Assembly (NCBI GenBank): GCA_022710585.1
Contig: JAKLGV010000007.1
Location: forward strand, 1 to 64,000
Length of the DNA stretch: 64,000 bases
Direction of reading: 5' to 3'
Source: Deltaproteobacteria bacterium
Lineage (GTDB): Bacteria > Desulfobacterota > Syntrophia > Syntrophales > Smithellaceae
Positions within the stretch are counted from its first letter, which is position 1. Every line of letters begins with the position of its first letter. Under the pieces are notes generated by a model. It was given only the letters and a program-made list of their open reading frames with translations. It had not been told where the DNA came from and searched no databases. The translations under genes were made by a program, and so were the position numbers. This document shows, one piece after another, positions 1 through 64,000 of the stretch.

Positions 1-41
1 TAAAAGAGTTTCGGCTGTGCATCCGGTTGATAGCCCATCAT
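1..41 (-). CDS. Start of a probable transposase gene (partial, runs off left edge)
   Basis: Only 13 codons are visible on the minus strand, reading MMGYQPDAQPKLF, preceded by a good ribosome binding site (AGGAGAG, 7-8 bases upstream of the first ATG). From memory, this opening resembles IS1182-type DDE transposases, which often begin with MMG, a short Q/P-rich stretch and KLFY. That recall is the only functional evidence, so the call is tentative. If correct, one end of an insertion sequence lies between this start and the pgi gene ending at 247, but I could not identify a convincing terminal inverted repeat. Confidence 0.35.
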   Translation of the reverse strand, partial: MMGYQPDAQPKLF

Positions 42-246
42 AACGGTTGCTCTCCTAAATTGTGTTGCTAATTTTATATCCGCTCTTTATAAGCTTTGCA
101 AAACTTATTTGGGCAACAGACCGTTTATTCTTGACATTTGAAGGAATGGGGCGTCACGCCAGGCGCCTTGGCCGGAAGTCCGGCACGACAAATGTGGAAA
201 AAAGAGAAAAACGGGGCACAAAGACACGATATAATTTTCAGTTATC

Positions 247-1914
247 TTAAATATGTTCAGCGAGTTTTTTTAATCTGGCGACGGGATTTTCCCGATAATG
301 GATACGGATGATTCTTCGTCCGGCTTCCGTCAGCGCCTGCCGGTCGCCCTTGGCCTGCGCGGCTTTGAGCGCGCCGAAGGTCAGAGAGGATTTGTCTTCA
401 CCGATCTGGTCGGGAATATCAATGTCCGTTGAGAAATCCTGTGTGAATTGAATAAACAGGCCGTTGCCCGAGTCACCCTTGTGTAATTGCCCCGTGGAAT
501 GCAGGTAGCGCGGGCCGTAGCCGCAGGTCACCGGAAGAGAATATTTTTTTGAAATGGTTTCGCGTAAAAGCTTAACGGCTTCGTCAATCTCCGGCGTCGG
601 GCTGAGATATATTTGCAGACATATATAATCCCCCGCCTTGGCCTGATTCAGAAAATTCTTGAACGCGTCCGCGGGACTGGCACCATTAACTTCACCAAAA
701 ATTTCACCCTGTTCAAAAGTAATAACCGGCTTCTCATCGTTCATCGTCTTGCTTTTTTCCAGATCGGCAATCACGGCGCGGGTATGCTTCTTGGTGGCTT
801 CGACATCCGGCTGATCGAAAGGATGAACACCCAGAAAATGCGCGGCAATGGCTGTAGCCACTTCCCAGATATACATCTGCTGACCCAGATCGTAATCGTC
901 GTTTATCCCAACAATTATGACCGGATGGCCTGCGTCCGCCAGAGATTTTATTGCCGCGGACTGCGCGCTTTCACCATTCTGGAAAAAAACGAAAACGCGG
1001 TCTTTGCCGTAGGTGTTCTGATCACGAACCGGCTCATCCAGAACCGGCAGGATGCCTTTCCCTTCCTTGCCGGTGCTTTCCGCAATCAACTGTTCCAGCC
1101 AGTCGCCAAATGATTTCCAGTGCGGCGGCAGGATAATCGTCAGTTTGTCGCGTCCCGTATTTGCCAGAGTTCCCAGAGCGGCGCCCAGCGACGCGCCGAT
1201 GTTCAGCAGGGATTCCGTATTGGATGAAACCTTTTGCAGGATCTTTGCTATGTCAGTGCCGATGACCGCCGCGGGAACCATTCCCGTCAGAGACAGCGCC
1301 GTATAACGGCCGCCGATATCGGTGCTGCTGAAAAATGTGAAATGCGCCGCGATATCTGCTGCGGTCTTCACCAGCGGGCTTCCCTCGTCGGTAATAAAAA
1401 TAAAACGGCTGCCGGCGCTTTGGCCGGAATTTTTAAAAGCAAGATTATAGAAATATTTAAAGAGGGATGCAATTTCCAGTGTGGTTCCCGATTTGGAGGA
1501 AACGAGAAAAATAGCGTTTGCCGGATGAATGCCTTGAGCCACGGAGGAGATTGATAAAGGATCGGTGGTGTCCAGAATGTGCAGTTTGGGGAAGCCGTCT
1601 TTTCCGCCGATGACTGTGTTAAAGACGTCCGCCGCCAGCGAAGAACCGCCGATGCCCAGCAGGACGGCATCCCGCAGATTTTTCCCCAGCAGAGGCTCCA
1701 GAACGGTGTGGATGTAGTTTACTTTTTCAAGTGTTGCCGCGGGAGCGTCCAGCCAACCCAATCGATTGACGATTTCATCGGGCTTCGGTTTCCAGAGTGT
1801 GTAATCTTTTGTCCGGAGGCGGTCCACAACATTATCCTGACGCAATTTTTCGAAAGCGTTGTGGACAGCACTCTGGTATTTGCCCAGAGCATAATCAATC
1901 ATTGCTTCAGTCAT
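247..1914 (-). CDS. pgi: Glucose-6-phosphate isomerase (long SIS-domain type)
   Basis: 555 residues. It interconverts glucose-6-phosphate and fructose-6-phosphate in the cytoplasm. The sugar-phosphate-binding SIS signatures are visible: LGIGGSSLA (residues 86-94) and SSKSGTTLE (139-147). The opening region (RLRTKDYTLWK, then NRLGWL) resembles the isomerase half of fused transaldolase-isomerase proteins more than classical E. coli Pgi. Here it is a stand-alone gene, 13 bp downstream of transketolase on the same strand, so the two probably form a pentose-phosphate/glycolysis operon. The ATG at 1914 is the first start in frame and agrees with the family N terminus. Confidence 0.88.
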   Translation of the reverse strand: MTEAMIDYALGKYQSAVHNAFEKLRQDNVVDRLRTKDYTLWKPKPDEIVNRLGWLDAPAATLEKVNYIHTVLEPLLGKNLRDAVLLGIGGSSLAADVFNTVIGGKDGFPKLHILDTTDPLSISSVAQGIHPANAIFLVSSKSGTTLEIASLFKYFYNLAFKNSGQSAGSRFIFITDEGSPLVKTAADIAAHFTFFSSTDIGGRYTALSLTGMVPAAVIGTDIAKILQKVSSNTESLLNIGASLGAALGTLANTGRDKLTIILPPHWKSFGDWLEQLIAESTGKEGKGILPVLDEPVRDQNTYGKDRVFVFFQNGESAQSAAIKSLADAGHPVIIVGINDDYDLGQQMYIWEVATAIAAHFLGVHPFDQPDVEATKKHTRAVIADLEKSKTMNDEKPVITFEQGEIFGEVNGASPADAFKNFLNQAKAGDYICLQIYLSPTPEIDEAVKLLRETISKKYSLPVTCGYGPRYLHSTGQLHKGDSGNGLFIQFTQDFSTDIDIPDQIGEDKSSLTFGALKAAQAKGDRQALTEAGRRIIRIHYRENPVARLKKLAEHI

Positions 1915-1927
1915 TAATCTGCCTCAG

Positions 1928-3985
1928 TCAGGCTTGATGAAGTAATTCCTGCGCTGCTTCTAAAATTTTTTCAACGGTGATGCCGAATTTTTCATAAAGC
2001 ACCGGCGCGGGAGCGGATGCCCCGAATGTTTCCATGCCGATGATTTTTCCATTCAGACCAACATAGTGTTCCCAGCCGAGTTTGATGCCCGCTTCGATGG
2101 CGATGCGTGCGGTGATTGCCGGCGGCAGGATGCTGTCACGATATTCCCTCGGTTGTCGGTCAAATATTTCCCAACTGGGCAGCGAGACAACTCTGACCTT
2201 GATGCCGTTTTCCGCAAGCTTGCGGGCGGCGGTTAAGGTCAGCGAGATTTCCGAACCGGTGGCGATCAGAATCAATTCGGGATCGGGTGATGATTCCCAG
2301 AGGATATAGCCGCCCTGTTTTGTACCGGATGCGGCATTGCAGATGCTTCTGTCCAGCACCGGCAGATTCTGACGGCTGAAGATCAGCGTTGTGGGGCCTT
2401 GAGTATTAGTAATGGCTATACGCCAGGCTTCCAGTGTTTCATTGGCGTCAGCCGGACGGATAACCGTCATATTTGGCACTTGACGCAGATTCATAATCTG
2501 CTCAACGGGCTGATGCGTCGGGCCGTCTTCTCCCACACCGATGCTGTCATGGGTGAAAACAAAAACAGAGCGCAAACCCATCAGCGCGGCCAGGCGCATC
2601 GGCGGGCGCATGTAATCGGCAAAGGTCAGAAAGGTTGCCGTGTAGGGGATGAATCCGCCATGCAGAGCCATGCCCACGGTAATCGAACCCATCGCGTGTT
2701 CCCGGATGCCGAAATGAATATTGCGGCCTGTGTAATCCCACGCTCCTCCCACCATGCCGTGCAGGCCTTCTTTGGAAAGCTGCGGACTTTGAAAATCGCC
2801 CATGCCTTTGAGCCAGGTAAAGCAGGAAGGATTGAGGTCTGCTGAACCGCCCATCAGCTCGGGAACTTTAGCGGCAAGAGACTGCATGACGATTTCACCG
2901 GCTTTGCGCGTGGCCACATCTTTGGAGCCGTTGGGAAATTCGCTCAAAGTGGCTTCCCAGTTTTTCGGCAGCTGGCTACTGATGATGCGCTCAAATTCCG
3001 CGGCCAGGACAGAGTCCTGTTGCCTGTAGGCGTCGAAAGATGCCTGCCACTGTTTTTCCGACTTTTTGCCGCGGGCAACGGCTTTGCGGAAATATTGATA
3101 AACCTCCGCAGCAACATAAAAAGGCGAATCTCCCAGCCAGCAGAGCGACTCTTTTGTCTTCTGCAACTCGTCAGCGCCCAGCGGCGAGCCATGTGCCTCG
3201 CAGCTTCCCTGCCTGCCGGGCGCGCCGTAGCCGATCGTCGAGGCAATGCAGATCAGAGAAGGCTTTTCGGATTCCCGTTTAGCTTTTTTGATGGCCCGGT
3301 CAATGGAGGCCACATCATTGCCGTCGGCGACTTTCTGCACCTGCCAGCCGTAAGCCTTGAAACGTTGTTCGATATTTTCCGTGCACGACAACGCGGCGGA
3401 ACCGGCCAGCGTTACCCGGTTATCATCGTAAAGAACAATCAGTTTTCCCAGACGCAGATGGCCGGCCAGCGAGCAGGCCTCGGCCACGACGCCTTCCATC
3501 ATATCGCCGTCGCCGGCCATGACGTAGGTGAAGTGATCGACTATTTTTTCATCGCCTTTATTGAATCGCGCCGCCAGATGCGCTTCGGCAATCGCCATGC
3601 CCACGGCGTTGGCCAGTCCCTGACCCAGCGGGCCGGTGGTGACTTCCACACCTGGAGCGTGTCTGTATTCAGGATGACCCGGCGTCCGGCTGCCCCACTG
3701 GCGGAAATTTTTGATGTCGTCGATCGTCAGATCGTAGCCGGCAAGGTGTAAAAGAGAATATAAAAGCATCGAAGCGTGACCGGCGGAAAGCACAAAACGG
3801 TCGCGGTCGGGCCATTGCGGATTTTTCGGGTTGTGTTTTAGGTGTCTGGTCCAAAGGGTAAAAGCGGCAGCGGCGGCGCCCAGCGGCATGCCGGGATGGC
3901 CGGATTTGGCCTTTTCAATCGCGTCAGCCGCCAGAAAGCGGATGGTATTAATGCACTTATTTTCCAGCTCAGTTTTATCAGACAT
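1928..3985 (-). CDS. tkt: Transketolase
   Basis: 685 residues, full length for the family. It transfers two-carbon ketol units between sugar phosphates using thiamine diphosphate. Visible signatures are SGHPGMPLG (28-36), [14 protein letters not shown] (118-131), the diphosphate/Mg motif starting AGDGDMMEG (157-165), and the FGIREHAMG block of the pyrimidine domain. The ATG at 3985 has an AAGGAGAC ribosome binding site just upstream. It is the first gene of the two-gene tkt-pgi unit. A short dispersed palindromic repeat lies in its upstream region. Confidence 0.95.
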
Positions 3986-4005
3986 GGTGTCTCCTTAAAA
4001 AAAAT

Positions 4006-4053
4006 GTCATTCCCGTCCCGCATCCGCGGGATTTCACTCCGGCGGGAACCCAG
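4006..4053. repeat. Short dispersed palindromic repeat (REP-like)
   Basis: An intergenic GTCATTCCCG... unit with internal complementary pieces (CCGC.GCGG, and CCGGCGGGAACCCAG at its end). Sequences of this style are frequent as dispersed repeats between genes in many proteobacteria. No second copy was found by eye in this window, so the call rests on its look and position between the divergently read tkt and flavin reductase genes. Confidence 0.4.
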
Positions 4054-4270
4054 TAATTTCAGAAAGTTAACTCTGATTAATATAAATTATTCGTCAACAT
4101 TTACGCTCAACTACTGATATGGTTCACCTCCTAACATATTTAAAGTCATTTTAAAACTTTTCTTCAAAGATATTTTAGATGTCATTTGCATAAAAAATAT
4201 TGTAAAATGAATCTGAAGAAATTACAAAACATAAACAATAACTTATGGTTTCAGAAGCAAGGAGGATGTC

Positions 4271-4825
4271 ATGAGTAATTATCAGATTGCTGTTGTCGTC
4301 GGAAGTCTTCGCAAGGATTCATTCAATCGCAAGCTGGCTGATGCTATTGTGAAACTGGCGCCGCCGGAATTCTCTTTCCAGCAGGTACGAATCAGCGATC
4401 TGCCTTTATACAATCAGGATGATGATGCCAATCAGGCTGAAGCCGTAAAGCGATTGAAAAACGAAATAAAAAATGCCCACGGCGTTTTGTTTGTCACGGC
4501 TGAATACAACCGTTCAATCCCCGGCGTTCTCAAAAACGCCATCGACCACGCCTCCCGTCCATACGGGCAGAACGTCTGGGCAGGCAAACCGGCCGGTGTG
4601 ATCGGGATTTCCATCGGCGTTATCGGTACGGCTATGTCCCAGCAGCATTTGCGCAACGTTCTCGCTTTTCTGGATATGCCGACCATGGGGCAGCCGGAAG
4701 TATTTCTTCAGGCAAAGGATGGATTGTTTGATGAGATGGGTAACATCGGCGCCGACAGCAAACAATTTCTGCAGGACTGGATGAACAAATATGTTGCATG
4801 GGTGAAACAGCACGCGACCTTATAA
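4271..4825 (+). CDS. NADPH-dependent FMN reductase / quinone-chromate reductase family
   Basis: 184 residues, a flavodoxin-fold reductase of the ChrR/YieF/ArsH-like superfamily that passes electrons from NAD(P)H through FMN to quinones, azo dyes or metals. The flavin-phosphate loop GSLRKDSFNRKL is at residues 11-22, and the central TAEYNRSIPGVLKNAIDH motif typical of the family follows at about 77-94. The start ATG has a strong AAGGAGG site. It is a single-gene unit, convergent with the DUF2279 gene. The physiological substrate cannot be read from sequence. Confidence 0.85.
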   Translation: MSNYQIAVVVGSLRKDSFNRKLADAIVKLAPPEFSFQQVRISDLPLYNQDDDANQAEAVKRLKNEIKNAHGVLFVTAEYNRSIPGVLKNAIDHASRPYGQNVWAGKPAGVIGISIGVIGTAMSQQHLRNVLAFLDMPTMGQPEVFLQAKDGLFDEMGNIGADSKQFLQDWMNKYVAWVKQHATL

Positions 4826-4884
4826 TAAAAACAGAGCCGCACAACACGGCCGGCAACAGCTAACAGCCGCAGAATATTTTCTGT

Positions 4885-5898
4885 TTAATCCAGATCGAAT
4901 CCGTATCTCATCGATGTGAAGGGGATCTGAATATAGTCGAGGACGGTTGTCTTGGCGTAATTTTGCAGAAGCTTGCTGACGTTAAATCCGAGGCCGACAT
5001 AGATATGACGATGGCGATGATCCGGTTCGTCTTCATCATAATCTTCGTAATCGTGAGCCTTATACCCCAGATGAAACTCCAGATACTTTAAATAAGGATT
5101 TTTAACAAAATCGAATCCATCGGCTTTCGCCACCAGAAGATACGTCTGTCGCTCATAATTCGTTCCGATTTTTAAATCCTCAGAATCAAATTTAGGCGTG
5201 ATTTCCATTCGGAAATCAACTTTTCTGGCCAGATCCGGATACGCTCCCAGAACATAACCCAGCCCGCAGCCCAGAACATTCATCACCATGTCCTCATACG
5301 AAAATCCCTGAGACGGACTGAAACCGTCGGCAATTTCCATAAACGTATTGACGCCCAGACTCGACAGTGTGCCATAAAGATTAGCTTCCTTATCTGTGTA
5401 ATCCCACTTGCGATACAGATAGGCAAAAAGGTGGCTCATCGCGTAGGAGGACCAGGCATGGCTGAGCTTGTCCATTCCCCCGTATTCCGTTTCTCTGCCA
5501 AACCAGTGTTCATTTTCAAAATGGAAATTGGAGTCGTTATAATCCCATTCAGCCATGCCATAAATCATAATGGCCGCCCACGCGCCGACATTCAGCAGCA
5601 CGGTTTTCTCCCCGCGGGTAAAAAATTCTTTTTCCTCCGCGGAGACATTATTTTCAGTAACAACAGAAACACCTTTTTCTGCTTTTGTCTGCGGAGAGTC
5701 CTTTTGTTCCGGCACAACGGAAACTTCTTTACCTGCATTTGTCTGTGTGTCGGAAATAAGAGGCTGATCATTGACGGATGGGGCAGGGGCCGATGCGGGA
5801 AGATTTTCCGGCGCCGCCCATGCTAAGTTTAAAGTGAAAAATAAGGTTAAGAAACAGACAAATAATTTCAGGGATATACTTCTAAACAATCGCTTCAT
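4885..5898 (-). CDS. Exported DUF2279-family protein
   Basis: 337 residues. An N-terminal signal peptide (basic MKRLFRSISLKLF, then a hydrophobic stretch ending near AWA, about residue 29) sends it to the envelope. Residues 40-90 hold a low-complexity linker with a repeated KxVSVV(P/T)E unit. The conserved core from about residue 115 (WDYNDSNFHF, then GGMDKLSHAWSSYAMSH) matches the DUF2279 (YfiM-like) family of uncharacterised membrane-associated proteins. The C-terminal half is rich in Asp, Glu and aromatic residues and may be beta-rich. Function unknown. Single gene with a GGCGAGAG ribosome binding site. Confidence 0.75.
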   Translation of the reverse strand: MKRLFRSISLKLFVCFLTLFFTLNLAWAAPENLPASAPAPSVNDQPLISDTQTNAGKEVSVVPEQKDSPQTKAEKGVSVVTENNVSAEEKEFFTRGEKTVLLNVGAWAAIMIYGMAEWDYNDSNFHFENEHWFGRETEYGGMDKLSHAWSSYAMSHLFAYLYRKWDYTDKEANLYGTLSSLGVNTFMEIADGFSPSQGFSYEDMVMNVLGCGLGYVLGAYPDLARKVDFRMEITPKFDSEDLKIGTNYERQTYLLVAKADGFDFVKNPYLKYLEFHLGYKAHDYEDYDEDEPDHRHRHIYVGLGFNVSKLLQNYAKTTVLDYIQIPFTSMRYGFDLD

Positions 5899-6116
5899 TT
5901 TCTCTCGCCTTTTATGGCTTTTCAGACATGTCTTATCTTAAAGGCGAAAGGACATAAACATTAAATGAGGAGCCTGTCAAGCGGGGCGTTAGGATTTGTT
6001 ATTCGCGTGTTTATCATTGGGGTATTTCCAATATTTTCCGCTGCTTTCCCTTCGCTCTGCCACACCAAGCGTCGCGGTGGGCGAAGTTTTATCGCAGGCA
6101 ATTGCAGTTTATAGCT

Positions 6117-8669
6117 TTAGTGTCCATAACTCTTTTCGGCAGGAATGTTTTCGAAGACTCTCTGAGCGTCTGAGCGGGTGATGACCGTGTCGTACAGGCC
6201 GATATCTTCACCTTGATGCTTATTGATACCGGCATAAACCAGACTGGCATCTTCGTAGCGCTTGAATTTATACACCGCATCGTTCATCAGAGCGCTGTTG
6301 AAAACGCCCAAACTGACCAGCAACTCAAAGTCCTTGACGGTCAGGCCGGTAACCTTTTTAAAAAGTCCTGGTTCGAGTTGTGTGATGACATCCCGGAGCG
6401 TCCGTTCGCGGTAATCGGTCAGGTACATGAAGATGGGAATCCGTGTGGCGAATTTGATGAGTTTCTCCTGAATCATCTTCCGCTTGCTCTTGTATTCCTT
6501 TTCCTCCTCGGAAAGTTCTTTCTTCTCTTTCGCTGACAATTCTTTGTCGTTTGCTTCCTTGCGGGCCTTCTTTACGGCCTCCGACTTGTTGATAATTGTC
6601 TCGATGTCCTGATTTAGATTGCGGAAACCTTCGATGCTTTCGAGGGCATCCATCGCCTTCTTGTCGTCCATCAGGCGGCGCAAGGTGTCATTGTCCACAT
6701 TGACCAGCAATGCGCTTTCCCAGCGCCGCGCCAGCAGGGTTGCCGTTGTGCCGCTCATCGCCATGTCAAGAATACCGGCAGCGTCAATCTGCTTCATGGA
6801 ACTGCCGTCGTAGGCCAGAACCGGCAGGAAGCTGATGAACTCCTCCACCTTCTTTTCGGGGCTTGCTTCATTCACGTTCAAGCGACAACTGTAATCGGCA
6901 ATTTGCCGCAACGCCCGGTCCGGCGCGAAATCAAACACATAGCATTCCTCCTTGATGATCTGTTCCGCGTTCGGAGAAGCGCCATCGGGATTCCGCACTG
7001 TCCAGGGTGATTGCACACGGAAGGCCGCCTGAAAATACGTTTCCGGGCTGGAAGAGTTGCGCAGCATGAGAATCCCCGTCCACGGTTTCACCGTTACACC
7101 CGTCGTCAACTTGCCGCAAGACAGCGTGATGGTCTTTGTTGTCAGAGGATCGTCCATGGCGTCCAGAACCGGCGGCAAAGCTGCCACACCAATTCCCGCG
7201 GCGCTCCCCGCGGCGACGATGACCTGATAGTCGTGGTAGAACCGATTTTGCCTTTTCTTCAGCAGATTGCGCATTGCGTGACAGGAGGCCACGCTCGGCA
7301 GAAACCAGAACGTGTGCGAAAGGACGTTCAAAAGCCGGACATCGGAAAACGGCATCGGCGGTTTCTGTGCCCCCAGTTTCAGATTGTCCACGCTGGTCGG
7401 CATGAACGCGCCGCGAATCAAATCCAGCCATTTCTGAACTTCATTCTCATATTTGAATTTTGCCTTGGCGCCGATTCCCTCGGCGAAAAAGAAGACATTC
7501 AAGTCGAACTCGTTGAATTCGCCCTGCATGGCAATTTCACGGATTGCATCCGGCAACTGGTAGGTCAAGAGCACCATCCGGGGCAACGCGGCGTAGGGGT
7601 TAACCGGTTTCTTCCATTCTTCCTTGGCCCGCTGCTCGTCGGAATAGGTCCAGTTGTAGATCTGCTCTTCGATAAACTCGCCGGAAGCAATGGCCCGAAA
7701 CGGCGTACCGGACAGGTAGAGATAGCCATCCGTGGTGATCGGCATAATGTCTTCAATTTCTTCATCTCGCTCTTTCAGGAATTCAGCGCCTTGCCCGGCA
7801 CCGAACGCAATCTCCTTCTCATCCTCCGCCTCAAAGAGTTCTTTGGCGTTTTCTCTCCATGCGCCGTAATGATACTCGTCCAGAATCACGCAATCCCAGT
7901 TGGTGGTGTGCACCCATTCATTTTTGGTTTTGATACCGCCCGTGCCGGGGTTGCGTCCCAGGTAATCCTGAAACGACCCGAAACAGACAAACGGCCTTTT
8001 CTTATCCGCCTCATCGTATGTCAGGCCGCCCGGTTTGATGAACTGCCAGCCCGCAAAATCCACATGGCCTTTCAAGTCTTCTTCCCAGGCGCTTTGCACG
8101 GCGGGCTTGAATGTCAGCACCAGAACTTTTCGCCAGCCCATCTTCTTGGCCAACTGGTAGGCGGCAAAAGTCTTACCGAACCGCATCTTGCAGTTCCATA
8201 GAAAGTGCGGCGGTTTATTCCGATTGCCCTTTTCCCTGCGCCAGCCGGTAAAATAGGCTGCCGTCTTTTCAACTGCGGCACCTTGCTCGGGACGCATCTT
8301 GAAATCCAGCGAGCGGTTGTCCTCGTTGAGTTGACCGGTGCGCACAGCGATGATTGCCGCTCTGACGTGCTCAACTGCGCACTCGAACCATTCACCGCCA
8401 CGATTTTTGATCCCGTTAATCCGCAGCATCCGGTGAACATCATGGTCGGTGAAGACTGTTCCGTCTCCGCGCATGGCGGATTCTTCGAGAAGAATCCGGT
8501 ACGGCGGCAGGCCTGGCGTTTTGACCGGATAAATTTCGTCGAGACGCTCTCCAAGCGTCCGCGTGGTGTAGCCGACCTTGAGTAGACCCGCGAACTGTGG
8601 ATTCGTATCCTCGTAGGCGTAGATCGTTGGCCGCGATGCCGGGCGTTGGGGAAAGAACTCCTTACTCAT
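6117..8669 (-). CDS. Fusion of GIY-YIG-like (T5orf172) domain and DEAD/DEAH helicase; restriction-like subunit
   Basis: 850 residues. The N-terminal 60 residues (LLKVGYTTRTLGERL at 29-43) look like the T5orf172/Mug113 branch of GIY-YIG nucleases. The rest is a superfamily 2 helicase: motif I is CKMRFGKTF (160-168), an unusual Walker A, motif II is DEYH (264-267), motif III is SGTPFR (320-325), and a late TTGVTVKPW / FRVQSPW region gives motifs V-VI. A charged coiled segment lies near residues 690-740. It starts with ATG overlapping the stop of the DUF1016 gene by 4 bp, so it is the last gene of a tightly coupled operon. Likely the DNA-translocating or cleaving subunit of a restriction-type defence system. 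That role is inference. Confidence 0.75.
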   Translation of the reverse strand: MSKEFFPQRPASRPTIYAYEDTNPQFAGLLKVGYTTRTLGERLDEIYPVKTPGLPPYRILLEESAMRGDGTVFTDHDVHRMLRINGIKNRGGEWFECAVEHVRAAIIAVRTGQLNEDNRSLDFKMRPEQGAAVEKTAAYFTGWRREKGNRNKPPHFLWNCKMRFGKTFAAYQLAKKMGWRKVLVLTFKPAVQSAWEEDLKGHVDFAGWQFIKPGGLTYDEADKKRPFVCFGSFQDYLGRNPGTGGIKTKNEWVHTTNWDCVILDEYHYGAWRENAKELFEAEDEKEIAFGAGQGAEFLKERDEEIEDIMPITTDGYLYLSGTPFRAIASGEFIEEQIYNWTYSDEQRAKEEWKKPVNPYAALPRMVLLTYQLPDAIREIAMQGEFNEFDLNVFFFAEGIGAKAKFKYENEVQKWLDLIRGAFMPTSVDNLKLGAQKPPMPFSDVRLLNVLSHTFWFLPSVASCHAMRNLLKKRQNRFYHDYQVIVAAGSAAGIGVAALPPVLDAMDDPLTTKTITLSCGKLTTGVTVKPWTGILMLRNSSSPETYFQAAFRVQSPWTVRNPDGASPNAEQIIKEECYVFDFAPDRALRQIADYSCRLNVNEASPEKKVEEFISFLPVLAYDGSSMKQIDAAGILDMAMSGTTATLLARRWESALLVNVDNDTLRRLMDDKKAMDALESIEGFRNLNQDIETIINKSEAVKKARKEANDKELSAKEKKELSEEEKEYKSKRKMIQEKLIKFATRIPIFMYLTDYRERTLRDVITQLEPGLFKKVTGLTVKDFELLVSLGVFNSALMNDAVYKFKRYEDASLVYAGINKHQGEDIGLYDTVITRSDAQRVFENIPAEKSYGH

Positions 8670-9853
8670 GATAGCTCCCCTTCCGGCAATTCCCGCCGCT
8701 CCTCCATCGCCGCCTCGATCAACCGGCGTTCCCTGTTGATTTCCAGACGTAGTTGTTCTTCGCTGGGCAGGTTGGGCAGGTATTTTGAAGCAAAAATCTG
8801 TTTACGGTCGTTGAGTACGGAATAACGGGCAACGGTGTCGCTTTTTTCCGTGCAGAGAATCAGCCCGATCGTCGGATTATCATCCGGAGCGGTAAAAAGA
8901 CCGTCGAACATACGGACATAGCCGTCCATTTGCCCGACATCCTCATGCGTCAGCTTACCTAGTTTCAGATCAATCAACAGATAGAACTTTAATCGGCAGT
9001 GATAGAAAACGAGATCAATAAAGCGGTCATCCTCTTCGATGCGGATATGCTTTTGGCGCGCAACAAAAGCGAAGCCATTGCCCAACTCCAATAGGAAGCG
9101 TTGCAGATGGGTGATGATCGCCATTTCCAGGTCCGATTCGCGCAGTTCAGCAAAGTCAGGATAGCCTAAGAATTCCAAAACATAAGGATTTTTGAGCATA
9201 TCGGTTGCGCATGGGGCCGTTTTCTGTAGCTTGCGTCCTTGGGCGAGAATTCTTGCTGGTTGCTGGCTGTGCAGACAACGCTCGTAGTATTGCGTCTGAA
9301 TTTGCCGTTCCAGTGTGCGCTTATCCCACCCGCCCGCAATCGTCTCGCTCTCGTAGAAATCCCGCGCTTTCCGGTTCTCCACGCGCATCAGAGCGCGGTA
9401 GTGCGACCAGGAAAGTTGCGACGAAAACCCTTGGGAAAATTCGCTACCCACCGGGTGACTTTTCTTCACGGGTATCAATTCCGCGCTCGCCGGGTAAGCA
9501 ATTTCCATGTTTCCAGATTCGTCACCCGATGGGTGACGAATTGACCTGATTCGATCTGAATATGCCTGATAGAAAAGTCTGAAATACTTGAGATTCGTAG
9601 CTGAGAATCCCTGTCCATACCTCTCTGTCAACCGCGCCGAAAGATCCGCGATGACCTTATCGCCGTACTTTGCCCGCCCTTTGCCGCGCTGGATTTCTTC
9701 CACAATCTCCCGTCCGATCAACCAGTACGCCAGCACCATGTTCGTGTTGACCGCCCGGACGACATTGCCCCGTGCCTGCTCCAGTATTGAAACGATACGG
9801 TCGAAGAGGGCATCCGGTTTTGCCGCAGGGATTTTGCTTTTGGGATTACTCAT
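8666..9853 (-). CDS. DUF1016 / YhcG-family PD-(D/E)XK nuclease
   Basis: 395 residues from the chosen ATG at 9853, which has a GGAGGCGAG site and overlaps the preceding methyltransferase stop by 8 bp; an in-frame start at 9904 would add 17 unlikely residues. The N-terminal DUF1016 domain (VLAYWLIGREIVEE, then ATNLKYFRLFYQAY) is followed by an inserted linker and then the PD-(D/E)XK part (FIDLVFYHCRLKFYLLIDLKLGKL, with D, D and the K of DLKLGK). Proteins of this family often sit inside Type I restriction loci. The linker at about residues 103-150 carries three degenerate (H/Y)P(S/A/V)xxE repeats coded by small DNA palindromes. Confidence 0.85.
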   Translation of the reverse strand: MSNPKSKIPAAKPDALFDRIVSILEQARGNVVRAVNTNMVLAYWLIGREIVEEIQRGKGRAKYGDKVIADLSARLTERYGQGFSATNLKYFRLFYQAYSDRIRSIRHPSGDESGNMEIAYPASAELIPVKKSHPVGSEFSQGFSSQLSWSHYRALMRVENRKARDFYESETIAGGWDKRTLERQIQTQYYERCLHSQQPARILAQGRKLQKTAPCATDMLKNPYVLEFLGYPDFAELRESDLEMAIITHLQRFLLELGNGFAFVARQKHIRIEEDDRFIDLVFYHCRLKFYLLIDLKLGKLTHEDVGQMDGYVRMFDGLFTAPDDNPTIGLILCTEKSDTVARYSVLNDRKQIFASKYLPNLPSEEQLRLEINRERRLIEAAMEERRELPEGELS

Positions 9854-11345
9854 CACTCGCCTCCATGGGGCGGACAATGGTCTCAATGAAGGCGATTTCT
9901 TCATCCGTCAGATTGAAATGTGCGTAAAGTTTCTGATCAGTCCATGTTTTTTTCATTGACATACTTGGAACAAATGCAAAACGGTCTTTAGTTATATGTT
10001 GAGTGTTTTTACGTAATCCAACAAGAAATCTAAGAAATCTGGTGCGCAGAAATGCCGCCAGATTACGAGCCTCTTCTTCTGATTCGTAAACACCAACTAC
10101 CAGATAAGTCTCCGTACAGGCGCTGGGTGGTTTTGCCACAATAGGTTTTCCGAGAATCATTCGTGGGTAATCACGCGCTTCTCCTCCTTCACCATAACCC
10201 ATTGATATTAAAACCTTCCAACTGTTTACCATTTCGAGTCCAACAGTAATGTCAGACTTACTGATTTTGCCTACGGTTTTATTTGCATACAGAGTTAAGT
10301 TTCCCTGATTTGATGGCTTCACAAAAGTGCGTAAACCGAAAGGTTTTTGACGGGAAACCTGCTCACTGATGGAGGGATGGTTTTTTGTCCTGACTTTTTC
10401 CAAAATAGAAATAGCCTTATTGAATCGTACAAATGTATCAAATTGATCAAGCGCTCGCTGCATGGTGTCTTCAAGGCCATTCATGCACGTCTTTACAATA
10501 CATGGCCCTTGATAATCACGATCCCAGAGAAAATAACATACTCCGCCGATCACTTTGACACCGGGGAAAACGTCTGAAGCGATGGGATAATCAACCAGAT
10601 GAGAAATGCGATGATCATGCAACATTGCATCGCGGAAATTATCTAATCCTTTGCCGCCCGCAAACCAACGTGATGGTATAATCATCGAAAGAAAACGGGG
10701 ATTCAGCTTTTTGGCTTGCTCTACAAAATTATGGTATATCGGCGATGCTCCGGTGCTATCTCCTGCGTCGCTAAGTTGATAAGGTGGATTGCTTATAATG
10801 ACATCGAATTTCATCTTGAAGACCTCCTCTAAAGATTCAGTGTGGATGAATTGATATGCATGACTCTCCAGCTCAGTGCCACGGTCATATTCTTCTTTAC
10901 TGGCATGACAGAATACACACCGGCCTTGTTCCCAAGTGTGTTCCACGCGTCCGAAAAGTATATTGCCGTCGGGATTGTCAAAAGTATTGCAGACGGAATA
11001 CTGACCGTTGGCTGTCTTGGAGCAGTAAACGGAGCGGCGCGACAGCAGGGCGGTCAATTCCGTGATGGCAAGACCGAAGAGCTGATTTTTGAAGATGTGG
11101 TCCAGCCGTTTTTGCCGGTCGGGAATTTGCTTTTCCAATCCTTTATCCAAACGCTTGGCGATCTCACGCAGGAAGACACCCGACTTGCATCCGGGGTCGA
11201 GAAACGTGGCTTTTTTATCGCTCCAGAGTTTTTCCGGCAGCAGATCCAGAATGCTGTTTACCAATTGCGGCGGTGTGAACACCTCGTCGCTGCTCAGGTT
11301 GGCGATGCAGGAAAGCACATCAGGGTTGTAGTTATTGCTGTACAT
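9846..11345 (-). CDS. Adenine-N6 DNA methyltransferase (Eco57I-like), catalytic NPPY protein
   Basis: 499 residues from ATG 11345, which has GGAG upstream and overlaps the previous gene end by 14 bp; a further in-frame start at 11414 lies well inside the neighbour. EVFTPPQLV (21-29) and the SAM-binding motif I LDPGCKSGVF (49-58) are followed by catalytic motif IV NPPYQ (186-190). This is the gamma-class order seen in Type I, IIG and Eco57I-like enzymes. The rest should hold target recognition. It likely marks host DNA at adenines in partnership with the preceding gene, which also has a motif I but no NPPY. Confidence 0.85.
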   Translation of the reverse strand: MYSNNYNPDVLSCIANLSSDEVFTPPQLVNSILDLLPEKLWSDKKATFLDPGCKSGVFLREIAKRLDKGLEKQIPDRQKRLDHIFKNQLFGLAITELTALLSRRSVYCSKTANGQYSVCNTFDNPDGNILFGRVEHTWEQGRCVFCHASKEEYDRGTELESHAYQFIHTESLEEVFKMKFDVIISNPPYQLSDAGDSTGASPIYHNFVEQAKKLNPRFLSMIIPSRWFAGGKGLDNFRDAMLHDHRISHLVDYPIASDVFPGVKVIGGVCYFLWDRDYQGPCIVKTCMNGLEDTMQRALDQFDTFVRFNKAISILEKVRTKNHPSISEQVSRQKPFGLRTFVKPSNQGNLTLYANKTVGKISKSDITVGLEMVNSWKVLISMGYGEGGEARDYPRMILGKPIVAKPPSACTETYLVVGVYESEEEARNLAAFLRTRFLRFLVGLRKNTQHITKDRFAFVPSMSMKKTWTDQKLYAHFNLTDEEIAFIETIVRPMEASDE

Positions 11346-12027
11346 GGGCAATCTCCATGAAGTGGACCGGCGGATATTCCTTTTCCGGCGTGGGAATGAA
11401 AACGTCATCGCCAAGATCGGAAAAGAGCGGCAGTTGCTCTACGCTCTTTTTCTTTAGCTCCGGGAAAAGCAAATACTCCCGGGTTTCCTCATGCTGAAGC
11501 AACCGGTGAAACGTGAAGTCACGCCGCTTTAACAGACTTCCTTGAATAAACGACCATTCGGAAAAAATGATCGGTTCACGTGGTTTGTTGCACGTCTTGA
11601 GATCAAGCGCATCGCCCCAGATGATGTTGCGAGCAAGAATAAATCTGACGGCGTCCCGGCATCCGGCTTTGGAGCTGGACGGGAAAAGCCGCTCATAGGT
11701 TTCATCAAAAACGTCAAACAAACGTTCCCTGCATTGCGATACATTGTCGGAGAGAATATCGATTCCATAGAGACTGGAGATTGCTAAAACGGCGTAGCGC
11801 TCGAAGTCCAGTTGGCTCATACCGTAGCGTTTCTCCACGACCGCCAGCTTTCTCTCCAGAATGACTGCAAGAAAATTCCCGTTGCCGCAGGCGGGCTCGA
11901 GGAAACGGGATTCGATGCGCTCCGTCTCCTGCTTTACGAGATCGAGCATGGCGTTGACCTCGCGCTTGCCGGTCAGCACCTCACCATGATCCGCCACTCT
12001 CTTTTTCGATATGACCTGTTTTTCCAT
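11332..12027 (-). CDS. Second SAM methyltransferase-fold protein lacking the catalytic NPPY
   Basis: 231 residues from ATG 12027 (AGGAAGAG site); the TTG one codon earlier is less likely. A clear SAM-binding motif I, EPACGNGNF, is at 44-52 and GIDI (motif II region) follows near residue 92. Where motif IV would be expected the sequence reads IIWGDALDL then FSEWSF, with no N/D-PP-Y/F/W. It may therefore be a structural or SAM-binding partner rather than an active enzyme, or its active site may be completed by the next gene. First gene of the four-gene restriction-like operon. Confidence 0.7.
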   Translation of the reverse strand: MEKQVISKKRVADHGEVLTGKREVNAMLDLVKQETERIESRFLEPACGNGNFLAVILERKLAVVEKRYGMSQLDFERYAVLAISSLYGIDILSDNVSQCRERLFDVFDETYERLFPSSSKAGCRDAVRFILARNIIWGDALDLKTCNKPREPIIFSEWSFIQGSLLKRRDFTFHRLLQHEETREYLLFPELKKKSVEQLPLFSDLGDDVFIPTPEKEYPPVHFMEIAHVQQ

Positions 12028-12043
12028 CAAATCTCTTCCTATC

Positions 12044-12087
12044 GCATCCGGACACGAACAAAGCTCACACGGAGCGGCGCCGGATGC
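12044..12087. other. Inverted repeat ahead of the methyltransferase operon
   Basis: GCATCCGG (12044-12051) and its exact complement CCGGATGC (12080-12087) are separated by 28 bases. It lies between the 3' end of the HEPN gene and the start of the methyltransferase operon, all on the minus strand. No T-run follows, so it is not a classical terminator. It could be a transcription barrier or a controller-protein binding site. Confidence 0.4.
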
Positions 12088-12124
12088 TGTGCAAGTGTGG
12101 AACAGCTAGTTGGACAATAAATTT

Positions 12125-12748
12125 TTAAATTGCCGAAATTGCATTTACGAGATCTTGGCACCAATCTTCGTAAATCGTTTTACCTGTTGTTGGATTCCTA
12201 TGGAATAGAATCTTGTGTGGTTCGATACCAACTTCTCCATAGTTATTTCTTACAATAGTGCGATATTTTTGAAATGACGTTGGCACATTATGGACAATCG
12301 CATTTCTAGTCCACCTCACTTCGTCTATTTTGGTAACTGAACCAAGAGCGTTTTGTATATCTGAAAAGCACTTAACATCAAGAAGGCGGGCCGCACGTAT
12401 GGCATTTGAGGGAATATGCCAGTCAGGTTCCCAGCCTACATCCATTTGCCTACGTCCCCAATTTGAGCGCAGAAAATTAATCATACAAGATTCAGACTTA
12501 CTATAATTGTCAAGCACAACTTGTCTGGATCGGAAGTTCCATTGATCATGTAGCCTAATAATAATAAAAGAACATAAAATCTCCTGTTCCTTCTGATCGG
12601 TACAATGTGAGGCCTTAATAAACACATTGTCCAAATAATTTAGAACAGTCTTAAAGCGGATAGCCGATCTGTTCACATCATTCTCCGAGTGCCTCAATAA
12701 AGCTTCTAATTCGAACCAATCTTGTTGTAATGCGTTGAGTTGTTGCAC
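12125..12748 (-). CDS. HEPN-domain protein, putative RNase effector
   Basis: 207 residues from a GTG start with AAAGG upstream. It is mainly helical. The segment R148-N-A-I-V-H153 fits the HEPN RNase signature R-x4-6-H, and the preceding pattern (FIIIRLHDQW, then RQVVLDNY) resembles RiboL-PSP/MAE_28990-type HEPN proteins. Its first 71 bases lie inside the end of the DUF262 gene in another frame, which implies coupled expression. HEPN proteins in such pairs are usually RNA-cutting toxins or abortive-infection effectors; that role is inferred. If the GTG start is wrong, no ATG exists before residue 89. Confidence 0.6.
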   Translation of the reverse strand: MQQLNALQQDWFELEALLRHSENDVNRSAIRFKTVLNYLDNVFIKASHCTDQKEQEILCSFIIIRLHDQWNFRSRQVVLDNYSKSESCMINFLRSNWGRRQMDVGWEPDWHIPSNAIRAARLLDVKCFSDIQNALGSVTKIDEVRWTRNAIVHNVPTSFQKYRTIVRNNYGEVGIEPHKILFHRNPTTGKTIYEDWCQDLVNAISAI

Positions 12749-13709
12749 TTGAAGCCTTTACAAAATCAGTGTTTTGCTCTTCGTCTAAATCCCTTTCTAA
12801 TTGTGACAATCTATTTACGATTTGATCATTTTGGGCCATATTATTACGTTCTGGTAGGCTATTTATCCGCGGAATTTTGTTTTGTATATAAAGCAACGCA
12901 GCACTTAGGCAGTAAACTTGATAATGTTTTCCAAGTGGCCCTTTGAGAAAGGCACCAAGATTTGTGTCCAAGGAGTTAATTATTTGATCAATAGTATCTT
13001 CAGCCATTCTTTGCTTTTGCTCGTTAAAATCACTATCAGATGTCACCTGGTAGAACTTCGTAATTTTTTCGGCACCACCGTCTTGTATTCCGTCAACCAC
13101 AAGCCTTGTCAAATCTGCAAAAAATTCATCGTCCTGCATTCGAAATCTTTGTTTAATTGTGAATATTCCATGCTTTTCAATAAACCATCTGTATTTTACT
13201 GACATGCGGCGGACGAAAAATTTAAGTTCCGTCTGATATTTTGCATGCCTTTTCTCGGCAGCGTTTAGGGCAACTGTGTAAGAATTTAATCTGGCAAAAA
13301 TATCTATCACATCATCGTCGGTTGCATTTAGAAGTTGTTCAATTGTAAGCGTGTATCCAAGAAATATTTGCTGAGAATCTTCGCTAAGATCAGTGTACTT
13401 CATCCCATGATAGTTTTCCGATTTATTGTTTAAAGTTAAATCGTTATTTGCAAATTCAACAATTGTACGGATTCGCTGTTGACCATCAACGATCTCTTTT
13501 ACCGACTTTTGTAATTTAGGATCGATTTTCGTTCGAATGAAAATCTTTGGAAGCGGAAGCTCATTCAATATTGAATCAATTAGTAGAGTCTTTGCCTGCA
13601 ATGACCATACAGAGTGACGCTGGAAACTTTCATTAATAATGATTTCCTTCTTTTTAAACCAATCAATTACATCATTGATGGACCAAGAAACAGGCTTGGA
13701 AGTTGCCAT
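12678..13709 (-). CDS. DUF262 (ParB/GmrSD-N-like) protein
   Basis: 343 residues. The ParB-like DUF262 domain at the N terminus carries the hallmark VDGQQR (74-79), a nucleotide-handling motif known from GmrS, SspE and related defence proteins. It lacks the C-terminal DUF1524 HNH nuclease that many DUF262 proteins have, so an effector is likely supplied in trans by the overlapping HEPN gene. The ATG has an AAAAGGAGAA site. Codon choice and base composition are visibly more AT-rich than in the housekeeping genes on either side, consistent with acquisition by transfer. Confidence 0.8.
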   Translation of the reverse strand: MATSKPVSWSINDVIDWFKKKEIIINESFQRHSVWSLQAKTLLIDSILNELPLPKIFIRTKIDPKLQKSVKEIVDGQQRIRTIVEFANNDLTLNNKSENYHGMKYTDLSEDSQQIFLGYTLTIEQLLNATDDDVIDIFARLNSYTVALNAAEKRHAKYQTELKFFVRRMSVKYRWFIEKHGIFTIKQRFRMQDDEFFADLTRLVVDGIQDGGAEKITKFYQVTSDSDFNEQKQRMAEDTIDQIINSLDTNLGAFLKGPLGKHYQVYCLSAALLYIQNKIPRINSLPERNNMAQNDQIVNRLSQLERDLDEEQNTDFVKASSATTQRITTRLVRIRSFIEALGE

Positions 13710-13817
13710 AATTTTCTCCTTTTTTCACATTATCGTTAGTATAAATTATTTTCATAGTTTAAATCTGGTGTGCGGCTGGTAATGAGATGGGCCATTGCGG
13801 CTGATTAGCCTTTCATT

Positions 13818-14282
13818 TTATATCTTGGTAAAGATTGATTGGCCCGTAATATGTCTGGCAGGTAAATAGCCCGAAACAGATACTTCATGAAATTTTGTTT
13901 TTGTGCCTTGTTTATTAAGCAACTCGATACCCTCAACTAAACAATGTTCAATTAAAGCTTTTTCTATAATGCTAATAGATTTCTTTTTGTCCTGTCCTGG
14001 TTTAGGAATGAATTGGCCAACAATTAGGATTTTATCTCCACTTAGTGAGTCTTTTATGCCATTCATAAGTTTGACACTGTTAAGATGTTGTTTAATTCTA
14101 CTACCTATATCAATAGCTTGACCTATGTATAGAGGAACAACTGATTTGCCATATTTTCTGCAAAACATGTAAACACCTGCAACATCATCCCATTGGTCTA
14201 TCCCTTGAATCTCGTATATGAGGCCATTGTTTGAACCATCTTTTAATTTTTGAGGTAAATGCCACTTTAATTCGAGCTTCAT
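13818..14282 (-). CDS. Stand-alone GIY-YIG nuclease-domain protein
   Basis: 154 residues. The GIY-YIG core is recognisable: GVYMF (36-40), PLYIGQA with YIG at 52-54, the Arg in SRIKQHL (about residue 62) and a downstream acidic residue in IIEKALIEH (E107). These match the nuclease active-site positions of the family. The ATG has an AAGGAGG site. It is the first gene on the minus strand of the defence cluster, 108 bp upstream of DUF262. AT-rich like its neighbours. Partner and target are unknown; it may be an independent cargo gene. Confidence 0.75.
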   Translation of the reverse strand: MKLELKWHLPQKLKDGSNNGLIYEIQGIDQWDDVAGVYMFCRKYGKSVVPLYIGQAIDIGSRIKQHLNSVKLMNGIKDSLSGDKILIVGQFIPKPGQDKKKSISIIEKALIEHCLVEGIELLNKQGTKTKFHEVSVSGYLPARHITGQSIFTKI

Positions 14283-14475
14283 TATAATATATTCCTCCTT
14301 ATGGGCTTATTCCTCCAGCTAACATTGTTTATATGGTTATCCAATGTCTTTGAACAGCACAATACCTACATTTCTGTTAGTATAACACCCCTTTTCAATT
14401 TTGCACGATGTTAAGCTAATAATGCAACATCAAAACATTTACAAGAATATTTTCATTTTTTAGTCGGGGTATTAT

Positions 14476-14826
14476 TTAGATCGGTATAATATCTACATCC
14501 TTTAGGCGTTTTTCCGTGTTGTCATTTAGCCAGCTTAAATATTCCATGCTGCCATTGACAATTGGTAAGGCGATGATCTCCGGTGTTTCGTAGGGGTGCA
14601 GTTGCTTAATGGCAGCCTCGACCAAGCCGAATAAAGATTCACGGGTTTTAATCAGACAAAGATACTCATTGGCTGTTTCCACTTTGCCCTTCCAGCGGTA
14701 AATGCTTTCAATGGGACCGGAAATCTGCACGCAGGCAGCCAGTTTCTGCTCTACTAGATATTTTGCGATTTTCTGAGCCTGTTCTTTCGTTTCGGTGGTT
14801 GTGGATATTTGGATGTAGGCTTTCAT
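14476..14826 (-). CDS. cutA: CutA1 divalent-cation tolerance protein
   Basis: 116 residues, normal for the family. It forms a small trimer linked to copper/divalent metal tolerance, with unclear biochemical role. Family blocks are visible: ISTTTETKEQAQKIAKYLV near the start, KLAACVQI with the conserved Cys, YRWKGKV, and the KQLHPYETPEI motif with the conserved His near residue 77. The next upstream gene on this strand is the RNA methylase, separated by a 115-bp palindromic repeat. Confidence 0.93.
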   Translation of the reverse strand: MKAYIQISTTTETKEQAQKIAKYLVEQKLAACVQISGPIESIYRWKGKVETANEYLCLIKTRESLFGLVEAAIKQLHPYETPEIIALPIVNGSMEYLSWLNDNTEKRLKDVDIIPI

Positions 14827-14849
14827 TGAATTACCTTCCGTTAAACGGC

Positions 14850-14964
14850 CTTGAAAAAAGCTTCAGAGGCAAGGCGCGCAAAGCCCGAGGAGTGAGACGT
14901 ACTATTGGTGTACGTCGCAACGACGAGGGATGTAGCACAACGCGGCATATGAGTTTTTTTCAAG
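14850..14964. repeat. 115-bp coaxial palindrome, copy A of an intergenic repeat family
   Basis: Outer arms CTTGAAAAAA (14850-14859) and TTTTTTCAAG (14955-14964) are exact complements. A central stem GACGTAC (14896-14902) / GTACGTC (14910-14916) shares the same axis. The sequence between them is rich in GCG and GAGG. Copy B at 51372-51490 has the same plan and shares the GAGACGTA centre. It sits between the 3' end of the RNA methylase gene, whose stop it includes, and cutA. Confidence 0.7.
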
Positions 14965-15739
14965 TTCGTGTGCATTCGTACATCATTATCGCCGCTGCCT
15001 GGGGTAGGCTCAGGGATTCCGCCCTGCCGCTGCCGGGGACGCTCCATTTTTCATCGGCCATTTCTAAAAGGGATTCCGGCAGGCCATGGCTTTCATTACC
15101 CAACAGCAGGGCAGTTCTTTTTTGAACCGGATGAGGCATGATACCATCGCGCACGTCGGAGCCGATGAGAAAAAAACTTTTCTTAATTTCCGCAAGGACT
15201 GCGGTTAAGTCAATATAGGGAATCACTTTCAAATGAAAAATTGTGCCCATGGACGCTCGCACGGCTTTGGGATTGGTGTAGTCAACCGAGTTGCTGCTCA
15301 AAACGATGCCTTCAAAACCGAACCACAGCGCGCTGCGCGCCAGCGCTCCGAGATTGAGCGGGTTGTTGATGTCATGGAGGATTAAAATGTTGCCGGATGT
15401 TTGGGTCAGCCACGAAGTAAAATCCGGCCCGGTCTTCATGGAAACCAGAGCCATGATGCCTTCCGGCTCTCTGTCCTGTCCGATTTTTTCCCATTGTGAA
15501 CGCTTCAACTGATAGATCGGGATCTTCCCGTCCTGTGGCAGATGAATCTTTTCCCAGTATTTTGCCTTTTCGGGAATAATCAGAAACGCCCTGATCTGCC
15601 AGTCACTTTTCAGTAGCTCCTCGACAACCTTGACGCCCTCGGCCAGAAAAACTCCCTCTTCCTGACGAATTTTTCTGTCGTCCAGTCGGGCCCATTTTTT
15701 GAGCTGAGCCTGAGAAGGAATTAAAAAGTCCGTCTGCAT
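14960..15739 (-). CDS. TrmH/SpoU-family RNA 2'-O-methyltransferase
   Basis: 259 residues. N-terminal RNA-binding part (DDRKIRQEEGVFLAEGVKVV) followed by the knotted SPOUT domain with its three motifs: NPLNLGALARSA near residue 126, LLLGNESHGLP near 212 and the closing SLSLPQAAAIMMYE. It probably methylates a ribose in rRNA or tRNA; the target nucleotide cannot be told. The stop codon lies in the left arm of a large palindromic repeat. Start ATG at 15739 directly follows the TerC gene stop by 4 bp, suggesting an operon with TerC and lgt. Confidence 0.88.
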   Translation of the reverse strand: MQTDFLIPSQAQLKKWARLDDRKIRQEEGVFLAEGVKVVEELLKSDWQIRAFLIIPEKAKYWEKIHLPQDGKIPIYQLKRSQWEKIGQDREPEGIMALVSMKTGPDFTSWLTQTSGNILILHDINNPLNLGALARSALWFGFEGIVLSSNSVDYTNPKAVRASMGTIFHLKVIPYIDLTAVLAEIKKSFFLIGSDVRDGIMPHPVQKRTALLLGNESHGLPESLLEMADEKWSVPGSGRAESLSLPQAAAIMMYECTRT

Positions 15740-15743
15740 AGGA

Positions 15744-16682
15744 TCAATCCTTCATGGTGACGTTGGGAATATCTTCAAACTTGGTATCCGGCCAGATGAT
15801 GGACGCGACAATGGATAAAATCAGAATGGAAGAAATAACAATCAGAGAAATTCCGATCGGCACATGGAAAAAATCCACAATCAGCATCTTCACGCCGACA
15901 AAGCTCAGGATGGCGGCAAGACCGTAGTGCAGCAGGTGGAACAGCTTCATCAGACCGGCAATAGCGAAGAACAGGGAACGCAGTCCCAGAATCGCGAAGA
16001 CGTTGGACGTATAAACGATAAAGGGGTCTGTGGAAATCGCCAGCACCGCCGGGATGGAATCAACCGCAAACAGGATGTCGGTGGTTTCCAGCGCCAGCAG
16101 AACCGCCAGCATGGGGGTGGCGAAGCGCTTGCCGTTTTTGATGATGAAAAATTTTGCTTCCTGAAATTCTTTGGTCACGGGGATGACGTAGCGCAGCATT
16201 TTGATCGCGATGTTTTTTTCCGGATGCACTTCCGTCTCTTTATTCAGAGCCAGTTTGATGCCGGTGTAAATCAGGAAAGCGCCGAAAAGGTACATGATCC
16301 AGTGAAATTTGTTGATAAGCGCTACCCCCGCGAAAATAAAAACGCCGCGGGTAATCAGCGCCAGCAGAATGCCCCAGAAAAGCGCCTTGTGTTCATAAGC
16401 GGACGGAACGTTGAAAAACCGGAAGATCAGCAGGAACACGAAAAGATTATCGATGCTCAGGGAATACTCAATGAGGTAGGCCGTAAAAAATTCCAGCGCC
16501 TTGGAGTGGCCGTAAAAATAATAGACGCCCGCGCCAAACAGGCAGGCCAGCGTGATCCAGAAAGATGTCCATAGCATGGCCTCTTTCATCTTGATGACGT
16601 GTACTTTGCGGTTGAAAACGCCGAGGTCTAACGCCAGCATCGCGAAAATAAAAACACCGAAAATTATCCACCACAGGGTCAT
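15744..16682 (-). CDS. TerC-family integral membrane protein (Alx-like)
   Basis: 312 residues with about eight hydrophobic spans. The TerC hallmark acidic membrane motifs are present: SLSIDNLFVFLLIF (near residue 76) and LLALETTDILFAVDSIPAVLAIS (near 195). Family members move or balance manganese or tellurite-related ions across the inner membrane. This longer form matches the Alx/YgjT branch. It lies 14 bp downstream of lgt. A second, shorter TerC protein is encoded at 48546-49301. Confidence 0.88.
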   Translation of the reverse strand: MTLWWIIFGVFIFAMLALDLGVFNRKVHVIKMKEAMLWTSFWITLACLFGAGVYYFYGHSKALEFFTAYLIEYSLSIDNLFVFLLIFRFFNVPSAYEHKALFWGILLALITRGVFIFAGVALINKFHWIMYLFGAFLIYTGIKLALNKETEVHPEKNIAIKMLRYVIPVTKEFQEAKFFIIKNGKRFATPMLAVLLALETTDILFAVDSIPAVLAISTDPFIVYTSNVFAILGLRSLFFAIAGLMKLFHLLHYGLAAILSFVGVKMLIVDFFHVPIGISLIVISSILILSIVASIIWPDTKFEDIPNVTMKD

Positions 16683-16696
16683 TTGTCCGAACCTTC

Positions 16697-17530
16697 TTAT
16701 TTAATCGCGACTGAGGCGTTTTTGCGCCAGAAAAAGATCATCAGTCCGATGGCCATCATCACCGCGCAGAGCGCCTGGCCGATGCTGATCGGGCCGACCA
16801 TAAAGTCCGGTTCGCGGAAAAACTCACACAGGAAGCGGGCGAGACCGTAGCCGAAAATGTATAAACCCAGCAGGAATCCGTAGCCGTAATTCTTTTTTCT
16901 CATCAGCCACAGGAAAACAAACAGAATGATTCCCTCAAAGAAAGCTTCATAAAGCTGGGAGGGATGGCGCAGACTCTGTGTCTGATCCAGAGGAAAATAC
17001 ATTCCCCAGGGCACTGTGGTGATCCTTCCCCAGAGTTCACCGTTGGTAAAATTGCCGATGCGCCCGAAGGTGTACCCCAGAGGGATCGAAGGGACAATCA
17101 AATCGGCAAATTTCCAGAAGTCGATTTTCCGTTTGCGCAGGAACAAAACAGACGCGACGACAACACCGATGACGCCTCCGTGATAGGACATGCCGCTCAA
17201 CCCCGTGAATTTGATGCCGTTGGAAAAACTGAAGGGCAGAAATATCTCGAGCGGATGATGTACAAAATAAGCGAAATTATAAATAAATACCTCTCCCAGC
17301 CGCGCGCCAAGAATCATGCCCAGCATGGCCCAGACCAGATAATCCTGAAGGGTTTCCCAAGTGTATTCGTAGTTTTCGGTTTTGATCCTGTAAACGCTGA
17401 CACCATAAACGACGAGATAGGCGACAATATACATCAGACTGTAATAGCGAAGCTGGAAAGAACCGATGCTGAACAGAGCGGGATCAATATGAAAGGGGAG
17501 ATGTTGCCAGGTGTTGATGAAAGACTCCAT
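16697..17530 (-). CDS. lgt: Prolipoprotein diacylglyceryl transferase
   Basis: 277 residues, polytopic inner-membrane enzyme that adds diacylglycerol to the lipobox cysteine of lipoproteins. The signature SGMSYHGGVIG, with the conserved His, and RIGNFTNGELWGR are both present, followed by HPSQLYEA and a late GYGLARFLCEFFREPD. One likely client in the window is the LivK-type binding protein at 40562. First gene of the lgt-TerC-methylase run. Confidence 0.95.
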   Translation of the reverse strand: MESFINTWQHLPFHIDPALFSIGSFQLRYYSLMYIVAYLVVYGVSVYRIKTENYEYTWETLQDYLVWAMLGMILGARLGEVFIYNFAYFVHHPLEIFLPFSFSNGIKFTGLSGMSYHGGVIGVVVASVLFLRKRKIDFWKFADLIVPSIPLGYTFGRIGNFTNGELWGRITTVPWGMYFPLDQTQSLRHPSQLYEAFFEGIILFVFLWLMRKKNYGYGFLLGLYIFGYGLARFLCEFFREPDFMVGPISIGQALCAVMMAIGLMIFFWRKNASVAIK

Positions 17531-17579
17531 AAGTGAATAATGCTTTCCTTAAATAAGTTAAGTTAAAAATAAATGATTT

Positions 17580-17643
17580 TGTCACTTCGACTGAAGGGAG
17601 AAGCCTTGTGTTGAAGATATCTCTCTGCGTTCGATATGACAGG
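17580..17643. repeat. Dispersed imperfect palindrome between lgt and trxB
   Basis: Ends TGTCACTTCGA and TCGATATGACA are near-exact complements enclosing a GAGAAGC...GATATCTCTC inner pair. The wording is typical of genome-wide intergenic repeats. Only one copy was seen in this window. Confidence 0.45.
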
Positions 17644-17645
17644 CA

Positions 17646-18608
17646 TTAGTATGTCTGACCCTTCAATTCGTCAACGTATAATTCGGCGCTGTGCATGGCG
17701 TTGGCGCCGTCTCCCGCGGCGGTGACCACCTGCCTGAACTGCTTGGCGCGGCAGTCTCCCGCGGCAAAAATGCCGGCGGTGGACGTTTTCATGTGATCAT
17801 CCGTGATAATGTAGCCGCCCTTATCCAGATTCAATAGGTCACGGAAGAGAGACGTGTTGGGCGTCAGTCCGACAAAGATGAAAACGCCTTCCGCTTCGAT
17901 TTTCCTGACCGTGCCCGAATCGACGTCCGCCACTTTCACGCCGGTAACAAAATCACTGCCGTTGATCTCCGCCAGCTTTGACTTCCACGCAAATTCGATT
18001 TTTTTTTCCGCAAAAGCTCTTTTCTGGAGAATGGCCGCGGCGCGCAGCCTGTCGCGGCGATGAATGACCGTAACCTTCCTGGCAAAATGTGTCAGAAAGA
18101 GCGCTTCCTGGATGGCCGTGTCTCCGCCGCCCACAACGATCACATCCTTGTTGCGATAAAACGGACCATCGCAGGTGGCGCAATAAGACACGCCTTTGCC
18201 GGCAAAGGCTTCTTCACCGGGAACGCCCAGTTTGTTCCATTGCGCGCCGGTGGAAGCAATAATGCTCAAAGTTTTATACGATTGGTCTCCCGCGGCAACT
18301 TCCCAGAGCACGGGAGCGTTGGTAATCTTCCGTACGGCCTGCACATCGCTGGCGGCAATTTCCAGACCGAAATGAAGCGCCTGTTTCTTGAAGAGCTGCA
18401 TCAGATCGAATCCGTTGATGCCGTCGGGAACGCCCGGGTAATTTTCGATCAAGTCGGTAATGGTGATCTGGCTGACCGTGGCCGCGCCTTCGATTAACAG
18501 GGTTTTCATTCCGCTGCGGGCGGCGTAGATGCCCGCGGTATATCCGGCCGGCCCTCCGCCGATGATGATCGTATCGTAGTCATATTGAGGCAAGTTTGCT
18601 TTGCTCAC
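17646..18608 (-). CDS. trxB: Thioredoxin reductase
   Basis: 320 residues, low-molecular-weight class. FAD-binding GGGPAGYTAGIYAARSG (17-33), redox-active CATC (143-146, in CATCDGPF), NAD(P)H-binding GGGDTA (160-165) with the basic HRRDRLRA that favours NADPH, and the FAD-binding FAAGDCR near the end. It reduces thioredoxin in the cytoplasm. The start is GTG at 18608, supported by an AGGAGG site. No thioredoxin gene is adjacent. Confidence 0.95.
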   Translation of the reverse strand: MSKANLPQYDYDTIIIGGGPAGYTAGIYAARSGMKTLLIEGAATVSQITITDLIENYPGVPDGINGFDLMQLFKKQALHFGLEIAASDVQAVRKITNAPVLWEVAAGDQSYKTLSIIASTGAQWNKLGVPGEEAFAGKGVSYCATCDGPFYRNKDVIVVGGGDTAIQEALFLTHFARKVTVIHRRDRLRAAAILQKRAFAEKKIEFAWKSKLAEINGSDFVTGVKVADVDSGTVRKIEAEGVFIFVGLTPNTSLFRDLLNLDKGGYIITDDHMKTSTAGIFAAGDCRAKQFRQVVTAAGDGANAMHSAELYVDELKGQTY

Positions 18609-18737
18609 GAAAAACCTCCTGTTCGAATTGACGGTACTTTAATCAGGATAAACGAAATTTGTAAAGTCCAAAAAACCTTAATTCATGTTTATAGTTTTAT
18701 GGAATTATGGTAAGGGGTTTCCATCAAAAGGAAAGTT

Positions 18738-19046
18738 ATGGATAAACTCAAAGGTTCACAAAAAAAATATCTGCGCGCGCAGGCGCATCATCTGAAACCG
18801 CTGGTGATTGTCGGGGCCAAAGGCGTCACGGAACAACTGATCGGCTCCGTGGACAATGCGCTGAAGGATCACGAACTAATCAAGGTGAAATTTGGCGAGT
18901 TCAAGGAAGAAAAAAAAGAAATCGCGGCGGAGATTGCCGCTGCCACGAAGAGCGAACTCATCGGGCTCATCGGCAACATCGCCATTTTCTATCGTCAGCA
19001 TCCCGACCCGGAAAAAAGAAAAATTAAGTTAGTCGATAACGGTTGA
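18738..19046 (+). CDS. yhbY: YhbY-family CRM-domain RNA-binding protein
   Basis: 102 residues. The CRS1-YhbY (CRM) fold is recognisable from LKGSQKKYLRAQAHHLKPLVIVG, the GxxG loop in GAKGVTEQLI and the KVKF strand. Bacterial members bind pre-50S ribosomal particles and assist 50S assembly. Single gene, divergent from trxB. Confidence 0.92.
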   Translation: MDKLKGSQKKYLRAQAHHLKPLVIVGAKGVTEQLIGSVDNALKDHELIKVKFGEFKEEKKEIAAEIAAATKSELIGLIGNIAIFYRQHPDPEKRKIKLVDNG

Positions 19047-19141
19047 CAGATCCTCAGGCCTCTGCGCCTTATTTTTATGCTGTATTTATAGCCAGGATAA
19101 TGATAAAGAACTTCACGCAATTCCGTTACAGCTAGGTGGTT

Positions 19142-19459
19142 ATGTTAGAGGGACCTTCCCGCTACGAGATTAACAGAAAAGTCCGGCAAATCTTTGTCAG
19201 CCATAACGCTGATATGACGAAAATTTCCTATAGCTGCGCGCATAGAACCATATACATTTACGGTAGTCTTGTTAAAGATCCCAAAGGCGAGTTTAATATT
19301 TCCGGCATTCAGACCCTGGTGTCGGAACTGATGAAACTGCCCCGGATCAGTAATGTTCAATTCGATCTGGAAAACTGGCTTATATCAGCCGAACCGGGCG
19401 AGTTAAACATTATCAAGGGCGGAAAATTCAGCGAGGCCGCCAAAAGACAGCTTAAATAA
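19142..19459 (+). CDS. Conserved small protein, BON-like
   Basis: About 105 residues, no signal peptide. Alternating hydrophobic strands and one helix (FNISGIQTLVSELMKLPRISNVQFDL) recall a BON-type alpha/beta fold, but the match is weak. An AGGTGG sits very close to the ATG at 19142; a GTG two codons earlier (19136) is an alternative start. It follows yhbY by 95 bp. Function unknown. Confidence 0.5.
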   Translation: MLEGPSRYEINRKVRQIFVSHNADMTKISYSCAHRTIYIYGSLVKDPKGEFNISGIQTLVSELMKLPRISNVQFDLENWLISAEPGELNIIKGGKFSEAAKRQLK

Positions 19460-19464
19460 AATTT

Positions 19465-21222
19465 CTATTTTGAATCCACTCGGTCAATCTTATGCGTCGC
19501 CAGATAACGTTCCACGGCCTGTTCGATAGTCGGAAAGAAATTATCCTCACCCAGCCTCGTGAAAAGACCATAGCGTTTGAGCAGGTCCTTGACCGGGTCT
19601 TTCATTTCAGCAAAAAATAAATCCATCCCCGCCTCGTGGAGCTGATGGTCCAGTTCGGCCAGAATGTCGGCGGCCGTTGTGTCCACATCGGTAATCGGCT
19701 CAGCCGTCACGACAACCCACTTTGTCGGCGTCGGCGCTTCACTAATGGCTTGCAGGACGTTTTCCCGGAAAGCTTCGGCGTTGGCAAAAAAGAGCGGGGC
19801 GTCCCAGCGGAAAAGCACCAGTCCCGGAATCAGTTTCGCTTCCGGATGGCGGGAAATGTCGTGATAGCTGTTCAATCCTTCGACGTGGCCGAGGACGGCG
19901 TCATAGGGATGCCAGGCCCTCCAGATGAAAGCCAGCAGCGCCAGACCGATGGCGATAAAGATGCCCTTGATGACGCCCAGTGAAATAACACCCAGAAAAC
20001 AGACCAGAGAGAAGATGAATTCTTCCCGGCGTAATTTATAGAGACGCGCAAGGATGCGAACTTCGACGATACTCAGGCAGGCGCAGATGACGACGGCTCC
20101 CAGAACAGCCTGCGGCAGATTCTTGAACAGATTCGGCGCGAAAATCAAAAGCATGGCGATGCACAAAGCTCCGACCAGACCGGTGACCTGCGTTTTCGCT
20201 CCCGCCGATTCGGCGACCGGCGTGCGCGAGGCGCTGCTGGTGACGGGAAATCCCTGAAATAATCCGGCAGCCAGATTGGCGGCGCCGAGCGCGATGATTT
20301 CCTGATTGCTGTCCACGTCCTGACCGGCGCGCAAGGCGAACGTACGGGAGAGCGTGCTCATATCGGCAAAGGATACCAGCGCAATGGCAACCGCGGCTGC
20401 AGACAGGGCGCTCAATTCGTCGAAAGAAACGGAAGGGATCTGGAATTGCGGCAATCTCTGCGGCAGCGGCCCGACCACGGCAATGTTTGCGGTTGCGGAC
20501 AGATTCAGCCAGGAAGAGATCATCGTCGCGCCGGCCACGGCAATCAGAACGCCGGGAATTTTTGAGAACCACTGCCGGCAACCCAGAATAATGATCAGAC
20601 AGGATAATCCTATCATCAGGGATGTTCCGTTGATTTGCCCGCCGGTGATACCCTGAAGCAGACCGTTTGTTTCCTGCAGGAAATTATTGCCGCTGACAGA
20701 GAAGCCCAAAATTTTGGGCAACTGTCCGATCAGGACCGTGAGCGCGATTCCGTTTAGATAGCCGATGCGAATCGGTTTGGACAAAAGATCCGTGATTAAA
20801 CCGAACTTCACAAGACCGGCCAGAATACATAACGATCCGACAAGGACAGCCAGTATTCCGGCCAGAGCGATGGCCTTGCCGGGATCGCCCGCGGCCAGCG
20901 GCAGAATGGCCGCCGCGATGAGACCGGCCAGCGCCGAATCCGGTCCCAGAACCAGAATCCGGCTGGGTCCGAAAACAGCATAAGCAATCAACGGAATGAT
21001 GGAGGCGTAAAGACCATAAATGGCGGGCAAACCGGAAACAGCCGCGTAAGCCATCCCGACCGGCACGAGAATCGCTGTCAGGACAAGACCCGCAATCACG
21101 TCGTGAATCAGCCATTCACGTTGATAACCGCGCAGTGTTGCGATCAGGGGAATCCATCGTAATAAACTACGGCGGCTTTTATGAACCAAAGGTTTGACGT
21201 AAGATTTTTTTGTTTCGTCCAA
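19465..21222 (-). CDS. SulP-family anion permease with STAS domain
   Basis: About 585 residues. A dozen hydrophobic spans begin with the SulP opening (WLIHDVIAGLVLTAILVPVGMAYA, then GLPAIYGLY), and a cytoplasmic STAS domain fills the last 130 residues (WVVVTAEPITDVDTTAADIL). These carriers move sulfate, bicarbonate or similar anions with protons or sodium. No ATG exists near the start: TTG at 21222 has GAGGT upstream and is preferred over TTG at 21240. Divergent from the SdpI-like gene. Confidence 0.88.
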   Translation of the reverse strand: MDETKKSYVKPLVHKSRRSLLRWIPLIATLRGYQREWLIHDVIAGLVLTAILVPVGMAYAAVSGLPAIYGLYASIIPLIAYAVFGPSRILVLGPDSALAGLIAAAILPLAAGDPGKAIALAGILAVLVGSLCILAGLVKFGLITDLLSKPIRIGYLNGIALTVLIGQLPKILGFSVSGNNFLQETNGLLQGITGGQINGTSLMIGLSCLIIILGCRQWFSKIPGVLIAVAGATMISSWLNLSATANIAVVGPLPQRLPQFQIPSVSFDELSALSAAAVAIALVSFADMSTLSRTFALRAGQDVDSNQEIIALGAANLAAGLFQGFPVTSSASRTPVAESAGAKTQVTGLVGALCIAMLLIFAPNLFKNLPQAVLGAVVICACLSIVEVRILARLYKLRREEFIFSLVCFLGVISLGVIKGIFIAIGLALLAFIWRAWHPYDAVLGHVEGLNSYHDISRHPEAKLIPGLVLFRWDAPLFFANAEAFRENVLQAISEAPTPTKWVVVTAEPITDVDTTAADILAELDHQLHEAGMDLFFAEMKDPVKDLLKRYGLFTRLGEDNFFPTIEQAVERYLATHKIDRVDSK

Positions 21223-21332
21223 GAATTGACCTCGCGGCAATACAGCTTTGATGCGCTTGATTATTTAGCCGATGTATCATAAAAAATAAAGCGCTTTTCA
21301 TAAATGACGGTAGTTTTTCGGAGTGAAACCTT

Positions 21333-21680
21333 ATGATGTTGAAAGCTCTGTTGACCATTCTGATTTTGGATGCTGTTTGCATTATTGTTGCTGTGCCGCT
21401 GGTTTTGCGCAAGGTGCCCAGAAATGTGGTTTACGGTTTTCGTGTCAGAGCAACGCTGGACGATGATTTCGTCTGGTATGAAGCCAATGCTTATTTCGGC
21501 AGGCTGTTCATCATCAGCAGTCTTGTTTCCGCGCTGCTGATTATATTTCTTTATTTTTCGGGACTCATTCCTGAATCTTATTTTCTGAATGTCAGCATTG
21601 CTGTTTTGGCCCTTCCATTGCTGATTCCGGTGGTAATGACGTTTCGTTATATAAAATCAATTCAACAATCCGGTAGATGA
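21333..21680 (+). CDS. SdpI-family small membrane protein
   Basis: 115 residues with three hydrophobic spans. The conserved SdpI/YhfL-like pattern (VPRNVVYGFRVRATL, then VWYEANAYFGRL) is clear. In Bacillus the family includes an immunity protein against the SdpC toxin, but most members are uncharacterised. No toxin gene is seen beside it. Confidence 0.75.
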   Translation: MMLKALLTILILDAVCIIVAVPLVLRKVPRNVVYGFRVRATLDDDFVWYEANAYFGRLFIISSLVSALLIIFLYFSGLIPESYFLNVSIAVLALPLLIPVVMTFRYIKSIQQSGR

Positions 21681-21992
21681 ATGATGATCGAAGTGGCGGA
21701 AGAAAGCAGAAAACAGGATGAAGATAGTTCGCTGCTGATTCTTACAGATGATCGCCAATAATGTTCTCTCCGGACAAAAAATCTCAACGTTTCATTCAAC
21801 GGTTTGCACGTTTCATTACAGAAAACGACTGGAAACGGGCATTGAATATTCTGTCGTCCCGGTTAATATTAATTTATAATCCTTATCTTTCAATAAGATA
21901 CAATAATATTATTTTCTTCTTCAATATCTGGCACGGTATTTTCATTATCTAAAGGCAAATCAAACAAATAACCCTCAAGGAGGTAACAGATC
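21681..21992. other. Non-coding stretch before the small membrane-protein gene
   Basis: 312 bases, increasingly AT-rich towards the right. A 63-codon open frame at 21761-21952 has no ribosome binding site and no recognisable content. The right end should hold the promoter and leader of the gene at 21993, whose AAGGAGG site is at 21978-21984. I see no convincing hexamer pair or repeat. Confidence 0.4.
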
Positions 21993-22268
21993 ATGAAAAA
22001 AACATTAGGAACCATCATCGTAGCGGCGGCAGTCATTCTGATTACAGCATCTTTCAGCTTTGCTGAATACGCGGCAGCGGGAGCAACCAATTTCCCCTTC
22101 TTCCAGCTGGGATGCCTGATTGTGGGCGGGCTGATTCTGGTTTCTCTGAAACGCAAATATGAGAAGATGTATGTCGGCGAAGTGGTCGGCGTGTTTGCTC
22201 TGTATGCAGTCCTGATGGCTCTCTTCACCAACCCGGTAATTGATGCTGTCAAAACGATCGTCAGCTAG
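21993..22268 (+). CDS. Small exported or membrane protein, unknown
   Basis: 91 residues. A signal-like N terminus (MKKTLGTIIVAAAVILITASFSFA, split here only by function) is followed by two hydrophobic stretches around a basic KRKYEKMY turn. The very strong AAGGAGG site and an excellent terminator right after it suggest a well-expressed single-gene transcript. No family recognised. Nothing in the neighbours (SdpI-like upstream, EcsC downstream) fixes a role. Confidence 0.65.
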   Translation: MKKTLGTIIVAAAVILITASFSFAEYAAAGATNFPFFQLGCLIVGGLILVSLKRKYEKMYVGEVVGVFALYAVLMALFTNPVIDAVKTIVS

Positions 22269-22335
22269 GACAAAGCAGTAGAAAAGATGGAGCTCAAGCT
22301 CCGCGAAATCAATCAACGCTCTGTGAACATCATAT

Positions 22336-22372
22336 CCCCCTCAAGCTTTCAAAAACTTGAGGGGGTTTTTTT
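22336..22372 (+). terminator. Intrinsic terminator
   Basis: A perfect 10-bp stem, CCCCCTCAAG (22336-22345) with CTTGAGGGGG (22356-22365), followed by seven T. It ends the transcript of the small membrane protein. Confidence 0.92.
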
Positions 22373-22414
22373 ATTGATTTATGTTATGCTGTTCGCGAAT
22401 GAATCGCAAATGAA

Positions 22415-23188
22415 ATGATACATCAGGATATTGAAAGCTTAAAATACGCGAAGGAACTTCTCGAAAATCCCGGTCTGGCGGCCAGACTGACGAATGTTAT
22501 CGGTATGCCGTTCGAGAAGGCTTTCGACTACCTGCCGGAACAATGGATGGGCGCCATCCAGACCGCTACGCAGAAGTCTCTGCGGTATGCGCTGGATGCT
22601 GCCGTTAAAACCATTGATCATCACGACAGGAACTCCTCCAAAGATATTCTGCACAAACTCATGGTGATGGCATCCGGCGGAATCGGGGGCGCCTTCGGCC
22701 TGCCTGCACTGACGGTCGAGCTTCCGGTCACGACCGTCATTATGTTTCGGTCCATCGCCGATATCGCCAGAAGTGAAGGCGAAGATGTCAGAAATATGGC
22801 AACCAAGCTGGCCTGTCTGGAGGTTTTCGCGCTGGGAGGCAGTTCGGGAAAAGACAATGCCGCCGAAAGCGGTTATTTTGCCATCAAGGCGCTGCTGGCC
22901 AAACAGGTTTCCGAAGCGGCGAAATACATTGTTGAAAGAGGCATTGCCGAAGAAGGGTCGCCGGCGCTGGTCAGGCTAATCGCGACCATTGCCTCACGGT
23001 TCGGCGCCACTGTTTCACAGAAAGCGGCGGCATCGGCCGTTCCGGTGATCGGCGCCGCGGGCGGCGCTTTAATCAATTCCATTTTCATGGATCATTTTCA
23101 GAATATGGCCAGGGGGCATTTTATCATCCGGCGGCTGGAAAATAAGTACGGATATGATGACGTCCATAATACCTATTTGAAAGTTTAA
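22415..23188 (+). CDS. EcsC-family protein
   Basis: 257 residues. The EcsC family pattern is evident: GGIGGAFGLPALTVELPVTT, then FRSIADIARSEGED, and a glycine/alanine-rich membrane-active helix near the end (AVPVIGAAGGALINSIFMDHF). EcsC was first seen beside an ABC transporter in Bacillus, but its biochemical role is unclear. No transporter genes are adjacent here. Confidence 0.85.
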   Translation: MIHQDIESLKYAKELLENPGLAARLTNVIGMPFEKAFDYLPEQWMGAIQTATQKSLRYALDAAVKTIDHHDRNSSKDILHKLMVMASGGIGGAFGLPALTVELPVTTVIMFRSIADIARSEGEDVRNMATKLACLEVFALGGSSGKDNAAESGYFAIKALLAKQVSEAAKYIVERGIAEEGSPALVRLIATIASRFGATVSQKAAASAVPVIGAAGGALINSIFMDHFQNMARGHFIIRRLENKYGYDDVHNTYLKV

Positions 23189-23229
23189 AGTGATTTTTTC
23201 CACAGGCCAGGAAATAAATCCCGCGTCGC

Positions 23230-24705
23230 TCAGCGGAGATATTTTTCTTCAAACAGGTTGCCGATGTTTAAAATTCTGCCAGGATCGAAAACAATCTTTA
23301 ATCCGGCCATTTCACGAATAACCTGCTCTCCATACATCATCATCAGATAGTCCCGCTTCATTTTGCCGATACCGTGCTCCGCGGAAACCGTTCCTTTCCG
23401 GCGAATGGCCTCGCGGCAGATTTCCGCGTAGATATTTTTTGCTTTCATAAAATCATTTTGGTCTTCCGGCAGCATGTTCAGGTGGACATGGCAGTTTCCA
23501 AAATGGCCGTAAACGACATATTGCAGACGACTTTTTTCGACGAGATCAATCATCCACTGGTAAAACGGCCTGAGCGATTCCAGCGGAACCGCGACGTCCG
23601 TGCCCACTTTTCTTAATCCGCGCCGGGCCACATAATCATTGACCTTCCAGGAAATCGCGTGGCGGAAATCCTTAAACTTCTCCCGATCCCTGTCATTAAC
23701 GGCCAGCCAGGCCGTGTCCGCGTCTCCATGATGCTTCAGGATTAATTGCAGCCAAGCCGCGGTGATCTCATCTTCCCGGTCCGGCAGCTCCTGCTCCAGC
23801 CAGACGGCGCAGGCGTTTGGCGGAATCGACGGATAATCCGGACGCAGAAAATCCAGCGCGGACTTGTTGAAAAATTCCAGACCTCTCGCCGCGATATTCT
23901 TCTTTTGAACGGGCGCGTCTGACGCTGTTGCCGCGCGGACGTCATTCATAAAATTCATCGCGTCTTCTTCATCATAAAAAAATACGACACAGGACAGGAT
24001 GTTTTCTATCGCGGGTAGCAACTGGAGCTTTAATTCGGTGATGATGCCCAGCGTCCCTTCGCTTCCAATGAACAAATCAATCAAATCCATGTCGGCCCTG
24101 CAATAATAGCCGGAGGCATTTTTCGTATCCGGCATTTCAAAGCGGGGGATGGAAAATTCGTATTTCGTTCCCTGATCCGTGGAAAAAGAAAAAGTGAAAC
24201 CGGACGCCATGATTTCTCCGCGTTCGATGCCAAGGGTTTCTCCTGACGGCAGAACCACCCTCAGTCCGATAACGTAATTCCTTGTCGGCCCGTATTTAAA
24301 ACCGCGGGCGCCTGAAGAATTGGTGGCCGCCGTCGCGCCGATAAAGCAGTTTCTCTCCGTTGGATCGGGAGGATAGAACAATTTCTTCTCTTCAACATAA
24401 TCCTGGAGTTCCTTCAAGATCACGCCCGGCTGGACGCGCAGATATTGTTCAGATTCATGGCATTCCATGATCCTGTTCATTTTTTCCAGGGAAATCACCA
24501 CACCGCCCTCGGGAACGCGGGCGCCGGTCAGCCCCGTGCCGTTGCCGGAAACCGTTATTCTGGTTTTCCCGGTATGACATTTTTTGATGAGTTCGATTAA
24601 TTCCCGCTCGCTCTCCGGCAGGTAAACGGCCTCGGCCGTTCCCTGATAATTGGAAGCGTCAGAGAGATAATTCTGGAATTCATCGGGATTCGTTTTAACA
24701 ATCAT
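23230..24705 (-). CDS. FAD-binding oxidoreductase, GlcD/D-lactate dehydrogenase family
   Basis: 491 residues. An FAD-binding type 4 domain (VSGNGTGLTGARVPEGG; later GATAATNSSGARGFKYG) is followed by the FAD-oxidase C-terminal domain with the metal and substrate motif YGHFGNCHVHLN and the SAEHGIGKMKRDYL ending. Such enzymes oxidise D-2-hydroxy acids (glycolate, D-lactate, 2-hydroxyglutarate). No iron-sulfur partner gene is next to it, so the electron acceptor is unknown. Confidence 0.88.
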   Translation of the reverse strand: MIVKTNPDEFQNYLSDASNYQGTAEAVYLPESERELIELIKKCHTGKTRITVSGNGTGLTGARVPEGGVVISLEKMNRIMECHESEQYLRVQPGVILKELQDYVEEKKLFYPPDPTERNCFIGATAATNSSGARGFKYGPTRNYVIGLRVVLPSGETLGIERGEIMASGFTFSFSTDQGTKYEFSIPRFEMPDTKNASGYYCRADMDLIDLFIGSEGTLGIITELKLQLLPAIENILSCVVFFYDEEDAMNFMNDVRAATASDAPVQKKNIAARGLEFFNKSALDFLRPDYPSIPPNACAVWLEQELPDREDEITAAWLQLILKHHGDADTAWLAVNDRDREKFKDFRHAISWKVNDYVARRGLRKVGTDVAVPLESLRPFYQWMIDLVEKSRLQYVVYGHFGNCHVHLNMLPEDQNDFMKAKNIYAEICREAIRRKGTVSAEHGIGKMKRDYLMMMYGEQVIREMAGLKIVFDPGRILNIGNLFEEKYLR

Positions 24706-24811
24706 TTTTCTGCTCGACGTGATTCATGGACCAAACTATAGAAACCGTGGTCGTGGATGTCAATACAATCTTGCGGGCGCAGTCAGGATAGCGGCCAATC
24801 GGCGGCCTTGT

Positions 24812-24853
24812 TCAAAAACAGCAAAGGGGTCAGCCGGAAATCAGCTAACCCCT
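24812..24853 (-). terminator. Terminator after tRNA-Leu / secG
   Basis: On the minus strand AGGGGTTAGC and GCTGACCCCT form a 10-bp stem with one mismatch (plus-strand 24844-24853 and 24825-24834), followed by TTGCTGTTTTTG. It ends the secG-tRNA transcript. Confidence 0.75.
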
Positions 24854-24864
24854 CATTTCTATTA

Positions 24865-24950
24865 TGGTGCCGAAGCCGAGACTTGAACTCGGACGGCTTG
24901 TGGCCACTACCCCCTCAAGATAGCGTGTCTACCAGTTCCACCACTTCGGC
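24865..24950 (-). tRNA. leuU: tRNA-Leu (anticodon GAG)
   Basis: 86 bases on the minus strand, including an encoded CCA end. Acceptor arm GCCGAAG pairs with CTTCGGC. The anticodon stem CTATC/GGTAG encloses TTGAGGG, giving anticodon GAG. A long variable arm follows and the T-loop reads GTTCAAGTC, as expected for a leucine tRNA. It lies just downstream of secG, the same order as secG-leuU in E. coli. Confidence 0.97.
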
Positions 24951-25035
24951 ATAAAAAAATCAAATATCTTTAGCTTTCCGGCCCGTTCATTGATCTTCGA
25001 GTGCCGGCCGGAACATTCTTCGTATGAAAGAGCTC

Positions 25036-25488
25036 TTACTTGCTTGCCGGTGCGGGGGGTGTTGCGGGAACTTTTGCCGCAGCCGGAGCCGCTACAGGAG
25101 CCGGAGCTTTTGCCGCGTCAGGAGCGGTTTGTACAGGAATCGTTATCGGGGCTGCATTCTGTTTTTGTACAGGAATCGTCTGAGCCGTATTCGGTATTTT
25201 CCCGGGAAGTGTCTGTTCCGCGGCGGGCATTTTTTGCTGCTCCATGAGGGATGAAGAACTTCTGTGGGAAGCCATATAAGTCAGTGTCATGGAGGTCAGC
25301 ATAAAGACCACGGCTACGCCGGCCGTCAATTTTCCAAGGAACGTGCCCGCTCCGGTTGATCCGAAAACCGTTTGACTGGAGCCGCCGAATGCCGCTCCCA
25401 TATTGGCGCCCTTGCCTGCCTGCAGGAGCACAATCGTAATCAGGACAAAGCAGACTGCAATGTGTATAACCGTTATCAATGCAAACAT
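25036..25488 (-). CDS. secG: Preprotein translocase subunit SecG with long Ala/Pro-rich tail
   Basis: 150 residues. The first 75 residues are ordinary SecG: two membrane spans around GKGANMGAAFGGSSQTVFG. The last 75 residues are a low-complexity tail rich in Ala, Pro and Gln that typical SecG lacks. SecG joins SecYE in the inner membrane to assist protein export. tRNA-Leu follows immediately. Confidence 0.93.
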   Translation of the reverse strand: MFALITVIHIAVCFVLITIVLLQAGKGANMGAAFGGSSQTVFGSTGAGTFLGKLTAGVAVVFMLTSMTLTYMASHRSSSSLMEQQKMPAAEQTLPGKIPNTAQTIPVQKQNAAPITIPVQTAPDAAKAPAPVAAPAAAKVPATPPAPASK

Positions 25489-25602
25489 AAAATTTCTCTT
25501 CGTAAAATATTTTATTTTTTAAAGCGGCTGGGACAATACCAAAACGGTATGAGGTAGTCAACCCTTTTCTTTTTAAAGTAATATTAATAACTTAAGCGTC
25601 TT

Positions 25603-26493
25603 TTAACAGATTTTTGTATATCGGTTTTCATCCGGGATGATTTTCCCGTTCTTTTCCAAGTACTCAATATGTTTGACAACCAGTGCCCGTTCATTAAATT
25701 CAAAAAAATCCTTGGGCTCCCGCGGCCTGCCGTAAATCAGCCAGGCGGCGGCAATTTCCTCCAGCGTTTTGGGTTCGGTCAGGAAGTGGAGAATCCGCTC
25801 TTCACGCTGATAAATTACATTTTCGTAATCATCCCAGAGCTTGCCCGGATTTTCCTGAAACAATCCCGTGTTATGGGATGCGATCCATCCGCGTGCCGGA
25901 ATGCTTTTCAGTTTGTGAATGGAGGCGATGGTCTGTTCAATGCTGGAATAAAGGTCGCCGTACCAGGGGCCAAAAGAAGTCAAATCATAATCTCCGAGAA
26001 AAAGGATTGCTTCGCCAGGAAAGAAAAAGGAAAGGTGCCCCGGCGTGTGCCCCGGCGTCGCGATCACCTGAACCTTGAGCGAACCCAGATCGATGACGTC
26101 TTCATCCTGAAGAAATAAAGCTTCCCGTCGCGGACGATAGTGGAAGTGATTGAGCATGACATTTTTCCAGAATTCGCGAAGATTTTTTTCCTGAATGCCG
26201 TACCAGTCCAGGAAGATCTCCATATCCGTTAAAGGCGGAAAATCGCTTTCAGAAATGCGCAACCCGCAGCCGTCAAAAAGATTTAAAAATCCTATGTGAT
26301 CTTCATGCCAGTGCGACAGCCAGACCTGGTCCACGCCATCTCTTTGTTTCAGATCCGTAAGCTTTTGCAGACTGCACGAGGGATCAAGGACAACGCGGCA
26401 ATCCTTTCCTTCCAGATACACAGAATGATTGAAAGGATATTTGCCGTCGTTTTCTCCCCGGATAAAACGAATCCGGCCCAACTGAACATCCAT
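25603..26493 (-). CDS. Metallo-beta-lactamase-fold hydrolase
   Basis: 296 residues. The zinc motif HxHxDH is seen as HWHEDH (61-66). A second histidine lies in ATPGHTPGHLSFF, a metal-bridging Asp in FLGDYDLT, and a C-terminal His in ASHNTG. The C-terminal helical segment (LEEIAAAWLIYG) is like the winged-helix tail found in LACTB2-like hydrolases. Substrate unknown; thioester or phosphoester hydrolysis are the usual activities. Confidence 0.82.
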   Translation of the reverse strand: MDVQLGRIRFIRGENDGKYPFNHSVYLEGKDCRVVLDPSCSLQKLTDLKQRDGVDQVWLSHWHEDHIGFLNLFDGCGLRISESDFPPLTDMEIFLDWYGIQEKNLREFWKNVMLNHFHYRPRREALFLQDEDVIDLGSLKVQVIATPGHTPGHLSFFFPGEAILFLGDYDLTSFGPWYGDLYSSIEQTIASIHKLKSIPARGWIASHNTGLFQENPGKLWDDYENVIYQREERILHFLTEPKTLEEIAAAWLIYGRPREPKDFFEFNERALVVKHIEYLEKNGKIIPDENRYTKIC

Positions 26494-26648
26494 GATGAAT
26501 TGGTTTTCCTTTAAGATTATTTACCTTGAACTATACTGGACTTGACAGAAAGAGTCCAATTAAGTCTTGTCTTAATCACTGACTTCATCTACAATTCCAC
26601 AGTATTTAAGAATTGCTAAAATTAAAGATTACTGGTTGAAAGGTGTAT

Positions 26649-26677
26649 AAAAAAAGCAGGGCCATTGCTGACCCTGC
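26649..26677 (-). terminator. Intrinsic terminator of the S74-domain gene
   Basis: On the minus strand GCAGGG...CCCTGC with a 10-base loop is followed by seven T. It lies 31 bases beyond the stop codon of the gene that starts at 27748. Confidence 0.85.
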
Positions 26678-26707
26678 CCTTTGTTTTTCATCGAATCAAT
26701 TTTCTTT

Positions 26708-27748
26708 TTACTTTTCTTCCAGCACGAGAAGCCGTTTTTTTAAGTTTTCATTTTCCGTCTTCAATTCTTTGACCGCTTCCACCAGCACACCCACCAGACT
26801 GGCGTAATTGACACCGGTGACATTGCCATCGTTGTGCGCCACAACTTCCGGCACAACCTTTTCCACTTCTTCAGCAATTAATCCTACTGACGGTTGCCCG
26901 CTGTCTTTCCAGTCAAAGCGAACACCCCGAAGTTTGTTGACTGTCTCTAAAGCATTTTCGTATGTTCGGACGTTGTTCTTGCTAGCAATGGAACTGGTCT
27001 GAACTAATGATTTTACTGTGACAGTACCGTTTTTATCTATTTTCAAACGATTAGTTCCTCCACCGGATACGGCACTACCCAAATCGTTGATCACAAAGGA
27101 ACCACCGTTAGTGGCATCATAATTGGTACCCACCACAAAGGTCTGCTGGGGAGTGCCGCTGCCATCTGTACGTACCATCAGGAAGGCTGCTGTATCCATT
27201 GTTCTGTCCATGCGGAAAACGGCGTTGTCACCGACGAGGTGCAGCTGCCTGACAGGGGTTTTAGTGCCGATACCAAGGTAGCCGGGAGTGGAGAGTATAT
27301 TGCTTGAAAAATCTCCGTAGATGAGGGGAGTGAATGTATCGGAGTTGGCGATGTAGAGTTTTTGGGAGCCGGTTTCGAAACGTCCGGCCATATAGCCGAG
27401 GAAGACATTAAAAGAACCGGTGCTTGTGTAACCGGCAACCGCTCCAATGTAAGTGTTGCCATGACCATTTATGTTGGAAAACCCGGCCTGATCCCCCATG
27501 AAGGTGTTCTGGATACCCTCAGTGTTGGAGTAGCCGGCATCACGCCCCATGAAGTTGTTGGCGTAACTGCCGGTGGTGAGACTGTGTCCTGCCTGATAAC
27601 CAAAGGAAGAGTTGCCTAATCCGCCCCCGCTGTTCCCGGCCTCTAAACCGAAGTAGGTGTTGACTCCTGTCTCGTTTCCGGCTAAGGCAACTCCTGCAAA
27701 AACCATCATCATCAAACTTACTAAAACCATCATTAATGGTTTCTTCAT
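26708..27748 (-). CDS. Exported tail-fibre-like protein with C-terminal S74 chaperone domain
   Basis: 346 residues. Signal peptide in the first 23 residues. Residues 30-140 hold degenerate Asn-Gly-rich repeats (pattern N-x-(F/Y)-x-G-x-x-A-G-(Y/F)) like those of trimeric beta-helical adhesins. The C terminus has the intramolecular chaperone/peptidase S74 domain: RTYENALETVNKLRGVRFDW, GLIAEEVEKVVPEVV and a final coiled coil. In this family the domain helps trimer folding and then cuts itself off. The usual SDxRLK catalytic lead-in reads ASKNNVRT here, so self-cleavage is uncertain. No phage genes are nearby; a cell-surface fibre is the likelier role. Confidence 0.78.
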   Translation of the reverse strand: MKKPLMMVLVSLMMMVFAGVALAGNETGVNTYFGLEAGNSGGGLGNSSFGYQAGHSLTTGSYANNFMGRDAGYSNTEGIQNTFMGDQAGFSNINGHGNTYIGAVAGYTSTGSFNVFLGYMAGRFETGSQKLYIANSDTFTPLIYGDFSSNILSTPGYLGIGTKTPVRQLHLVGDNAVFRMDRTMDTAAFLMVRTDGSGTPQQTFVVGTNYDATNGGSFVINDLGSAVSGGGTNRLKIDKNGTVTVKSLVQTSSIASKNNVRTYENALETVNKLRGVRFDWKDSGQPSVGLIAEEVEKVVPEVVAHNDGNVTGVNYASLVGVLVEAVKELKTENENLKKRLLVLEEK

Positions 27749-27927
27749 CGTGTTATCCTCCCTTTGTTATTTTTATAAAGACCTTGAATGAATAAGCTTG
27801 TGTGCAATATTGCAGGATGGAGAAGTAAAAGTCAATCCCCTTCGGGAGGGGGGTATCGCTATTTCCGATTGAAAGGCAGTATCATTTCCAATATTGACGT
27901 TGTGAGGATTACCGGAAGTTTTCGATA

Positions 27928-27959
27928 AAAAAGGCAGAGCCAATTTACCCTGCCTTTTT
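27928..27959 (-). terminator. Intrinsic terminator of the DsbC-like gene
   Basis: AAAAGGCAGA (27928-27937) faces CTGCCTTTTT (27950-27959) across a short loop, giving a GGCAG stem with flanking A and T runs, 24 bases past the stop on the minus strand. Confidence 0.8.
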
Positions 27960-27983
27960 ATCATTATAACGGATGATTTCCTG

Positions 27984-28769
27984 TCACATCTTGCCGTCAA
28001 TGAGCTTTGTTAATTCTTCCTCCGGCCTGGCTCCCATGCGAAATCTGCCATCCGGCAGGATAATGGCCGGTGTCCCATCGATCCCCAGAGATTTAGCCAG
28101 TTTCAGGTTGTTGTCAATTTCCTCTGTATTGCAGTCAGTTTTTGCTATTTCCTTTTTATCAAAGCAATCCTGAAGCAATTGCAGGGAATTATTGCAGACG
28201 ATGCTTTTTGATTTCCAGCCCGCGTCTTTGTGGAATGGCATCGGAAGCATTTTAATATAAAAGACAATATCTTTTCTCTTGTCACTGATTTGTTTGATGA
28301 CTTTATGAAGGTCGCTGCAAAATGGACAGTCCGGGTCGGTAAAAATAATGACTTTTTTTCCTGCTTTGGCTTCACCCAGAACAAGCGCTGACGTTAAGGG
28401 GATCTTGGAGGTATCAACCCGCTTTTTATCCTTGATTTCCGTGATGGACTTGTCGGTGAGATTGGTCATGGTCTTCACTTCCACGAGGTTGCCGAAAATG
28501 AGATGAGTTTTGGCAATATCAAAATAGAAAACTGCGGTTTGTCCGCCCTTTTCCACAGCAGCTTCGCATATGCCGGCCAAAGGAGATTTTTTGATATGCA
28601 ATATTTTTGCATCTTTGGCGTTGATGTTTTTTAAAATGGCCTCAACTTCCGACTGTGAAACGGCATCGCATCCTTTTTTCTTGGCGCCGGGGCCGGCGAA
28701 AGCCGGATAAGCCACACAAAAGATAATGAATAAACATAAAATTGAACTCGCTGAAATGTATTTACGCAT
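27984..28769 (-). CDS. Periplasmic DsbC-like disulfide isomerase/oxidoreductase
   Basis: 261 residues from ATG 28769, chosen over 28808 because it has AAAGGA upstream and begins the signal peptide (MRKYISASSILCLFIIF, cleavage near AFA). A DsbC/G-like N-terminal dimerisation region (EVEAILKNINAKDAKILHIKKSP) precedes a thioredoxin domain with the active site CPFC in TDPDCPFCSDLHK. The cis-proline loop GIDGTPAIIL is present. Extra cysteine pairs occur in the inserted helical region. It should reshuffle disulfides in the periplasm; no DsbD-like partner is in the window. Confidence 0.88.
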   Translation of the reverse strand: MRKYISASSILCLFIIFCVAYPAFAGPGAKKKGCDAVSQSEVEAILKNINAKDAKILHIKKSPLAGICEAAVEKGGQTAVFYFDIAKTHLIFGNLVEVKTMTNLTDKSITEIKDKKRVDTSKIPLTSALVLGEAKAGKKVIIFTDPDCPFCSDLHKVIKQISDKRKDIVFYIKMLPMPFHKDAGWKSKSIVCNNSLQLLQDCFDKKEIAKTDCNTEEIDNNLKLAKSLGIDGTPAIILPDGRFRMGARPEEELTKLIDGKM

Positions 28770-28991
28770 TTTTGTAATCCTTTCTCTTAAGTTAAGTATT
28801 TTCAACAATTGCTTTTTGCAGAGACTATAATTTAATGCCGTTGTCTGTCAATTAATATTGTCCGTCAGATGCAGAATGATTCGTCAATTATAAATTTGTT
28901 GCTTTTAACTGTTCATTCACAGTATATGTTATCTATCAATCAGCAAGTATAACATCATAACAGCTTATCGCATCATAAAACATTTGAATAT

Positions 28992-29150
28992 ATGACTCGT
29001 AAAAAACTTATCATACTTGGAATGATTATAGGTTCTGTTGCCGGCGGTTATGTGCCTTTCTTATTCGGCGTTGACGATTTAATGCTCTCTCTTCTGGGAA
29101 GTACGGTGGGTGGAATATTGGGCATATGGACCGGCTACAAGCTTGCATAG
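28992..29150 (+). CDS. Small glycine-rich membrane protein (52 residues)
   Basis: A 52-residue open frame, MTRKKLIILG at the start and WTGYKLA at the end. It has two hydrophobic glycine-zipper helices (MIIGSVAGGYVPFLFG and LLGSTVGGILGIW) split by a short acidic turn. Good amino-acid make-up for a real membrane peptide, but only a weak ribosome binding site is visible. No family recognised. Confidence 0.5.
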   Translation: MTRKKLIILGMIIGSVAGGYVPFLFGVDDLMLSLLGSTVGGILGIWTGYKLA

Positions 29151-29177
29151 TCTGCTGTTGATGACGTATTTTTTCAG

Positions 29178-29253
29178 TCAGGGATTGAACTGCGCTTTAA
29201 AGGGACGCGCCGTCTGGTGGCTATGGGCGCGGCTGGCCGTCTGGAATCCCTGA
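29178..29253. repeat. Hairpin with internal direct repeat
   Basis: TCAGGGATT (29178-29186) and AATCCCTGA (29245-29253) are exact complements. Inside, GCCGTCTGG occurs twice (29209-29217 and 29236-29244). It lies between the small membrane-protein frame and the amidohydrolase, where base composition becomes GC-rich. It may be a terminator-like fold or the scar of an insertion. Confidence 0.45.
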
Positions 29254-29327
29254 TTTGCGAATTTATTTAAAGAGTACGGAAGGCTTGTTTAATCATAACG
29301 CTAACTCAATTAAGGTGGGAGGTTTTT

Positions 29328-31253
29328 ATGAAGCGAAAGACATGGTTCATGATGGCCCTCGCTTTCTTCGCGATGTCGTACGCGGTGTCGGCGCAGGAAG
29401 CCAGTTTGCAGGACTTCGCGAAGGCCATGGAAACGCTGCCGCAACTCGTCATCTACCAGGCAAAGGAAATTGTCACACTGGATCCGGCGAAGCCGACTGT
29501 ACAGGCGGTGGCCGTCGTGGGAGACCGGATCATCGCCACCGGTACGCTTGACGAGCTGAAAGCAGCGGCCGGCACACAGCCCTACCGGGTGGACACGACA
29601 TTCGCGAACCAGATTGTCGTTCCCGGCCTCATCGCCCAGCACGATCACCCGCTCCTCGCCGGGCTTACGATGACGAGCGAAATTATTGCCATCGAGGATT
29701 GGGTTCTCCCTAAAGGCACGGTGAAAGCGGTCAAGAGCCACGAGGAGTATCTGAAGCGGCTTGCCGAGGCGAACCAAAAGATGAAGGATCCGGACACGCT
29801 TCTCCTCACTTGGGGCTACCACCATTACTTTCACGGCAAATTGAAAAAAGCCGACCTCGATGCCATCAGCTCCACACGGCCCATCATTGTCTGGCACCGC
29901 TCCGCGCATGAGTTCTATCTGAATTCTGTGGCCGAGAAGAAATACGGAGTGACGAAAGAATGGTTCGACAAGCTGTCCGAAAACGTGAAGAAACAGTGTG
30001 ACTTTGAGAACGCTCACTACTGGGAGCAGGGCTATTTTGCCCTCCTGACCCTCGTCGCCCCGGCGATGGCCTCACCCGAGCGCGTGCTGGCCGGCCTCAC
30101 GTTTGTCAAGGAATACTACCACGCCAACGGCGTGACGCTGGGCTGTGAGCCGGGCGGCATTGTCTCCAAGCCGCTGCAGAACGCCCAGAACGCCGTGTTG
30201 GGCAACTCGTCCTCACCCTTCCGCTTCTACTTCATCGTTGACGGCAAGTCGATCACCGGCGCGTTCCCCGACGAGAAGGTGGCTGAGGAAACCGAAAAGC
30301 TTCTTTCCTGGGGTCAGGGCATGACGGCGTTTCTGCCGAAGCAGATCAAGCTCTTTGCCGACGGCGCCATTTTCTCGCAGGCCATGCAATTGACCGGCGG
30401 CTACACGGACGGCCACAAGGGCGAGTGGATTATGGATCCCGACTTCTATGCCCGGACGTTCAAGGTGTACTGGGATCTCGGATACCAGATCCACATCCAT
30501 GTCAACGGTGACGCCGGCCTGGACATGGTCCTTGACCAGCTCGAACTTAACATCCGCCGCCACCCGCGTTCCGATCACCGTATGGTGGTTGTCCACTTCG
30601 CTGTATCCCGGCCGGATCAGGTGGAGCGGATCAAGCGGCTCGGCGCGATTGTGAGCGGCAATCCCTATTACCCGGTCGCTCTGGCCGATAACTACCGGAT
30701 GAACGGTCTCGAACCCGGGCGCGCCGATGTGATGGTGCGGATGCGCGACGTCGAAAAGGCCGGTATTTCCTACTCGTACCACGCGGACATGCCGATGGCA
30801 CCGGCCCGTCCGCTGTTCCTCATGTGGGCGGGCGTCAACCGCATCACCAACGACGGTAATGTGCGCGGGCCGGAGCAGCGCGTGAGCCGCCTCGGCGCGC
30901 TCAAGGCCGTCACGCTCGAAGCCGCCTACTCGTTGCGTATGGAGAAGGACGTCGGAAGCATTGTGCCGGGCAAGCTCGCCAACTTCACGATTCTGGCCGA
31001 AAACCCGCTCACCGTGGACCCTGTGAAGATCAAGGATATCGCGGTCTGGGGCACGGTTCATGAAGGCCGTATCCTGCCGGTGAAGAAGGCGGCAGACGCC
31101 ACTGGAAAAATATCCGTCCTCGGTCCCGTGCTTGACGAGCCGACGCTCGCGGCCGTGAATGAAGCCGACCGCCATAATCATGACGAAGGCGACCACAGCG
31201 ACATCTGCATGGTGTCACAGGCACTCGAAGCGGCGGTCTATCGAACGAAATAA
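29328..31253 (+). CDS. Exported amidohydrolase, YtcJ-like
   Basis: 641 residues. N-terminal signal peptide (MKRKTWFMMALAFFAMSYAVSAQ in outline). The amidohydrolase-3 pattern is clear: IVTLDPAKPTVQAVAVVGDRI, then VVPGLIAQHDHPLL with an HxH-type metal pair, a later IHIHVNGDAGLDMVL, and SYHADMPMAPARPLF with the closing Asp region. It would hydrolyse an amide or related bond in the periplasm; substrate unknown. It is clearly richer in G and C at third codon positions than neighbouring genes, and stands alone, which suggests acquisition by transfer. Confidence 0.8.
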   Translation: MKRKTWFMMALAFFAMSYAVSAQEASLQDFAKAMETLPQLVIYQAKEIVTLDPAKPTVQAVAVVGDRIIATGTLDELKAAAGTQPYRVDTTFANQIVVPGLIAQHDHPLLAGLTMTSEIIAIEDWVLPKGTVKAVKSHEEYLKRLAEANQKMKDPDTLLLTWGYHHYFHGKLKKADLDAISSTRPIIVWHRSAHEFYLNSVAEKKYGVTKEWFDKLSENVKKQCDFENAHYWEQGYFALLTLVAPAMASPERVLAGLTFVKEYYHANGVTLGCEPGGIVSKPLQNAQNAVLGNSSSPFRFYFIVDGKSITGAFPDEKVAEETEKLLSWGQGMTAFLPKQIKLFADGAIFSQAMQLTGGYTDGHKGEWIMDPDFYARTFKVYWDLGYQIHIHVNGDAGLDMVLDQLELNIRRHPRSDHRMVVVHFAVSRPDQVERIKRLGAIVSGNPYYPVALADNYRMNGLEPGRADVMVRMRDVEKAGISYSYHADMPMAPARPLFLMWAGVNRITNDGNVRGPEQRVSRLGALKAVTLEAAYSLRMEKDVGSIVPGKLANFTILAENPLTVDPVKIKDIAVWGTVHEGRILPVKKAADATGKISVLGPVLDEPTLAAVNEADRHNHDEGDHSDICMVSQALEAAVYRTK

Positions 31254-31273
31254 ACAGGTGTACTTTTCAATCA

Positions 31274-31313
31274 TCGCATCAGCGGAAGCGGACAGACCGC
31301 ACCGCTGATGCGA
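31274..31313. terminator. Strong stem-loop after the amidohydrolase gene
   Basis: TCGCATCAGCGG (31274-31285) and CCGCTGATGCGA (31302-31313) form a perfect 12-bp stem with a 16-base loop, 21 bases after the stop codon. No T-run follows on either strand, so it may stabilise the mRNA end rather than terminate by itself. Confidence 0.5.
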
Positions 31314-31360
31314 AATGTTATGACTCATTTCAGCAGACAAAAATATTGATACCGGCCATT

Positions 31361-31402
31361 TTATAACAGCGGTTTTTCACAATTTAGGATCTTCTTGATC
31401 AT
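31361..31402 (-). CDS. Possible 13-residue micro-ORF
   Basis: MIKKILNCEKPLL followed by TAA. The reason to list it is the exceptionally good AAAGGAGGA site six bases before the ATG in an otherwise empty stretch. It could be a leader peptide, the stub of a decayed gene, or chance. Confidence 0.25.
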   Translation of the reverse strand: MIKKILNCEKPLL

Positions 31403-31456
31403 GCTGATTCCTCCTTTTGGTCCTCGAACGATATTTATGCCATCTGTATAAATCGT

Positions 31457-32113
31457 TTACCGGCTCAGGGTCACGCCGATGCGGTCGCAATATTTGTTGA
31501 CCGGGCACCGGCTGCAAAGAGGCGAAACCGGCTTGCAGGTCTGGCGGCCGAAGGCCACCAGAATCGTGTTGTAAATAATCCAGTGGCGGCGAGGCAGTCT
31601 TTTGCGCAGAGCAAATTCTGTCTCGTCCGGCGTTTTGGTTTTGACGTAACCCAGACGGTTGGAAATTCTGTGCACGTGGGTGTCGACACAGATGGCGTCT
31701 TTCCCGTAAGCGAGCGAGACCACAAGATTGGCTGTTTTTCTCCCCACCCCTTTGATGCTCAGCAAAGTATCAAGGTCATCCGGCACTCTGGAATCAAAAC
31801 GCTCGATCAATTCCTTGCAGGTGTGATGAATGTTTTTTGCCTTGACGCGGTAAAAGCCTACCGGAAAAATGGTTTTAGCGATTTTATCCAACGGAACCTT
31901 CAGCATTTCTTCCGGCGTGGAGGCCAGCTCGAATAGCCTGTCGGTGGCCACCGCCGTGACCTCGTCTTTTGTCCGCAGACTGAGCAGCGTCGAAATCAGA
32001 ATGACAAAAGGATCGCGTTGATTCTCCGCCAGATGCGAAACAATCGGCATCGTCCCCACAGCCAGTTCTTTTTTTAAGATTTTGATGATTGTGTTGATAT
32101 AAGTATCTTTCAT
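31457..32113 (-). CDS. nth: Endonuclease III (DNA glycosylase/AP lyase)
   Basis: 218 residues. Base-excision repair enzyme removing oxidised pyrimidines. The helix-hairpin-helix [12 protein letters not shown] carries the catalytic Lys and the following VDTHVHRI the catalytic Asp. The iron-sulfur loop C-x6-C-x2-C-x5-C closes the protein ([17 protein letters not shown]). The start overlaps the stop of the upstream unknown gene (ATGA), so they are co-translated. Confidence 0.95.
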
Positions 32114-32886
32114 AAATCTTTAAAATTAAACGGCGGTTCAGTGAGGACAGATTGAATCAGCTCCTCGGCCGCCTTTTCCTGCGCCGGTTCTCCGCTGACA
32201 GCCAGCCAAACGCTGCCTTCCGCGCCGCTGACCCCGCCCGCGGCCACCAGGGAAGTCTGCGCGCCGGTCAACAGTTCAATGGCGTCCAGTTCGGTAAAGA
32301 CTTCCCCCGGCACGGGCAAAAGCCTGGGGCCCTGAGCACCCGGGGCGTTCATCCGGGCGGCCAGGGCGTCCAGATTTTCCGGGACGCGCTTTTCCAGTCC
32401 GACCGGTATAATCAATTTTACGCGCCGTCCCACCACGGCCTGCAGAGAAGCGCCGATGGTTCCCCCTTTGGGGGCGCCAATCAGAACCGCCGCTCTTTTT
32501 TGCAGCAAATCGAGAGTGTTGGCGCCTTTCAAAATGACATCCCCTTCCTTTAAATCATCCACCGCGCCAAAAATGGTCTGCCCTTTTTGAAGCACGCCAT
32601 CGGTGATCACCACGTCTCCGAAGAATTTGCTTTCATCATAGCTACCGCCGGATGCGGCTTTCGCGCGGCGGGGCGGCAAAATGATTCCACGATAGAAATG
32701 ATCCCGCAGAAATTCTTTCTGATAGCCCAGACCTTTCAGGATTTCCTCTGCCACATAACCGTTCGTTGTTCCGGCGATAATGACAAGGGTTCCTTTTTTC
32801 AGAACTTTCTTTATTGCTTCATGTTTGGCCATGCCTTTGCCGATCAAGCGTTTCCCCGCCGCCGGCGTCAAAACAAATTGCTTCAT
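32110..32886 (-). CDS. Conserved protein of unknown function, coupled to nth
   Basis: 258 residues, soluble, no signal peptide. I do not recognise the family. It begins [20 protein letters not shown] and has glycine-rich strands ([19 protein letters not shown], and [18 protein letters not shown]) that look like a Rossmann-type nucleotide or sugar-phosphate binding fold, with a further [19 protein letters not shown] segment near the end. The 4-bp overlap with nth suggests joint expression but does not show a repair role. Confidence 0.6.
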
Positions 32887-32969
32887 CCAACTTTCTCCTT
32901 TAACCTTCTAAAGTGATCATGTTGCGCGATATAATTTAAATCGATCATTCCGGATGACAGCCGATTTCC

Positions 32970-33920
32970 TCAGGTGCATGTTTTAAATTCTTCCGGCTCC
33001 ATAATCGTGATGCTGTTCCGCTTTAAATATTCGAAAAAGCCGTACAGGGGTTTGCCGCCGTATTCCATGACCACGGCGCCGGCCGGACAATTATTGAGAC
33101 AGCCGAAACACGCCAGACACTTACCGCGATCAACCGTCTGGTTATAGGGATTAATGGCTTTGGTCGGGCATTTTCTGACGCAGGTTCCGCAACTGATGCA
33201 TTTGGAGGCATCGACGGTATGTCTGTTCATCAATCTTTTGTTCAGCGAGGGCAGCGGCAGAAAACGCAAAGGTTCTCTCAGGGCGAATTCATATCCGATG
33301 GGGATGGTTTCTCCCCGGGAAATCCGTTCCAGCGTGTGCGCCGTGAAGCGGCGAACCTGTGCAAACGTTACCGCGTTGGGCAAGTGCTGCCCTGATCGCT
33401 GGTTGGCGCTGTCCCATTTGGGCGTGGGATATGAGGGAATATTTCTGAAGGCATCCCTGCCCACGGGCACGCCGCCTTTTTCCGCCAGAATCTTCAGGAT
33501 GTGGCAGGAAGCGTTATGCTGATTACCTTCCGGTCCGCCGAAAGAGACAAAAGCCGCCACGGGAGTGCCTTTTATCGATGGAATGGTCTCCAGCCAATCG
33601 CTGATGTTCGATGGCGTGTCATAATAAAACACCGGTGTGCCGATGATGATGAGATCGTAACCCGGAAGGATTTCTTTATCGGTGTCCTGAATTTCGCGTT
33701 CATCGACAGTGAGTTTTTTCCCTTTGAGAATGCAGCCGATCAGGCGGGCATACCGCTGCGTGTGGCCGGTCTGGCTGTACCATAAAATCAGAACTTTTTT
33801 CGGTGAACGTGTTTTCAAATCCGGATAGGCTGCAAGGCCTTCACAGGTCAGGGATAACGGTGTGCATAACGCGGCTCCCATCACTGCGCTCTTCTTGATA
33901 AAGTCTCTGCGTGTATCCAT
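32970..33920 (-). CDS. Tat-exported flavodoxin-ferredoxin (EFR1-type) protein
   Basis: 316 residues. Tat signal with twin arginine (MDTRRDFIKKSAVMGAAL). A flavodoxin-like domain follows (VLILWYSQTGHTQRYARLIG). The C-terminal third has two 4Fe-4S motifs: CISCGTCVRKCP and CLACFGCLNNCP. Together this gives an FMN plus two-cluster electron carrier outside the inner membrane, or anchored by an uncleaved Tat helix. Redox partner unknown; single gene. Confidence 0.85.
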   Translation of the reverse strand: MDTRRDFIKKSAVMGAALCTPLSLTCEGLAAYPDLKTRSPKKVLILWYSQTGHTQRYARLIGCILKGKKLTVDEREIQDTDKEILPGYDLIIIGTPVFYYDTPSNISDWLETIPSIKGTPVAAFVSFGGPEGNQHNASCHILKILAEKGGVPVGRDAFRNIPSYPTPKWDSANQRSGQHLPNAVTFAQVRRFTAHTLERISRGETIPIGYEFALREPLRFLPLPSLNKRLMNRHTVDASKCISCGTCVRKCPTKAINPYNQTVDRGKCLACFGCLNNCPAGAVVMEYGGKPLYGFFEYLKRNSITIMEPEEFKTCT

Positions 33921-33988
33921 TCTCAGCTCCCCTGAAATTTTTTGTTTCGAGTCGACGGCGACACTTTACTGAAGTTGCCACTGTTTTA

Positions 33989-34462
33989 TCAATCGATATT
34001 TTCATTCCATTGATTAAAAGGAGCGGCGGCCAGACTGGAATTGAAATAGCGCGGATCAGCGGTGACTTCCCGCCCCAGCCATGAGGGCTTTTCGAAAATC
34101 TGATCTTCAGATTCGAGTTCCACCTCGGCAATGACCAGGCCGGCATTGTCGCCGAGAAACTCGTCAACTTCCCACTTCAGACCTTTGTGAAAAACTGCGT
34201 ATCTGACCTTCTGGATTAATGATCCTGTGCATAATTTCAGCAGTTGTTCGGCATCGCTTACCGGAATCTCATACTCAAATTCATTGCGCGAAGCGCCGAT
34301 GGAAATGCCTTTGACACAAATAAACGCCTGCGTCTCTGTCAACCTGACCCGGACCGTTCTTTCTTTGTCGAGATTGAGATAGCCCTGAAGGTAAAGGCTG
34401 CCTTTGCCCTGAGGCCATGCTTTTCCTGATACAAGAAATTTTCGTTCGATTTCCACAGACAC
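33989..34462 (-). CDS. CYTH-domain phosphohydrolase
   Basis: 157 residues from GTG 34462. The signature EIERKFLV (4-11) opens the triphosphate-tunnel fold, followed by alternating charged strands (RTVRVRLTE, FEYEIPV, KWEVDEFLG, LVIAEVELESED). Bacterial relatives are inorganic triphosphatases or adenylyl cyclases of class IV; this short form is most like triphosphatases. Eighteen bases upstream is the diguanylate cyclase gene end, on the same strand. Confidence 0.87.
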   Translation of the reverse strand: MSVEIERKFLVSGKAWPQGKGSLYLQGYLNLDKERTVRVRLTETQAFICVKGISIGASRNEFEYEIPVSDAEQLLKLCTGSLIQKVRYAVFHKGLKWEVDEFLGDNAGLVIAEVELESEDQIFEKPSWLGREVTADPRYFNSSLAAAPFNQWNENID

Positions 34463-34479
34463 GTCAGAATCCCTCTGGG

Positions 34480-36177
34480 TTAAGAGTTTACAAAACGATA
34501 GTTGTTTTTGCCGGCGTTTTTGACTTTGTACATGGCTTCATCCGCCAGTTTAATGAGATTATCCATATCTTCACTGTGATCGGGAAAAAGCGAGATGCCG
34601 ATGCTGGTGCCGACGGTAGCCTGCCGGCCGTTAATGATAATCGGCTGAGAAACGCTTCGAATTACTTTTTCAGCAATCTGCGCGGCATTATCGGGAGATT
34701 GGATTTCCGTCGCAATGATCAAAAATTCATCACCTCCGACGCGGGCGACTGTATCCGTTTCGCGCACGCTGGAAAGCAGACGTCGTGCGACTTCTTTGAG
34801 GACGTAATCGCCGACATCATGGCCGAGCGTGTCATTGACCGATTTAAATCCGTCGAGGTCGATAAACATGACAGCGGCGCCTTTTTTATAGCGGCGGGCC
34901 AGATTCAGCGCCGATGACAACCGGTCCTTGGCTAGCCTCAAACTGGGCAGGTCGGTCAGCAAATCATGGGTTGCCAGATGCTTGATCTGTTCCTCCGCCT
35001 TTTTGCGCCGGGTTATTTCCCATGCCACATCCGCCAGCACGGAAACGGTATTCATGTCTTCTTCATCGTAATCGGAAGGCTTGTTACCCACACCCAGGAT
35101 GGCCATGACCTTTCCGCCTCTCATAATCGGCACAACCAGTTCGCGGATGACAGCGGCATGTCCTTCCGGCATTCCTTTGCGGTGGGGCAAAGAAAGATAA
35201 TCATTATGAATGACGGCCCGTTTCTGCAAGACGCAATCAGTCCACACGCCGGCTTGATCGATAGCGTAATGCATGCCTTTGCCCTCAGCTTTGCAGAATT
35301 CATTGAGCGTGCGTGTTGACCAGGCCTGAAGAGAAAGCGTTTTCTGATCCTCTTCCACAAAGTGATAGAAGCCGATGGGGCTTTCCACCAGGTCTCCCAC
35401 TTCATCCAGTGTTTTTTGAAGAACCTCATCCAATGAATGCGTCATCGCAAACTCCAGCAAGGACAACCGGGTCCGGATGATCCTTCCTTCCTGCTCACGC
35501 TGAAGACGTTTCTTTTCCAGCTCTATGGACAACCGGCGGCTGACCATGAGAAAGAGAGCAAAGGTCAATGCAACAAACAAGATCTGGTACATCATCACGG
35601 CGAAAATTCCGAACAAATTAGAGACAATGAAGGTATGTGTTTCCGGAACAATCAGATTGACGATGACTTGAACCACACTGACCAGACAAAAGAAGGCAAA
35701 AACGATGCCGGTTGTCCGCGTCGCTGACCGAAGCGAACGATCGGCTCCGCGCAGCATCAGCCAGGAGGCCTGCGCGCAAATATAAAACAGCGCAATGCAT
35801 AGATTGATCGTCCGCCACGCCCCGTCCGGATAAATATAGGTGAAGTAGGTCTGAACAGCCGTAAAAACGGCCAGCATGATGTAGTTATGAAACTGTCGGA
35901 TATTTTTTTTCACATAGCGGCCAAGGCCGATATAGAGAATAATGGTTCCTCCGATGAGGAAGATATCAGCGACAATGATCGAAAAAAAATCGGGGATGAC
36001 GTCGCGTAACGTAATCAGCAGAAGCCCCATGAACTGAAGTATATAATCGATCAGCCACAGGGCAATTTCCGGAGAGCGTTTGCGGTTATACCACCACAAG
36101 GGCGCAATAACGGCAACGCAAAGGGCGATAAACAAAACATAACTGACAAAAAATGTTCTTAAATAAATGATATTCAT
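34480..36177 (-). CDS. Membrane-bound diguanylate cyclase (GAF-GGDEF)
   Basis: 565 residues. Seven or so hydrophobic spans in the first 220 residues, a linker helix, a GAF sensor domain (SLLEFAMTHSLDEVLQKTLDEVGDLV onward), then a GGDEF domain. The active motif GGDEF is intact (RVGGDEFLII) and the inhibitory-site RxxD is present five residues before it (RETD). It should make cyclic di-GMP in response to a membrane or GAF-bound signal, with product inhibition. Confidence 0.9.
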   Translation of the reverse strand: MNIIYLRTFFVSYVLFIALCVAVIAPLWWYNRKRSPEIALWLIDYILQFMGLLLITLRDVIPDFFSIIVADIFLIGGTIILYIGLGRYVKKNIRQFHNYIMLAVFTAVQTYFTYIYPDGAWRTINLCIALFYICAQASWLMLRGADRSLRSATRTTGIVFAFFCLVSVVQVIVNLIVPETHTFIVSNLFGIFAVMMYQILFVALTFALFLMVSRRLSIELEKKRLQREQEGRIIRTRLSLLEFAMTHSLDEVLQKTLDEVGDLVESPIGFYHFVEEDQKTLSLQAWSTRTLNEFCKAEGKGMHYAIDQAGVWTDCVLQKRAVIHNDYLSLPHRKGMPEGHAAVIRELVVPIMRGGKVMAILGVGNKPSDYDEEDMNTVSVLADVAWEITRRKKAEEQIKHLATHDLLTDLPSLRLAKDRLSSALNLARRYKKGAAVMFIDLDGFKSVNDTLGHDVGDYVLKEVARRLLSSVRETDTVARVGGDEFLIIATEIQSPDNAAQIAEKVIRSVSQPIIINGRQATVGTSIGISLFPDHSEDMDNLIKLADEAMYKVKNAGKNNYRFVNS

Positions 36178-36244
36178 TACGAATCACCTTTTGTCTGTGT
36201 TATGCAGCTCTTTTAAAAATCTCAGATAAGATAATAAGGATACA

Positions 36245-37789
36245 CTAACCGCGGCGCGAACCACCCAAAATCGATCCCAGCACCCCTCGGATAATTTGGC
36301 GTCCCAATGAAGAACCGATGCTGCGCGCCACGCTTTTGGCCGCGGCCTGCACCATGCCATCTTTCTGGCCGCCACGGGGACCTTTGCTCCCGAATATAAT
36401 TTTGCTGAGCGTGCCCCCCATTCCTTCGCTGTCCTTTTCCTCTTCATCCCTTGCCGGAGCAGCAGACCGTTCCACTTTAAGGGCTGGTTTTTCTTCAGGC
36501 GTTTCATCTTGCTGTTGCGCTTCCCGCAGTTTTTCAAAAGCGGATTCGCGATCAACGGTTTTTTCGTAATGCCCGTAAATGGTGGAAGCTTTGATGGCGG
36601 TCAGGCGTTCATCAGGCGTCATGGCGCCCATGCGCGAAAACGGAACGATAACATTGGATCGTTCGACAATGTTCGGGCGTCCTTTTTCATCAAGAAATGA
36701 TATCAGCGCTTCCCCGACGCCAAGTTCCGTAATGGCCTGTTCGGCATCAAAGGCCGGATTCTGGCGCATCGTGGAAGCCGCCGTTTGCACCGCTTTTTGG
36801 TCACGTGGCGTGAAGGCCCTCAGAGCGTGCTGGACACGGTTGCCCAACTGCGCCAGCACCGTATCTGGAATATCCAGCGGATTCTGCGTGACAAAATAAA
36901 CGCCCACGCCCTTGGAGCGAATCAGGCGCACCACCTGTTCGATTTTTTCCAGAAGCGCCTTGGGCGCGTCGTTGAACAAAAGATGGGCTTCATCGAAAAA
37001 GAAAACCAGTTTGGGTTTTTCCACGTCGCCCACTTCAGGCAATTGTTCAAAAAGTTCAGCGAGCATCCAGAGCAGAAAGGTCGAATAGACTTTGGGATTG
37101 TTATAGAGCTGATCGGCAGCCAGAACGTTCATCACACCGCGTCCCTCGCTGTCTGTCTGAATCAGATCGGAGATATCCAGCATCGGCTCACCGAAGAATT
37201 TGTCGCCGCCCTGCTCCTCAATAGTCAGCAGCCCGCGTTGAATCGCGCCGATCGAAGCGGCGGAAACATTGCCGTACTCTGTCTTGAATTTTTTGGCGTT
37301 ATCCCCGACAAACTGAACCATCGCCCGCAGGTCTTTGAGGTCAATCAGCAGGAGGCCATTGTCGTCGGCGATTTTAAAGACGATCTGCAAAACGCCGGAT
37401 TGCGTATCATTGAGATTCAGCAGGCGCGCCAGAAGCAGCGGTCCCATATCGGAGATCGTCGCCCGCACCGGATGGCCGGATTTAGCATAAACGTCCCAAA
37501 ACACCGTCGTGTTGGAGCGAGGAGTGAATTCCTTGACGCCGATACCTTCCAGACGTTTAAGCAGCTTTTCGGAAGACACACCCGCCGCGCCGATGCCGGA
37601 GAGATCGCCCTTGACGTCGGCCATAAAAACAGGGACGCCGATAGAAGCAAAGGACTCAGCCATCTTTTGCAGGGTGACGGTTTTTCCTGTGCCTGTGGCT
37701 CCGGTAACTAATCCGTGGCGATTGGCCATTTGCGGCAATAAAGCAATTTCCTTCCCTTGCGACATAGCGATAACTAACGGTGCAATCAT
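36245..37789 (-). CDS. HerA/VirB4-like ATPase, DUF853 (YjgR) family
   Basis: 514 residues. Walker [11 protein letters not shown] (about 30-39), Walker B region [12 protein letters not shown], and late [29 protein letters not shown] typical of the DUF853 ATPases. A Glu/Lys-rich linker and a glycine-rich [10 protein letters not shown] tail close the protein. The family is related to DNA-pumping HerA ATPases but its cellular task is unknown. Stand-alone gene. Confidence 0.9.
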
Positions 37790-37916
37790 ATTTTACTCCT
37801 TATTGATTTCGACGTTTTAAGACACAATTGAGTATAGGAACAACGGCATTAGATGTCAATAATGAAATCGGGTCGCGCCGGAATAGTCATGACGCTTTTG
37901 TTTTGTATGCGTGCTC

Positions 37917-38429
37917 TCAGACAAGTTCATCCAGACGGGCGGATAGGGAGCGGGATAATTTTTGCAGCAGATTGGTTTCCATGTCAGGCGTGTAGCGGGA
38001 CTGAATCGCGTCGCCGTTGTTCCAACTGGCGGTATATTCGCCGTTGATTTTAAACGGTACCAGCGCCAGCGATTTGACAAAATATTTTCGATGTTCGGGA
38101 AACAGCCGGTAATAACGCGTCAGATCATTGTTGACGAGAACCGGCTTCGATCCGGAGGAAAAGATTTCCCGGAAGAAATCCGGTTTGACGATATTGAGCC
38201 TGTCTTTCAGAAAGCCGGATGACAGCATCGCTTCGATCGCGGGCAGATTTTTTTTCGTATTGGCCAGAGTCAGCCAGACAAACGGCACTTGAAACTCATT
38301 TTCAATCCCCGTCAGCAGGTTTTCAAACAGACCGACAACATTCCCGGCTTCCGCCAGTCTCATCTCAATCTTTTCGATGCCGGTGGCGATTTTCGTATTG
38401 ATATTTTCGATGTTTTCTCTCTTATTCAT
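37917..38429 (-). CDS. DUF484-family GAF-like protein
   Basis: About 170 residues. The start is ambiguous between ATG 38429 and GTG 38444; both lie at the overlap with the exonuclease gene end. The core LFENLLTGIENEFQVPFVWLTL and the closing SLALVPFKINGEYTASWNNGDAIQSRYTPDMETNLLQKL match the DUF484 family, which is predicted to be GAF-like and in gammaproteobacteria sits near xerC. Here it is coupled to exonuclease III. Function unknown. Confidence 0.8.
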   Translation of the reverse strand: MNKRENIENINTKIATGIEKIEMRLAEAGNVVGLFENLLTGIENEFQVPFVWLTLANTKKNLPAIEAMLSSGFLKDRLNIVKPDFFREIFSSGSKPVLVNNDLTRYYRLFPEHRKYFVKSLALVPFKINGEYTASWNNGDAIQSRYTPDMETNLLQKLSRSLSARLDELV

Positions 38430-38437
38430 TTTCCATT

Positions 38438-39214
38438 TCACCACTGAGCGTAAAGAATCAAATGATCGGAAGGCTTTTCCGCCAGTCTTGATTCCAGATC
38501 AATCGTGCAGCTTTTCGATTTTGCGGCAAGCGCTTTCGTTGCCAGAATATGATCAACCCGCCAACCCAGCTTGCGCTTGACGGAATCTTTGACGCGATAG
38601 TCAAAGAAGGTGTATTGATCGGCTACGCCCGGATAGTGATGGCGAAACACGTCCGTCAGCCCCCATGCTTTAATATCCTCAAAAGCTTTCCAGACTTCCG
38701 GATTGAAGCAGACATGACCCAGCAGTCTTTTCGGGTCGTGAACATCAATCGGCTCCGGAGCGATATTCAGATCGCCGCACCAGATGATGTCGTTCTTGGG
38801 CTGGAAATTTTTCCGCAGATGTTTATTAAAACGCGCCAGCCATTCCAGTTTGTAGGCGAACTGTTCGCTTTCCATTTCCTGGCCCTGTGGCACATAGGTA
38901 TTGATGATGGTCAGATTGTCGTATGTCGCGATGATCATGCGATCGGCATCGGCCGGTTTCCCGTCAAACCCGTAAGCAACTTTCTGCGGTTTCTGTTTTG
39001 AGACAATCGCTACGCCTTTGTATTGCTTATCGCCTTTGAACGCAACGTTGTAACCCAGAGCCTCAAATTCGGCTGCGGGAAAGGCGGCATCGGCAACCTT
39101 TGTCTCCTGCATGCAAAAGTAATCCGGGCTGTTGGCTTTGAGCCATGGTACAACGATGTGCATGCGCGAACGAATGGAATTTACATTATATGTTGCAAGC
39201 TTCAAAACACGCAC
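38438..39214 (-). CDS. xth: Exodeoxyribonuclease III
   Basis: 258 residues from a GTG start (AAAGG upstream). Endonuclease/exonuclease/phosphatase fold: LATYNVNSIRSR near the start, MQETKV with the metal-binding Glu, GDLNIAPEPIDVHDP, and the C-terminal WRVDHILAT plus PSDHLIL with the catalytic Asp-His. It cleaves at abasic sites and trims 3' ends in repair. Confidence 0.95.
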   Translation of the reverse strand: MRVLKLATYNVNSIRSRMHIVVPWLKANSPDYFCMQETKVADAAFPAAEFEALGYNVAFKGDKQYKGVAIVSKQKPQKVAYGFDGKPADADRMIIATYDNLTIINTYVPQGQEMESEQFAYKLEWLARFNKHLRKNFQPKNDIIWCGDLNIAPEPIDVHDPKRLLGHVCFNPEVWKAFEDIKAWGLTDVFRHHYPGVADQYTFFDYRVKDSVKRKLGWRVDHILATKALAAKSKSCTIDLESRLAEKPSDHLILYAQW

Positions 39215-39306
39215 CGCCTTTGATAATTTTTGTCAATTAATACCACGACAAAAGGTTGCTCTCAAGTTTTTTTGCGGCAATCCGTAAAATTGTGTATGAA
39301 AAAAAT

Positions 39307-40398
39307 ATGGAAAAAGTTGATATCACCATCATCGGCGCGGGCGTTGTCGGCCTGGCCATTGCCGCCGAAATCGCCCGGCCGGATTTAAGCGTCTTTATTC
39401 TGGAAAAAAATCACGCGCACGGCGGCGGTATCAGTTCGCGCAACAGCGAGGTCATTCATGGCGGCATGTACAACCCACCGGATTCTTTAAAAGCTTCTCT
39501 CTGCGTTGAAGGGAACCGGATGCTTTATGAAATTGCCGCGAAAAATCATATCCCGCATAAAAGAACCGGCAAACTGATTGTGGCCGTGAGCAGGGAAGAA
39601 GACGACGATATCGAACGGCTTTACTCAAATGGTCGTCAAAATGGTGTGCCGGCACTCGAGCTCATCACCCAAAAGCAGGTTTCCGACATGGAGCCAAATG
39701 TACAAGCCCATGCGGCTCTATACTCTCCCGATACCGGCATCATCAGCGTTCACGATCTCATGAATTACTTTTTAGCCAGCGCTCAAAATAAGAAAGCGCA
39801 AATGGTCTGCAATACCAACGTCACAGGCATAGAAAAGGAAGCCGGACATTATCGGATTTATTCACAAAACACCAAAGGAGAGAGCTTTGAATTTTCCTCC
39901 GCCGTCGTCATCAATGCCGCCGGTCTGGAATCCGACACCATCGCCAATATGGCAGGCGGCAACTATCAACTGCATTACTGCAAGGGTGATTACTGCAGTA
40001 TTTCCGGAGTCAAACCGGGAATCGTACAAAGACTTATTTATCCGGTCCCGGCAAGAAAACATACCGGCCTGGGCGTTCATTTAACCATGGATTTGAATGG
40101 AAGGTATAAACTCGGCCCCGATACAACTTATATAGAGCGCAAAGAAGACTATCATGTGGAGCCCGAAAAAGCGGATCTATTCTTTCAAAGCACCAATAAA
40201 TTTCTGCCTTTTCTGAAACAAGAAAACATTCATCCCGACATGGCCGGCATCCGCCCCAAACTTCAGGGTCCCGATGATGATTTTTGCGATTTTGTTATAA
40301 GGGAAGATGCTCCCGGATTCATCAATCTGGTCGGCATCGAATCCCCCGGCATGACCGCCTCACCCGCCATCGCCCGGTATGTCCGGAAAATGCTATAA
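39307..40398 (+). CDS. FAD-dependent 2-hydroxyacid oxidase, LhgO-like
   Basis: 363 residues from ATG 39307; the frame extends 17 codons upstream without a ribosome binding site, and no strong site is seen before 39307 either. FAD dinucleotide fold ITIIGAGVVGLAIAAEIA, then the family mark SSRNSEVIHGGMYNPP and late GIRPKLQGP...FINLVGIESPGMTASPAIA. L-2-hydroxyglutarate dehydrogenases share these. It could detoxify L-2-hydroxyglutarate or act on a related hydroxy acid. Confidence 0.85.
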   Translation: MEKVDITIIGAGVVGLAIAAEIARPDLSVFILEKNHAHGGGISSRNSEVIHGGMYNPPDSLKASLCVEGNRMLYEIAAKNHIPHKRTGKLIVAVSREEDDDIERLYSNGRQNGVPALELITQKQVSDMEPNVQAHAALYSPDTGIISVHDLMNYFLASAQNKKAQMVCNTNVTGIEKEAGHYRIYSQNTKGESFEFSSAVVINAAGLESDTIANMAGGNYQLHYCKGDYCSISGVKPGIVQRLIYPVPARKHTGLGVHLTMDLNGRYKLGPDTTYIERKEDYHVEPEKADLFFQSTNKFLPFLKQENIHPDMAGIRPKLQGPDDDFCDFVIREDAPGFINLVGIESPGMTASPAIARYVRKML

Positions 40399-40400
40399 GA

Positions 40401-40480
40401 TTCCCCCTTTTTCTAAAGGGGGATTTAGGGGGATTTGAGAAATAAAATCCTCCCTAACCCTCCTTTAAAAAAGGAGGGAA
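40401..40480. repeat. 80-bp inverted-repeat element, gene-less form of the DUF559 element
   Basis: Left half 40401-40437 and right half 40444-40480 are imperfect reverse complements, and each half also folds on itself (CCCCCTTT...AAAGGGGG; CCTCCTTT...AAGGAGG). Their order and orientation match the two ends that flank the DUF559 gene at 41805-42225, with only six bases between them. It therefore looks like a MITE-style empty copy. It lies between the LhgO-like gene and the binding-protein gene. Confidence 0.75.
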
Positions 40481-40561
40481 TTATACCTCTTTTTGATTGA
40501 CACCATATCATCCTTCCCTTATAAACTATGGCCAAACTTTAACCTGAACAGGAGACTTTCT

Positions 40562-41725
40562 ATGAAAAAATCTTCATTAATGATCGCCCTTTTAATCATT
40601 TTCTCGCTGGGCATTTTCGGCTGCAGCGATGATTCATCTAAAATCAAGATAGGCGTCATTGCGGAGCTGACCGGCGACGTTCCGGCTGTCGGCGCGTCCT
40701 GCAAAAATGCCGCTGAAATGGCTGTGCAGGAGATCAACGATGCGGGCGGCATTCAGCTCGGCGACAAAAAGTATCCTGTAAAATTAATGATCGAAGACAA
40801 CGCCGGAAAGGCGGATCAGTCGGCTGCCGCGGCGCAAAAGCTCATCACTCAGCAGAAAGTCACGGCGATTGTCGGGCCCAATGCCAGCCGCTATGCGCTG
40901 CCGGCCGCGGAAATTGCCGAATCAAGCAAGACCGTTTTGATTACGCCCTGGTCCACCGCGCCCAAAGCCACCCTGGATTCCAAGACCAATGCGCCCAAGA
41001 AATATGTTTTCCGTGCCTGCTTTATCGATCCGTTCCAGGGAGGCGTGCTGGCAAAGTTCGCGCTCAACGATCTCAAACTGAAAAAAGCGGCGGTGCTTTA
41101 TGATGTTGCGTCCGAATACAACAAGGGCATCGCTGAAATTTTTAAGGATGTCTATGAGAAAAACGGCGGCCAGATTGTCGCCTTCGAAACCTACACCACC
41201 AACGACAAGGATTTTTCTTCGCAGCTCACCAAAATCAAACAGGCGGCGCCGGACGTTATCTTCCTGCCCAACTATTACAGTGAAGTGCCCCTGCAGATTC
41301 AGCAGGCCAAACGCCTGGGCATTACTGTGCCGTTTATCGGATCGGATTCCTGGGGCTCTGAAGAGTTGGTGAAACTCTGCGGTAAGGACTGCAACGACTA
41401 TTATTTCAGCACGCATTACGCGGCCGACTCGGCCAGCGACACAACCAAAAAATTTATTGCCAACTACAAGGCCAAATACGGAACGACACCGGACGACGTT
41501 GCCGCGCTGACGTATGACTCTTTCGGTCTTTTGTGGCAGTCATTCAAAACAGCCGGCAAGAACGACCGCCAGGGCATTCGCGACGCGCTGGCCAAGATTC
41601 CGCAGTATGAAGGCGTGACCGGAAATATGCAATTTCAGGAAGGCTCCGGCGACCCGATCAAGAGTGCCGTCATTTTAAAAATAAAGGATGGGAAGTTTAC
41701 TTGGTTTGCGAATGCCAAACCATGA
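40562..41725 (+). CDS. livK: Branched-chain amino-acid ABC transporter, substrate-binding lipoprotein
   Basis: 387 residues from ATG 40562 (AGGAGA site); the frame reaches back to 40493 without support. A lipoprotein signal with lipobox IFGC leads to KIKIGVIAELTGDVPAVGAS, the periplasmic binding-protein type 1 fold typical of Liv systems, and later ASEYNKGIAEIFKDVYEKNGG and SDSWGSEEL. Ligand is a branched-chain or other amphipathic amino acid or small acid; it cannot be told which. It is separated from its permease genes by the repeat-flanked DUF559 element. Confidence 0.92.
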   Translation: MKKSSLMIALLIIFSLGIFGCSDDSSKIKIGVIAELTGDVPAVGASCKNAAEMAVQEINDAGGIQLGDKKYPVKLMIEDNAGKADQSAAAAQKLITQQKVTAIVGPNASRYALPAAEIAESSKTVLITPWSTAPKATLDSKTNAPKKYVFRACFIDPFQGGVLAKFALNDLKLKKAAVLYDVASEYNKGIAEIFKDVYEKNGGQIVAFETYTTNDKDFSSQLTKIKQAAPDVIFLPNYYSEVPLQIQQAKRLGITVPFIGSDSWGSEELVKLCGKDCNDYYFSTHYAADSASDTTKKFIANYKAKYGTTPDDVAALTYDSFGLLWQSFKTAGKNDRQGIRDALAKIPQYEGVTGNMQFQEGSGDPIKSAVILKIKDGKFTWFANAKP

Positions 41726-41739
41726 CGTAACGGCTTGTT

Positions 41740-41776
41740 AAAATCCTCCCTAACCCTCCTTTAGAAAAGGAGGGAA
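41740..41776. repeat. Solo half-copy of the hairpin repeat
   Basis: A 37-base unit (AAAATCCTCCCTAACC... to AAGGAGGGAA) nearly identical to the right half of the 80-bp element at 40444-40480, differing by about one base. It folds as CCTCCTTT...AAGGAGG and begins 14 bases after the livK stop. Confidence 0.75.
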
Positions 41777-41804
41777 CAATGAGGTGAGAATTCTATTTCT
41801 TTGC

Positions 41805-42225
41805 TTCCCCCTTTTCTAAAGGGGGAATGAGGGGGATTTGAATGCTACCTTTTGAAAGGAAGCTTAAACCTCTTGCACGAAATCTCAGAAGTAACATGAC
41901 TGATGCCGAGCATTTTATCTGGTCGAAGATCAGGCGAAAACAGATAAACAATGCGCAATTCTATCGGCAGAAAAATATAGGTCATTACATAGTTGATTTT
42001 TACTGTCCGAGAGGAAAACTGGTTATAGAGATAGATGGCGGACAGCATTATGATAAAGAAGGGTTTGAGAAAGATCAGATTAGAGATAGAAATTTACAGG
42101 AACTTGGATTAACCGTTCTGCGTTTTTCTGATACGGAGGTTCTTAAAAACATAAATGGTGTTCTTGAAAAAGTACATGAACATTTGAAAAATCTCCCCTA
42201 ACCCCCTCTTTATGAAAGAGGGGGA
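41805..42225 (+). mobile_element. Candidate mobile element: DUF559 nuclease gene between hairpin inverted repeats
   Basis: Left end 41805-41840 and right end 42188-42225 are imperfect inverted repeats of 36-38 bases, each folding into its own hairpin (CCCCCTTT/AAAGGGGG and CCCCCTCTT/AAGAGGGGG). The DUF559 start codon is two bases past the left end. The stop TAA is inside the right end, in the CCCCTAACCCC core of the repeat. Insertion lies within the liv operon. No transposase is present. No obvious target duplication could be picked out. Confidence 0.55.
41842..42201 (+). CDS. DUF559 (Vsr-like) endonuclease-domain protein
   Basis: 119 residues. The PD-(D/E)XK-type core is clear: ARNLRSNMTDAEHFIWSKIR, then FYRQKNIGHYIVDFYCP and KLVIEIDGGQHY, with the acidic D...ExD residues of Vsr-like nucleases. 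Full length for this family. It is read from an ATG that follows the left repeat without a clear ribosome binding site. Its last residues (NLP) and stop are coded by the right repeat. The protein might nick or cut DNA to move the element, or be a harmless passenger. Confidence 0.85.
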   Translation: MLPFERKLKPLARNLRSNMTDAEHFIWSKIRRKQINNAQFYRQKNIGHYIVDFYCPRGKLVIEIDGGQHYDKEGFEKDQIRDRNLQELGLTVLRFSDTEVLKNINGVLEKVHEHLKNLP

Positions 42226-42231
42226 CTAGAG

Positions 42232-42251
42232 CCTCCTTTAAAAAAGGAGGG
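42232..42251. repeat. Extra hairpin fragment of the same repeat family
   Basis: CCTCCTTTAAAAAAGGAGGG sits seven bases beyond the right end of the DUF559 element and equals the hairpin core of the 40444-40480 half-unit. Together with the half-copy at 41740 it shows repeated insertion or rearrangement here. It lies 30 bases ahead of the livH start. Confidence 0.65.
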
Positions 42252-42280
42252 GATAACAGGAATTTTTTCACCAATAATCT

Positions 42281-43156
42281 ATGGCCTATATTTTCCAGCA
42301 AATTCTTAATGCTCTGCAGCTCGGCAGCATCTACGCGCTGATTGCTCTGGGATACACGATGGTTTATGGCATCCTGACCATGATCAACTTCGCGCACGGC
42401 GATTTGTTTATGGTCGGCGCTTTCTTCTGCTTTTTGCTGGCCGCTTATCTTCATCTTTCTTTTGTTCCAACGCTTCTTTTGTCCATGATTGGCGTAGCCT
42501 TCTTAGGCGTCATCATCGAACGGCTGGCCTACAAACCGCTGCGCCGCGCGCCGCGCGTCTCCGCCATCATCACCGCTCTGGGCGTCGGCCTCTTTCTGGA
42601 AAACTTCACGCTCGCGCTTTCGCCCTATCCCAAACATATTCCTCAGCTCCTGGAAAACGTCACCTGGACGGTCGGTTCGATTTCCATTTCTTCGCTGCAG
42701 GTGCTGATCATTGTCCTTTCCTTAATCCTGATGCTGATTCTGGATTTCATCGTCCAGCGCACCAAAGCAGGCATGGCGATGCGCGCCATTTCCTGGGATA
42801 AAACCATCGTCCCTTTGATGGGCGTGCCGGTCAATAAAATCATCTCGTTGACATTTGCCATCGGCACAGGCCTCGGCGGCGCGGCCGGTGTGATGTACGG
42901 GCTGGCTTATCCGGTGATTGATCCCTACATGGGCATCATGGTCGGCTGGAAAGCCTTTATCTGCGCCGTGGTCGGCGGCATCGGCAACATCCGCGGCGCC
43001 ATGATCGGCGGTTTTATTTTGGGCACGGTGGAAATCATGGTGGGCGCTTTCTTCCCGTCAACGTATCGTGATTTTGTTGCCTTCACGCTGCTCTTGATTC
43101 TTTTAATTGTCCGGCCTTACGGCATTCTGGGCAAGCCCCAGCCGCAGAAGGTGTAG
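42281..43156 (+). CDS. livH: Branched-chain amino-acid ABC transporter permease LivH
   Basis: 291 residues, about eight membrane spans. Opening QQILNALQLGSIYALIALGYTMVYGILTMINFAHGDLFMVG is the LivH family start (given here in pieces: SIYALIALGYTMVYG and MINFAHGD), and GWKAFICAVVGGIGNIRGAMIGG is the family EAA-like loop. The ATG at 42281 lacks a close ribosome binding site, since repeat sequence occupies the upstream region. It is followed by livM after two bases. Confidence 0.92.
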   Translation: MAYIFQQILNALQLGSIYALIALGYTMVYGILTMINFAHGDLFMVGAFFCFLLAAYLHLSFVPTLLLSMIGVAFLGVIIERLAYKPLRRAPRVSAIITALGVGLFLENFTLALSPYPKHIPQLLENVTWTVGSISISSLQVLIIVLSLILMLILDFIVQRTKAGMAMRAISWDKTIVPLMGVPVNKIISLTFAIGTGLGGAAGVMYGLAYPVIDPYMGIMVGWKAFICAVVGGIGNIRGAMIGGFILGTVEIMVGAFFPSTYRDFVAFTLLLILLIVRPYGILGKPQPQKV

Positions 43157-43158
43157 CC

Positions 43159-44202
43159 ATGGCCAAAATAAAATCCATATACGAAAACGTCATGAGCCGC
43201 TGGCAAGCGCTCACGGATTTCAAATTTTTCTGGCCGCTCTTTATGATAACGGGTATTGCCTTTTGCATGGCTGCATCCACTTACGAGTTCATAGACTTAT
43301 ATGTGCAACTGATTTTAATTTACGTGGGCATCAATATCATTCTCACCGTCAGCCTGAATTTAATCAACGGCTACATGGGCGAATTTTCCGTGGGACACGC
43401 CGGTTTCATGGCCGTGGGCGCTTATGTGGCTTCGCTTTTGACCGTTCATGTTTTTCCGCCCGGCGCCCAGAACCTCTTTTTTCCGCTGGCAATCCTGGCG
43501 GGAGGACTCGCTGCCGCATTGATCGGTTTTCTCGTGGCGATTCCCTCTTTTAAAACGCGCGGCGATTATCTGGCCATTGTCACTCTGGCCTTTTGCATGA
43601 TTGTTAAATCCGTTCTGGAGAACATCGACGCCATCGGCGGCCCGCGCGGGCTGCTGGGTATGGAGAAACTCACCACGCTGCCCTGGGTCTTTTTCTGGAC
43701 AGCGCTTTCCGTCTGGGTCATACGCAATCTCGTTTATTCCAATTTCGGGCGCGGCGTTTTGTCCATCCGCGAAGACGAAATCGCCAGCGATCTGATGAGC
43801 GTCAACACGCGTCAGGTCAAAATCATCGCTTTTGTCGTTTCGTCTTTCTTCGCGGGGATTGCCGGGGGATTGTTCGCCCATGCCCTGCAGTTCATCAACC
43901 CGCGCATGTTTGACATTATCAAATCCACCGATATTCTGATCATGGTGTATCTGGGCGGCATCGCTTCCATTGCCGGTTCAATTATCGGCGCGGTCATTTA
44001 CACCATCCTGCTGGAAATCCTCCGTCCGCTGGGTGTCTGGCGCATGGTCTTCATGCCGCTGATGCTCGTTCTCCTGATGATTTACCGTCCGCGCGGCATC
44101 ATGGGCCTCAAGGAAGCCCGCATGTTTACGCCGCTACGCGATCTGGTCACGGAGAAGCTCTGGCGGCAGAAGAAAAAGGAGGCCGGCGATGCCTCTCCTT
44201 AA
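43159..44202 (+). CDS. livM: Branched-chain amino-acid ABC transporter permease LivM
   Basis: 347 residues. Hydrophobic throughout, with LNLINGYMGEFSVGHAGFMAVGAYVA and a late MVYLGGIASIAGSIIGAVIYT, both usual LivM blocks. It pairs with LivH to form the membrane channel. Its end overlaps the livG start by 14 bp. Confidence 0.93.
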   Translation: MAKIKSIYENVMSRWQALTDFKFFWPLFMITGIAFCMAASTYEFIDLYVQLILIYVGINIILTVSLNLINGYMGEFSVGHAGFMAVGAYVASLLTVHVFPPGAQNLFFPLAILAGGLAAALIGFLVAIPSFKTRGDYLAIVTLAFCMIVKSVLENIDAIGGPRGLLGMEKLTTLPWVFFWTALSVWVIRNLVYSNFGRGVLSIREDEIASDLMSVNTRQVKIIAFVVSSFFAGIAGGLFAHALQFINPRMFDIIKSTDILIMVYLGGIASIAGSIIGAVIYTILLEILRPLGVWRMVFMPLMLVLLMIYRPRGIMGLKEARMFTPLRDLVTEKLWRQKKKEAGDASP

Positions 44203-44959
44203 AATAGAAAAAGTCACGCACCGCTTTGCCGGGCTTTGCGCCGTCTCCGATTTCAACCTGGCTGTTGAGCCGCATGAACTCATCGGCGTCATCGGACCCA
44301 ACGGCGCGGGAAAAACCACCGTCTTCAATCTGATTACCGGCGTCTATCGTGCCAGCGAGGGCAGCATCAAACTCGAAGGTCAGGAACTGGTCGGTAAAAC
44401 ACCGCATCAGATTACCAAACTCGGCATTGCCCGCACATTTCAAAACATTCGCCTGTTCAAGGAACTGAGTGTTCTGGATAATGTCCGCACTGCGCATTAC
44501 GGACGGATTCACTACACGCCGGCGGAAGCACTTTTGCAAATTGGACGTTTCCGCGCGGAAGAGAAACGCATCACCCATCAGGCGCTGGACCTGCTTGCGA
44601 TTTTCAAGCTCGATGAAATGGCCGGTGAAAAAGCGAAAAATCTGCCTTACGGGTTGCAGCGTCGCCTGGAAATTGCGCGCGCGCTCGCCACCGAACCCAA
44701 ACTTTTGCTGCTGGATGAACCGGCCGCCGGAATGAATCCCAATGAAATCATCCAGCTTATGGATTTCATCAGATGGATTCGCAAGACATTTTCGGTTACG
44801 ATCATTCTTATCGAGCATCAGATGCGGCTGGTGATGGGCATCTGTGAACGCCTCGTTGTGCTGGATTTCGGCGCGACCATCGCCACCGGCCTGCCCGTTG
44901 AGATTCAAAATAACCCGAAAGTGCTTGAAGCCTATCTGGGTGAGGAGGTGGCCGTATGA
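44189..44959 (+). CDS. livG: Branched-chain amino-acid ABC transporter ATPase LivG
   Basis: 256 residues. Walker A GPNGAGKTTVFN, the family-typical ARTFQNIRLFKELSVLDNV, signature LPYGLQRRLEIARAL, Walker B LLLLDEPAAGMNP, and the switch His in IILIEHQM. LPYGLQ in place of LSGGQ is normal for LivG. AAAGGAGG precedes the ATG. Confidence 0.94.
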   Translation: MPLLKIEKVTHRFAGLCAVSDFNLAVEPHELIGVIGPNGAGKTTVFNLITGVYRASEGSIKLEGQELVGKTPHQITKLGIARTFQNIRLFKELSVLDNVRTAHYGRIHYTPAEALLQIGRFRAEEKRITHQALDLLAIFKLDEMAGEKAKNLPYGLQRRLEIARALATEPKLLLLDEPAAGMNPNEIIQLMDFIRWIRKTFSVTIILIEHQMRLVMGICERLVVLDFGATIATGLPVEIQNNPKVLEAYLGEEVAV

Positions 44960-45675
44960 CAACCTCCGAAAAAATTCTGGCCGTCTCCCATTTAAAAGTT
45001 TCCTACGACAGCATCCACGCGGTGGACGATATAACCTTCGATGTGGGCAGGGGAGAAATCGTCACGCTCATCGGCGCCAACGGCGCGGGAAAATCATCCA
45101 TCCTGCGCGCGATTTCCGGCGTCATTCCCTACAGCGGCAGCATCACCTACTCCGGAAAGGATTTAAAAAACATTGACGCCGATAAGATTGTCGCCGCGGG
45201 CATCGCGCATGTGCCGGAGGGCCGGGGCATCTTCGGCAATCTGACCGTCATGGAAAATTTAAAGCTCGCCACCTGGCAGCGCAAAGACAAAGAAAAGATG
45301 AAGAAGGATTTTGAAAATGTTTTTTCGCTTTTTCCGCGCCTGAAGGAGCGAAGAAAACAGCAGAGCGGCATGCTCTCCGGCGGCGAACAGCAGATGCTGG
45401 CGGTCGGCCGCGCGCTGATGAGCGACGCGCAGATGCTGCTGCTCGACGAACCCTCGATGGGACTCTCGCCGGTGCTGGTGCGCGATATTTTCAAAATCAT
45501 TCAGGACATCAACGCGGCGGGGAAAACCATTCTGCTGGTCGAACAAAACGCCAATATGTCCCTGCACATTGCATCACGTGGCTACGTTCTGGAAACCGGC
45601 CGCATTGTTCTTTCGGGTACCGGCAGGGAGCTCACAGGTAATCCGCGCATCAAGGAAGCCTATCTGGGCGGATAA
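44956..45675 (+). CDS. livF: Branched-chain amino-acid ABC transporter ATPase LivF
   Basis: 239 residues. Walker A GANGAGKSSILRA, signature MLSGGEQQMLAVGRAL, Walker B MLLLDEPSMGLSP, and a VEQNANMSL switch region. AHVPEGRGIFGNLTVMENL is the LivF-specific block. Its start overlaps the livG stop (ATGA). Last gene of the transporter set. Confidence 0.94.
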   Translation: MTTSEKILAVSHLKVSYDSIHAVDDITFDVGRGEIVTLIGANGAGKSSILRAISGVIPYSGSITYSGKDLKNIDADKIVAAGIAHVPEGRGIFGNLTVMENLKLATWQRKDKEKMKKDFENVFSLFPRLKERRKQQSGMLSGGEQQMLAVGRALMSDAQMLLLDEPSMGLSPVLVRDIFKIIQDINAAGKTILLVEQNANMSLHIASRGYVLETGRIVLSGTGRELTGNPRIKEAYLGG

Positions 45676-45780
45676 AGATTGAACGACAAATCTCTTTTGA
45701 CGCCAACCTGCCGCTGTGCTACAAAGCAAAGAAACTGAACTTATCCGAAACAAAATATACATCCATCGGGAAATTTGCTC

Positions 45781-46839
45781 ATGGCCAATCAGGATACTTT
45801 GATTGAAGAGAGAAGCATAATGGTGTCGCTGCAAACGTGGTGGACAGCATTCCGCTATCATTTTGTGCCATCCAGTTTCCTTCCGGCTATTCTGGGCGGC
45901 GTCCTGGCCTGGGCGCAAACCGGACTTTTGAATCAATGGTTTTTCTTTCTGACGGTGCTGGGCGTAACGCTCAACCACATCGCCCTGAATATGACCGACG
46001 ACTACTTCGATTATCACGCCGCCGTTGACCGCTTCGATCAAAGGGAGAACAATCCTTACGCGGGCGGCAGCGGCACTCTGACGAGCGGGAAAATTCAGCA
46101 CCAGCACATGCGGCTGGTTTTCACCTGGCTCTATCTGCTGACCATCACCATCGGTCTTTACCTTTGCGTCGTTCAGAGTTGGTGGATCCTTGCTTTCGGG
46201 CTATTCGGCATGGCCAGCTCTTATTTTTACACGGCGCCGCCTGTTCGCTATGGCTATCGCGGCTTCGGCGAAGTTTCTCAACTGATCAATTTCAGCCTCA
46301 CCATCGGTCTGGGCGCCTACGTCGTCCAAACGGTTTCTTTTTCCTGGGAGGCGGTCCGGGTTTTGCTGCCTCTGGGTCTGATGATGTTTGCCATGATCAT
46401 CATCAATGAGATATCCGACAGCAAAGATGATGCTGCCGCCGGTAAATACACCCTGGTGGCGCGGTTCGGCGCGGCAAACGCAGTCTGGCTATATGGTCTG
46501 GCAATGATTCTGGCCTATGCGTTTATTGTATTGGCGCCCCTCTGGAATATGGCGACGCCATGGATTTATCTGGCAGGGCTGACTTTGCCTTGGGCGATTC
46601 AGGCATTCTTTATCCTGAAAAGAAACTTCGGCGAGCCGGACAGGCTGATCCCGGCCAATCTGCTGACGATCCGCGTCCATCATTTGACCGGAATTTTATT
46701 AATTATCGCCTATCTGATTCAAGGGTTGCAAAACGGGCGGGATTTAGCGCAGGCTTTTTTTGCCGTGTTGATTCTTGCCGCTTTTTATCTTCCGGCTGCC
46801 GTGCGGGTACTCTTCAAAAATCATGACAAGAAAGGATAA
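45781..46839 (+). CDS. UbiA/MenA-family prenyltransferase
   Basis: About 352 residues from ATG 45781 (a TTG lies two codons earlier), with eight or nine membrane spans. The first Asp-rich motif is NMTDDYFDYHAAVD (NxxxDxxxD style) and the second is NEISDSKDDAAAGK, both needed for prenyl diphosphate and Mg binding. Closest in look to 1,4-dihydroxy-2-naphthoate prenyltransferase (MenA) of menaquinone synthesis, but other UbiA acceptors are possible as no men gene is adjacent. Confidence 0.8.
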   Translation: MANQDTLIEERSIMVSLQTWWTAFRYHFVPSSFLPAILGGVLAWAQTGLLNQWFFFLTVLGVTLNHIALNMTDDYFDYHAAVDRFDQRENNPYAGGSGTLTSGKIQHQHMRLVFTWLYLLTITIGLYLCVVQSWWILAFGLFGMASSYFYTAPPVRYGYRGFGEVSQLINFSLTIGLGAYVVQTVSFSWEAVRVLLPLGLMMFAMIIINEISDSKDDAAAGKYTLVARFGAANAVWLYGLAMILAYAFIVLAPLWNMATPWIYLAGLTLPWAIQAFFILKRNFGEPDRLIPANLLTIRVHHLTGILLIIAYLIQGLQNGRDLAQAFFAVLILAAFYLPAAVRVLFKNHDKKG

Positions 46840-46905
46840 GGCGGTTCATCAAACCAGTCGGTGACGGTTTTTAAATATCTATAATAAAAAAGGGAGGGCC
46901 ATCAC

Positions 46906-47625
46906 ATGGAATTTGACCGCGAAAGTTTATCGAAACACGATGGCAAGGAAGGCCGCGAGGCATTGGTCGCGGTGGACGGCAAGGTCTATGACGTCACGGG
47001 CAACCGCTTGTGGAAAAATGGCGCGCACATGAACCGTCATCAGGCGGGAACCGATCTCACCGAAGCCATTGCCGCGTCGCCGCACGGCAGGGATGTTCTG
47101 GTCAAAATCAAAGAGAAGGGAACGCTGGCCAAAGAAAAAGCGGAGAAGCCGCCGTTTCTTCCGGATTGGCTGGTCCAGTTTATGGAGGACTATCCGTTCT
47201 TCAAACGGCATCCGCATCCCATGGTCGTTCATTTCCCCATGGCCATCTTTATTATTGCTCCGCTTTTTCTGGCCTGGTATTACCTCATCACGCCGTCTCA
47301 GGGACTCCTCGATGCCGTTTTCTACCTCTACATTCTGGGAACCCTTTCTTTGCCGGCAGCCATTGGAACGGGAATTCTGGCGTGGCTGGTTAATTATTCA
47401 GGCAAACCCAATCCACTTATCATCAGGAAAACTATTTTTTCCATTTTGCTGTTAATTTTTGATATCGTCATCATGACGGCATTGATTGTCGAACCGGATA
47501 TACTGCAAAATCCTTCCGGGATGAATTTGATTGTGCCGGCGCTGGTTTTCTTCTGCCTGCCTGTGGTATTGCTGATCGGGGAACACGGCGGCAAACTGGT
47601 TTTCCCCGTGCTGAAAAGCAAATAG
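46906..47625 (+). CDS. Cytochrome b5-like domain fused to DUF2231 membrane domain
   Basis: 239 residues. Residues 1-75 resemble a cytochrome b5/steroid-binding fold (ALVAVDGKVYDVTGNRLW, with possible heme ligands in MNRHQAG and SPHGRD). From residue 103, HPHPMVVHFPMAIF opens a DUF2231 domain with four membrane spans; its paired histidines also suggest heme binding. The likely product is a small b-type cytochrome of the inner membrane. Redox partner unknown. Confidence 0.8.
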   Translation: MEFDRESLSKHDGKEGREALVAVDGKVYDVTGNRLWKNGAHMNRHQAGTDLTEAIAASPHGRDVLVKIKEKGTLAKEKAEKPPFLPDWLVQFMEDYPFFKRHPHPMVVHFPMAIFIIAPLFLAWYYLITPSQGLLDAVFYLYILGTLSLPAAIGTGILAWLVNYSGKPNPLIIRKTIFSILLLIFDIVIMTALIVEPDILQNPSGMNLIVPALVFFCLPVVLLIGEHGGKLVFPVLKSK

Positions 47626-47658
47626 CCGATATTTCAATGACGAAGATGTGAGTATAAA

Positions 47659-48084
47659 ATGATTGATGAAAAATTACTGGAAATCCGCAGCTATGATGGG
47701 ACAGGTTATCGGCCGCTGATTGATTATGACAAATGGCGGGTGGCCATTCTGCGATATAACGATGAACTTCTGCCCGAACGCATCTTCGCCATGCAGCGGC
47801 ACGACGAAACGGATGAAGTTTTTGTTCTGCTGGAGGGACGGTGCATTCTCTTTCTGGGGGAGGGCAAAAATACCATTAACGCGATTACCGCGATTGACAT
47901 GGTGCCGCGTAAACTCTACAACGTCAAACGCGGCGCTTGGCACAGCCACACCCTGAGCCGTGACGCCTCCGTGCTGATTGTGGAAAACCGCGACACCACC
48001 GTTCATAACTCGCCGAAGATGCTGTTGAATGAAGCGCAGCGCAAACGCATTGCGGAGATTACGCACGAAATATGGACAGATTAG
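47659..48084 (+). CDS. Cupin-fold protein
   Basis: 141 residues. A single cupin barrel: MQRHDETDEVFVLLEGRCILFLGEG is cupin motif 1, with the His/Glu metal ligands, and VKRGAWHSHTLSRDASVLIVENRDT is motif 2. Function unknown; perhaps a sugar-phosphate or metal-dependent small enzyme. It follows the cytochrome gene by 33 bp and may be co-transcribed. Confidence 0.78.
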   Translation: MIDEKLLEIRSYDGTGYRPLIDYDKWRVAILRYNDELLPERIFAMQRHDETDEVFVLLEGRCILFLGEGKNTINAITAIDMVPRKLYNVKRGAWHSHTLSRDASVLIVENRDTTVHNSPKMLLNEAQRKRIAEITHEIWTD

Positions 48085-48285
48085 GAATCGCCGTCTCGTG
48101 GTCCGCCTTTTCCATTCGACTGGCAGCAATGAGGCTGTTAATTTATTCTTTTTTTAACAAATGAATAATGGTATTATGCAACAAAATAACAGATATAGAG
48201 AAACGCTGACAACATAGTTGAAGAGGACCTTTAAAAAGCTGTCAAAATGTTGAAGTAAAGAACATTTGAAGAAAGGAACCGCAAA

Positions 48286-48492
48286 ATGACTTACCAGGAA
48301 CTTTTAAAAAAGCAGATCGGGAAAGAATGTACCTTTAACGCCAACCACACGCAATGTACGATTAATTTTGGAGCGGCAGAACCTTTTGCAGCGGAGGGAA
48401 CCATTGAGGACGTTACCGATGACTATGTGGTTATAAAAAGTCAGAGCTCAACAGCGATTTATCTGCTCACCAATACATCCATATCTTATTGA
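48286..48492 (+). CDS. Small soluble protein of unknown function
   Basis: 68 residues with an AAAGGAA site. Predominantly beta: TFNANHTQCTINFG, GTIEDVTDDYVVIK and STAIYLLTNTSISY look like strands of a small barrel, recalling Sm/KOW-like folds, but the resemblance is only in general form. A single-gene unit with about 200 bp of upstream non-coding DNA. Confidence 0.55.
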   Translation: MTYQELLKKQIGKECTFNANHTQCTINFGAAEPFAAEGTIEDVTDDYVVIKSQSSTAIYLLTNTSISY

Positions 48493-48545
48493 TAAGAAGA
48501 ATTCATACCCACTCAATGTCGCTGCGTCATTAAAAGCAGCATCTA

Positions 48546-49301
48546 TTAAGATTCGCTTTCCACAAAACTCTTCTTGTGCAGCTTGACCGGCTTCATCTTT
48601 TTTTTGCGCATGCGCAGATTGAGCATTTCCACGCCCACCGAAAACGCCATGGCGAAATAGATGTATCCTTTGGGCACGTGCACGTCGAACCCTTCGGCGA
48701 CCAGCGTCACACCGACCAGCAGCAGGAAGGACAGAGCCAGAATTTTGATGGTCGGATGCGCATCCACAAAATTGCTGATGGGTTTGGCGGCAAACAGCAT
48801 GACGCCCACGGCACAGATGATGGCAATGGCCATAATCGAAATTTCCTGGGCCAGACCGACAGCCGTGATGACGGAATCCAGAGAAAAGACGATATCCAGG
48901 AGAGCAATCTGAATCAGGACGGCCGCCATACTCGATGATATGAGCTTCGGTGTTTCCTCCTGATCGCCTTCCAGACTGCCGTGAATTTCATGTGTGGCCT
49001 TCGCCAGCAGGAAAAGTCCTCCACCGATCAGGATAATATCGCGTCCCGAAATTTCCTGGCCGAAGATGGTAAACCATGGCGCGGTCAGTTTAATGACCCA
49101 GAAGATGGAGAATAAGAGGGCGAGCCGTGTCAGCATCGCCAGGATTAAGCCGGTACTGCGGGCAAAGTTTTGTTTATGCTTGGGCAGTTTGCTGACGAGG
49201 ATGGATATGAAAATGATGTTATCAATGCCCAAAACGATTTCCAGAGCGGTGAGGGTTGCCAGAGCAATCCATGCTTCCGGATTGGTGAACCATGTGAACA
49301 T
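48546..49301 (-). CDS. TerC-family membrane protein (short type)
   Basis: 251 residues, seven membrane spans. The two acidic motifs of the family are ALEIVLGIDNIIFISILV (about 19-36) and ALLDIVFSLDSVITAVGLA. This is the YgdQ/YoaE-like branch of TerC without CBS or CorC domains. Metal-ion export during membrane protein metallation is a proposed role for relatives. Paralogue of the 15744-16682 gene. Confidence 0.88.
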   Translation of the reverse strand: MFTWFTNPEAWIALATLTALEIVLGIDNIIFISILVSKLPKHKQNFARSTGLILAMLTRLALLFSIFWVIKLTAPWFTIFGQEISGRDIILIGGGLFLLAKATHEIHGSLEGDQEETPKLISSSMAAVLIQIALLDIVFSLDSVITAVGLAQEISIMAIAIICAVGVMLFAAKPISNFVDAHPTIKILALSFLLLVGVTLVAEGFDVHVPKGYIYFAMAFSVGVEMLNLRMRKKKMKPVKLHKKSFVESES

Positions 49302-49333
49302 AATTTTTCTCCGTGAATTTAATAAATAATGGA

Positions 49334-49948
49334 TTAATATTCGATGCCCGCGCGGTCTTTGATGCCGGCGTTGTAATGATGTTTTACTTCTTGGATTTCA
49401 CTTACGGTATCGGCCAGCTTGATGATTTCTTTCGGCGCGTACCGTCCGGTCAGAATCAGATCAAGCCCGGCAGGTTTGTTTTTAATCATAGTCACGACGT
49501 CCTTCAGTTTGATCAGTTTGAAATCCAGAGCGACGTTGATTTCATCCAGAATGATCATGTTGTACTTGCCGCTTTCAATGGCCTTGCGGGCGGTATCCAG
49601 ACCCTTTTGCGCCATTTCAATATCAATGGCGGCAGGATGGTTGCGCATCACAAAGCTGTCCAGCCCGGACATGGCGATGTTCAGGTTGGGCAGATATTTT
49701 TCCGCGGCAAGAAATTCGCCGTATTTTCTGCCCTTCATGAACTGCAGAACAAAAACCTTATATCCCTGTCCGATGGCCCGCAGCGCCTGACCGAAAGCGG
49801 CGGTCGTTTTCCCCTTGCCGTTGCCGGTGATGACGATGACCAGCCCCTGTTTTTTCTGCGCGGCATTTTTTCCCGCTTTTTTTGAAGCCGGCGTTTTCTT
49901 TTTACTTGCTTTATAGACGGGGACGTCTTCACTTTTTATCATGGTCAT
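49334..49948 (-). CDS. cobO: Cob(I)yrinic acid a,c-diamide adenosyltransferase
   Basis: 204 residues. P-loop GNGKGKTTA (42-50) and the family blocks KVFVLQFMKGRKYGEF and YNMIILDEINVALDF mark the CobA/CobO/BtuR type. It attaches adenosyl to cob(I)alamin, giving the cofactor needed by the mutase in the same operon. The Lys-rich N-terminal 30 residues are an extension. The start overlaps the meaB stop by 4 bp. Confidence 0.93.
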   Translation of the reverse strand: MTMIKSEDVPVYKASKKKTPASKKAGKNAAQKKQGLVIVITGNGKGKTTAAFGQALRAIGQGYKVFVLQFMKGRKYGEFLAAEKYLPNLNIAMSGLDSFVMRNHPAAIDIEMAQKGLDTARKAIESGKYNMIILDEINVALDFKLIKLKDVVTMIKNKPAGLDLILTGRYAPKEIIKLADTVSEIQEVKHHYNAGIKDRAGIEY

Positions 49949-50919
49949 TTTCCTGCCTGCTTTCGAAAAAACTTTTCCGTGATTTCTTCCGCTGCCGTGT
50001 AGGGATCGGATTTTCTGTTTCTTATTTTTTCAGCGATTTTTTCCAGGTCGCCGTCCGTCACCAGGGAATGCATAACCGGTTCCATCAGGCAGGCGCTGAG
50101 CGCGTCTTTGATTTCCGTCATGGCCTTGCGGTGCATCCTTTCCGTGAGCATTCCGCTTTGTTGTAAATATAAATGGTGCTCCTCGATTTTTTTCGCGAGT
50201 TCGGCGGTATTTTCGTCAAAAGTGGCCGGATCAAAAGCGTTGCCCACCATGACGATCGGCGGCTTCCAGCCGTCGGCGGTCTTGGGGGAGAGGTTGAGCA
50301 TGGAAGAAAGCTCCGTCTGCAACTGCCTGGCGCCGGCACGGTCGGCTTTATTGATAACGAACACATCTGCGATTTCCATCAGGCCGGCCTTCATGGTTTG
50401 AATTTCGTCGCCCATTCCCGGAACCAGGACGACCAGCACAGTGTGGGCGTGATTGATGATATCAATTTCCTGCTGGCCGATGCCGACGGTTTCCACAATA
50501 ATAATATCCTTGCCCATCGCTTCCATCACGTGGATCGAGTTGCCGGCGGCCTGAGAAAGCCCTCCCAGCGCGCCGCGCGTCGCCAGCGAGCGGACAAAAA
50601 CTCCAGCATCCTCGGCATGACGCTGCATGCGGATCCGGTCTCCCAGAATAGCGCCGCCGGTGAAGGGGCTGGTCGGATCAACGGCCAGGACGCCGACCGT
50701 TTTGTTCAGTTTCCTGAATTCTGAGATCAGGGCGTCGGTCAGCGTGCTTTTCCCCGCGCCCGGCGCTCCAGTGATGCCGATAATAAAGGATTTGCCGGTA
50801 TGGGCGTAGAGTTTTTTGATTTTCGCTTTGGCGTCGGGAAGTTTATCTTCGATGTCTCTGATCAGACGGGAGGCGGTCCGAATATCACCGGCACATATTT
50901 TTTTGATGGTCGTATCCAT
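49945..50919 (-). CDS. meaB: MeaB-type GTPase, mutase chaperone
   Basis: 324 residues. G1 motif GAPGAGKST (51-59), then DPTSPFTGGAILGDRIRM, which is specific to MeaB/ArgK, followed by VETVGIGQQEIDI and the NKAD guanine-specificity motif. It guards and reloads adenosylcobalamin in the mutase and was once annotated as an arginine-transport ATPase. It lies between the small mutase subunit and cobO. Confidence 0.94.
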   Translation of the reverse strand: MDTTIKKICAGDIRTASRLIRDIEDKLPDAKAKIKKLYAHTGKSFIIGITGAPGAGKSTLTDALISEFRKLNKTVGVLAVDPTSPFTGGAILGDRIRMQRHAEDAGVFVRSLATRGALGGLSQAAGNSIHVMEAMGKDIIIVETVGIGQQEIDIINHAHTVLVVLVPGMGDEIQTMKAGLMEIADVFVINKADRAGARQLQTELSSMLNLSPKTADGWKPPIVMVGNAFDPATFDENTAELAKKIEEHHLYLQQSGMLTERMHRKAMTEIKDALSACLMEPVMHSLVTDGDLEKIAEKIRNRKSDPYTAAEEITEKFFRKQAGK

Positions 50920-50940
50920 GGGGTCTGCTGCTGCCAGGGT

Positions 50941-51342
50941 TTAGTGGGGCTTGATGTTTGTTTTGATCCATTCCACTATGGAATCGAGCGAAGCCCCCGG
51001 TGTAAAGATGGCTTTGATGCCGGACTCGTAAAGCGTGGAAAAATCCTGTTCGGGAATGATGCCGCCGCCGATGACGGCAATGTCCTCCGCGCCTTTCTCG
51101 CGCAACAGCTCGACCACCCGTGGAAACAAAACACGGTGAGCACCGGAAAGACAACTGAGTCCGACCGCATCAACATCTTCCTGAATGGCGGATGCGGCGA
51201 TTTGTTCCGGTGTCTGATGACAGCCGGTGTAAACCACCTCAAACCCGGCGTCGCGGAAACAGCGGGCGAGAATACGCGCGCCGCGGTCGTGACCGTCCAG
51301 TCCCGGTTTGGCGACCATCACACGAATTTTTCTTTCCGGCAT
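50941..51342 (-). CDS. Acyl-CoA mutase small subunit (B12-binding)
   Basis: 133 residues. Cobalamin-binding fold with the lower-ligand motif DxHxxG visible as DGHDRG (16-21), the SxL loop in GLSCLSGAH, and [11 protein letters not shown]. This is the separate C-terminal half of the methylmalonyl-CoA mutase family, as in archaeal and isobutyryl-CoA mutases. Strong AAGGAGAC site. The large subunit gene lies upstream across a 150-bp gap holding a palindromic repeat. Confidence 0.93.
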
Positions 51343-51371
51343 ATAAATGTCTCCTTAAATTATCTTTAAGA

Positions 51372-51490
51372 CCAAGTCGGATTCATCAGGATACCGCGGC
51401 GGCGAGGAGGAGGCGCCGGAGACGTATTAAGTATACGTTGAGGACGCCGACGACGCTGCCAACAAAGGTAGCCGTATGAAGGCGGCTTGG
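51372..51490. repeat. 119-bp coaxial palindrome, copy B of the intergenic repeat family
   Basis: Outer arms CCAAGTCG (51372-51379) and CGGCTTGG (51483-51490) pair with one mismatch. The central stem ACGTAT (51422-51427) / ATACGT (51433-51438) is coaxial with them. It shares GAGACGTA, GAGGAG and the overall plan with copy A at 14850-14964. It begins two bases after the stop of the large mutase gene and ends 30 bases before the small-subunit start, inside one operon. Confidence 0.7.
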
Positions 51491-51492
51491 TT

Positions 51493-53175
51493 TCAGTAAA
51501 GTCCCGGATCCCTATACTCCCCATAAACTTCGCGGTAAACATCGCATATTTCCTGCAGGGTGGCCAGGTTTTTCACGGCGTCGATGCAGTGCGGCATCAC
51601 GTTATCGCCCTTTTTGCAGGCGCTTCTGATATTGTCCAGAGACGTTTTGACGGACTTGCCGTCGCGCTTACGCCGAACTTCCTGGAGCCGTTTAATCTGC
51701 TCTTCACCGACTTTTTCTTCAATTTCAACCAGCGGAATAGGATACTGCTGGTTGCTTAAATATTTATTGACGCCGACCATGATCTTATCGCCCTTTTCCA
51801 GTTGTGCCTGGAATTTATAAGCGGATTCGGCAATTTCCATTTGCGGAAATCCTTTATCAATGGCGGCAATCATCCCGCCCATGGCATCTATTTTGTTGAT
51901 GTAGTCCCAGGTTTCTTCCTCAATTTTATTCGTCAGAGATTCAATAAAATAAGAACCGGCCAGAGGATCAATGGTGCTGGCCACGCCGGTTTCTTCCGCC
52001 AGAATTTGCTGGGTGCGCAGAGCAATTTCCGCAGCGTGCTCCGAAGGCAGACAGAAAACTTCATCCAGCGAGTTGGTATGCAGCGACTGGGTTCCGCCCA
52101 GGACAGCCGCCAGCGCCTCCACCGTTGTGCGCACAACGTTGTTGTAGGGCTGCTGAGCCGCCAGGGAGCATCCCGCCGTCTGGGTGTGGAAGCGCAGCCA
52201 CATCGAGCGGGGATTCTTCGCCTGAAAACGGTCCCGCATGATTTTCGCCCAGATGCGGCGCGCCGCCCGCAGTTTGCAGATTTCTTCGAAGAAATCGATG
52301 TGCGAATTAAAGAAGAAGGAAAGGCGCGGCGCGAAATCGTCAACATTCATTTGCTTGCGGCGGACGACATCCTCCACATATTCGATGCCGTCACGGATCG
52401 TGAAAGCCAACTCCTGAACAGCCGTAGCGCCCGCTTCACGGATGTGATAACCGCTGATGCTGATGGTATTCCAGCGCTGAACATATTTTGTGCCGAATTC
52501 CACGGTATCGCTGATCAATTTTACGGAAGGCTCCGGCGGGCACATGAAAGTCTTTTGCGCGATGAATTCCTTGAGCATGTCATTTTGAATGGTGCCGCCG
52601 ATTCTGGAAAGCGGCACGCCTTTAATGTCCGCTGCCGCGCAGTACATGGCCCACAGAACCGTGGCCGGGGGATTGATGGTCATCGACGTCGTAACCTCCG
52701 CCAGCGGGATGCCTTCCATCAGCACCAGAAAATCTTCCAGCGTGTCTATCGCCACGCCGCATTTGCCCACTTCGCCCAGCGCTTTGGGCGAGTCGCTGTC
52801 GTAGCCCATCAGCGTCGGGAAATCGAAAGCCGTGCTCAGGCCGGTCTGGCCTTCGCGCAGCAGCATTTTCCAGCGCTGATTGGTGTCGTGAGCGCTGCCC
52901 ATACCCGAAAACATGCGAAACGTCCAGTAGCGCCCCCGGTATCCGGTTACCTGATTCCCTCTGAGATAAGGAAATTCGCCAGGCGCGCCGATGTCTTCGG
53001 CAAAATTCATGTCTTGAATATCTTCCGGAGTGTAGAGCCTTTTTATTTCTTCGTCCGATACCGTCGAAAAACGCTCTTTCTGGTCCGGGTTATTTTTTAG
53101 CGACTTCTGAACTTCGTCTTCCCATTTTCGGGTAAGTTTCAAAGACGCCTCTTGCATTTCTTTGGAGAAATACAC
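51493..53175 (-). CDS. Acyl-CoA mutase large subunit (methylmalonyl/isobutyryl-CoA mutase family)
   Basis: 560 residues from GTG 53175, which has GGGGGG eight bases upstream; the TTG at 53181 is less well spaced. The TIM-barrel blocks GQTGLSTAFDFPTLMGYDSD, GGTIQNDMLKEFI, ISISGYHIREAGATAVQE and TQSLHTNSLDEVFCLP are all present. Numbering from the TTG, the Tyr89 and Arg207 positions of known methylmalonyl-CoA mutase look like Phe91 and Lys221 here (alignment by eye). Substrate is therefore uncertain. CoB12-dependent carbon-skeleton rearrangement is secure. First gene of the mutase-meaB-cobO operon. Confidence 0.9.
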   Translation of the reverse strand: MYFSKEMQEASLKLTRKWEDEVQKSLKNNPDQKERFSTVSDEEIKRLYTPEDIQDMNFAEDIGAPGEFPYLRGNQVTGYRGRYWTFRMFSGMGSAHDTNQRWKMLLREGQTGLSTAFDFPTLMGYDSDSPKALGEVGKCGVAIDTLEDFLVLMEGIPLAEVTTSMTINPPATVLWAMYCAAADIKGVPLSRIGGTIQNDMLKEFIAQKTFMCPPEPSVKLISDTVEFGTKYVQRWNTISISGYHIREAGATAVQELAFTIRDGIEYVEDVVRRKQMNVDDFAPRLSFFFNSHIDFFEEICKLRAARRIWAKIMRDRFQAKNPRSMWLRFHTQTAGCSLAAQQPYNNVVRTTVEALAAVLGGTQSLHTNSLDEVFCLPSEHAAEIALRTQQILAEETGVASTIDPLAGSYFIESLTNKIEEETWDYINKIDAMGGMIAAIDKGFPQMEIAESAYKFQAQLEKGDKIMVGVNKYLSNQQYPIPLVEIEEKVGEEQIKRLQEVRRKRDGKSVKTSLDNIRSACKKGDNVMPHCIDAVKNLATLQEICDVYREVYGEYRDPGLY

Positions 53176-53314
53176 GGTCAAGTCCCCCCGTATTATTCGG
53201 AATAATTAAGAATATCCGTAAAATCTAAAAGGCACTAACTCAAATCTTTTGATTTTGTCAAGAGATATTGAACTTTCGGCGCCTTATCCCTGAGGTTGTC
53301 TTATGGCCATAATT

Positions 53315-53349
53315 AAAAAGCACCTCTGTCATAGCGACAGAAGTGCTTT
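53315..53349 (-). terminator. Terminator after the cold-shock gene
   Basis: AAAGCACTTCTGTC and GACAGAGGTGCTTT on the minus strand form a 14-base stem with few mismatches around a GCTAT loop, followed by TTAATT. It lies 28 bases past the stop. Confidence 0.8.
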
Positions 53350-53376
53350 GATTGTTGAATGCTTTATTTATAAATA

Positions 53377-53577
53377 TTATAAAGGCTTTACGTTTTCCGC
53401 TTCCTGGCCTTTTTTGCCCTGCTGGATATCAAAGGACACGCGCTGGCCTTCATTCAGCGATTTGAAACCGTCGGCCTTGATGGCGCTGAAATGAACGAAG
53501 ACATCACCGCCGTCATCCTGCTTGATAAAGCCGAATCCTTTTTTGGCGTTAAACCATTTTACAATTCCTTCCGGCAT
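53377..53577 (-). CDS. csp: Cold-shock domain protein
   Basis: 66 residues from ATG 53577, chosen because AAAGGAG lies 10-16 bases upstream and the family starts there. RNP1 KGFGFIK (12-18 region) and RNP2 VFVHFSAI are intact. Single-stranded nucleic-acid chaperone. A long upstream untranslated stretch is usual for this class. Confidence 0.95.
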
Positions 53578-53598
53578 CGTTGTGCAAACTCCTTTCAT

Positions 53599-53925
53599 AG
53601 ATTTTACCGGTCGAATTAAACGATGACAGATTTAAAACCGAAAGTCTTTAAAGAATGAAGATGGTCCGGTAAGGATGAATATCTGCGAACCCCTAAAGCT
53701 TATTACGGATTAACCTTTTACCTCAAAACGTTTAAATTCAACTTGTTTCACCGCTACAAAGCGCGATGACGGATGTACTTAAGCATAAGACTTGATAAAG
53801 TCAAGCTATAATTTATTGTTCAGCGCGCTTACACTTTTTAAAGAAATATGCTATTTATAGCACAAATCAGGAGGGATGATTCATCACCCATAACGACCAA
53901 TAAACTTTGATAGAAAGGATTTATT
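53599..53925. promoter_or_regulatory. Divergent control region between csp and the thioredoxin-like gene
   Basis: 327 bases without a gene. It should hold both promoters. A TATAAT stands at 53813-53818 on the plus strand but without a well-spaced -35. The csp leader may occupy much of the left part. No known riboswitch or repeat seen. An AAAGG site at 53914-53918 serves the gene at 53926. Confidence 0.4.
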
Positions 53926-54495
53926 ATGAAAAGAAAAATAGCCGTTTCAATTTTGTCTATGGCCGTATTGCTTATGGCGGCCGTTTGTTATGCGGAAGTC
54001 AATCCCCCTCAGGTGGGGGGGACCTTTCCGGAAATAGAACTGGCGAAGCCGACCGCCCCCGCCGAACTTCAGTATCTGGGATTGTCGGGCAGCGGGTTTT
54101 TTAAAGTCAATCAGATCAAGTCGGATGTCGTGATTGTGGAAATATTCAGCATGTATTGTCCCTACTGCCAGGGCGAAGCCCCCAATGTCAACAGTCTTTA
54201 TTCACTGATTGAAGGCAATCCCCGGCTCAAGGGCAAAATCAAAATCATCGGCATTGGAATCAACAACTCACTTTATGAAACGAATATTTTTAAGAATAAA
54301 TACAAAGTTCAGTTTCCTTTGATACCGGATGGAGACTTTAAACTGCACAAAACCATCGGGCAGGTGAGAACACCGTATTTTATTGTCGTCAAACTGAAGG
54401 GAGGAAAGACCGAAGTTATTTATTCCAAACTCGGAGCCCTGGGTGACAACAAAACGTTTCTCGACCAAATCGTTAAATCAACCGGATTAAAATAG
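53926..54495 (+). CDS. Exported thioredoxin-like (TlpA/ResA-type) protein
   Basis: 189 residues. Signal peptide of about 23 residues (MKRKIAVSILSMAVLLMAAV, then CYAEV). Thioredoxin fold with active site CPYC in IFSMYCPYCQGEAP, and a cis-proline TP in VRTPYFIVV. It likely supplies or takes electrons in the periplasm. The next gene, 9 bp on, is an exported peroxiredoxin, so the two probably act together. Confidence 0.85.
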   Translation: MKRKIAVSILSMAVLLMAAVCYAEVNPPQVGGTFPEIELAKPTAPAELQYLGLSGSGFFKVNQIKSDVVIVEIFSMYCPYCQGEAPNVNSLYSLIEGNPRLKGKIKIIGIGINNSLYETNIFKNKYKVQFPLIPDGDFKLHKTIGQVRTPYFIVVKLKGGKTEVIYSKLGALGDNKTFLDQIVKSTGLK

Positions 54496-54504
54496 GAGCG
54501 GGCT

Positions 54505-55092
54505 ATGAAAAAAATATTACTATCCTCTTTGCTGATTTGTTTATTTGCCGTCAACGCTTACGCGCTTTCCGAGGCGTATAAAAATAATATTTATAACCCG
54601 GGCGCGTTAAAGCCCCGAGACAGCGTTTTAAAGGTCAAGGTGGGAGACGCCGCTCCGGATTTTACGCTGAAAGCCGTCAGCGGCAAAACGATTTCTCTAA
54701 AAGACTATCAGGGGAAGAAGAATGTCGTGATTTCCTTTGTTCCGGCGGCGTGGACACCGGTATGCTCCGATCAGTGGCCGGGCTACAACATCGTTCAGGA
54801 TCTATTTGAAAGCCATGATGCCGTCATGCTGGGCATTACCGTTGATAGTATTCCCACGCTATTTTCCTGGACAAATCAAATGGGAAAACTCTGGTTTGAG
54901 GTTTTATCCGATTTCTGGCCGCACGGCGCCGTTGCCGAGAAATTCGGCGTTTTGCGTTCCGACGGCGTTTCCGAAAGGGCCCTGTTTGTTATCGATAAAA
55001 AAGGCATCATCTGTTACATTGACGTGCATGATATCAATCAGCGACCGCCACTGGAGGCGCTGGTCAGAGAACTGGAAAAAATGCAGCCATAA
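54505..55092 (+). CDS. Exported peroxiredoxin (AhpC/TSA family)
   Basis: 195 residues. Signal peptide ending near AYA (about residue 20). The peroxiredoxin core VGDAAPDFTLKAVSGKTISL is followed by the active loop PAAWTPVC with the peroxidatic Cys and Thr, then GVSERALFVIDKKGII with the conserved Arg region. It reduces peroxides in the periplasm, probably re-reduced by the preceding CPYC protein. GGAGCGGG stands before the ATG. Confidence 0.87.
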   Translation: MKKILLSSLLICLFAVNAYALSEAYKNNIYNPGALKPRDSVLKVKVGDAAPDFTLKAVSGKTISLKDYQGKKNVVISFVPAAWTPVCSDQWPGYNIVQDLFESHDAVMLGITVDSIPTLFSWTNQMGKLWFEVLSDFWPHGAVAEKFGVLRSDGVSERALFVIDKKGIICYIDVHDINQRPPLEALVRELEKMQP

Positions 55093-55232
55093 AATAAATT
55101 TAAGATATTGATATTAATGATATTTATGCTTTTTCCTTGACACAGCCCCGATATTCATCTATGCACCTTCCAGAAGTTTCTGAACGCCGGTCATTTTTTT
55201 GTCCGTACCATCAGAGGATAAAGGTTATCGGG

Positions 55233-55874
55233 GTGAACGTGGAAGAAAAAAGAAGAAAAAAGAAAGAGCGGGAACGGGAAAACAGACGAAACACTATTCT
55301 CAAAGCGGCAAGAAAGCTTTTTTTTGATCGTGGTTTCAAGTCTGTAACAGTTGACAATATCGCCGAAAAATCGGAAGTCAGCAAGGGATCCATTTATCTT
55401 TGTTTCGAAAGCAAAGAAGAAATATACACGCAGATTCTGATCGCCGAAAATATCGCTCTCTACGATAGAGTCAAGAACTTCACGGCAATTGAAGCGTCCG
55501 CTTCACAGCTAATGCAGGAATTCGCCCGCATTTACGTCGATTATTTCCTCAACGATAAAGAGCTCTTCAGAATTCTGATGACTTTTATGATGCAGACGGG
55601 GCATATGCATCTGACGCAGCAGCAAAGCGCCGAACTGATCAGATCAACGAATCAGAACATCACCATTCTTTCTCAAATCATTCAGAAGGGTGTGGATTCC
55701 GGTGAATTTACGCCGGTGGACAATATCCGGCAGATGCAAAATGCTATCTGGGGAATGTTAAACGGCATCATCTCCCTTTATCTTTTTATAGGAAATCCCA
55801 TAAAAAGAATGGAGAGAATCCATTCCACCGTTCAGGAAAGTCTGAATATCATGATTAAAGGTTTAAAAGCGTAA
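55233..55874 (+). CDS. TetR-family transcriptional regulator
   Basis: 213 residues from GTG 55233, which has AAAGG eight bases upstream; the frame runs back to 55137 through sequence unlike the family. Lys/Arg-rich start, then the helix-turn-helix ILKAARKLFFDRGFKSVTVDNIAEKSEVSKGSIYLCFESKEEI, shown here as one region of residues about 20-62. The C-terminal ligand domain is long-helical with FRILMTFMMQTGHM. It may control the neighbouring redox genes or act at a distance. Confidence 0.85.
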   Translation: MNVEEKRRKKKERERENRRNTILKAARKLFFDRGFKSVTVDNIAEKSEVSKGSIYLCFESKEEIYTQILIAENIALYDRVKNFTAIEASASQLMQEFARIYVDYFLNDKELFRILMTFMMQTGHMHLTQQQSAELIRSTNQNITILSQIIQKGVDSGEFTPVDNIRQMQNAIWGMLNGIISLYLFIGNPIKRMERIHSTVQESLNIMIKGLKA

Positions 55875-55891
55875 GTCTTTTCCGGGCGTAC

Positions 55892-56233
55892 TTACTTCCC
55901 GTTCTCTTTCAATATTTCTTCAAAATCCTGCTCGGCTTGCCGCAGTGTTTTCTCTACCTCTTTTTCCAGTTTTTCAAATCTTTCGATAATAATTCGCGCC
56001 TGATCGGTCAGTTGAAGAGATTTTTCCTTATCGCTGGTTGACACCAGTTTCTTATCCATCCGCTCTTCCGAAGCTTTCAGTCGCCCCCAGGCGGCGCGGT
56101 AGGACATCCCCAACTCTTTGGCCGCGGCGTTTAAACTGTGGCGCTCTTCAATGGATTTGAGAATTTCATCACGGCCTTTGCCGAAAATGACCTTTCCGTT
56201 GTGCTCAATCCAGATTTTATATTTTATTTCCAT
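55892..56233 (-). CDS. ModE-like winged-helix protein (single domain)
   Basis: 113 residues. The ModE N-terminal DNA-binding pattern is present: VIFGKGRDEILKSIEE, SLNAAAKELGMSYRAAWGRL, and LTDQARIIIERFEKLE. The C-terminal molybdate-binding domains of full ModE are missing, so it is a DNA-binding domain with a charged coiled tail. It may sense molybdate indirectly or regulate molybdo-enzymes such as the formate dehydrogenase at 61569; that link is inference. Confidence 0.8.
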   Translation of the reverse strand: MEIKYKIWIEHNGKVIFGKGRDEILKSIEERHSLNAAAKELGMSYRAAWGRLKASEERMDKKLVSTSDKEKSLQLTDQARIIIERFEKLEKEVEKTLRQAEQDFEEILKENGK

Positions 56234-56310
56234 CAGGCGCCTCCTGACCTTTTCCTTTAAATGATTTATAGGGAAGAAATAGCTAAAATGTCAATATAAT
56301 TCATCATGGG

Positions 56311-57123
56311 TCACTTCATAGGAAGAACTTCGTTGAGGCTACCGGTGCGGTAGCCTCTCAGATCCAGCGCAACATAGGTAAAACCGATTTCCCGCAATGC
56401 TGCGTTGACGCCATTCATCAGCTTCACATTAAAAAATTTACGCCTTTCCGCTTCTGCCACTTCTATTCTGGCTGTATCGCCATGATAGCGCACCCGCAAA
56501 TTCTTAAATCCCAGATCGAGCAGATACTGTTCGGCCTTCTCCACCATCGCCAGCCTCTCAATGGTTATTTTTATGCCGTAAGGAAAGCGTGACGCCAGAC
56601 AGGCAAAGGCCGGTTTATCCCAGGTGGGCAGGCCCATTTTTTTTGATAATTTCCGAATGTCTTCTTTGTGGAAACCGGCATCCTGAAGCGGACTGATGAT
56701 TCCCAGCTCATGAATCGCCCGCATGCCGGGGCGATAATCGCCAAGATCATCGATGTTCGAGCCCTCGGCAATCGTTTTGATATGATGCTTTTTGGCTTCC
56801 TTTTTTATCCGGGAAAATAACGCGTGTTTGCACAGATAGCACCTGTCCGGCGGATTATCCGTAAACGCTTTGCTCTCCAATTCCCTGGATTGAATAATGA
56901 TGTGCCGGATGCCGGCGCTGCGTACGAATTCAATGGCTTCCCGGAATTCTCTTTCAGGGTGTATGGACGATTGAGCCGTGAAAGCCGTGACCTGATCTTT
57001 TAATACATCATGCGCGACTTTCAGAAGAAAAGTACTGTCCACACCGCCCGAATACGCCACAGCCAGGGGCGCTGATTCCTTTATCATACGCTGAAGACGA
57101 TTCAATGAATTCTGAAGTTCCAT
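56311..57123 (-). CDS. larE: LarE, ATP-dependent sacrificial sulfur transferase
   Basis: 270 residues. PP-loop SGGVDS (25-30), PPDRCYLCK (91-99) and PAFACLASRFPYG with C175, which lines up with the Cys that Lactobacillus LarE gives up as the sulfur source. It builds the nickel-pincer nucleotide cofactor of lactate racemase-type enzymes. The larA, larB and larC genes are not in the window. It is divergent from nikR and lies beside the nickel-uptake operon, which fits its need for nickel chemistry. Confidence 0.92.
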   Translation of the reverse strand: MELQNSLNRLQRMIKESAPLAVAYSGGVDSTFLLKVAHDVLKDQVTAFTAQSSIHPEREFREAIEFVRSAGIRHIIIQSRELESKAFTDNPPDRCYLCKHALFSRIKKEAKKHHIKTIAEGSNIDDLGDYRPGMRAIHELGIISPLQDAGFHKEDIRKLSKKMGLPTWDKPAFACLASRFPYGIKITIERLAMVEKAEQYLLDLGFKNLRVRYHGDTARIEVAEAERRKFFNVKLMNGVNAALREIGFTYVALDLRGYRTGSLNEVLPMK

Positions 57124-57268
57124 ATGGACGCTTATATAGCATAAACGGCTCTACAATGCCGTTGTTTTCTTGTTTCAGACGGTTATCCGTTGACGCTTCC
57201 AATATATCTTGACCTTTTTTCTTTTCTTGTCATATTTTACAGTCATAAATCAGCAGGAGGGAAAACCT

Positions 57269-57685
57269 ATGTCCAAATTGGTTCGTTTCGGTGTTTCGCT
57301 GGAGGAAGATTTACTGGTTAAATTCGACCGTCATATCAAACAAAAGAAATACACCAACCGTTCCGAAGCGCTTCGGGATATGATTCGCGACGAACTGGTC
57401 AAAAAGGAATGGACGGAAAATAAGGAAGTAACCGGGGCGATTACACTGGTTTATGACCATCATACGAGAGAACTGGTCACCAAGGTATTAGATGTCCAGC
57501 ATGATTATCATGAATGTATTCTATCTACCCAGCACATTCACCTGGATCATCGCAATTGCTTTGAAATTGTCGTAACCAAGGGCAAGTCGAAAGATATTGA
57601 AGAGCTTTATCAGAAACTGAAGTCCATCAAGAGCGTGAAGCACGCCGGATTTATGATGGCGACGCAGGGCAAAGACCTGCCTTAA
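57269..57685 (+). CDS. nikR: NikR nickel-responsive repressor
   Basis: 138 residues from ATG 57269, with AGGAGGG upstream; the frame opens at a TTG 20 codons earlier without support. N-terminal ribbon-helix-helix (KLVRFGVSLEEDLLVKFDRH) and a C-terminal ACT-like domain. Nickel ligands of E. coli NikR (H76, H87, H89, C95) match H78, H89, H91 and C97 here. It should repress nickel uptake when nickel is plentiful. Convergent with nikO. Confidence 0.95.
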   Translation: MSKLVRFGVSLEEDLLVKFDRHIKQKKYTNRSEALRDMIRDELVKKEWTENKEVTGAITLVYDHHTRELVTKVLDVQHDYHECILSTQHIHLDHRNCFEIVVTKGKSKDIEELYQKLKSIKSVKHAGFMMATQGKDLP

Positions 57686-57696
57686 CAGGCACATCG

Positions 57697-58431
57697 TCAG
57701 CGTTTTTGCAGCGACAGGGGAAGTTCCAGATTATTTTCTTCCAGCAATTTTTTGTCAGTCAGTATTTCCGAAACAGGGCCGTCGGCAACCACGGTGCCTT
57801 CTTTAATCACAATGCAGCGCTGACAGACATCCATAATCAGATCGAGATCGTGCGAGGCGATGATTTTCGAGTGCTGGAAGGTTTTGAGCAGATTGATGAG
57901 CAACCGCCGTGATCTTGGATCAAGATTCGCCGCCGGTTCGTCCATGGCCAGAATATCCGGCTCCACCGCCATGACTGCCGCGATGGCCACAGCGCTTTTC
58001 TGACCGCAGGAAAGATGATGCGGCGGTTTATTTTTCAGTTCAAGGCCGTTGACCAACGTTAATGCATATTCTACTCTGTCCCGCACGGCAGTGTCATCCA
58101 AACCGAGATTGAGCGGTCCGAAAGCAACATCTTCATAAACGGTCGGCATGAAGAGCTGATCATCGGGATTCTGAAAAACAATGCCGACTTTGCGGCGGAT
58201 TTCCTGCCGGGTCTGTCTGGTGAGATAAAGATCACCGATATTAACAGATCCCGATGTCGGCATAAGATAGCCGTTCATATGCAATAAAAGCGTGGATTTG
58301 CCCGCGCCATTGGCGCCGATGATGCCCACAGATTCCCCGTGCGTGATACGGAAAGAAATATAGCGCAGGGCATGAGTCCCGTCCGGATAGCGGAAGGAAA
58401 CATTCTTAAACTCGACAATATGATGGCTCAT
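57697..58431 (-). CDS. nikO: Nickel/cobalt ECF transporter ATPase
   Basis: 244 residues. Walker A GANGAGKSTLL, Q-loop VFQNPDDQLFMPTVYEDVAFGP typical of the energy-coupling (CbiO/NikO) ATPases, Walker B ILAMDEPAANLDP. The signature reads LSCGQKS instead of LSGGQK, a Gly to Cys change. It powers uptake together with NikQ and NikMN. Last gene in the operon; its start overlaps the nikQ stop (ATGA). Confidence 0.92.
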   Translation of the reverse strand: MSHHIVEFKNVSFRYPDGTHALRYISFRITHGESVGIIGANGAGKSTLLLHMNGYLMPTSGSVNIGDLYLTRQTRQEIRRKVGIVFQNPDDQLFMPTVYEDVAFGPLNLGLDDTAVRDRVEYALTLVNGLELKNKPPHHLSCGQKSAVAIAAVMAVEPDILAMDEPAANLDPRSRRLLINLLKTFQHSKIIASHDLDLIMDVCQRCIVIKEGTVVADGPVSEILTDKKLLEENNLELPLSLQKR

Positions 58432-59237
58432 GAAAGAACTCCTTGAACGAATCTACCGATTATTTCCGTTGCCGGATAAAACCGGAAAACATAGAGAAAA
58501 ATTATCATGGATAAGGTAAAAATAATATCTTCAGTTCTGATATGAAACCGTTTGAGAGAAGGCATATCCCCCTGAAATCCTCTGGACAGCATGGCAAAGT
58601 AAACTCGCTCGGCTCTCTCTATGGTGCGGATGAAAAGGGTTCCTGTTATGCGGACAAATATTTTGATACCCTTGCCGCTCTTTCCGTAAGACCGCATATT
58701 TCTGGCGCGGACAATTCGCATCGTTTCTTCCATGAGGACAAAAATATAACGGTAAAGAAAAAGAAGCTGTGAAACAAAAATCGATGGTAGCCCCAACTGC
58801 CGCAGGCCGTGGCAAACACCCGGAAAAGATGTCGTGGCGATCAGCAGAAGCGCCGTACTGACCGTCAGAACAAACTTCAACAGAATTGAAAAGAAGGAAA
58901 GCCAGCCCGCCGAAATGGTCAGTCCGCTGAAAATTACAACATGCGTTGAGTCCAGCAGGGGATTGAATACTCCAATAAATAAGGCAAAAGGCGAAACCAG
59001 AATCACTTTTCTGAGGATAAACATCAAAGGAATTTCGCCGATGCTCATCAATAGAACCGGATAAAGAAAAAAAGGCAACAGGGCGTTTATTTCATATTTG
59101 GAAAAAGAAATAACTGTAAAAAGAAACAGTAGTGTAGCAATTAATTTTGCCCTCGGGTCCAGCCGATGAACGAACGTGTCCTTGTAGGATAGCTGATCGA
59201 TGAATCCGATATTGTAATATTGTTCATCAAAAGTCAT
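58428..59237 (-). CDS. nikQ: Nickel/cobalt ECF transporter T-component
   Basis: 269 residues from ATG 59237, the start that fits the family (MTFDEQYYNIGFIDQL); ATG 59270 is possible, the TTG at 59291 is not. Six spans. The coupling motif ARNMRSYG (Ala-Arg-x-x-x-x-x-Gly type) and AMLSRGF are the two Ala-Arg-Gly motifs that bind the ATPases. An inverted repeat precedes it. Confidence 0.88.
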   Translation of the reverse strand: MTFDEQYYNIGFIDQLSYKDTFVHRLDPRAKLIATLLFLFTVISFSKYEINALLPFFLYPVLLMSIGEIPLMFILRKVILVSPFALFIGVFNPLLDSTHVVIFSGLTISAGWLSFFSILLKFVLTVSTALLLIATTSFPGVCHGLRQLGLPSIFVSQLLFLYRYIFVLMEETMRIVRARNMRSYGKSGKGIKIFVRITGTLFIRTIERAERVYFAMLSRGFQGDMPSLKRFHIRTEDIIFTLSMIIFLYVFRFYPATEIIGRFVQGVLS

Positions 59238-59277
59238 TATTCCATCCAATGGCTGGATAAAGGTAGTCATAAATAGC

Positions 59278-59320
59278 ATACGCCCCGACAAGAACTCCAG
59301 TTGTTTTTGCCGGGGCGTAT
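59278..59320. other. Stem-loop between nikMN and nikQ
   Basis: ATACGCCCCG (59278-59287) and CGGGGCGTAT (59311-59320) form a perfect 10-bp stem with a 23-base loop in the 103-bp gap between nikMN and nikQ. No T-run follows on the minus strand. It may stabilise or differentially process the operon mRNA. Confidence 0.55.
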
Positions 59321-59340
59321 GACGTATTTTCCCTTACAGA

Positions 59341-60375
59341 CTATTGTTTTTTGAACAGCCGGATTCCGAATCCGATCAGTAGAATAAACATCAGCACAAT
59401 GGATCCACCGACAATGCCGGAAACCGACGTGCCGGCTTCAATGCCCGGCCAGTGGGGAGTTTCATTTTCGTTTGATGGTTCATTGGCCGCGGATTTGAAT
59501 CCATAATCAGGGAGAAAAGCAGTCCTTTCCTGAATTTCCTTGAGAGCCGGGGCAACACCCTGGGTGGCTTCAGCCAGCTCACCCTTGCCGGTAACTTTTT
59601 CAATCGACCATTCCAGGCCATCCGGATGTGTTGAGGCAAACCAGGAAAGAGCGCCGCCGGTTACAACGGCCAGAATCACAAAAACAACCAAAACGTTTTT
59701 TAACGAAATTCCGCTGTCGAGAGGTTGAAATGACAGGTTGGCTTCGAGAAGTTCCGGTCTGGCATTTTTTACATAGATAATGATGCCTGCTGTGGCAATT
59801 CCCTCTACAAGACCGATGGCCAGATGAATTGGCTGCATCAACAGGACAAAGGTGCTGAAAGGTAGTTCGCTTTTACCGGATAACAGTGTCTCCAGGACAA
59901 CCGAAAAAGCGCCCAGTTGCAGCGCAATAATGACACTGACAATGGCGGCAATGGATATCCTCTTCGCGCTTGTTCCGTCTCCGACAATCGGTCTGTAAAT
60001 CAAAGGATAGACGAGAAAACAGGGGTAAATTCCCAGATTCCAAATATTGCAGCCCAGGGCAAGCAGCCCGCCATCGGCGAAAAAAAGAGCCTGCACCGTC
60101 AGGATGGAGGCCATGGCCAGAAACGCCGCATACGGCCCCAGTATGATAGCTAGAAGCATGCCACCGCCGATATGGCCGCTGGAGCCGGTGACGGGAATGG
60201 TGAAGTTGATCATCTGCGCCGCGAAAACAAAAGCTCCCATGACGCCCATCAAGGGGATTGTTTTGTTATCAATATTTTCTTTCAGTTTTTTTGATGAATA
60301 TCCGATGGCTGCCACGGAACCGGCCCACATCGTCGCTCCCACTGCAGGGGAGAGTAAAGCATCTGCCATATGCAT
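59341..60375 (-). CDS. nikMN: Nickel/cobalt ECF transporter substrate component with fused PDGLE (NikMN)
   Basis: 344 residues. The N terminus MHMADALLSPAVG fits the CbiM/NikM family, in which the first residues and His2 bind the metal. Membrane spans follow with VTGSSGHIGGGMLLAIILGP. The C-terminal third holds a PDGLE domain (WFASTHPDGLEWSIEK) and a final membrane anchor, so M and N components are fused. Nickel is favoured over cobalt by the nikR context. AAAGGAGA precedes the ATG. Confidence 0.92.
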   Translation of the reverse strand: MHMADALLSPAVGATMWAGSVAAIGYSSKKLKENIDNKTIPLMGVMGAFVFAAQMINFTIPVTGSSGHIGGGMLLAIILGPYAAFLAMASILTVQALFFADGGLLALGCNIWNLGIYPCFLVYPLIYRPIVGDGTSAKRISIAAIVSVIIALQLGAFSVVLETLLSGKSELPFSTFVLLMQPIHLAIGLVEGIATAGIIIYVKNARPELLEANLSFQPLDSGISLKNVLVVFVILAVVTGGALSWFASTHPDGLEWSIEKVTGKGELAEATQGVAPALKEIQERTAFLPDYGFKSAANEPSNENETPHWPGIEAGTSVSGIVGGSIVLMFILLIGFGIRLFKKQ

Positions 60376-60407
60376 AATAATTTCTCCTTTAGAGGCTTAA
60401 TTTATCT

Positions 60408-61190
60408 CTAAAATCTTAGAGCAACTCCTGCCAGTGCGGAAACATCTGTCTCTGAATCTGTCAGACCGACTTTGACTCCACAATCAACATCAAAATTCTC
60501 ATTAATCGAATAAATGATTCCACCGATGAGAAATACAGGGTCGTCATCGGCGTCGCTGTCGGGGTTTCGTTCTATGCCAATATTTGCAACGAGCTGCAGA
60601 TCTTTAACAACTTCCCAGGTGCCGGCTAATGAGGCATGCCAGATATCTTCCCGTTCATCGGCATCGTTTTCATTTCTGACGTAACCCAGATTCGCATGAA
60701 ACGCAAAAGGCTCCACTTCCTGAGAAGCAATTAAAAACGCCTGCCCGCCGATTTTTCCGGTACCCAGCCCCTTGTCCTCATCACCCGTGGGGAAACTGAT
60801 TCCCGGTTTTAGCGCGAGACTGAATCCATCGTTCTCCAAAAGTCGCCATTTAACCTCAAAGGACGCATCACCGATTCCATTTTCATTATAAACCGTAACA
60901 TCATCGTCCTTTTCTTTTCCCCAGAGATAAGGCAGGCTCAGAACCAGATCAACATTGTCAACAATCCCGTAGGATAATGTCGCCGCAGCTTCGCCACCTG
61001 CATATTTCACCGACACGCCGCTAACATCATCATCGTCCCAGTCATACTGCCCGTTGAGCTCCAGTTGAAATTTCCCCTTTCCCTGAGTGCCGGTGTCATC
61101 AGTAATTAGGGGATGAGCCGCCCAAGATGGGCAGGCTATTAACAGCACCACAGCAAATATCAGTCCCTTTGGCAGCCATTTCCACGTCAT
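60408..61190 (-). CDS. Outer-membrane beta-barrel protein, probably for metal entry
   Basis: 260 residues from ATG 61190 (GGGAGG site); upstream in-frame codons to 61253 cover the predicted promoter and operator. Signal peptide ends at SWA. The body has alternating strands with many Asp residues (QYDWDDDDVSG, ENDADERED, NPDSDADDDP) and ends in the barrel-closing LAGVALRF. It resembles the phenol_MetA_deg/transporter barrel family. It is 32 bp ahead of nikMN in the same operon, so outer-membrane passage of nickel is likely but unproved. Confidence 0.75.
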   Translation of the reverse strand: MTWKWLPKGLIFAVVLLIACPSWAAHPLITDDTGTQGKGKFQLELNGQYDWDDDDVSGVSVKYAGGEAAATLSYGIVDNVDLVLSLPYLWGKEKDDDVTVYNENGIGDASFEVKWRLLENDGFSLALKPGISFPTGDEDKGLGTGKIGGQAFLIASQEVEPFAFHANLGYVRNENDADEREDIWHASLAGTWEVVKDLQLVANIGIERNPDSDADDDPVFLIGGIIYSINENFDVDCGVKVGLTDSETDVSALAGVALRF

Positions 61191-61207
61191 TTTGAATCCT
61201 CCCTGTT

Positions 61208-61253
61208 GTGTTACTTTTATTAATTTAGTGGCACGATTGCTCGGGCGTGTCAA
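61208..61253 (-). promoter_or_regulatory. Candidate promoter and NikR operator of the nickel operon
   Basis: On the minus strand TTGACA (61253-61248) is followed 17 bases on by CACTAA as a weak -10. Overlapping it is GTGCCAC-N13-GTAACAC (61234-61208), a dyad with five of seven paired bases and close to the GTGTTAC...GTAACAC type operator I recall for NikR outside enterics. It ends 18 bases before the outer-membrane gene start. Confidence 0.45.
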
Positions 61254-61568
61254 GTATTTTTAAACGTATAAATCCAAGAACAGATCAACAATGGACTGCT
61301 GAACAGGAAGCTGCAGAAGCATAACCCCGGCAGCTCGCCTGTCTTGGCGAAGATGAATAAAGAGTATCGCTCCTGGATGGATTCAGAGTCGGGAGCATAA
61401 GGTATTGTATAAATTGATAAAAATAATATTATGTTTATGCCATTTCCATAAGCGGCAATCTCATTGATTATGCTATACATAACATATTGACTTTCTTGTG
61501 ACTTTCAGTCAGTGTATGCCAGTTTTGACATATACCAAAAATGACAGAGGTATTTGGGGAGGATTTTT
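61254..61568. other. Divergent intergenic region ahead of formate dehydrogenase
   Basis: 315 bases without a convincing gene; a 76-codon minus frame here has no ribosome binding site and ill-assorted content. The right part has TTATGCTATACATAA, a 5-bp-arm palindrome (61468-61482), and two TTGAC/TTGACA boxes (61496 and 61525 areas) that could serve the fdh promoter. GGGGAGG at 61556-61562 is the fdh ribosome binding site. Confidence 0.4.
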
Positions 61569-64000
61569 ATGAAAATTACAAGAAGAGGGTTTTTAACTCT
61601 TTCCAGTGCCGTCGGAGGCGGAATTGCTCTATCCGGTTTAGGGCTCAACCTGAATCCGACACGGGCCTATGCGGAAGAGTTAGACAAGATGAATCGAGTC
61701 AAAGCCGCCAAACAGACGACGACGATTTGCTGTTACTGCTCCGTCGGTTGCGGTCTGGTTTGCAGTACAGACAAGACGACCGGAAAAATCATTAACATTG
61801 AAGGCGATGCCGATCATCCCATCAACGAAGGATCGCTGTGTGCCAAAGGCGCCGGTTTCTTCGATCTGACGGAAGCCAACAAGCACCGTCTCACCAAGGT
61901 TCTCTACCGCGCTCCGGGTGGAACGAAATGGGAAGAGAAAGACTGGGATTGGGCGCTGCCCCGCATGGCCCGCCTGATCAAGGACACCCGTGACAAAAAT
62001 TTCATGAAGACAAACGCCAAGGGTGAGCTGGTCAACCGCTGCGAAGCCATCGGCCACTATGGCAGTTCTAACATCGACAATGAGGAATGCTGGATTGTTA
62101 GCGTCAAGTCCAGAGCGCTGGGTCTTGTTTATATAGATCACCAGGCCCGTGTCTGACACAGTCCATCTGTAGCGGCTCTGGGAGAGTCGTTCGGACGCGG
62201 TTCGATGACGAACCATTATTGCGATTTAAAAAATGCAGACGTTATTCTGATCATGGGCAGCAATGCTGCCGAGCATCACCCGATCGCTTTCAAGTGGATC
62301 ATGAGAGCAAAGGAAAAGGGAGCAACCGTTATTCATGTCGATCCCCGTTATACAAGAACATCCGCCCGCTGTGATTTCCATGTACCGCTTCGCTCCGGTA
62401 CAGATATCGCTTTTCTGGGCGGAATGATCAATTACATCATTGAGCATAATAAATATTTCAAAGACTATGTGCTCAACTACACCAACGCTTCATTTATCGT
62501 GAACAAAGACTACACTTTTAATGATGGTCTTTTCTCCGGTTATGATGCTGCAAAAAGAAAATACGATAAAGCAACCTGGACGCTGGACAAAGATGAAGCA
62601 ACAGGAATTCCCAAGCGGGATATGAGCCTTTCGAATCCACGCTGTGTTTTCCAAATGCTGAAGCAGCATTATTCCCGTTACACGATGGATAAGGTTTCCA
62701 GCATTACCGGCGTCTCCAAGGAAAACCTACTCAAGGTTTATAAAGCCTACAGTGCCACCGGTGTTCCGGACAAGGCGGGAACGGAGTGCTACGCTCTGGG
62801 CTGGACACACCATACCGTCGGCAGCCAGAACATCCGGGCCATGTCCATCATTCAGTTGCTTTTGGGCAATATGGGTATCGCGGGCGGCGGCATCAACGCG
62901 CTGCGTGGCGAACCTAACGTTCAGGGTTCCACGGATCACTGCATTTTATACGGAAATTTACCCGGCTATCTGAAGATGATCTCTGCTTCATGCGACACGC
63001 TGGAACATTATCTGAAGAAATATACGCCGGAATCCAAGGATCCGCAGTCGGCCAATTACTATCAGAATTATCCGAAGTTTTTTGTCAGCTTCCTGAAATC
63101 GTTATGGGACAACAAAGCAACGAAGGACAATGACTTTGGTTATGACTGGCTGCCCAAGATAGACGATGGGAAACACTATTCCACGATGCACATGTTTGAT
63201 GCGATGTATGCGGGCAAGGTGAAAGGATTCTTCTGCATTGGCGCTGATCCGGCCGTCAGCACGCCGAACAGCAACAAGGTCCGCAAAGCCCTTCAGAATC
63301 TCGACTGGTTGATCGGTGAAAATATTTTCGACAACGAAACTTATCAGTTCTGGAGAGGTCCCGGCGTCGATCCTAAAAAGATCAAGACGGAATGCTTCCT
63401 GCTGCCTGCTTCCGCCACCATGGAAAAGGAAGGTTCGCAGAGCAATTCCGGCCGCTGGGTGCAGTGGAAATACAAGGCTGCCGAAGCTCCCGGCGATGCC
63501 ATTCCCGTCGGTGAAATAGAGATCAAGATCATGAATGCGGTCAAAAAACTCTATGCCAAAGAAGGCGGCGTATGTCCCGAGCCGATTCTGAATCTCAAGT
63601 GGGATTATCTGAATGACAAAGGACATTATGACGTTATTAAAGTTGCTCATCAGATCAACGGTGTCTTTCTGGAAGATACCGTTATAGAAGACAAGGCCAA
63701 GAAGACGACGACCCTGTACAAAAAAGGCCAACTGGTTCCCGGCTTCGGCAATCTTCAGTTGGACGGTAAAACGGCATGCGGTAACTGGTGCATATCCGGC
63801 AGCTACACGGCCGAAGGCATGAACAGAATGGCGTCGCGGGGCAAGGAAGATCCGACAGGTCTGGGTCTCTTCCCCAACTGGGCGTTTGCCTGGCCGGTTA
63901 ACCGCCGCATTCTTTACAACCGCGCTTCCTGTGATTTAAACGGCAAGCCCTACAATCCCAATCGCAAACTTCTGGAATGGAAGGGCGATAAATGGGAAGG
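61569..64000 (+). CDS. fdnG: Formate dehydrogenase major subunit, selenocysteine type (partial at 3' end)
   Basis: About 810 codons visible of roughly 1000. Tat signal (MKITRRGFLTLSSAVGGG), a 4Fe-4S motif C-x2-C-x3-C with a later Cys (ICCYCSVGC to GSLCAKG), then molybdopterin domains. TGA at 62154-62156 stands in ARV-U-HSPSVAALGESFGRGSMTNHY, the exact setting of selenocysteine in FdnG/FdoG (ARVUHGP), and the frame stays open and homologous after it. It oxidises formate with Mo or W outside the inner membrane. The beta and gamma subunits should follow beyond the edge. Confidence 0.95.
62154..62156 (+). other. In-frame TGA read as selenocysteine
   Basis: The TGA replaces the active-site Cys/Sec codon of formate dehydrogenase. 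The bases that follow (62157-62200) can fold into a stem-loop holding GGCTCTGG in its apical part, in the place of a bacterial SECIS. Implies selA, selB and selC elsewhere in the genome. Confidence 0.92.

Follow-up and report, generated by a model that had tools for sequence, protein, structure and literature searches.

Organization of the locus

The window, i.e., the whole analysed stretch of 64,000 nucleotides, is located on contig C40 of the source genome (G000; 2.95 Mb, 42 contigs). A gene encoding a stand-alone DUF559 nuclease is situated between two triplex-type half-elements in the window, and an 80-bp gene-less copy of the same element lies upstream. The features were assigned as follows.

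40402-40435, + strand: left half of the gene-less copy; hairpin TCCCCCTTT-TTCT-AAAGGGGGA, loop TTT, third strand AGGGGGATT; 9/9 triplets
40446-40478, - strand: right half of the gene-less copy; CCCTCCTTT-TTT-AAAGGAGGG, loop TTA, third strand GGGAGGATT; 9/9 triplets
41739-41776, - strand: additional half of the right type, located upstream of the DUF559 element; shares 97% identity with the right half of the gene-less copy; 9/9 triplets
41805-41841, + strand: left half directly before DUF559, ending at the start codon; 9/9 triplets
41842-42201, + strand: DUF559 (PF04480) stand-alone nuclease, 119 aa; sole copy in the genome
42187-42226, - strand: right half overlapping the DUF559 3' end; hairpin CCCCCTCTTT-CAT-AAAGAGGGGG; 9/10 triplets
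42231-42252, no strand assigned: right-type hairpin CCTCCTTTAAAAAAGGAGG standing alone, with no third strand

The gene-less copy (40402-40478) consists of two mutually inverted half-elements, each composed of a 9-bp hairpin, a 3-nt loop, and a purine strand mirroring the stem. By repeat search, the left-type half was delimited at 40401-40438 and the right-type half at 40443-40480. The earlier note had described the two halves as standing in the same order and orientation as around DUF559, with six bases between them. Sequence and repeat search agree with this arrangement, and the gap is about six bases between the blocks (40439-40444), or ten if the triplex strands alone are counted. The left half showed 91% identity over 35 nt to the half directly before DUF559 (41807-41841 in this comparison). 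The right half, with its 97% match to the extra half at 41739-41776, showed only 68% identity to the own right half of DUF559 (42187-42224).

Folding of the gene-less copy as single-stranded DNA gave a hairpin, a central stem, and a second hairpin (z = -4.6 and -5.0), and none of 200 shuffled sequences was equally stable. The hairpin pattern CYCCTTT..AAAGGRG occurred seven times in the 2.95 Mb, whereas the reversed control did not occur. Five of the seven perfect hairpins of the genome were placed inside 2 kb around this stretch. Because of these counts, the clustering, and the folding scores, the copy is not a product of chance. The genome-wide count that the earlier note had called for yielded a single gene-bearing element and two gene-less pairs, the intact one at 40402-40478 and a diverged one on C23 (about 165.4 kb). 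Solitary halves or hairpins were located at 27.6 kb of C34 and 20.8 kb of C10, besides 41739-41776 and 42232-42250 in the window.

DUF559 gene product

The PF04480 profile matched the DUF559 protein with 118.8 bits, against a curated cut-off of 20.6. The structure model (pLDDT 91.9) has a nuclease fold, matching NGO0050 of N. gonorrhoeae (3hrl) and, in its catalytic domain, the homing endonuclease I-Bth0305I (3r3p; profile E 8e-5, Foldseek E 7e-4). Residues D52, E63, D65, H69, and D78 were invariant across an alignment of 39 sequences and are candidate residues of a Vsr/EDxHD-type active site. The pN/pS ratio among type-A DUF559 genes was 0.13-0.28, i.e., the genes are under purifying selection, and the protein is therefore retained by selection. 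To our knowledge, DUF559 proteins have been annotated only as unknown or Vsr-like.

I-Bth0305I is an EDxHD, Vsr-like homing endonuclease with a reported target of nearly 60 bp (PMC3943268). It shares the catalytic-domain fold and sequence kinship with DUF559. However, the window protein is a stand-alone protein of 119 aa without the extended DNA-binding region, is encoded outside introns and inteins, and has palindromic repeats on its flanks.

In six relatives (loci L012, L013, L014, L015, L016, and L019), a type-B DUF559 was found in one open frame with the downstream gene. The fusion passes through a translated repeat (SPSPSPSPQGRG), and the ORFs are about 490-510 aa. In L013, the downstream partner was judged by eye as a radical-SAM-like protein.

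Triplex-compatible architecture of the repeat

The purine stretch 3' of the hairpin is the mirror of the purine arm of the stem, with T permitted opposite A. Intrastrand triplexes of the purine motif follow this rule. Of five window halves tested, four showed 9/9 triplets and the right half of DUF559 showed 9/10. By sequence, the window halves are thus compatible with a triplex, and the triplex itself is predicted. Over 160 hairpins examined at DUF559 flanks, the mirror score was 5.76, compared with 2.90 after shuffling of the third strands (p = 9e-22). The mirror reading of the third strand was favored over the direct-copy reading in 111 hairpins against 8, with 41 ties.

The BoxC/PIT/TM repeats, known since the 1990s, are present in hundreds of genomes. 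In E. coli, the BoxC/PIT/TM_ECO repeat has a 9/3-6/9/3/9 architecture in which two unlike halves are paired (PMC4666352). The window repeat resembles it in the 9-nt C-rich arm, the 3-6-nt loop, the 9-nt purine arm, the 3-nt loop (even TTA), and the 9-nt mirror purine strand. Both form inverted pairs from two unlike halves, are intergenic, and are polymorphic from strain to strain. All three tracts of the family, i.e., the C-rich arm, the purine arm, and the mirror-compatible second purine strand, are present in the window halves. The sequences are different, as the window repeat reads AAAGGGGG/AAAGGAGGG and not GGGAGAGGG. Assignment to TM_ECO by the sequence pattern CCCTCNCCC..GGGNGAGGG..GGGNGAGGG failed, the window reading CCCCCTTT/AAAGGGGG. 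Therefore, the repeats have a common architecture but are not one sequence family.

An ordinary intrinsic terminator or mRNA-stabilising hairpin of independent origin would also be intergenic and palindromic, as these elements are. However, no terminator-like site was found at the gene-less copy or matched at the elements, and PIT elements were reported to have neither promoter nor terminator activity (PMC4666352). The 9-9-9 architecture with its third strand and the asymmetry of the halves, i.e., left CCCCC and right CCTCC, are common to several genera. The gene-less copy thus belongs to the same family as the gene-bearing element with sequence continuity, and independent terminators, which the earlier note had named as the reading opposed to its own, are very improbable. 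An Rfam search of the window gave no match.

Gene-less pairs in related genomes

The core of the gene-less pair was matched in 24 of 60 relatives, and a few of these matches are chance ones in coding sequence without hairpins. G003 has one type-A DUF559 and 11 gene-less pairs, i.e., one on each side of DUF559, the ortholog of the window copy (L308, 75% over 613 bp), and eight elsewhere. The G003 gene is therefore placed between whole pairs, not halves. Ten of the pairs were read whole, and all showed the left CCCCC and right CCTCC type of asymmetry. No ortholog of the window copy was found in G016, G008, G007, or G001; of these, G016 has the LivBP closest to the LivBP of the window. For an ancestral empty form, the other option in the earlier note, this distribution gives mixed evidence, as the copy is shared with G003 and absent from G016.

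Gain or loss of pairs was observed at several sites, and the gene-less copies occupy unrelated sites. Most congeners lack two further gene-less copies that one relative carries. At site L312, G003 has a pair, 13 relatives have a gap of 45-50 bp, and another insert is found in G013. At site L315, G003 and G011 carry the pair, interrupted in G011 by an insert between its halves, and G000, G001, G005, G010, and G015 are without it. The livBP-livH gap contains a type-A DUF559 in G000, G003, and G013, a type-A half in G010, and type-B gene-less pairs in G015 and G020, and it is only 9 bp in G016, G007, and G001. At L312, L315, and livBP, where sequence divergence limits the comparison, neither a clean target-site duplication nor an exact boundary of the insertion was detected.

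The earlier note had regarded the gene-less copy as a non-autonomous mobile unit, possibly a MITE derived by internal deletion of the gene-bearing element. The gain or loss of copies supports the first part. For the second, the two forms are 1.3 kb apart and have similar ends in the same order and orientation. However, no DUF559 start or end sequence was detectable in the spacers of the gene-less copies, which disfavors internal deletion, and the pairs outnumber the gene 11:1 in G003. The 68% similarity between the right end of DUF559 and the right half of the copy is also against it. Derivation by deletion is thus quite unlikely, and REPIN-like dimers fit better with the missing remnant and the excess of pairs. 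One putative DUF559 remnant in a spacer, convincing by eye, did not exceed shuffled sequences.

Another explanation is that the repeats are target, not cargo, i.e., DUF559 is a free-standing homing-type nuclease which inserts into existing pairs that were spread otherwise. The closest solved fold after NGO0050 is that of the homing endonuclease, and the window gene lies between two halves. Against this, no spread into available pairs is seen; in G003, 11 gene-less pairs coexist with a single type-A gene. The repeat type also evolves with the DUF559 gene, though the target of a homing enzyme could do so too. Homing into the pairs is considered unlikely, while being the most probable of the alternatives.

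Several other repeats were noticed in these genomes. The livBP-livH region (L117-L127) is a hot spot for differing repeat types. At L120, downstream of livBP, there is an inverted CGTC/RPE-like pair, TGTCATTCCCGCGCAGGCGGGAATCCA..TGGATGCCGGATTAAGTCCGGCATGACA, and the intergenic regions L120, L122, L123, and L128 have another dispersed repeat with CAACAAAGATAGCGCTTTGATTTA or close variants. In G052, the gene-less pairs of L088 and L111 have longer outer inverted repeats (AATGTCATTGACTTAAG), perhaps as a composite element. Similar spacers (about TTTTGAARATGTTCATAAAATCC) occur in L090, L100, L101, L112, L305, L306, and L316 from several genera, perhaps a sub-family copied whole.

Association of DUF559 with repeats across bacteria

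Among relatives, most stand-alone DUF559 genes inspected have, on one side or on both, a repeat made of a hairpin and a third strand, and the type of repeat differs by DUF559 subfamily. The flanks were then compared over 80 loci from many phyla. Strong inverted repeats were found at 46 of 77 DUF559 loci compared with 1 of 139 neighbouring ORFs of these loci (p = 5e-25), a proportion which is not a survey of all DUF559 because the loci were picked by similarity to an alignment containing the window protein. The remaining 31 loci, Haemophilus, Lysobacter, and Pseudomonas loci among them, showed no strong flanking inverted repeat.

On the DUF559 tree, the repeat type changed 9 times, compared with a mean of 33 in shuffled assignments, and none of 200 shuffles was as low. 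These counts of change are rough, as the tree is a quick maximum-likelihood tree with few columns and the types were assigned from flank patterns with 43 of 129 rows untyped. In 45 named loci, 4 changes of repeat type were counted against 17 changes of phylum. The repeat type tracks the DUF559 tree, not the host phylum.

Hairpins are commoner in relatives with a type-A DUF559 (median 8 vs 2, p = 4e-4). G004, G010, and G052 have 78, 25, and 45 hairpins, respectively, without any type-A DUF559; therefore, the repeats can persist, and perhaps spread, without it. In G004 (contig C17; L036/L081), a type-C DUF559 gene is apparently disrupted by a type-A repeat.

DUF559 could instead serve the host in repair, or act as an antagonist, by resolving hairpins or triplexes, the repeats being expanded by replication slippage or gene conversion. 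The protein is kin to Vsr, a repair-like role was proposed in Caulobacter (PMC12907096, PMC1189080), and the BoxC/TM loci of E. coli are unstable (PMC4666352). However, the DUF559 genes lie inside their own repeats and coincide with more copies, not fewer, and the gene-less copies are at unrelated sites. This role is improbable, marginally more so than the internal deletion.

CGTC-tagged REPs (Di Nocera et al. 2013, PMC3733652) are alike in forming inverted pairs with no transposase known. However, their signature, i.e., the CGTC tag, AT-starting stem, and CCA tail, is essentially missing from DUF559 flanks, with 2 weak matches in 129 loci, and they were rejected as the DUF559 partner.

ycjD and BoxC in E. 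coli

In E. coli, DUF559 is encoded by ycjD (1,351,407-1,351,760 in MG1655). TM_ECO no. 9 (numbering of PMC4666352) is located at 1,351,204-1,351,239, between ycjD and fabI, and ycjD carries the motif only on its 3' side. The gene has been treated only as one found where the eef operon is absent (PMC12817139). According to Holder et al. (2015, PMC4666352), neither a transposase nor an integrase was found near BoxC/PIT/TM repeats and no gene for mobility had ever turned up with them, and the published account proposes no partner; the partner proposed here is DUF559, including ycjD beside TM_ECO no. 9.

The TM pairs 10+11 and 12+13 correspond to the sites gcvP-ygfF and alx-sstT. Two strains retain only a solo hairpin at alx-sstT after a deletion of 73 bp between the stem arms. 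The trpS-yhfZ copy is missing in two strains and is replaced by another repeat in a third. At this same intergenic site, a BIME-like repeat (L299) and a BoxC copy (L276) were seen in different strains.

In 59 listed E. coli genomes, the median number of repeat places was 22 with ycjD and 5 without, some negatives having 13-22; the comparison rests on coverage and place counts and is not independent evidence, because the difference follows phylogroups. In the N. gonorrhoeae genome, the E. coli motif had 7 matches compared with 6 in the control, i.e., no excess.

A proposed REPIN-like system with a nuclease partner

DUF559 and its repeat share many features with the RAYT/REPIN systems (TnpA_REP REPtrons). 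In both, short inverted hairpin pairs are dispersed in several to many intergenic copies, one conserved enzyme gene exists per repeat type, and the repeats cluster at the gene. Gene and repeat co-evolve, and single hairpins occur as decay products. The dispersed inverted pairs are likewise accompanied by a single-copy enzyme gene.

Unlike RAYT, DUF559 is a PD-(D/E)XK/EDxHD-type nuclease and not a HUH Y1 transposase. The window repeats have a triplex-compatible third strand, and no GTAG or variant tetranucleotide was found beside the hairpin in the window halves. Y1/RAYT was rejected as the partner of the type-A repeats, because 28 of 30 Y1 loci in 14 relatives had no type-A hairpin nearby. Of the remaining two, one has three type-A hairpins about 700 bp off, and the other a single hairpin. 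It is DUF559, instead, that is flanked by the type-A hairpin. As both enzyme and tag differ, the system is not a member of the RAYT/REPIN family, though it may work alike.

The reading preferred here, with a probability of roughly 0.58, is that DUF559 and its cognate repeat make up a system resembling RAYT/REPIN, with a Vsr/EDxHD-type nuclease in the place of RAYT, the gene-less 80-bp copy being a dispersed REPIN-like unit of this two-part selfish or domesticated system. DUF559 is associated with the repeat and would probably mobilise it. The first part would be DUF559, a stand-alone nuclease for which a genome normally has one gene for each repeat type. The second would be the cognate repeat, usually arranged in inverted pairs, whose hairpin and mirror purine strand could fold into an intrastrand triplex. 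DUF559 may recognize the folded hairpin or triplex in single-stranded DNA, probably at stalled forks, and may nick at or near the folded repeat via its putative Vsr/EDxHD-type active site. Host replication or repair would then copy the pair into new intergenic sites.

A broader proposal is that stand-alone DUF559 proteins are the enzymes behind intrastrand-triplex repeats in general (BoxC/PIT/TM_ECO and the CCCCCTTT..AAAGGGGG type), i.e., a second, RAYT-independent class of REPIN in which a nuclease recognizes and disperses the folded triplex. We put this at even odds. In the openly accessible papers searched on DUF559, YcjD, and REP/BoxC repeats, no DUF559-repeat link was found, and an earlier report may exist in subscription journals or preprints.

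How scattered bacterial repeats like BoxC of E. coli spread has never been explained, and the link to DUF559 points to a possible partner for them. A direct test of the link is possible in E. coli K-12, which has a BoxC copy next to ycjD. If it is true, the spread of BoxC/PIT/TM repeats would be explained, the large DUF559 family would gain a substrate, and REPIN-type systems would gain a non-transposase class of enzyme.
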